From IMG/VR virus record IMGVR_UViG_3300034119_000919, positions 1 to 24,081 of that record: DNA of 24,081 nt, one strand, 5' to 3'. The position numbers and the translations under genes were made by a program. Under the pieces are notes generated by a model. The model saw nothing but the letters and a program-made list of their open reading frames with translations. It did no database searches and had not been told where the DNA came from. Origin of the DNA: a virus. Shown here piece after piece: positions 1 through 24,081 of this stretch (positions within the stretch are counted from its first letter, which is position 1; each line of letters opens with the position of its first letter).

Positions 1-1229
1 ACACCAACATTTGTTGAATTAGAACCAATATTGGTAACTATTACAGAAAAAATCTCAGAATTGGTTGAATTATAATTCTGAGACAAGAAATTTTTCTTTG
101 ATGTGGGGCCAGATTGAATGTTAGAAGAAGTTGCGGCTGGTTTATTTACATTTTGACTGTCACCAGAAGCATATCCACTCATAAAATCCTCAAATAGAGT
201 TGTTCCAACTCCGGTTGCAGTTTGGTTGTATTCAACAACAGATTCGGGGTGTTCAGAAATCCAGGTCCCGGTTGTACTCAAACCCACGGCACTATTAATT
301 TTTACTACCTCATACTTTATATTTGATCCAACACTAAAAACTGAAATATCCTCTAATTTTACCGTAGCTCTATTTGGATAACCTTTAAAAGAATTTTTAA
401 GTTTAATTGCCAGAACAGGAACTGTTGATCCAACACCAACAGATCTTAAAGAAGTTGCATGAGAAAATTCTCTTCCAGCCTCTGTATAACCACCCTCACT
501 CATCACAGTAGAGCAAATTTGGATAAAAGACCCCCCAGCACCAACTTGAGTTCCAGTGTTTCTAATTTCACATCTTACTGGGAGATTGGGATTTGACATG
601 TAAACGGTATCAACATTATTAGAATTATAAAATTCATGTGCAACAATATTCTTACCATCAAGACTAAATCCACAACGAACTCTACCAACACCAAGCCATT
701 CAAAATCGGTAAAGAAAAGTTGAGTTTTTGTAATGTCTAAATCAAATCCAGAGACGCCACTTCCATCAAGTTGATCTTTGTTCCATTGAGATTGTGGAAT
801 TCTTCTTTCCGAATTACCAATACCGGCATTAACAAAAGAACGAATTACAAAATTAAGATTTCCATTTTGATCCTGTTCAAAATAAATTCCGTCCCTATCA
901 TCAAAATAACCGGTCCTCTTGATTACATTTTGTTGAGGTTGTCCAAAGTTAAAAGAGGAGTAAATCAATTGAGATTTACCTGGCATATAATGATGATATC
1001 TTTTTGTCTGATGAATTGTATAACCATTAGTAGAAATACCAGATTGAAGATTCGCGGCTGCCTGGTTGACGTTAAAAGTCAATGTGGCGCCGATTCCAGA
1101 ATAAACATCAATAAAATCTGGATCAATTGAATAAAGATGTTTATAATCACCTAGGGTAAATGGCTCAGAAACTCTTGCCCTACCAAAAGCATCATCTTGA
1201 GGTTTATATGGTTCATAAAGGTGTGACAT
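1..1229 (-). CDS. Virion structural protein, 3'-truncated by window edge
   Basis: An open frame starts with ATG at 1229 and runs without a stop to the left edge, giving 409 residues with the C terminus missing. The N terminus reads MSHLYEPYKPQDDAFGRARV and continues into VSEPFTLGDYKHLYSIDP. Further on are a YHHYMPGKSQLIYSSFNF segment, a TGYFDDRDGIYFEQ segment and a WLGVGRVRCGF segment. I recognise this pattern as a structural protein family common in T4-like marine phages; its exact role is not established. The sequence is rich in Ser, Thr, Asn and Gly with alternating beta-like stretches, and the part near the left edge is very Ser/Asn/Thr-rich, which fits an extended virion or fibre protein. 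The start codon follows directly on the TAA stop of the upstream gene (TAAATG), and a GGAGAG ribosome-binding sequence lies just upstream inside that gene, so the start is well supported. Confidence 0.85.
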   Translation of the reverse strand, partial: MSHLYEPYKPQDDAFGRARVSEPFTLGDYKHLYSIDPDFIDVYSGIGATLTFNVNQAAANLQSGISTNGYTIHQTKRYHHYMPGKSQLIYSSFNFGQPQQNVIKRTGYFDDRDGIYFEQDQNGNLNFVIRSFVNAGIGNSERRIPQSQWNKDQLDGSGVSGFDLDITKTQLFFTDFEWLGVGRVRCGFSLDGKNIVAHEFYNSNNVDTVYMSNPNLPVRCEIRNTGTQVGAGGSFIQICSTVMSEGGYTEAGREFSHATSLRSVGVGSTVPVLAIKLKNSFKGYPNRATVKLEDISVFSVGSNIKYEVVKINSAVGLSTTGTWISEHPESVVEYNQTATGVGTTLFEDFMSGYASGDSQNVNKPAATSSNIQSGPTSKKNFLSQNYNSTNSEIFSVIVTNIGSNSTNVG

Positions 1230-1889
1230 TTAGATGACTCTCCAAGAATTATTTCTCCAAATGAAGGTAAGAGATCCAAAATTATAAGCAAGAATTGCCC
1301 GATCTCTTCCATCAATTAAATCTGAACTTGATGGTAAAATAGTGATGTATCGATTGGTTCCTTTGGATGCTTCTCCTAACTCGTCCTTTACAACAAAAAT
1401 CTTCCCCTCTCTTTCGGCTTTAGGAAGTACAATTGTTACTGCACCTGAGAAATTTACTCCAATATAATAGTCTTGTGGAACTATTTGATAAAAAGAAGAA
1501 GTTACGGATGTCATTGGAACATCCATAAAAGTCAGATTAGTTTCACCACCTCCACCTAGGGTAGAGAGCTGTTGTTGAACCCGATCAATAAAGATCTTAT
1601 AGTGCTTTTGGAATTCTTCTAGAGTAAGAAAGTTTTGATTAAGAGGAGTTAACGGATCAGAATTATTTGTTTTAATTGGTTCCGCAAGAAGCCCCAGGGA
1701 TTTTTGAATGAGAGTTGGTTGACCAAAAGATGTCTCTTCTTTTTTCTTCTTTTTTGGTCTAGATTTCTGTTCGATTAGGGGTTTAACAAAAGATTCTTCA
1801 AAGGAATTGGATATTAATTCATCCAATTCCTCCTTGGCCTTTCTTTTTTCTTCAGATACTAGTTTAAAGAAATCTGAAAGATCACTCAT
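1230..1889 (-). CDS. Fibre-like virion structural protein, 219 aa
   Basis: The protein has three visible parts. Residues 1-50 are charged and helix-like, ending in a lysine run (RPKKKKK, 44-50). Residues 78-115 carry DPLTPLNQNF and an HYKIFIDRVQQQLSTLGGGG helix followed by a glycine hinge. I recognise this combination from structural proteins of marine T4-like phages. Residues 116-219 are a beta-rich C-terminal domain with YYIGVNFSGAVTIVLP and a last strand ending WRNNSWRVI, of the kind found at tips of fibre proteins. The gene overlaps the preceding 49-codon gene by 8 bases and abuts the next gene with no gap, so the three are probably translated together. A role as a fibre, whisker or decoration protein is inference; only the structural-family resemblance is solid. 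Confidence 0.8.
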   Translation of the reverse strand: MSDLSDFFKLVSEEKRKAKEELDELISNSFEESFVKPLIEQKSRPKKKKKEETSFGQPTLIQKSLGLLAEPIKTNNSDPLTPLNQNFLTLEEFQKHYKIFIDRVQQQLSTLGGGGETNLTFMDVPMTSVTSSFYQIVPQDYYIGVNFSGAVTIVLPKAEREGKIFVVKDELGEASKGTNRYITILPSSSDLIDGRDRAILAYNFGSLTFIWRNNSWRVI

Positions 1890-2031
1890 TTACGTTAAAC
1901 ATACTAGCAGCAACTTCTGGCCGGTATTCATCAATTTTTTCTACTGCCTTGACAGAAAGAATATTTTTGATTGCATCGCTGATAGCAGAAGGAGATTCAT
2001 CCTCAATAATGGCATTAATTAGTTCTTCCAT
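1882..2031 (-). CDS. Small prohead-core-type protein, 49 aa (gp67 position)
   Basis: A 49-codon frame, beginning MEELINAIIEDESPSAISDA and ending ASMFNVNE, sits directly after the portal gene. It is acidic and mostly helical, with two predicted amphipathic stretches. Its position between gp20 and the next structural gene is where T4 carries gene 67 (prohead core). Marine T4-like phages have a similar short protein there, with the same pattern of a MEEL-type start, an S-x-I-x-D-x-I-K-N-I-L core and an R-P-E-V tail. The stop codon overlaps the start of the following gene by 8 bases, and a CTAAATA promoter-like element lies 23 bases upstream of the ATG. There is no clear Shine-Dalgarno sequence. 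Core or scaffold function is inferred from position and general character, not from a catalytic motif. Confidence 0.75.
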   Translation of the reverse strand: MEELINAIIEDESPSAISDAIKNILSVKAVEKIDEYRPEVAASMFNVNE

Positions 2032-2054
2032 GGTTGTTTATAATGAACTGCTAC

Positions 2055-2061
2055 TATTTAG
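2055..2061 (-). promoter_or_regulatory. Late-promoter-like CTAAATA upstream of the 49-aa gene
   Basis: On the minus strand these bases read CTAAATA, one base short of and closely related to the T4 late -10 element TATAAATA that the gp55 sigma factor recognises. It overlaps the TAA stop of gp20 and ends 23 bases before the ATG at 2031. The same heptamer recurs upstream of gp20, gp18 and gp8 at similar spacing, which is the main support. Confidence 0.5.
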
Positions 2062-3737
2062 ATGTCGCCACCTTTTGGCATTTCTACTGCCTTTGTTTTG
2101 ACTTCTGGTTCTGTTGGAACCTTACCCATATCACCTTCAATTTCCTCTGGTGGTGGTTCTGCGAGAGGCTGCCCGGTTTCTGGATCAATAGGAATAGAAG
2201 GATCTGGGATAACTCCGGTCTCAATTTCCTTTTGAATCAGAGCATCTTGTTCAACAATTTCTTCATCAGTCTGTCTAAGAACTTTCCTTCTAACATAATC
2301 CTGGGAATAAAATCTTCCAATATAAGGCTCGGCCATTGAGACCATATTCAGTCTTTCGGTGAGAAGCTCAGATTCTTTGAGTTCTGCAAAATGATTATCA
2401 TAAAGGAAATCAAATTGAATATGCTCACTCATCTCGGCCCAATCTTCTGGAGTAATAATATTCTTAAGAATCAATTGAGTTCTTAGGAGGTCCACAAACA
2501 ACCTAGAGAATCGTTTTCTAAGTCTCCCCACAAACTTTGAAAACTTAACTTCGTCTCTGAGAATTTCTGAAGACCTACCTAGGTTAAAACCACTTTCACC
2601 ATCAATTCTTGAGGACGGAACATTCAATGACTTATAAAGTTTTCTCTGGAAATAATTAAGGTCAGTTAGTTCTCCAAGATTCTGTGATCCAGGGAGAGTA
2701 GTTACCTCAGTTCCTCTTCCACCTTCTCGTCTTGGAAGCCAATAATCATCCATAAGACTCTGGAATCTTCTGTCGTTTGAAACTTCTCCGGTTTCAATAT
2801 TATAATTCATCTTATTTCGGTATCTCATCATTGTTTCTCTGAGATACTGCTCGGCCTTGACTTTGGGCATATTACCCACATCAATATAGAAAATTCTTCT
2901 CTCGGTCCCTCTAACCATTCGATAAATTACAATACTATCCTCAATCATTCTAAGTTGATTAAGAGATTTAATTGCCTTATTGAGATAAGAAAGAGTAATA
3001 TTTTTATTGCGATCAATCAGACCAGAAGTACAAAAAGTTACACTATCTTTGGCTAGTTTAATTTCACCATCATTATCATTTCTTGCTGAAGAAATATTGG
3101 TTCCAGAATTTGGATAAGATGGTCTTGGACTATAAAGAAAATATTCCTCCATTTCGGGGAACTTATAAGTCATTGGATCATTATTTCTAGGATCGTGTTG
3201 AAGAATTCTATTATTACTCTTATCTTGCTTGGCCTTTCGGATATACCTCATCTTCAGGCTGTCAATATACCGAAGTTCTTGAATTCCTAGTTCTGGTTTT
3301 TTAAGATCAATAACCTTATGGTAATAAAGTCTACCATCAACATACCAATTTCTATAAATCTCGTGACATTTTTTATCAAAATCAAGAAGTTTTAGAACGT
3401 GTTTAAATTCCTCTCTGATTTTTGTCTTAATACCATCACTAGCATTTAGATTAGACAATTCAATCTGAACCGGACTGTCATAAGTATCAGAAACAATTGC
3501 CTCATTTACAATATCTTCAATGGCCTCGTCCACCTCTGGGTGAAGTGCCATTTCTCGATAACGTTTGATTAATTCAAATTCGTTTCTATAAACACCCTCA
3601 ATATCAACATAAGAGCCAAAAAACCCAGACGTTAGATAATAATCTGCCCCGTCCTCGGCATTTTGAGGAACGGGGGAGATTGTACTTGGGGTTAATTCGG
3701 TGCGATCATTAATTGAGAAACCAAATAACTTTGCCAT
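2058..3737 (-). CDS. gp20: Portal vertex protein gp20
   Basis: This is the 559-residue portal protein (T4 gp20 is 524), forming the dodecameric ring at one head vertex that nucleates prohead assembly and is the channel for DNA packaging and exit. Diagnostic stretches include RYREMALHPEVDEAIEDIVN (about 59-78), YIDVGNMPKVKAEQYLRE in the middle, and GSQNLGELTDLNYFQRKLYK followed by SLNVPSSRI in the second half. The C-terminal 49 residues (from about 511) form a proline- and acid-rich tail, VIPDPSIPIDPETGQPL onward, that looks unstructured. The gene follows gp19 and precedes the gp67-position gene, as in T4. The start is ATG at 3737 in an A/T-only leader without a Shine-Dalgarno sequence; a CTAAATA element lies 22 bases upstream. 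Confidence 0.97.
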   Translation of the reverse strand: MAKLFGFSINDRTELTPSTISPVPQNAEDGADYYLTSGFFGSYVDIEGVYRNEFELIKRYREMALHPEVDEAIEDIVNEAIVSDTYDSPVQIELSNLNASDGIKTKIREEFKHVLKLLDFDKKCHEIYRNWYVDGRLYYHKVIDLKKPELGIQELRYIDSLKMRYIRKAKQDKSNNRILQHDPRNNDPMTYKFPEMEEYFLYSPRPSYPNSGTNISSARNDNDGEIKLAKDSVTFCTSGLIDRNKNITLSYLNKAIKSLNQLRMIEDSIVIYRMVRGTERRIFYIDVGNMPKVKAEQYLRETMMRYRNKMNYNIETGEVSNDRRFQSLMDDYWLPRREGGRGTEVTTLPGSQNLGELTDLNYFQRKLYKSLNVPSSRIDGESGFNLGRSSEILRDEVKFSKFVGRLRKRFSRLFVDLLRTQLILKNIITPEDWAEMSEHIQFDFLYDNHFAELKESELLTERLNMVSMAEPYIGRFYSQDYVRRKVLRQTDEEIVEQDALIQKEIETGVIPDPSIPIDPETGQPLAEPPPEEIEGDMGKVPTEPEVKTKAVEMPKGGDI

Positions 3738-3759
3738 AATTTAAATTTTAAGATCACCC

Positions 3760-3766
3760 TATTTAG
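3760..3766 (-). promoter_or_regulatory. Late-promoter-like CTAAATA upstream of gp20
   Basis: On the minus strand CTAAATA begins one base after the TAA stop of gp19 and ends 22 bases before the gp20 ATG. It matches the T4-type late -10 element apart from the first two bases. This would give the portal gene its own late transcript in addition to readthrough from gp18 and gp19. Confidence 0.5.
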
Positions 3767-3767
3767 G

Positions 3768-4388
3768 TTACTTAATTGGCCTGTTTGCCTGATCTGCTGG
3801 ACTACCGGCTTCCCACCAGTTTACTTGGAAATCGACAGTAAACCGCTCGATTTCATTGTTGGTTCCATAAGATAGATCAATTGCTGATACATTGGAAGGC
3901 CAAATATCATACATTTTATAGGTTCTTAGTGGAGTAAGAGAACTATTATTTTGGGCAGTACTAGCAGTATCAGAAAAACTAGTAGAACCCCGACCAAGTT
4001 GATGGACCAAGGCATCAACCATATAAGCATTTGGTGAAGTAGCGCCAGTTGCATTTTCAAGTTTGTTGATTAGATTAGCCCAGAGTTCAAATGCAGAACG
4101 GAGCCTGAAGTCCTCATCGTTGATTACGGTTACTGACCAGATATCAATAGTACGGTCTCCGGCCACTTTCATAATACGACCCCTGAAAGGAATATTGATT
4201 GGATCAATATTTGATGCTGGCATTGAGGTTGCATCACAAAGAAATTTAAAGGATGTTTTTTCCTCTGTTCCCCAAATACCACTAAGGGAATTTGGAAAAC
4301 TTGGAATTTCAACCTCAAACAGATTAGGGCGAGCACCACCACCTTTTAGGGCTGATTTAAAACCGTTGATTGTGCGTAAAGTAGACAT
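3768..4388 (-). CDS. gp19: Tail tube protein gp19
   Basis: This 206-residue protein (T4 gp19 is 163) polymerises into the inner tube of the contractile tail, through which DNA passes. Evidence: the N terminus MSTLRTINGFKSALKGGGAR, the segment FKFLCDATSMPASNIDPINI, the segment IPFRGRIMKVAGDRTIDIWS, and a C-terminal DLSYGTNNEIERFTVDFQV followed by NWWEAG. These fit the T4-like tube fold. Its place directly after the sheath gene and before the portal gene is the T4 order. The extra length compared with T4 is mostly a Ser/Thr/Asn-rich loop near residues 130-155. It has the strongest ribosome-binding site in the window, fitting a major structural protein made in high copy. Confidence 0.96.
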   Translation of the reverse strand: MSTLRTINGFKSALKGGGARPNLFEVEIPSFPNSLSGIWGTEEKTSFKFLCDATSMPASNIDPINIPFRGRIMKVAGDRTIDIWSVTVINDEDFRLRSAFELWANLINKLENATGATSPNAYMVDALVHQLGRGSTSFSDTASTAQNNSSLTPLRTYKMYDIWPSNVSAIDLSYGTNNEIERFTVDFQVNWWEAGSPADQANRPIK

Positions 4389-4397
4389 TTTAGAAAA

Positions 4398-4407
4398 TCC
4401 TCCTTAA
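4398..4407 (-). promoter_or_regulatory. Strong ribosome-binding site for gp19
   Basis: The minus strand reads TTAAGGAGGA, a near-perfect Shine-Dalgarno core, 9 bases before the gp19 ATG at 4388. Most genes in this window lack such a site, so it stands out and fixes the start. Confidence 0.85.
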
Positions 4408-4423
4408 GTTAATGGGTTTATAA

Positions 4424-6604
4424 TTAAACTCGTCCAGTCACTTCTTCAAAGCTAACCCCAGTTCTAGTAGCAACGAATGTAAGAGTTACATAGTTGATAG
4501 ACTTGGTGGGCTTTAGGAAAATGTCTGCTCTAAATTCATTATTATCAATAGCATCTGGAGTGTTATTAGTTTCGTCACAGATCACCCGGAAATCAATCAG
4601 ACCTCGTTTTGCCTGAACATCCCTTAGATAGGGCTCAACAATGTTGATAAAGTTTGCTCTGGTAATGGCATCATTCAGCTCAAAGAGTTGAGCCTGAGCA
4701 GTTCTTTCAAGAGCCTGTTCAACAGTAAGGAATAGCTTTCTGACATTGATACGATCAAATGCTGAGGCAAATCCAAGAGCAGTTCTGTCACCAAACAGAA
4801 GAGCCCCGATACCAGGCTGGTTTACAATGGAATTGATCCGTAGAGGATACAAACGATCTCTCTGGGCCTTGTTTGGATTGTAGGCCAGTTTGATAGCATT
4901 GTTTAGGATACCTCTTTGCTGACCAGCAGGAGAGAACCAAGGATAAAGTTCAATCGCGGTTCTTACCATTAGACCTGCAACGTCAGCATTGCAAGGAATG
5001 TAACGGAACTTGTTATTGAAACGATCAAAGGTGTACTTATAACCGCTATCAAAAACAGCATAGGAAGAAGAACTCAATGGGGAGAAGAACTCAATAATCT
5101 CATCGGTTTGCTGATTTGAGTCACTGATGTCTACTACATCGCCCCGATGAGGAGAAATCACTGCAATACAATCCTTACGATTATTCGCAATTGAAATCAG
5201 TTCTTGGGCCTTTGCCTGTGATTCAAATTTATTACCAAGACCAGGACCCATAATTAGATAATCAACCTCAATTTCATCTCGGTTAGAGAAGAGGCGATAT
5301 GCACTAACAAGACCACCCAGAGTTGCGGTGTAGCCATCAGTTGGTGTGTAGTTCTTACCACCAGAGAGATTGTAAGTAACGTTTCCTAGGGCACTGAAGG
5401 TCTTGTCTTGGGCAGGAAGATTCCATTGACCCTGTGAAGTGGAAAGACCAGTAAAACCAGAGGCAAATCCAGTTTGTACTACTACTTCATTTGGATTAGA
5501 ATTGTCTGAAGGGTTATCGCCAGCATAAACATAATTGGAGAACTGGGCGATGTAAATCTTCCAGAAATTCTTCTGCGCAGGATTTACTGCAGAAATTGCA
5601 TCAGATGCCTTGGAGAGGAACAGATGCTTCTCTATCAGATTACCTTGAATTCCGGTTACGCTACCGCTATCGTCAACAATGGCAACATGAATGGAATCAT
5701 TTTTGGCACTACGCTCTAGGGCAAACTGAGTAGTGGTTGGTTTAGGAGCAATAGAACTCCATAGAATTCGGCTATTATCCAGCTCAAGGAATTGCTCATC
5801 ATACCAGTCTTTTACTGAACTAGCAGCAAGAGTATGAGTAGTGGTAGCAGAACCTGAGCTGTTTACAACTGAAATGGTATTGCCAGCCAGAATAGAAGCC
5901 GCCTGATTTCTTTGCTGATAAGTTACTGGGATATCTACAGTAGTACCAGAGGCAACAACCGAGGTGATTTTTACGTCAAGAGTGGAAGCCCCAACTCCGG
6001 TAATAATACCCTTCAGGTGGCCATTAAAGAGGCTAGTTGACCCGGCTCCGGCAATGACCTGATTAGTAAGAGCAACTGTTACACCAAAACCAACTGATGC
6101 GGCAGATCTGGTAGAAGAGTTTACAGTCAGAATTTGGTCAGCTTTGTCATCAATCACACAAACTTTTAGGCCATTTGCCCAAGTACCAGGAGTCTTGGCA
6201 GCAAAGACGTAGTTGGCCAGATCATCATCATAATTTAGTTCATAATCATCAAAGTTTTTGATTTTTAGAGTCGGTTCTCCGGCAGTAGAAACACCAGCAG
6301 CATTGCGAATTGCATTCGCAGTAACCAGATTGTCGTCATCAACTCTGGCTACTTTAAGAATACCGCCATAAGATAGATAAGAGGATGCTGAAATCCAATA
6401 TTCATATTGAGAGTCTTCATTTTTTGGTTTACCAAAAACGTTGATAAGTTCCTGTTCTGTGGTGATGTCTACTGCTTCTTCGACAGGACCAATTGGAAAA
6501 GGTCCAGCAATAGCGCCAATATTATCTAAAATATTGTCAACACGACCTACTGTGAGATCAACTTCCCTAATTAGAACCCCAGGAGATAATTGAGGTGTAG
6601 CCAT
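4424..6604 (-). CDS. gp18: Tail sheath protein gp18
   Basis: This 726-residue protein (T4 gp18 is 659) forms the contractile sheath around the tail tube. The N terminus MATPQLSPGVLIREVDLTVG and the C-terminal block from about residue 674, VICDETNNTPDAIDNNEF followed by SINYVTLTFVATRTGVSFEE, are the conserved polymerisation regions of T4-like sheaths. Between about residues 100 and 330 lies a variable, Ser/Thr/Val-rich beta insertion, corresponding to the surface-exposed protease-resistant domains of T4 gp18. Sampled blocks are richer in GC than neighbouring genes (one 60-base block near 4690 counts 43%), which may reflect codon selection for high expression. It follows gp17 and precedes gp19. 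An AAGGGAG ribosome-binding site and a CTAAATA element are upstream. Confidence 0.97.
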   Translation of the reverse strand: MATPQLSPGVLIREVDLTVGRVDNILDNIGAIAGPFPIGPVEEAVDITTEQELINVFGKPKNEDSQYEYWISASSYLSYGGILKVARVDDDNLVTANAIRNAAGVSTAGEPTLKIKNFDDYELNYDDDLANYVFAAKTPGTWANGLKVCVIDDKADQILTVNSSTRSAASVGFGVTVALTNQVIAGAGSTSLFNGHLKGIITGVGASTLDVKITSVVASGTTVDIPVTYQQRNQAASILAGNTISVVNSSGSATTTHTLAASSVKDWYDEQFLELDNSRILWSSIAPKPTTTQFALERSAKNDSIHVAIVDDSGSVTGIQGNLIEKHLFLSKASDAISAVNPAQKNFWKIYIAQFSNYVYAGDNPSDNSNPNEVVVQTGFASGFTGLSTSQGQWNLPAQDKTFSALGNVTYNLSGGKNYTPTDGYTATLGGLVSAYRLFSNRDEIEVDYLIMGPGLGNKFESQAKAQELISIANNRKDCIAVISPHRGDVVDISDSNQQTDEIIEFFSPLSSSSYAVFDSGYKYTFDRFNNKFRYIPCNADVAGLMVRTAIELYPWFSPAGQQRGILNNAIKLAYNPNKAQRDRLYPLRINSIVNQPGIGALLFGDRTALGFASAFDRINVRKLFLTVEQALERTAQAQLFELNDAITRANFINIVEPYLRDVQAKRGLIDFRVICDETNNTPDAIDNNEFRADIFLKPTKSINYVTLTFVATRTGVSFEEVTGRV

Positions 6605-6609
6605 TTGTA

Positions 6610-6616
6610 CTCCCTT
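6610..6616 (-). promoter_or_regulatory. Ribosome-binding site for gp18
   Basis: The minus strand reads AAGGGAG, 5 bases before the ATG at 6604. Together with the gp19 site it marks the two most abundant tail proteins as the genes with clear Shine-Dalgarno sequences. Confidence 0.65.
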
Positions 6617-6634
6617 TATATACTTGCTATTAAT

Positions 6635-6641
6635 TATTTAG
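6635..6641 (-). promoter_or_regulatory. Late-promoter-like CTAAATA upstream of gp18
   Basis: On the minus strand CTAAATA lies in the 50-base gap between gp17 and gp18, 30 bases before the gp18 ATG. This is one of the longer gaps in the window and is very A/T-rich. The element is the same heptamer seen before gp8, gp20 and the 49-residue gene. A dedicated late promoter for the sheath gene is expected biologically. Confidence 0.55.
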
Positions 6642-6654
6642 AAAAAAGGAGAGC

Positions 6655-8760
6655 TTAATAACTATAATCCCACAAAGAAACAAGTTCATCCGGAGAAACT
6701 ACATTCCAGAGTAAATCTTTTTCAACAAAGGTCTCAGGCTCTATTCCGGTTTCTATAAAACCTATTGGTAAAATACTGTCATCTTCTTCACGCTCTTCAT
6801 TTTCTTTAAATAATCTTTTTCTTATATCGTCATCAGTGATTTCTCGGAAGTATTCTTGGGTGGAAGCCCAGGAAAAAGTAACAAGACAATCAACCAAGTC
6901 GTCATTTTTCCCTTCTTCGGCCTTAAAGGTATTTGATTTTTGGACAAAGGTGAAGAGTTCGCTGATCGTGTCATAATCTTCAATGATTAATTTATCTGAT
7001 TCAAGTAACATTTTTAAATTGAGAGATCCGATTTTCTTCACATTAGCGGACATTTTTACACCATAATCAACTCTGTCTCCACCAAATCCCTGCCCCAAAA
7101 CCTGTCCCTTTCTTCCTTTAATAAAACAAGTCAATAGATTTGGATACTCAAGATCATAATGAAGTCCAGTTGCGATCTGATCACCCACATCATTTGTTTC
7201 ACAAAGTACAAATGCCTTATTATAATGTAAACCAGCATCTTTAATGATATATGGAAACATAATTGGTTTAATTTGATTGTCTCTATATTTTGCTACTAAT
7301 TTATAAGACATTTTCGTTATGTCAATAACTGTAAATACAGAATAATCAAGATCAACTCCTCTTGCTACGTCAACATTAATCATATATTGATGGCCTTCTA
7401 TGGGATCTTCATAAATATCCAGACCTTTTTTAGATCTTATTGGGGATTTATGAGTCATTGATGACAGTTTTGATGCTGAAACGAGGGTATTTGATGATCC
7501 CAGGAAAGAACATGAAAATTCTTGATCAAAGGCTCTTGCCCCTACTTCTCCACCACCCAAGTTTGCGATGGTTTTTATTTTCCATTTTTCATCTCTTCCA
7601 GGAACATCATTCCAATTAATTTCAAGAGGAACATAATCGTTTAATTTTTTTATTGCCTCATCCCACATTTTATAGAAATAATTTAATCCCTGGGGAGTGC
7701 TGCATATGATAACTTTAGTTTCTTTACCAGAAGAAATAGTAGGATATACGGAATTCATAAAATTGACAGCTATATTATTTGGAACGAAAGCAAATTCGTC
7801 TAGAAAAATAATATTATAAGAACCACCACGAACCGATGATGCTGAGGTAGAGGCTGTGATGATCTTAGAACCATTATCTAATTCCAATGATGTTTTATTC
7901 CAGGACTTAACTCCAGGTTGCATCCAGTTTGGTAAATTTTCAAATGATACTTGAAGCCTAGAGAGAATATCCTTTGCTGATGATGCTTTGTTTGCAAGAA
8001 TGGCTATGGATACTTTTTCATTAAAAATAGCATAATGAAGTAGGAAAGAAACGCTAGTAGTACTTTTCCCAGAATTAATAGTTGGAATAAAATTCTTTCC
8101 ACATAAAAAAGAGTGGTCTTTATTTTCTACTTCAATACAGGAAACACTAGTTGGTTTAACTTCTTTTATTGATTTTAATTCAATATTTTCATTCCAATTA
8201 TTTACTAATGTATTAAATTTTGTTCTTTGTAGAGTGATTTTTTCTTTAATACAAGAAATCTGCTCAGCAGTTAATACAATTGGTTTTTCATTTATATAAA
8301 CTCGCCAGAAATGATCCTTGTCACAAACAATATCTTCCTCAAAATGTTGACCTTTAAAGGATAATTTATAGCACTTTTCTGTGTTTTTATAACTTACTTT
8401 GTTTAATACTTTTGTTTTATTTCCACTTAGATCATAAACAACATCCCCTATTTTTAGGTCCTTAATTTTGGTATAACCATTTGGTGTTGGAATTGGGGTA
8501 TTATTTTCTAATGGTTGTCTAGGTAGTTTACAAATGGTAAAACGGTTCTCATGAAAAGTTCTGAGCATCTTTTCTTGAAAAGGCCACATATCAAATGGTA
8601 CAAGGCCATCATCAACGTTAACAATTTTTATATAATTTTTGGCAAAATAAACTGGATCAACCGCACATTTTGCTAATTCAAATAATTGTTCTTGAGAAAA
8701 CTCATTGGCAACATTCGCTCTTTTTAAGAGCGGATTACCCATATAATGTTTATCAGACAT
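6655..8760 (-). CDS. gp17: Terminase large subunit gp17, intein-interrupted precursor
   Basis: This is the ATPase/nuclease motor that cuts concatemeric DNA and pumps it into the head through the portal. The precursor is 701 residues. Removing a 147-residue intein (83-229) leaves 554, a normal size for this family (T4 gp17 is 610). After splicing the ATPase Walker A reads KLPRQ joined to SGKSTT. Walker B is IIFLDEF (317-323, D321 and E322), followed by a CSTPQGLNYF coupling motif (353-362). The C-terminal nuclease shows its acidic residues in INVDVARG (D464), LCETNDVG (E521) and KNDDLVDC (D620, D621, D624). The gene starts 9 bases after the upstream 418-residue gene with an A/T-only leader and no Shine-Dalgarno sequence. 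Function depends on splicing, since the intein splits the nucleotide-binding loop. Confidence 0.97.
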   Translation of the reverse strand: MSDKHYMGNPLLKRANVANEFSQEQLFELAKCAVDPVYFAKNYIKIVNVDDGLVPFDMWPFQEKMLRTFHENRFTICKLPRQPLENNTPIPTPNGYTKIKDLKIGDVVYDLSGNKTKVLNKVSYKNTEKCYKLSFKGQHFEEDIVCDKDHFWRVYINEKPIVLTAEQISCIKEKITLQRTKFNTLVNNWNENIELKSIKEVKPTSVSCIEVENKDHSFLCGKNFIPTINSGKSTTSVSFLLHYAIFNEKVSIAILANKASSAKDILSRLQVSFENLPNWMQPGVKSWNKTSLELDNGSKIITASTSASSVRGGSYNIIFLDEFAFVPNNIAVNFMNSVYPTISSGKETKVIICSTPQGLNYFYKMWDEAIKKLNDYVPLEINWNDVPGRDEKWKIKTIANLGGGEVGARAFDQEFSCSFLGSSNTLVSASKLSSMTHKSPIRSKKGLDIYEDPIEGHQYMINVDVARGVDLDYSVFTVIDITKMSYKLVAKYRDNQIKPIMFPYIIKDAGLHYNKAFVLCETNDVGDQIATGLHYDLEYPNLLTCFIKGRKGQVLGQGFGGDRVDYGVKMSANVKKIGSLNLKMLLESDKLIIEDYDTISELFTFVQKSNTFKAEEGKNDDLVDCLVTFSWASTQEYFREITDDDIRKRLFKENEEREEDDSILPIGFIETGIEPETFVEKDLLWNVVSPDELVSLWDYSY
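8074..8514 (-). other. Class 3 mini-intein inside gp17 Walker A motif
   Basis: In-frame coding segment for residues 83-229 of the gp17 precursor. The N-terminal splicing block is PLENNTPIPTPNGY then IKDLKIGDVVYD; residue 1 is proline, not Cys or Ser. Block B is CDKDHFWRVY with Trp at precursor position 152. The C-terminal blocks read SVSCIEVENKDHSF (Cys208) and GKNFIPTIN (Thr227, terminal Asn229), followed by Ser as the +1 residue. The non-nucleophilic first residue with Trp, Cys and Thr at block B, F and G positions is the signature of class 3 inteins, where the block F Cys starts splicing. The residue before the terminal Asn is Ile instead of the usual His. At 147 residues there is no room for a homing endonuclease and no LAGLIDADG or HNH motif is seen. 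GC is about 27% by hand count against about 34% in sampled extein blocks. Confidence 0.93.
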
Positions 8761-8769
8761 AATAATTAA

Positions 8770-10026
8770 TTAATTTTTACAATTCCAGCGGCGTCTTGCT
8801 TTACAAATTGGTTTATCTTGAGTTTTAGAGCAACTAATATTATGCATTTCTTGCTGACCTTTGGATCTTGTGCAATAATTAGTCCTTCTCTGCATTCTTT
8901 TACCAGTTGGATTTTTTTCTGTAACAGCAGTTTGTAATTTAGAACCTGGATTTTCTCTACGGTAAGTATTTACGGCTTTCTGACTCATTCCATCAACTCT
9001 GTCTTTTTTATTAACTTTCTGCCAGTCTTCCTTAACCTGAACAATCGGAGTACTAGAATCCATCTCACAAGGAACATAAGAAATTACTCTAGCTTCTGGA
9101 TAAATCTGATTTACCGCATAATCAATCTCATTTCTTTTTGGAGTTCCAAGTTGTGGGAAGAACATTTGAACCGATAGATGCTTTCCTCGCCAATTGACCA
9201 AAACTCTAAGAAGCTGACCAGTTTGCATTGGAAGGCGAGTTGTCGCTTCACTCACCGGAACACAATTAGGAACTTTTTTACCCCTTTTCTTTTTAAATCC
9301 GACCATTTCATAACCTTTCCAACAAGGATCCTCATCTTTGGTCATGTATTTCTTAGCCTCTTCCATCTCAACACTTTTTTCCATCTTATTGAGATGGGTA
9401 TAATAATCAGGAATTTCTTCTAAGTGATGAAGAGCAATAATTTCGGCCTCCCCCTTATCAGTGGTGTGCTCCATTTCAATTTTGATTCCTTTTTTTAATT
9501 GCTTTTCAAGGTATTCAACAGATACTTTATGTTTTTTTGCAATTTTATCTAAGGATTTTGTTTTCTTGATATCTATTCCAGGCTTATCGCCTAGCATTTC
9601 AGAAAGGATTTTATCTACAAGAGATGTTTCTTCTTTGACAATCGGTGGAAGTTGAGTTCCCAATTTTCCTTTGGCCACTTTAGCTTCATTAGGATTTGGA
9701 GATCGTGTTAGTCCTTCTATTTTTTTTGTCCTGTTTGCGCTAGATTTTACTTTTTCATGCTTTTCTTTATTAATAGTGAATGAAGTATTCTCTTCCATTT
9801 TTACATCAGAAGCCAAATAATCAGCAATAATATCCAAATAATCACTCGATTTTGTGAGTTTCATCTGCACCCAGGCTGGAAGTTGCATATCCGGTTTTTT
9901 AATAATCTTCCGAAGTTTTTCTAAAGATTGCTCTATTTTATCCATCTCCACTTTAACCATATACCCTTCATCATCTAATTTTTTTCCTGACTGAATTTCT
10001 TTATGGTCTTCTGAAAGATTTTTCAT
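8770..10026 (-). CDS. Mosaic phage protein (DUF5661- and DUF6321-like), 418 aa
   Basis: The protein of unknown function is built of modules. Residues 22-75 are a helical segment with LPAWVQMKLTKSSDYLDIIA, a pattern seen in marine phage head-related proteins. Residues 135-216 resemble DUF5661, with IAKKHKVSVEYLEKQLKKGI and an EHTTDKGEAEIIALHHLEEI block ending in PDYYTHLNKME. Residues 230-260 carry DEDPCWKGYEMVGFKKKRG and VPNCVPVSE. Residues 266-333 hold LVNWRGKHLSVQMFFPQLG. Residues 346-416 resemble DUF6321, with AYRREN-type YRRENPGSKLQTAVTEKNPT and a basic Cys-containing end (C385, C399, C408, C416) finishing RRRWNC. The whole is lysine-rich with a strongly basic C terminus. It overlaps gp16 by 4 bases (ATGA) and lies just before gp17, so it may take part in packaging or be a virion passenger; both are inference. 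Family names are from memory of motifs. Confidence 0.85.
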   Translation of the reverse strand: MKNLSEDHKEIQSGKKLDDEGYMVKVEMDKIEQSLEKLRKIIKKPDMQLPAWVQMKLTKSSDYLDIIADYLASDVKMEENTSFTINKEKHEKVKSSANRTKKIEGLTRSPNPNEAKVAKGKLGTQLPPIVKEETSLVDKILSEMLGDKPGIDIKKTKSLDKIAKKHKVSVEYLEKQLKKGIKIEMEHTTDKGEAEIIALHHLEEIPDYYTHLNKMEKSVEMEEAKKYMTKDEDPCWKGYEMVGFKKKRGKKVPNCVPVSEATTRLPMQTGQLLRVLVNWRGKHLSVQMFFPQLGTPKRNEIDYAVNQIYPEARVISYVPCEMDSSTPIVQVKEDWQKVNKKDRVDGMSQKAVNTYRRENPGSKLQTAVTEKNPTGKRMQRRTNYCTRSKGQQEMHNISCSKTQDKPICKARRRWNCKN

Positions 10027-10478
10027 TGTTGATCCTTGTTCTTCTTATTATTTATGGTTTTATTAGGCTTAATTTTCAATTCATTTTTTAATAAATTCAA
10101 TACTTCACTTGTTGTTCCAACAAAAAGTGCATTATTGGTTACATTTCCAGAAGTTTTCTCCTCTTCAAGATCACGAAGTTTCTTCTGGTTTTCCATAAGT
10201 TTTTCTGTAGCATCCGCAACAGTTTTGATTAATTGTCCAACCACTTCAAAAGATCTTGCTGAATCAGTTTCTTGTGCTAATTCTAAAACACTATTAATCG
10301 CTTCTTGTCCCTTTTCGACTAGGGACATTAATGTGGCCCTAGAATACTCATAGTCTGCTGTAATATCAGAAGAACCCTTGACTATTGACTTGGGTTCTAC
10401 CTTTTCAATTTCTGTTGAAACAACCTCGCTTTCAATTTCAAAAGTGTCATTAAGAGCCTGGAATTTTTTAGTTGCCAT
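10023..10478 (-). CDS. gp16: Terminase small subunit gp16
   Basis: This 151-residue protein (T4 gp16 is 164) forms an oligomeric ring that regulates gp17 and helps recognise DNA for packaging. The alignable core is DYEYSRATLMSLVEKGQEAI (42-61), then the helix-turn-helix-like coiled pair ARSFEVVGQLIKTVADATEK (74-93) and LMENQKKLRDLEEEK, then NVTNNALFVGTTSEVLNLL (112-130). This matches the T4 small terminase order of DD-Y-x-x-x-R, two long antiparallel helices, and an NATVFMGSP-type motif. The N terminus (1-40) is acidic and the last 20 residues are Lys/Asn-rich. It starts 2 bases after the stop of gp15 and overlaps the next gene by 4 bases, indicating translational coupling with the inserted 418-residue gene instead of directly with gp17. 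Confidence 0.92.
   Translation of the reverse strand: MATKKFQALNDTFEIESEVVSTEIEKVEPKSIVKGSSDITADYEYSRATLMSLVEKGQEAINSVLELAQETDSARSFEVVGQLIKTVADATEKLMENQKKLRDLEEEKTSGNVTNNALFVGTTSEVLNLLKNELKIKPNKTINNKKNKDQQ
10049..10056 (-). promoter_or_regulatory. Possible late promoter CATAAATA before the 418-aa gene
   Basis: The minus strand reads CATAAATA, matching the T4 late element TATAAATA at seven of eight positions. It lies 22 bases before the ATG at 10026, inside the end of gp16. Similar octamers also occur inside coding sequence (for example around 11561 and 21898), so this one could be chance. Confidence 0.3.
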
Positions 10479-10480
10479 AA

Positions 10481-11482
10481 TTAATTAAAAACAGAGAGAA
10501 ATCCAAAATTAGAATTTGGAGGAATGAGTATGTTATCTACTGTAGTTATATTTAATAAATCGGAGCCAAGAACATGTAATTGGGGTTTTGTATCAAAAAT
10601 TCCTCTTTGAACTCTAATTGTTGTCCCTGTAATTTCTTCGATATAAAGAGTCTCATTATTAATTTGAATAAGAGTATCTTTTGTAAGATTTACAGATTCC
10701 TCTACATCAATAAACTGATCACCAGACAAAACATCTTTAGAAACTTTAGTAACCACCGTTCCTGTATAATTTTGAGTTGCTCTTGGTGTTACTGCAATTC
10801 TGATATCATTAGAAATAGTAGAAGAATCACTTCCAGCAGCAAATCCAATAGAAACTCTGTTAATAATACTGGATTCAATCGAGTCCGAAGAGACTGGAAG
10901 AAACATATAGGTCTTTGCGGTGAACTTCAAAGTCCAGATAAGAGCCCTTCTATCCTCAAAGTTTCCTTCATAATTATCAGTAATTGAGATATTATCAAGA
11001 TTAAACTTAATATCTTTTTTCTCTTGAATTTCTTCTATTGCAACGATTGTAATTGTATAATGTGGTTGAAAATAAGGAAGAATTTGTTCCACAATTTGAA
11101 ACATATCATCCTCTAACTTAGTAAAAATACTTAATTCAAAATTTACATTATAGGGAACCGGGAGATATGATTTTCTTGGCTTATCTTGTTCATCTTTTGC
11201 GGTAAATCCCCTCATGGTATTTCCTTTTCGTTGGGAATCATAAGAAAGCCCAACAATCTCCATTGACATTCTTGGGGTTGTAATTTGAATTGGCTTACTT
11301 AAATCGGGCGATTGCTCAAGCCTTGCCAGAAATTTTTGGGTGGGACCATAAGCAAAGGGAACCCTTTGAGTTGATACAACATTTCCTTCATCATTTTTGT
11401 GCTTTATATAGATATTATTAAATAGAGTGCCAAAAGCAATTACAGTTTTTCTTATGGCCTCGTAATAAAAGTGCTCAAACAT
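10481..11482 (-). CDS. gp15: Tail terminator (sheath stabilizer) gp15 with C-terminal extension
   Basis: gp15 forms a hexameric ring capping the finished tail and joins it to the neck. Residues 1-200 match T4 gp15 (272 residues), including FELSIFTKLEDDMFQIVEQI continuing to LPYFQPHY (115-142), almost the same as T4, and ALIWTLKFTAKTYMFLPV. At 333 residues it is longer than T4. The surplus lies at the C terminus (about 242-312), a compact beta module with QINNETLYIEEITGTTIRVQ and RGIFDTKPQLHVLGSDLL. That module resembles one in the 2577-residue protein and could decorate the tail-neck junction. The start ATG at 11482 shares a base with the stop of gp14 (TAATG). Confidence 0.95.
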   Translation of the reverse strand: MFEHFYYEAIRKTVIAFGTLFNNIYIKHKNDEGNVVSTQRVPFAYGPTQKFLARLEQSPDLSKPIQITTPRMSMEIVGLSYDSQRKGNTMRGFTAKDEQDKPRKSYLPVPYNVNFELSIFTKLEDDMFQIVEQILPYFQPHYTITIVAIEEIQEKKDIKFNLDNISITDNYEGNFEDRRALIWTLKFTAKTYMFLPVSSDSIESSIINRVSIGFAAGSDSSTISNDIRIAVTPRATQNYTGTVVTKVSKDVLSGDQFIDVEESVNLTKDTLIQINNETLYIEEITGTTIRVQRGIFDTKPQLHVLGSDLLNITTVDNILIPPNSNFGFLSVFN

Positions 11483-12888
11483 TATGGTGTACCAAAGGGG
11501 TTTCTTTCACTAAAATCTAGAATTTCATTTGCCGCAATTTGAATATCGTCATTTTGTTTATATTTATCAACAATTAATCCTTGCTCTTCTCTCTCATCTA
11601 CTGTCAACAATTCTGGAGACTGGCGGATCTGATAAGATGCGCCAGATTCTTGACCAACAATTAATTCTCCTGGTAAAAATTCTCCAGATGAATTTCCAAG
11701 CTGGAGCTGTAAAGTAGTTGCGTTCCAGTCTCTGACCCTTGCTGTCATACTGGAGGCACTTCCAACTACTTCTTCATTGAAAATGTAGGTTCCAAAACCA
11801 GAACTAAATGGAGACCCTATTACAACTTGTGGAATTGTGGTATAGCCAAGACCAGCATGGCTTACAAGTATTTGTGAAACAACTCCATTATTCAATACTG
11901 AAGTTGCAGAAGCAGTACTTGTTGCGGCTCCGACAAAAGTAACTAGTGGGGAGGAAGAGTATCCAGATCCACCATTGATGATTGTTACAATTCCAACAAT
12001 ACCATCGCCAATTGTTGCAAATCCTTCGGCTCCGGCACCACCCCCACCAATAAAAGTTACTCTAGGCGCAACAGTGTAACCAAACCCGGCATTTGTAATT
12101 TGAACTCCCTGAACTCTCTGTAAAGTTTCGTCAGGTTCACAAAGATCAACAATACCAGAAATCATGGTTGCAATACCAGTTGCTGTTTGACCTCCCGGTG
12201 GAGGATCCCCGAATACAACCAGAGGAGCGGAAGAATACCCATCCCCTCTATTTGTAATTGTTACAAACCGAACTCCACCATTTACAATAGTTGCCGATGC
12301 AGATGCTTGGGATCCAATTCCAATCATTGTATAAACCTCAATGAATCCAGAATCCTTTATATTATCGTCAATATTGATAAATCCAGTATCAATAATTTCA
12401 TCTTGATACCTAAAGAGTTCACACCTTAGGTTGTAAACATAATTTTTCTGTAACTGATAAAATGGGGTCTCATGTTCAACAAATTTAATTTCAAATAATC
12501 TATCTCCTAATGGAAACCAAATCAAATCGCCCTCTTTTGGTCTTTCTGGGAGTGGTATTTTTGGATTAGTCTTTGAAAGTGGAGTAATATAGGTTTCGTA
12601 TCTTTCTTTTGAAATAATCAAATTTAGGTCCGTATTAGGCTGAATTCCAAACTTACTGAGAAGAACCCCGGCTCCTTCATAACCTTCATAGGTGTCAATA
12701 TAGGCCTCGATTGGATATGCAGAAGAAAATTTAGATTCTATAACCTCTCTAATTACAGTTCTTTTTGTGACATATTCTCTAGGAAGATAATAAATATCTA
12801 TCCCGTGAATTTGGATCGTTTCTTTTATTAGGTCGTTTATGAGACCCTGCTCGGTTTTTGAGCCCTGAAGAAAGAATGGATTTAACAT
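11482..12888 (-). CDS. gp14: Neck protein gp14 with GxGY repeat insertion
   Basis: gp14 sits with gp13 in the neck that joins head to tail. The first 165 residues match T4 gp14: IQIHGIDIYYLPREYVTKRT, then AYIDTYEGYEGAGVLLSKFG, then PKEGDLIWFPLGDRLFEIKF and TPFYQLQKNYVYNL. T4 gp14 is 256 residues; here it is 468. The added part (about 200-375) is four imperfect repeats of about 40 residues built on a G-x-G-Y-[ST]-x-x-P motif, followed by an ARVRDWNATTLQLQL beta module with a GEFLPGELIVGQESGA loop. The repeats are of the type common in marine phage virion proteins and probably stick out from the neck. No Shine-Dalgarno sequence is seen; the start at 12888 is fixed by T4-like homology beginning near residue 20. 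Confidence 0.93.
   Translation of the reverse strand: MLNPFFLQGSKTEQGLINDLIKETIQIHGIDIYYLPREYVTKRTVIREVIESKFSSAYPIEAYIDTYEGYEGAGVLLSKFGIQPNTDLNLIISKERYETYITPLSKTNPKIPLPERPKEGDLIWFPLGDRLFEIKFVEHETPFYQLQKNYVYNLRCELFRYQDEIIDTGFINIDDNIKDSGFIEVYTMIGIGSQASASATIVNGGVRFVTITNRGDGYSSAPLVVFGDPPPGGQTATGIATMISGIVDLCEPDETLQRVQGVQITNAGFGYTVAPRVTFIGGGGAGAEGFATIGDGIVGIVTIINGGSGYSSSPLVTFVGAATSTASATSVLNNGVVSQILVSHAGLGYTTIPQVVIGSPFSSGFGTYIFNEEVVGSASSMTARVRDWNATTLQLQLGNSSGEFLPGELIVGQESGASYQIRQSPELLTVDEREEQGLIVDKYKQNDDIQIAANEILDFSERNPFGTP
11764..12291 (-). repeat. Four GxGY beta repeats coded within gp14
   Basis: Encodes gp14 residues about 200-375. The repeat cores read NRGDGYSSAPLVVF, NAGFGYTVAPRVTF, NGGSGYSSSPLVTF and HAGLGYTTIPQVVI, each followed by a Gly/Ala/Thr-rich linker and a short V-x-x-I strand. 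Spacing is about 38-55 residues. The repeats differ at the DNA level, so they are old or strongly selected and not a recent tandem duplication. Confidence 0.85.
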
Positions 12889-12941
12889 TTTTTACTGAAT
12901 TCTTAATTTAGGTAAACTACTGAGAGACTAAAGAATAAAGA

Positions 12942-12949
12942 GATTTATA
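12942..12949 (-). promoter_or_regulatory. Possible late promoter TATAAATC before gp14
   Basis: The 70-base gap between gp13 and gp14 (12889-12958) is the longest in the window. Its minus strand carries TATAAATC, a seven-of-eight match to the T4 late element, 53 bases before the gp14 ATG. A second weaker look-alike, CTAAATT, lies at 12905-12911. The gap also has a weak all-A/T inverted repeat (12943-12959). No strong terminator is seen. Confidence 0.35.
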
Positions 12950-12958
12950 AAACATAAA

Positions 12959-13777
12959 TTATCCAACTAAATCGAAACATGGCATCTCATACGAGGAACT
13001 CATGCGTTCAATAATTATATCAATTTCTCTTTGGGCATCATCATAAATTTCCCGACCATTTAATTCAACCCCACCAGGAAGTTTTACACCTCTAAACTTA
13101 ATAAGATTCTGTCCCCATTGCCTTTTTATGAGGGCCGTTAAGTATGGTTTAAGAAAACTATCATTCCATACTTTTGTTGAATCAGTTGGATCCAGGACTC
13201 TATAACAATCAATAAGTAAAATATTTCCAGGAGAAACCGTTGCCCAGTCAACATCGATATAAAGTTTAGAGTCTCTTTTATTAAATCTAACCATAGCATC
13301 TGGACTTAAAATCCAGTCCATGTCTTCAAGATATCTCTTGGTCATAAAATAGGTTAAAATATCAGTAGATCCCCAGTAATAAATGTCATTAAGAAACAGT
13401 TGATATTTAAAATTGAACATTCCATAACCAAGACTCTGACTTCCAAATAATTTAAAGACCTTATTAATACCTATAATATGATCTGGAATTTCAATATAAT
13501 TGGAATTTTCTTTATATGTATAGGTTTTTGCAATACCAACTTGGGTGTATGTACCTTCTCCGGTTCTTCCTCTGGCGCGGTCAATATCTTCTTGGGTTAT
13601 CTCATATTTTAGAATAGTCTGAGAAACTCCATCAAAGTGTCTTTCTTGGAAGAATTGAACTGCATCATCAACCAGATCATCAATTTGCTCTTCAGCAACA
13701 TTTATTTCCAAAACCGGTGCTCCCAGTTTTCTTTTGCAATAATCTACAAGTTCTTGTCTAGAAGATGGTTTTGCCAT
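12959..13777 (-). CDS. gp13: Neck protein gp13
   Basis: gp13 forms the ring directly beneath the portal and is needed to complete the head for tail joining. This 272-residue protein (T4 gp13 is 309) shows the family pattern: an N-terminal MAKPSSRQELVDYCKRKLGA, then EEQIDDLVDDAVQFFQERHF, a middle FKYQLFLNDIYYWGSTDIL, then RFNKRDSKLYIDVDWATVSP and a C-terminal YLTALIKRQWGQNLIKFRGV followed by KLPGGVELNGREIYDDA. The order gp13, gp14, gp15 agrees with T4. It begins 5 bases after the stop of the 73-residue gene; the leader is a run of A residues with no Shine-Dalgarno sequence, and the N-terminal motif supports the ATG at 13777. Confidence 0.95.
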   Translation of the reverse strand: MAKPSSRQELVDYCKRKLGAPVLEINVAEEQIDDLVDDAVQFFQERHFDGVSQTILKYEITQEDIDRARGRTGEGTYTQVGIAKTYTYKENSNYIEIPDHIIGINKVFKLFGSQSLGYGMFNFKYQLFLNDIYYWGSTDILTYFMTKRYLEDMDWILSPDAMVRFNKRDSKLYIDVDWATVSPGNILLIDCYRVLDPTDSTKVWNDSFLKPYLTALIKRQWGQNLIKFRGVKLPGGVELNGREIYDDAQREIDIIIERMSSSYEMPCFDLVG

Positions 13778-13782
13778 TTTTT

Positions 13783-14004
13783 TTAACTATTTAATAGTTT
13801 TAAAATTAGTTCTTTGATTTCTTTAACATCACTTCTAATATCATCAACCTGACTTTGCAATTCTTCTATTCTGGCCTTTGAACTCATCTGCCTGATGTAG
13901 GCATTAACATAATTTTTATATTCTTCGGTATTGTTATTAATAATACCATTAGAATCTACATCTCTTAGAAGATGTTCATTATCCTTTACCTTGATATAAG
14001 ACAT
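13783..14004 (-). CDS. Small coiled-coil virion-associated protein, 73 aa
   Basis: The N terminus reads MSYIKVKDNEHLLRDVDSNG, then IINNNTEEYKNYVNAYIRQ, and the last 35 residues are a coiled coil, RIEELQSQVDDIRSDVKEI followed by KELILKLLNS, with leucine, isoleucine and valine at heptad positions. Short proteins of this exact plan are conserved in the structural block of marine T4-like phages; their role is not known to me. It starts 2 bases after the giant structural gene and ends 5 bases before gp13. It could be a chaperone, an oligomerisation partner, or a minor virion component. It is not obviously related to T4 fibritin, although it sits where wac would be. Confidence 0.82.
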   Translation of the reverse strand: MSYIKVKDNEHLLRDVDSNGIINNNTEEYKNYVNAYIRQMSSKARIEELQSQVDDIRSDVKEIKELILKLLNS

Positions 14005-14006
14005 AA

Positions 14007-17000
14007 TTAAATCCTCGGTTTAATGGTTGCGATTGCCCTGAGTTGGCGAATCAGAGGGGGTGTCGCCTGGTTACTACTTGCCATGACAATTTTGATGGCA
14101 AATGCATTGAAATCAGGAAGATCATCCACTGAATATTCATAATCCTTAAATGTTCTATCTGAAGTTTCTTTGACAAACGAATCTGAAGATCCATCATTCT
14201 TAGAAACATCAATAACTCTCTTAATTCCAAACCCATCGACTACATAATTTTTATAACCAGGAAATAGTTCAAAGGAAGGATTAACATTGGATTCATCATC
14301 TCGGAAAATTTGATAAAGAACCCGAACATCATTTAAATCATTGCGACTTGCACTTAAGATCACCTTGATCGCATTGGCGGGGATTTTCAGACGAGTTGGT
14401 TTTGAAATGTAGATAGCCTCGTGAGAATCATTATCTCCTCTCACTAAAGTATCGGTTGAATACGTTGCTAATTCGCCAATTCCATTTGAATTATTAATCA
14501 AGTTTGATGTTAGAGCAACAGAGGTATTAATTGTATCAACAACCGGAGAAACCCTAGTATCATCGGTTGTAAATAGCATTTCAAAAGACAATGATCTATT
14601 TCCAGGAGAGTTAGTAATAAATCTTTCTTCATTTACAGAAGAGCAAATTAATTTTGGCTCTGTGAAATAGGTTTGCGTATCAAGGGGAATAATTTCAAAT
14701 CCTCTGTCTATAAATGGCTTTTCATTTCCACCAACACTAGAACCAGTGAAGGTCCTAATTTTGGTTGAAATATTTGTTTTTGCCGGAATAATACTTGCAA
14801 TATTTGGAGTAATTGATTCGTACTGGATGTTATTAGAAATAACAGTTCCGGTTTGTCCACCTTGTACATGCTGCCTGAAATAGAGATTGTTTTCTCTGTT
14901 AGTTCCAATTGATTTTCCATCAAAATCGGTATCACTCATGTCAATCTTAATGAAGTAACTATTCAAATCAATCGGGAATTTTCCAGTATTGGCTGAATCT
15001 ACTTCCGCAAAATTGTGAATTTTATTAATTCTTCTCAGTGATACTCCATTAAATTCATACTTATAAACAAAAGTATTATTCGCATATGCAATTGCCTGAG
15101 TTCCATCAACTGCTCTTGTAACACCAGTTAATGTATTCCCGGAAATTGCAGTGTATCTGATGACCTCATTACCGATAATTGCATAACCAGGATTTATTGG
15201 ACTTACTGTCACCCCTTCAAAAATATTGAATCCAGCTGATGATTGAAGTGGAATTGTATTTTGGGTTGATGTAATTTCAGATGATGTTGTAGAATTAGTA
15301 TCAGAATTAAGTGGTCTAAAATCATTAATTTCTACATAATTTTCAAATGAATGCATACCATGATTTTGTTGATAGACCTTCATGTGAAGACCATCAAAGA
15401 ATTGATCCTCGGTAATGGAAGTTACTGTAATACCTGCTCCAATTGCACTTGATATTCCAGAAGAATTTATAAAGTTGACCGTTGATACCCCAACATTAAA
15501 GGTTCCTTGTACTTCATCGAGAACAAATGTGTTAGGCGATGCAATATTGGTAACGGTAATTCGACCATTAATTCCTAGGCCTTGTCCAAGAGGTGGAATC
15601 AGAAGAGAATCGCCCACCTTATAACCAATCCCACCATTAGTAATATTAATAGAACCAATAACACTATTAGCTACACCAACAGTTGCAACTGCACCTAGAC
15701 CAAATCCAGTCTCTGTAACCAGATTAACATTAGTAAAGGTCCCATTAGTATAACCAAAACCAACATTGCTTATGGTTGTTCCGGCTCCTGCGCCAGTTGT
15801 GATTCTACCAGAAATTCCAATTAGAGTAGCCGAAGCACTACCCTGAGTAATAGTGACACCTTCTTGAACCACAGAAGAATAACCAGTTGAACCTAGACCA
15901 ACAATAATTCTCTTTGATAGGAATTCAAATTGATTAGGGCCGGTGACGGTTTTCTTACCATTTCCAATATCAAGTTTTGGATTAAAGAATTTTAAAATAC
16001 CTTCATTTTTAAACTGTGCCCTATAAATTTTGTATTTTAAATCCTCCAATTGAGATGGTGTCCACACAGTTCCATTCTGGGACTTAAACATACTTCCCAG
16101 TGTAGGTTGTTTGGTTATTCTAATTCTACTTTGAATATCATTTTGACCAAGCTCAGTAACAAATACCCTATAATTTGGGCTGTTTGAAATCAAAACAATT
16201 GCATATTCTGCTGAAGATTCGCTTGCAATTGGCGCCTGTCTTACTGTTTGTTGTTGAGGACCTTGTAAATAAACAGGAGATGGGAATGTAAATTTGGTTG
16301 GAACTGAGCCATTAATAGAAAGATTAATCTGATCCGGAGTAAGAGTAACCTCAGAGAAAGGTACTACAATATTACTAGGAACCCCAGCAAGAAGTGGTCT
16401 AATTTGAAGAGTTACTGGAACATTATCCGAATCACTAGTTTCAAAATAAACATCAACAGAAGTTAGGAATACACCCGTATCTTCAAACACATAGAATGAT
16501 TGGGCCAGAGGATCATAAGGTTGTTGAATTTGAACAGAGCTAGGGACAACATTTTGAGAAACTGTCGTTGTATTGGTTGTTACATTAGTAATAGTTGTTG
16601 TATTAATATTTCTTGGTGGAATAATTTTAATGTTTCTTGTAGTGAGAATATTTGTCTCTGCAATATTAGTTATAGCACTAGAAGTAAATTCAGCCTCGGC
16701 ACTACTTTCATTGATTCTTGAATTAGGAATAAATTCGACTAATTTTATTTGATCAAGTGAAGGAGTATCAATTAATATAAAATTATTTTCACCATTAATC
16801 CAACGGGGATTTCCTCTTACATTTGGATCAGGAACATTAAACGAACCAATTAGGGTTCCGCTATTGTCAGAAAGAAGTCTAATTCGTCGAATGGTAGCAA
16901 CTGCACCGGAGGTTCTTCCAATAATTCTCATTCTTGGAGCAACCTGCCCAAAAAATCGAGTCTCTGATGCAAGTTCCATAGATCTAGTATCTACATTAAG

Positions 17001-20000
17001 AACAGCAGAAGTTTCACTATATGATCGTTCAAATGATTGTTGATTATAAGGATTAAACCTGAATGTTTCAGTTGGGTTGTTAAATCTACCTTCTTTGTGA
17101 TTGGGAGTACAAAGTCTAAATGAAACATTTTGGCTGGTAAAAGTCGGATCAGAAACAACAGTCTCACCAACAACAAACTTACCAGAAACCATTTCAACTT
17201 CAAGTAACTTAGGAGTTACATAGTTGCTGATATCTACTCCCTGGAAGAATGGATAAAATCGTGTTCTTGGTTTTAGACCTTTAGAAACAAATTCTATGTT
17301 TCGGTTTCTTAGGTATCTTACTGGCTCAGTATAGTGAGACAGTGAAGATGTCTGAGTCTCGCGCTCAACTATTCTTTCTGGGGTAACGGTGGTAATAGTA
17401 TTGGAAGTGCTCTTTGTTGTAGTTGAAGTCTTTCTGGTTTCTGCGATTGTTGGTGGGGTGAATTCCAGTGCTCCACCTCTTCCTGCAAATCCCCCAGCCT
17501 GCATTCTGTTTATAAATTGATTTGCAACATCTGCGGGAACATATTTGGTCAATAGAGCCAGATCCCCGGTTCTCCAGTGGAGACCATCGATTCTAATAGT
17601 ATTGCCATTTACAATTTCAAGAGTTCTTGTTTCTCCTCTAAAATTCTTACCAATAACAAGTGCTCTTCTACTACCTTGAGATGCCGCTCCAGCAACATCA
17701 AATTTTCCACCTTGGGCTAATCTTTTCTGGGCATTTCCAATCCAATCAAATGGTTGAATACCGGCCTGAGAATTTGGGGCCTTTCGGAAGACCACATCAT
17801 TTTCTGTTACATTATTAACAACCGTTATATTAGCATTTGGTAAGCGGTTAACTGATCTTACTCTGTTAAAACTATTTGTTGTAATAGCCTTTTCATCAAC
17901 CCATGTATCCAATGGAGGGTTTAGATTTAACAAACCAGACCAATATCGAACAAGGAATGCGGTAACACTTTCAGTTTTTGTGGCAAATTGTTGTTCGTGG
18001 AAAACAACCTCATCATAATCAAGGGTAATCAAATCTCCGGTTTTTTTAATTCCAATAGACCCAAGATCACTTACAAAACTCTGGTCAGCATTTGGATCAA
18101 ATGTTTGCCCTATACCTGAAATGGCCTCAGATCCAAGTTGCAAATCTAGGGATGTTGTATAGTGTAGTGGTCTTAAAATTTTCTTTTCTTTATCAATTGA
18201 AGATTTAAAATTTGGATTTTCAAGATCATGGTACGCATGATTCTTAAAATCATCAACAAAGAAGCCAGATTTAAATCGGTCTAGTCCAGTCTCAGCATCT
18301 TTAATAACAAAGTTCTCTGTTTTACTTTCTAGGGCAGAAAGTACAGTAAATTCTTCAACCCTGCTAATTCTTTCTTCAAGAAGAGAGATATCATCCATTC
18401 GATATCTCTTGTGTTCTGACATATTGACCAGAATATTCTTTACATCATAGACATAGGGAGGAATATTAAGGACCGCAATATCAAAAGCATTTGCCTTGAA
18501 TTCCGGAAGTTGTGGAGTATCGGAAGGAGTCCCCTGCACAACCTCAAAGGTTCCATTAGGATTCAGAAAAACTACGTCTATCCTTGGGAGATAATAGGAG
18601 TATGAAAGAATTAGATTATTTTCTGGGGCAAGAACATAGTTTGAATATTGACCATCAGCCGCAAAGTTTCTTGAAATAAACTCAAATGGAGATCTTGAAC
18701 TTGCAGAGTATGGAGCAACTCTTGGCCGCAGGTCAATGTAATCACTTAATCTTACATTATTAATATAAGGAATATTATGTTTGAAATCTTCATTTTGGTA
18801 ACTATTTACTGATACAAATTCTCCAGTATCATTTGCATCAATAGTGTAATTTTGGAAGACGATTTTTAATTTCTTTGATGGTTCAATTACATTCCTTTTT
18901 CTGACAATTCTAGAATAATCTAGAATTGTTTCTCTCTGCCCATCATCAAAAATAAAGTTTTGAGTGACATTATTATCACCTAAAGTTCTTGAAAGAACTG
19001 TTGCTTGAATTTTAGATTCTTTTGACGTAATAATCTCGTCTTCTGCAAATTTAAAAGTGTTGAGATACACATATTCAATCTCATCTACTCCAATTCGGTT
19101 GATAATTAAACCAACTGCTCCGGATGTTTTTCCTATAATTTGTTCCCCAATAAACAAGTCTTGGTTACTATTGGTTTGTCCGCTAAACGATCCAAATTGT
19201 AGTTTCGGAAGTTGTGGATCAGAAGTAGAAGATGATTCGTAGACCGCAAGAACTCTAACTACATCTGGCACATTAAGTGAAATCTCATCATCTTGTACTC
19301 GGGTTCCATAGACCTGACTATATGTCAAACCATCATTTAATGTGGTAGTTCCAATACCAGAAGAAGTTAATTTAGAATTACTAATAGTAAGAACATTTGC
19401 CTTATTTAAGGTTTTTGCCTTAGAATTTGGTTTAATATTTTTTACGGTTGCGATTACTGTTGCGGTTCCAGATGCCTTGGTAAGGCCTGTAAACTGCACT
19501 TGCTTTCCAGAATTGCCAACAGGACTAAATTTATCCCGCCTCAGTGGCTCTATGGTCCCATCGGAATATGAAATAAGATACTTATCCTCATCAAAACCAT
19601 CAAAAAAGACATCCTCATCAGTTATTGTTAGAAGAATGGTTGATGAAGTAATAGTCTGATTAGAAAAAACTCTTCTTTGGAAAATTTCGCTATTGTCTAG
19701 ACTGATAGAAGAGATATTAGAACGGTTTAATTGAGTCAGTAGTGAAGAATTTTCAGAATAAATTGAAGAAGTTAGTTTTACAATATTGGTTACTGTAACA
19801 TTAGAAGAAGGAAGTCTTCCATCACAAATACCCGGAACAGTTGTTATTCCGGTAATGGTAAAACTTCTTCCGGTTGGTGAAATTGATACTATTCTGTTAT
19901 AAACGACATCATCAAGATTTTGAACAGCGTATGAGACAACATCTCCTGCCTTTATAGTTCGTAGAAAATCAGTGCTTAGACCTGAAGATACTGTTGAAAT

Positions 20001-21740
20001 TCCAGTCGATGCGGCAGTAATATTAAACAGAGAACCAGATGGGGCAATAAGAATTTTATTTTCTAAAACAAGATCCGCATTAAAAGTGTTCCCACTAAAA
20101 GTAGAATATATGGATTTAATATCAGAAGTTGAATAATCCTCTACGCTACTAATAAGTCTTCCATTATCAATTCCATTGATTGTAATTGGTTCGTTATTTG
20201 AAAATTGACCAGAGACCTGATAAAGAAGTAGTTCTTTACTATTTGATGTATTTTGATACAAGAATCCAGAAGCATTACTCCGTTTTCCTTTAATTAGTGC
20301 AGGAGTTGCCTGTGTGATTTCAGTAGTCAGAGTAATTTTGGTAAATGTCTGAATATCGAATAGTCTTAGATCAAGAATACTTGTATTGTCAGAATACGAA
20401 CTTTCAGGAACATAATCATAAACTCTTGCCACACCAATAGTAGTACCAACCGCAACTGATTTGTTGGCCCCAAGTCTACGATCAATCAAACTAACAGTAG
20501 TATCGGTCTTAATCCCGATATAAGGAGCCCCATAAACATTGTTGAGAGCGATCAATTGACCAGCATTATATGGAATAACCTGCCTCTCTAGTGTTTTTGT
20601 TTCCCTCGTCTTAGGAACTTCTAAGAGTCTAGGGGAAATTGTTTCAACGTCATAACCATTAACATAGGCCTTTCCTGGGCCAATTTCATACACCATCACA
20701 TCTTCTGATGGTGTATTTCCATTTACGGTTCTTTGTTCCTCAAAATAGATACCATTTGTTAAGGTCCTATCATTCAGGGAATCTCTTACGAATAGCGTAA
20801 ATGGCCTTACATAATAGTCACCATTAGTTTCAGCAGTTCTTCTTGCAAGCTCATCCCTGATAAGACTATATTGAGCATTTCTTTCAAAAAACTGAGGCTG
20901 ACCATTAATTACCCGAAGAATTTCAACAAAATTATCCGGATTATCATTTATATTATATTTTTTAAGTTCTAGTTCAATTTGAAATCTATCAGCACCTGGA
21001 GCCGCATAATTAGAAAAACCTTGAGAATTATCATAAAGAGTTTCATCTTCTAGAGCATTTACCACTCTTTCAATAATATTGAAGCCAACTCTGTAAGATG
21101 GCTGAGTTCCATATTGATCAAGAAGAATTCGCTGCGAATTTACTCTTGCAAAAACCCCCCTTACAAAATAAACACCAGAGGCGACATTTACAGCCGAACC
21201 ATCTGAGGTTGAATTTGCCGCAATTGTTGTGACAATTTCTTGACCAGCCTGAATGGTGATTCCGGAATATGTAATTGAATTTTCTGTGATTATTGATTCA
21301 CCATCTAGGAAAACCTTGTTTTCAAAGTTTGGCCCACCGCTTTCTAGATATTGAACGTAAAGAGTATAATTATTTCTTTCTGATAGTCTTTGATCTAAAA
21401 CATAAACAACCTTTGCACTGACTCCACTTAGAGATCCTCGGATTGTTTTTCCTAGAATTTCATTAAAATATGCAGAAACTGGAATTCCATTGAATTGGGG
21501 CTCAATTTCCACCGCATGAAATGGATTATCAATTGAAAGCTGACCTGGGATTACAACGGATCCTTCTTTAAAAATATGATTCCCAAACTGCTCTACTTGA
21601 TTTTGTAGAATAGATTGGAGACTATTTAATTCTCTTGCCTGAACAGGTTGAGTTGGTTTAAATAGAACCTTGTAGTAATTCTTATCCGCATCAAAATCAT
21701 CAAAATATGGAGATACGTTTAGATTGGTTTCCTGTGGCAT
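14007..21740 (-). CDS. Giant baseplate/tail structural protein, DUF4815-type, 2577 aa
   Basis: The N terminus, LNVSPYFDDFDADKNYYKVL then FKPTQPVQARELNSLQSIL and QNQVEQFGNHIFKEGSVVIP (about 7-66), is the DUF4815 hallmark of marine T4-like phages. A further family block lies near 1110-1160 with LLEERISRVEEFTVLSALES then LDRFKSGFFVDDFKNHAYHD. Thr-rich linkers occur near 1437-1467 and 1693-1733. GxGY repeats occur near 1990-2040 (SNVGFGYTNG, NGGIGYKVGDSL). Residues about 2150-2227 form a beta module with GNEVIRYTAISGNTLTGVTR. No transmembrane segment or enzyme motif is seen. It fills the space of T4 genes 9 to 12 and wac, so it probably builds the peripheral baseplate or fibre-attachment layer; that is inference. 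It starts 2 bases after the stop of gp8. I avoid a gp number because homology to one T4 gene is not visible. Confidence 0.93.
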   Translation of the reverse strand: MPQETNLNVSPYFDDFDADKNYYKVLFKPTQPVQARELNSLQSILQNQVEQFGNHIFKEGSVVIPGQLSIDNPFHAVEIEPQFNGIPVSAYFNEILGKTIRGSLSGVSAKVVYVLDQRLSERNNYTLYVQYLESGGPNFENKVFLDGESIITENSITYSGITIQAGQEIVTTIAANSTSDGSAVNVASGVYFVRGVFARVNSQRILLDQYGTQPSYRVGFNIIERVVNALEDETLYDNSQGFSNYAAPGADRFQIELELKKYNINDNPDNFVEILRVINGQPQFFERNAQYSLIRDELARRTAETNGDYYVRPFTLFVRDSLNDRTLTNGIYFEEQRTVNGNTPSEDVMVYEIGPGKAYVNGYDVETISPRLLEVPKTRETKTLERQVIPYNAGQLIALNNVYGAPYIGIKTDTTVSLIDRRLGANKSVAVGTTIGVARVYDYVPESSYSDNTSILDLRLFDIQTFTKITLTTEITQATPALIKGKRSNASGFLYQNTSNSKELLLYQVSGQFSNNEPITINGIDNGRLISSVEDYSTSDIKSIYSTFSGNTFNADLVLENKILIAPSGSLFNITAASTGISTVSSGLSTDFLRTIKAGDVVSYAVQNLDDVVYNRIVSISPTGRSFTITGITTVPGICDGRLPSSNVTVTNIVKLTSSIYSENSSLLTQLNRSNISSISLDNSEIFQRRVFSNQTITSSTILLTITDEDVFFDGFDEDKYLISYSDGTIEPLRRDKFSPVGNSGKQVQFTGLTKASGTATVIATVKNIKPNSKAKTLNKANVLTISNSKLTSSGIGTTTLNDGLTYSQVYGTRVQDDEISLNVPDVVRVLAVYESSSTSDPQLPKLQFGSFSGQTNSNQDLFIGEQIIGKTSGAVGLIINRIGVDEIEYVYLNTFKFAEDEIITSKESKIQATVLSRTLGDNNVTQNFIFDDGQRETILDYSRIVRKRNVIEPSKKLKIVFQNYTIDANDTGEFVSVNSYQNEDFKHNIPYINNVRLSDYIDLRPRVAPYSASSRSPFEFISRNFAADGQYSNYVLAPENNLILSYSYYLPRIDVVFLNPNGTFEVVQGTPSDTPQLPEFKANAFDIAVLNIPPYVYDVKNILVNMSEHKRYRMDDISLLEERISRVEEFTVLSALESKTENFVIKDAETGLDRFKSGFFVDDFKNHAYHDLENPNFKSSIDKEKKILRPLHYTTSLDLQLGSEAISGIGQTFDPNADQSFVSDLGSIGIKKTGDLITLDYDEVVFHEQQFATKTESVTAFLVRYWSGLLNLNPPLDTWVDEKAITTNSFNRVRSVNRLPNANITVVNNVTENDVVFRKAPNSQAGIQPFDWIGNAQKRLAQGGKFDVAGAASQGSRRALVIGKNFRGETRTLEIVNGNTIRIDGLHWRTGDLALLTKYVPADVANQFINRMQAGGFAGRGGALEFTPPTIAETRKTSTTTKSTSNTITTVTPERIVERETQTSSLSHYTEPVRYLRNRNIEFVSKGLKPRTRFYPFFQGVDISNYVTPKLLEVEMVSGKFVVGETVVSDPTFTSQNVSFRLCTPNHKEGRFNNPTETFRFNPYNQQSFERSYSETSAVLNVDTRSMELASETRFFGQVAPRMRIIGRTSGAVATIRRIRLLSDNSGTLIGSFNVPDPNVRGNPRWINGENNFILIDTPSLDQIKLVEFIPNSRINESSAEAEFTSSAITNIAETNILTTRNIKIIPPRNINTTTITNVTTNTTTVSQNVVPSSVQIQQPYDPLAQSFYVFEDTGVFLTSVDVYFETSDSDNVPVTLQIRPLLAGVPSNIVVPFSEVTLTPDQINLSINGSVPTKFTFPSPVYLQGPQQQTVRQAPIASESSAEYAIVLISNSPNYRVFVTELGQNDIQSRIRITKQPTLGSMFKSQNGTVWTPSQLEDLKYKIYRAQFKNEGILKFFNPKLDIGNGKKTVTGPNQFEFLSKRIIVGLGSTGYSSVVQEGVTITQGSASATLIGISGRITTGAGAGTTISNVGFGYTNGTFTNVNLVTETGFGLGAVATVGVANSVIGSINITNGGIGYKVGDSLLIPPLGQGLGINGRITVTNIASPNTFVLDEVQGTFNVGVSTVNFINSSGISSAIGAGITVTSITEDQFFDGLHMKVYQQNHGMHSFENYVEINDFRPLNSDTNSTTSSEITSTQNTIPLQSSAGFNIFEGVTVSPINPGYAIIGNEVIRYTAISGNTLTGVTRAVDGTQAIAYANNTFVYKYEFNGVSLRRINKIHNFAEVDSANTGKFPIDLNSYFIKIDMSDTDFDGKSIGTNRENNLYFRQHVQGGQTGTVISNNIQYESITPNIASIIPAKTNISTKIRTFTGSSVGGNEKPFIDRGFEIIPLDTQTYFTEPKLICSSVNEERFITNSPGNRSLSFEMLFTTDDTRVSPVVDTINTSVALTSNLINNSNGIGELATYSTDTLVRGDNDSHEAIYISKPTRLKIPANAIKVILSASRNDLNDVRVLYQIFRDDESNVNPSFELFPGYKNYVVDGFGIKRVIDVSKNDGSSDSFVKETSDRTFKDYEYSVDDLPDFNAFAIKIVMASSNQATPPLIRQLRAIATIKPRI
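14012..14016 (-). promoter_or_regulatory. Ribosome-binding site for the 73-aa gene
   Basis: The minus strand reads GAGGA, 7 bases before the ATG at 14004. It is formed by the last sense codons of the upstream giant gene, implying translation of the small protein coupled to termination of the large one. Confidence 0.55.
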
Positions 21741-21742
21741 GA

Positions 21743-23323
21743 TTAAAACTGTAGAATTACCTTAATGTCTTCTTTTTGATTCTGAGATCTTGTAATAGCC
21801 GGTCTATTATCAACATAAATGACAGATCCAGAATGTTTTTTGACCTCTGGATTTGCCAGGCCATTAATGAATGATTGACCTAATCTATATGTCCTATTAT
21901 TTATGGTGGTTGTTATGCCAGGATTTGCAATAGAACCGAAAGAGGTATCAATATTTAAATCAATACTTCCACCAGAAATTGTGACACTCCCACCGGTTGC
22001 CGGAGTTGCAGTAAATTTTTCTAGATTAAAACCATATGTCGCTGATGTTTGAATTCCTGCTGTAGTAAATCCGGCTAGTGTTTTGTCTTGCCAATACTTA
22101 AGAACTCCAGTGTTTCTATCATAAGATACCACTCTTCCAACAGCCGTGACACCTAGACCAACCGTTTGGGTGATAAAGGAATCTGGGATGAAGGTTGCTG
22201 ATTGATAATCACTCTGATTTGTAATTCCAACAAGTTTAATTGCATTGAGAGCACTTACTTTATCATCTGTGAGAACCTCCGAGGAATCAAATCTAAGAGG
22301 ATTTTTTACTATACCAATCCTGGCGATTTCATTTCCAGTGATAAAATCCGGGTTATCAAAATCATTTTCAATTCTAGAATAAACTGAAACATAAAATGCT
22401 CCTAGTTCATTATAAATATCAAAACCATGTCCCCCTTTTGGTGGAATAATCACATCAAATTGTGGTAGAGTCGTTGGATTTGGGAGTCCCCCAGCCTGAA
22501 TGTCAATTCTTCCATAAGTATAATTTTGTCCACCATTCGCTACGAAGACATTTTCTACCTGAGCATTATTGTTAAACGTGATTGTGACTAGACCCCCAGA
22601 GCCATCACCTTTTATTGGAACATTTCGGAAAACTCGGTTCCGGATTCCTGAAACATTACTGTAATCACCTCTATTTGTAACAGTACAAATTTTGATTTGA
22701 CCACTATTTTCCGCATTATTCTTAATTAAAAACGACTGCTCATCCTCCCCCCAATTTTGTGGGGTTGGAATGAAGTTTATACTATCAAAACGAATAATAT
22801 CAGTTGCACTTAAAGTGTAAAGATACTTCCAAATATAACCATCTACTCCGGTTCCGACTGCTCTAGGTTCTAGATCTGTAAATTTTGGTTCAAACTGAGA
22901 TTGCCTCCCACCTGGATTTTCTGGTGAAATCCCATTGTTTAAACAAATATAAACCTGATAGTTACTATTTACAACATAATAATTAGAGGAATATAAACTA
23001 GTCGCTCTAGAAGGAATAGTGGTTTTTGTTCGACTTACATCATGACGATACATATCATAAGTAATTCCACTTTCCCATCTAATTTTTCTGACTGCCTGGC
23101 GAACATCAGTTGAAAAAATCTTCTTTAGAGCAATCATTGTATCCCAATAGTCGGATTCTTGCTCAAAACTATCCTTAGGCGCCAATGGGGAAATATTCCA
23201 GTCAGCAGAATAATCAGAAGGATTAGGAAGCCCAATAAAACTGTAGTAGTTTGTAGTTGCGGCAGTTTCAACAAACTGTTTGGCTCTCAGAATTCTTAGA
23301 TTATCAGTTATAATTGCAGACAT
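21743..23323 (-). CDS. gp8: Baseplate wedge protein gp8
   Basis: gp8 is a wedge subunit of the baseplate. The N terminus MSAIITDNLRILRAKQFVET, the segment DSFEQESDYWDTMIALKKIF (51-70), VRKIRWESGITYDMYRHDVS (78-97), NYQVYICLNNGISPENPGG (121-139) and DGYIWKYLYTLSATDIIRFD (161-180) are the pattern of marine T4-like gp8. T4 gp8 is 334 residues; this one is 526. The additional residues include beta-rich inserts such as VFVANGGQNYTYGRIDI (259-275), related to the GxGY repeats, and a C-terminal half with few T4-like motifs. The position before the giant structural gene, and after the gp7-position gene, agrees. A CTAAATA element lies 20 bases upstream of the ATG at 23323; no Shine-Dalgarno sequence is seen. 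Confidence 0.88.
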   Translation of the reverse strand: MSAIITDNLRILRAKQFVETAATTNYYSFIGLPNPSDYSADWNISPLAPKDSFEQESDYWDTMIALKKIFSTDVRQAVRKIRWESGITYDMYRHDVSRTKTTIPSRATSLYSSNYYVVNSNYQVYICLNNGISPENPGGRQSQFEPKFTDLEPRAVGTGVDGYIWKYLYTLSATDIIRFDSINFIPTPQNWGEDEQSFLIKNNAENSGQIKICTVTNRGDYSNVSGIRNRVFRNVPIKGDGSGGLVTITFNNNAQVENVFVANGGQNYTYGRIDIQAGGLPNPTTLPQFDVIIPPKGGHGFDIYNELGAFYVSVYSRIENDFDNPDFITGNEIARIGIVKNPLRFDSSEVLTDDKVSALNAIKLVGITNQSDYQSATFIPDSFITQTVGLGVTAVGRVVSYDRNTGVLKYWQDKTLAGFTTAGIQTSATYGFNLEKFTATPATGGSVTISGGSIDLNIDTSFGSIANPGITTTINNRTYRLGQSFINGLANPEVKKHSGSVIYVDNRPAITRSQNQKEDIKVILQF

Positions 23324-23343
23324 TGGTTATGATTTTTATTAGC

Positions 23344-23350
23344 TATTTAG
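23344..23350 (-). promoter_or_regulatory. Late-promoter-like CTAAATA upstream of gp8
   Basis: On the minus strand CTAAATA overlaps the TAA stop of the upstream gene and ends 20 bases before the gp8 ATG. This reproduces the stop-overlapping arrangement seen at 2055-2061 and would drive gp8 and the giant gene downstream. Confidence 0.5.
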
Positions 23351-24081
23351 ACCAAATAATCAAGGTATTTTAGAGGATTAAGCCTCTGAATTACTGTAGA
23401 AGTGGTAATTCCTGGTGCATAGTAATCAAATTCGCTAGATCCAGATTTAGATACATTATATATTCTTCCCCAACTATAATCACCATAATATCCACTTCCA
23501 GCCACACCAACAAGAGAAGAGTTATTATTGACCTTAACAACGACCTCACTCACTGTTGTTAGTCCAACACCAATTACAACTTTTTGCTTTGTTGTGGTAG
23601 AAACTACCTGATAAACATTGTCTATAAACTGAGTAGAAATACCTATTACGTTATTTCCAGAATCCAATGAAGAAATAGTGGAACCAACAGAAGTATTGCT
23701 CACATAGAAATAATAACCAGTAGAAATTCCACTTGAACCAGAAATTCCGGCTCCAACTTGATTGATGGTCGAATTTCTTAGATAGGATTCTTTTGGAATA
23801 TAAAGATCAAATATGATAGATCCTGTAGTAGTTCCAATTCCAGAAATAATACCAAAATCTCCTTGATAAGAGACTTCTTCTACAATTTCAATTATTTGTC
23901 TTGGTGATTCTACAATAACATAAACAGGGGAAGTTGAAGTATAACCAAACCCTGAATTAATTATATTCACTGAAGTGACAATTCCACTAGAATTTATTTG
24001 AGCCGTTGCAGTTGCCATCGCAGTTGTCCCCAATCCAACTGGAGGTGAAATTGAAACTTGTGGGGTCGAGAAATACCCAAA
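23347..24081 (-). CDS. Structural protein in gp7 position, 5' end beyond window
   Basis: The frame is open from the right edge to TAA at 23347, showing the last 244 residues of a longer protein. A TTG codon at 24033 is not a convincing start, because the frame continues upstream with the same kind of repeat: FGYFSTPQVSISPPVGLGTT, and 44 residues later FGYTSTSPVYVIVESP. These are GxGY-type beta repeats. The C-terminal part has GYYFYVSNTSVGSTISSLDS, GYYGDYSWGRIYNVSKSG and ends QRLNPLKYLDYLV, which I recognise from large virion proteins of marine T4-like phages located next to gp6 and gp8. By position it stands for T4 gp7, but homology to T4 gp7 is not visible. It is Ser/Thr/Gly/Val-rich and beta-type. 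Confidence 0.82.
   Translation of the reverse strand, partial: FGYFSTPQVSISPPVGLGTTAMATATAQINSSGIVTSVNIINSGFGYTSTSPVYVIVESPRQIIEIVEEVSYQGDFGIISGIGTTTGSIIFDLYIPKESYLRNSTINQVGAGISGSSGISTGYYFYVSNTSVGSTISSLDSGNNVIGISTQFIDNVYQVVSTTTKQKVVIGVGLTTVSEVVVKVNNNSSLVGVAGSGYYGDYSWGRIYNVSKSGSSEFDYYAPGITTSTVIQRLNPLKYLDYLV

Follow-up and report, generated by a model that had tools for sequence, protein, structure and literature searches.

The gp17 gene of the window and its insert

The window, that is, the whole stretch of 24,081 nucleotides that was analysed, holds a structural-gene module of a T4-like cyanophage, with genes for the terminase small subunit, gp17, the tail sheath, the portal, and baseplate wedge and connector proteins, each of them on the minus strand. 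Its gp17 was recognised by Pfam (Terminase_6N, E 5.1e-20; Terminase_6C, E 8.8e-11) and by PHROG (terminase large subunit), and the nearest gp17 relative in the phage collection is that of Synechococcus phage B23 (Kyanoviridae), with a C-extein identity of 74.5% and a gene order next to gp17 that matches the window's. A 418-residue protein with DUF5661 and DUF6321 is encoded between the terminase small and large subunits (8770-10026, minus strand), and a gene of 376 residues occupies the corresponding position in B23.

The gp17 frame carries a block of 147 residues that interrupts the Walker A motif between LPRQ and SGKST, and without which the joined exteins form a protein of 554 residues. The preliminary description had placed this block at 8074-8514 (147 codons between LPRQ and SGKST), and its location, its length, the numbering of Trp152, Cys208, Thr227 and Asn229 and the joined product of 554 residues were all found to be exact. 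The features referred to below, in which a hyphen within a motif marks an insertion junction and L-numbers denote the loci compared, are as follows.

10023..10478, minus strand: terminase small subunit (gp16), upstream of gp17 (PHROG 445, E 8.2e-44)
6655..8760, minus strand: gp17, terminase large subunit precursor, 701 residues (Pfam and PHROG)
8515..8760, minus strand: N-extein, 82 residues, ending in LPRQ (alignment against the uninterrupted gp17 of L022)
8074..8514, minus strand: predicted class 3 mini-intein, 147 residues, in frame between LPRQ and SGKST, gp17 residues 83-229
8512..8514, minus strand: Pro1, non-nucleophilic first residue of the intein
8371..8373, minus strand: intein Cys48, which matches Cys48 of the class 3 DnaB intein of M. 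smegmatis in the alignment and is present in 7 of 7 aligned versions
8305..8313, minus strand: block B His150 to Trp152 (HFW), intein His68 and Trp70
8194..8286, minus strand: short linker in the place of the LAGLIDADG domain of endonuclease-bearing relatives (from alignment; boundaries approximate)
8137..8139, minus strand: block F Cys208 (intein Cys126), the predicted nucleophile at the branch point
8113..8115, minus strand: block F His216 (intein His134)
8074..8082, minus strand: Thr227-Ile228-Asn229, end of block G (intein Thr145 and Asn147), the penultimate residue being Ile, not His
8071..8073, minus strand: +1 Ser (Ser230), with which the Walker A part of the C-extein begins, predicted to act as the second nucleophile
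8062..8067, minus strand: Lys-Ser junction, the vacant GK-S site, where relatives carry a second, endonuclease-bearing class 3 intein
6658..8073, minus strand: C-extein, 472 residues, beginning with SGKSTT

The insertion thus precedes the SGK residues and does not lie directly after the Walker A lysine, the GK-S junction being vacant in the window. Pro1 is kept in 7 of 7 aligned versions of the mini-intein, so that position 1 offers no Cys, Ser or Thr nucleophile. The +1 nucleophile, which in class 3 inteins is Ser or Thr and rarely Cys, is Ser in the window and in L002-L007 and Cys in L008-L012; the penultimate residue is Ile in the window and Met in L008-L012, the His that is usual but not obligatory in class 3 inteins being absent. 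A search of the mini-intein against Pfam and NCBIfam at E up to 1 gave no LAGLIDADG or other endonuclease match.

Relationship to class 3 inteins

When the insert was compared with PDB sequences by phmmer, the class 3 DnaB inteins of M. chimaera and M. smegmatis came first (E 1.2e-10 to 2.8e-10), with matches from residue 4 or 5 to residues 145-147, whereas the class 1 intein gp41-1 matched more weakly (E 1.1e-4) and over residues 3-89 only; an engineered class-3-like variant of gp41-1 reached 2.8e-6. The curated intein models miss the insert, as Hint_2 (the best Pfam model, E 0.0057) and NCBIfam intein_Nterm (E 0.025) both stayed below their cut-offs. Class 3 inteins are defined by a Trp-Cys-Thr signature in the excerpted texts of PMC5222942 and PMC7891396, and Trp70, Cys126 and Thr145 of the insert align with Trp B:12, Cys F:4 and Thr G:5, also against 6rix and 6bs8. 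All 20 aligned inteins retain the His and Trp of block B, the Cys of block F, the Thr of block G and the terminal Asn; most of the non-mini rows had been chosen by patterns requiring some of these residues. The penultimate His occurs in all 15 other aligned inteins as against Ile or Met in the mini-inteins, a contrast that is overstated because the row-picking patterns asked for THN. In the excerpts of PMC7891396, AceL NrdHF, an efficient intein with a demonstrated class 3 mechanism, also does without this His. The mini-intein keeps the block F His, and the GK-S inteins of L008, L010, L011 and B23 show the reverse: they retain the penultimate His and have Lys or Glu in place of the block F His.

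A structure of the mini-intein was predicted from ten window and IMG/VR sequences with a mean pLDDT of 70.5 and a pTM of 0.64, a moderate confidence overall that drops below a pLDDT of 50 at the C-terminal junction and in the outermost flanking residues. Foldseek, the scoring of which uses sequence as well as fold, placed class 3 DnaB chains (6bs8, 6riy, 6rix; E 3.5e-9) in the top seven PDB rows for this model, and the class 3 intein AceL NrdHF (6zgq) ranked 47th (E 1.1e-3), after many class 1 inteins. A prediction of the double insert described below, built from three sequences, had a mean pLDDT of 38 and was discarded.

P-loop inteins are common. The mycobacterial class 3 DnaB mini-inteins (M. 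smegmatis DnaBi1, 6bs8; M. chimaera DnaB1, 6rix and 6riy) share with the gp17 mini-intein the Trp-Cys-Thr residues and an equivalent of Cys48, are of similar size (chains of 139-146 residues versus 147) and, in the case of M. smegmatis, likewise lie in a P-loop without an endonuclease. They differ in their host protein, in a penultimate His versus Ile here, and in sequence, the identity in a structural alignment being 25-27%. The LAGLIDADG intein at GK-S or GK-T of T4-like cyanophage gp17 (B23 and IMG/VR relatives) occupies the same gene and loop with the same class 3 motifs, but lies three codons downstream, is 327-331 residues long and contains LAGLIDADG_3 in every copy scanned for it. The terminase inteins of RaK2, fENko-Kae01 and kvi (Krischvirus) also bring class 3 motifs into the gp17 Walker A, yet stand at GK-T and measure 329-342 residues; the Hint and LAGLIDADG domains of the RaK2 terminase are already in print, without a class assignment in the excerpted text (PMC5259590). 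Finally, the mycobacteriophage insertions TerL1-a and TerL1-b occupy two sites one residue apart in a terminase P-loop, but belong to the Terminase_1 family, and the presence of both in one protein is not described in the excerpts of PMC5050341.

Distribution in relatives and the second intein

In the first IMG/VR scan the block was found, unchanged in length and boundaries, at 13 of 15 loci (L002-L014), 11 of which hold it at full length, L013 being cut at its start and L014 retaining the last 32 residues only. This recurrence with constant length and boundaries argues that the insert is more than a chance event. Eight distinct full-length sequences are known, the window's included; seven of them were aligned, and the other six are 72-99% identical to the window's. 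L002-L007, which belong to the window's species or one very near to it (intein identity 98-100%), carry the mini-intein alone, as does L012, and in L014, cut at its start, the mini-intein end is followed by SGKSTT. The comparison of the extein with uninterrupted gp17 proteins that had been suggested beforehand yielded two empty alleles reading LPRQCGKSTT, L022 and L073, which are 80% and 77% identical to the window's joined exteins. In four comparisons of the window with relatives, dN was 0.16-0.20 and dS 1.1-2.4 for the mini-intein, against 0.13-0.14 and 1.5-2.1 for the extein. A dN so far below dS indicates purifying selection on the mini-intein; with dS near saturation the ratios are rough, and they support purifying selection and an old divergence and no more than that.

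In a 249,820-bp record of the window's species the mini-intein profile matched once, at the mini-intein already described. Among 110 distinct gp17-like open reading frames, 87 have an empty loop, 9 an insert at RQ-X, 4 an insert at GK-X and 10 are unclassified, although most of these loci come from a scan with an intein-free stretch and the samples therefore give no frequency of occupancy. An endonuclease-bearing ancestor at LPRQ-X was found neither among 28 loci of a wider viral scan (12 with the mini-intein, 16 in other contexts) nor among the 77 stretches matched in one scan of genome contigs, none of which proved to be a relative; both scans would have missed distant relatives because they used two short patterns.

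The usual P-loop intein site, GK-S/T, lies three codons downstream of the mini-intein site, and the class 3 inteins of B23, RaK2, fENko-Kae01 and kvi stand there, after the Walker A lysine. Identity of the mini-intein site with that of the B23 intein was considered and rejected, as the translated B23 protein shows its insertion at CGK-TTT, and a tblastn match to B23 covers residues 1-147 of the query although the insertion site differs. A scan with the GK-S intein of L008 found 104 IMG/VR relatives, of which the best 80 were kept; among the 69 of these that could be parsed, all stood at GK-S/T and five also carried the mini-intein. In the 11 unparsed loci the C end was always followed by Ser/Thr-Thr-Thr, and the N-side GK junction was seen in seven (L230, L238, L239, L240, L242, L244, L245), the N side of L175, L176, L196 and L197 being out of view. 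LAGLIDADG_3 was present in 7 of 7 GK-S inteins scanned (L008, B23, L182, L205, L238, L177, L243).

Both inteins occur in one open frame in five of the 13 mini-bearing contigs (L008, L009, L010, L011 and L013), counting L013, which begins inside the mini-intein, and L008 and L009, whose gp17 proteins are identical and may come from one phage. The layout is LPRQ, 147 residues, CGK, 327 residues, STT, so that two class 3 inteins are 9 bp apart. A third intein, VVS-CVTKD...FLGHQ-TPN, is present in L008-L010 and L013 (in L008 at 5798-7114, 439 residues).

A single gp17 clade thus holds every state, namely empty, mini-intein only, endonuclease intein only, both, and both with the third. In the gp17 extein trees the window lineage (mini-intein), B23 and L173 (GK-S only) and L073 (empty) are interleaved, as are L172 (GK-S only), L011 (both), L022 (empty), L012 (mini-intein) and L008-L010 (all three), with moderate support (69-84) at the deepest interleaving nodes. 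Such interleaving of occupancy states suggests that intein presence in gp17 has probably changed repeatedly. The 32-residue mini-intein end of L014 is 97% identical to the window's; its C-extein is just 74-83% identical to the window's at first, then switches sharply about 540 nt in and is from there 96-100% identical to that of L011. L014, or L020 (IMGVR_UViG_3300007165_000109), hence reads as a gp17 mosaic of a window-type mini-intein end and an L011-like C-extein. This fits recombination carrying the mini-intein allele. As the contig is short, with the intein right at one end, and as the stretch of C-extein ahead of the switch reaches only the identity given above, it may also reflect an unseen donor or a contig chimera.

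Across the splicing blocks, the identity of the mini-intein is 42-45% with four cyanophage-type GK-S inteins and 41-42% with the RaK2 and fENko inteins. In a tree of 34 inteins, obtained from 90 sequences thinned at 85% identity and with deeper nodes poorly resolved, the cyanophage-type GK-S inteins form their own clade (96.4/99) with the mini-intein outside it; KS_L235, whose block B reads DHSW and escaped the search pattern, was omitted. Of the inteins collected for the class 3 tree, L154, L156 and L159 (start not clear) and L056 (begins with Cys) were also omitted. That clade speaks against the mini-intein being a recent copy of its GK-S neighbour, and the mini-intein is probably a separate class 3 lineage.

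Splicing, persistence and alternative explanations

Taken together, the homology, the aligned Trp-Cys-Thr residues, the predicted fold and the empty alleles bear out the initial proposal that a class 3 intein occupies the Walker A loop, and the insert is very probably a class 3 mini-intein able to splice itself out of the gp17 precursor. Along the class 3 splicing pathway set out in the excerpted PMC5222942 and PMC7891396, intein Cys126 would attack the Gln82-Pro83 bond, the chain would then pass to Ser230 and Asn229 would cyclise, so that LPRQ is joined to SGKST and Walker A is restored. It may fairly be inferred that the unspliced motor cannot bind ATP, because the insert splits Walker A. 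The mini-intein may persist because any inexact loss of it would ruin an essential ATPase, and homologous recombination across gp17 could carry it from one phage lineage to another.

That the insert would instead be retained in the mature motor as an extra, stable domain finds a reason in its in-frame position only and is hardly credible in view of the full intein motif set, the fold match, the empty alleles and the splitting of the nucleotide-binding loop. A decayed intein that no longer splices and leaves gp17 non-functional in the lineage is very improbable: Ile does replace the penultimate His, but the absence of that residue from the efficient AceL NrdHF (PMC7891396, excerpts), a dN well below dS, a frame open in the copies seen and invariant catalytic residues all argue against decay. 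Regulation of splicing, for example a redox response through Cys48 and Cys126 that delays the active packaging motor, is also unlikely. Such a gate could draw on the invariance of Cys48 in the seven aligned versions and on its M. smegmatis DnaB counterpart, which under oxidation forms a splicing-inhibiting disulfide with the catalytic Cys (PMC6195587, excerpts). However, Cys occupies position 48 in 16 of 20 aligned inteins and all M. smegmatis Cys48 substitutions reported in the same excerpts abolish splicing, so that Cys48 may be structural, and many of the related gp17 proteins sampled have an uninterrupted Walker A loop (87 of 110 distinct open reading frames), which argues that a gate is not generally needed. 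In the excerpted text of PMC5050341, five representative inteins from mycobacteriophage terminases or terminase-like proteins are described as splicing readily when placed in a reporter. Nothing in the present evidence favours the packaging timing gate of the preliminary description over plain splicing.

It is conceivable, though on balance doubtful, that the mini-intein is a passenger of the homing GK-S intein, or that it alters the target site of the latter and protects the allele. The 9 bp spacing falls inside most conversion tracts, both inteins share five of 13 mini-bearing contigs, all occupancy states meet within one gp17 clade, all seven GK-S inteins scanned have a LAGLIDADG domain, and the homing of adjacent MCM inteins is subject to mutual interference (PMC10643990, excerpts). 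Third positions are identical between L008 and L011 at 120 of 147 sites in the mini-intein and 279 of 327 in the GK-S intein versus 291 of 460 in the C-extein (Fisher p 2.9e-5 and 3.6e-12 against the C-extein), and those of L010 and L011 agree (126/147, 277/327, 284/460). Against this, the mini-intein showed little or no excess of similarity over the first 100 C-extein codons, with p values of 0.42 (L008/L011), 0.009 (L010/L011) and 0.02 (L011/L012), the deep pair of the window and L011 also gave 0.02, so that part of the signal is baseline, and the empty allele L022 shows a similar fall in identity to L011 along the C-extein, whereby ordinary recombination explains the identity pattern too. 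Moreover, L012 lacks the second intein and its mini-intein is equally close to that of L011 (121/147 versus 293/460), the lineages are few and the tests treat sites as independent. The reading of the identity gradient as a homing tract is accordingly weakened by the gradient seen against the empty allele and by the first-100-codon comparisons.

Inteins in terminases, inteins in P-loops and class 3 mini-inteins are all known kinds, and no report of the mini-intein site, or of two inteins in one P-loop, was found in the excerpted open-licence literature. Within the material searched, two arrangements are new: a class 3 mini-intein placed ahead of the final Walker A residues in gp17, and a pair of class 3 inteins three residues apart. 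The closest conceptual precedent is the study of neighbouring MCM inteins (PMC10643990, excerpts); example spacings of 48 and 85 residues between inteins in one protein are given in excerpts of PMC8966425, and the 9-bp tandem is the shortest intein spacing among the descriptions found. As a tentative and rather unlikely proposal, the Walker A loop might host the class 3 pair as a unit with CGK between its members, the mini-intein hitchhiking or shielding and the motor staying inactive until both splice; the window's phage would then represent the mini-only state of the cycle. How inteins without endonuclease persist and spread is a question not settled in the field, and a gp17 clade with all states, a 9-bp tandem and intact empty alleles provides natural material on passenger homing, shielding and interference. 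The tandem also raises the question of two class 3 reactions three residues apart.

Several further inserts were observed. The third insert of the tandem-bearing loci starts with Cys, ends with Gln and shows LAGLIDADG-like stretches by eye, and so appears class 1-like beside two class 3 inteins. Within the Walker B of gp17, L031 (5280-5693) holds a 138-residue insert, LDE-CVGENTEI...SHN-CAF, that looks like a class 1 mini-intein. The gut phage locus L038 (MT835601.1) carries a 141-residue class 3-like mini-intein at SGK-...-SS in an SMC-like P-loop protein that is not terminase-like. In L183, L187 and L243 gp17 is divided between two frames that flank a small gene, which in L183 encodes a GIY-YIG domain (Pfam E 1.5e-6); the N-terminal half closes with what looks like a brief intein start, CLGG(D/E)T..., the C-terminal half opens with an intein-like stretch, and the split genes also carry the GK-S class 3 intein. 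This arrangement presumably resembles the atypically split AceL-TerL intein.
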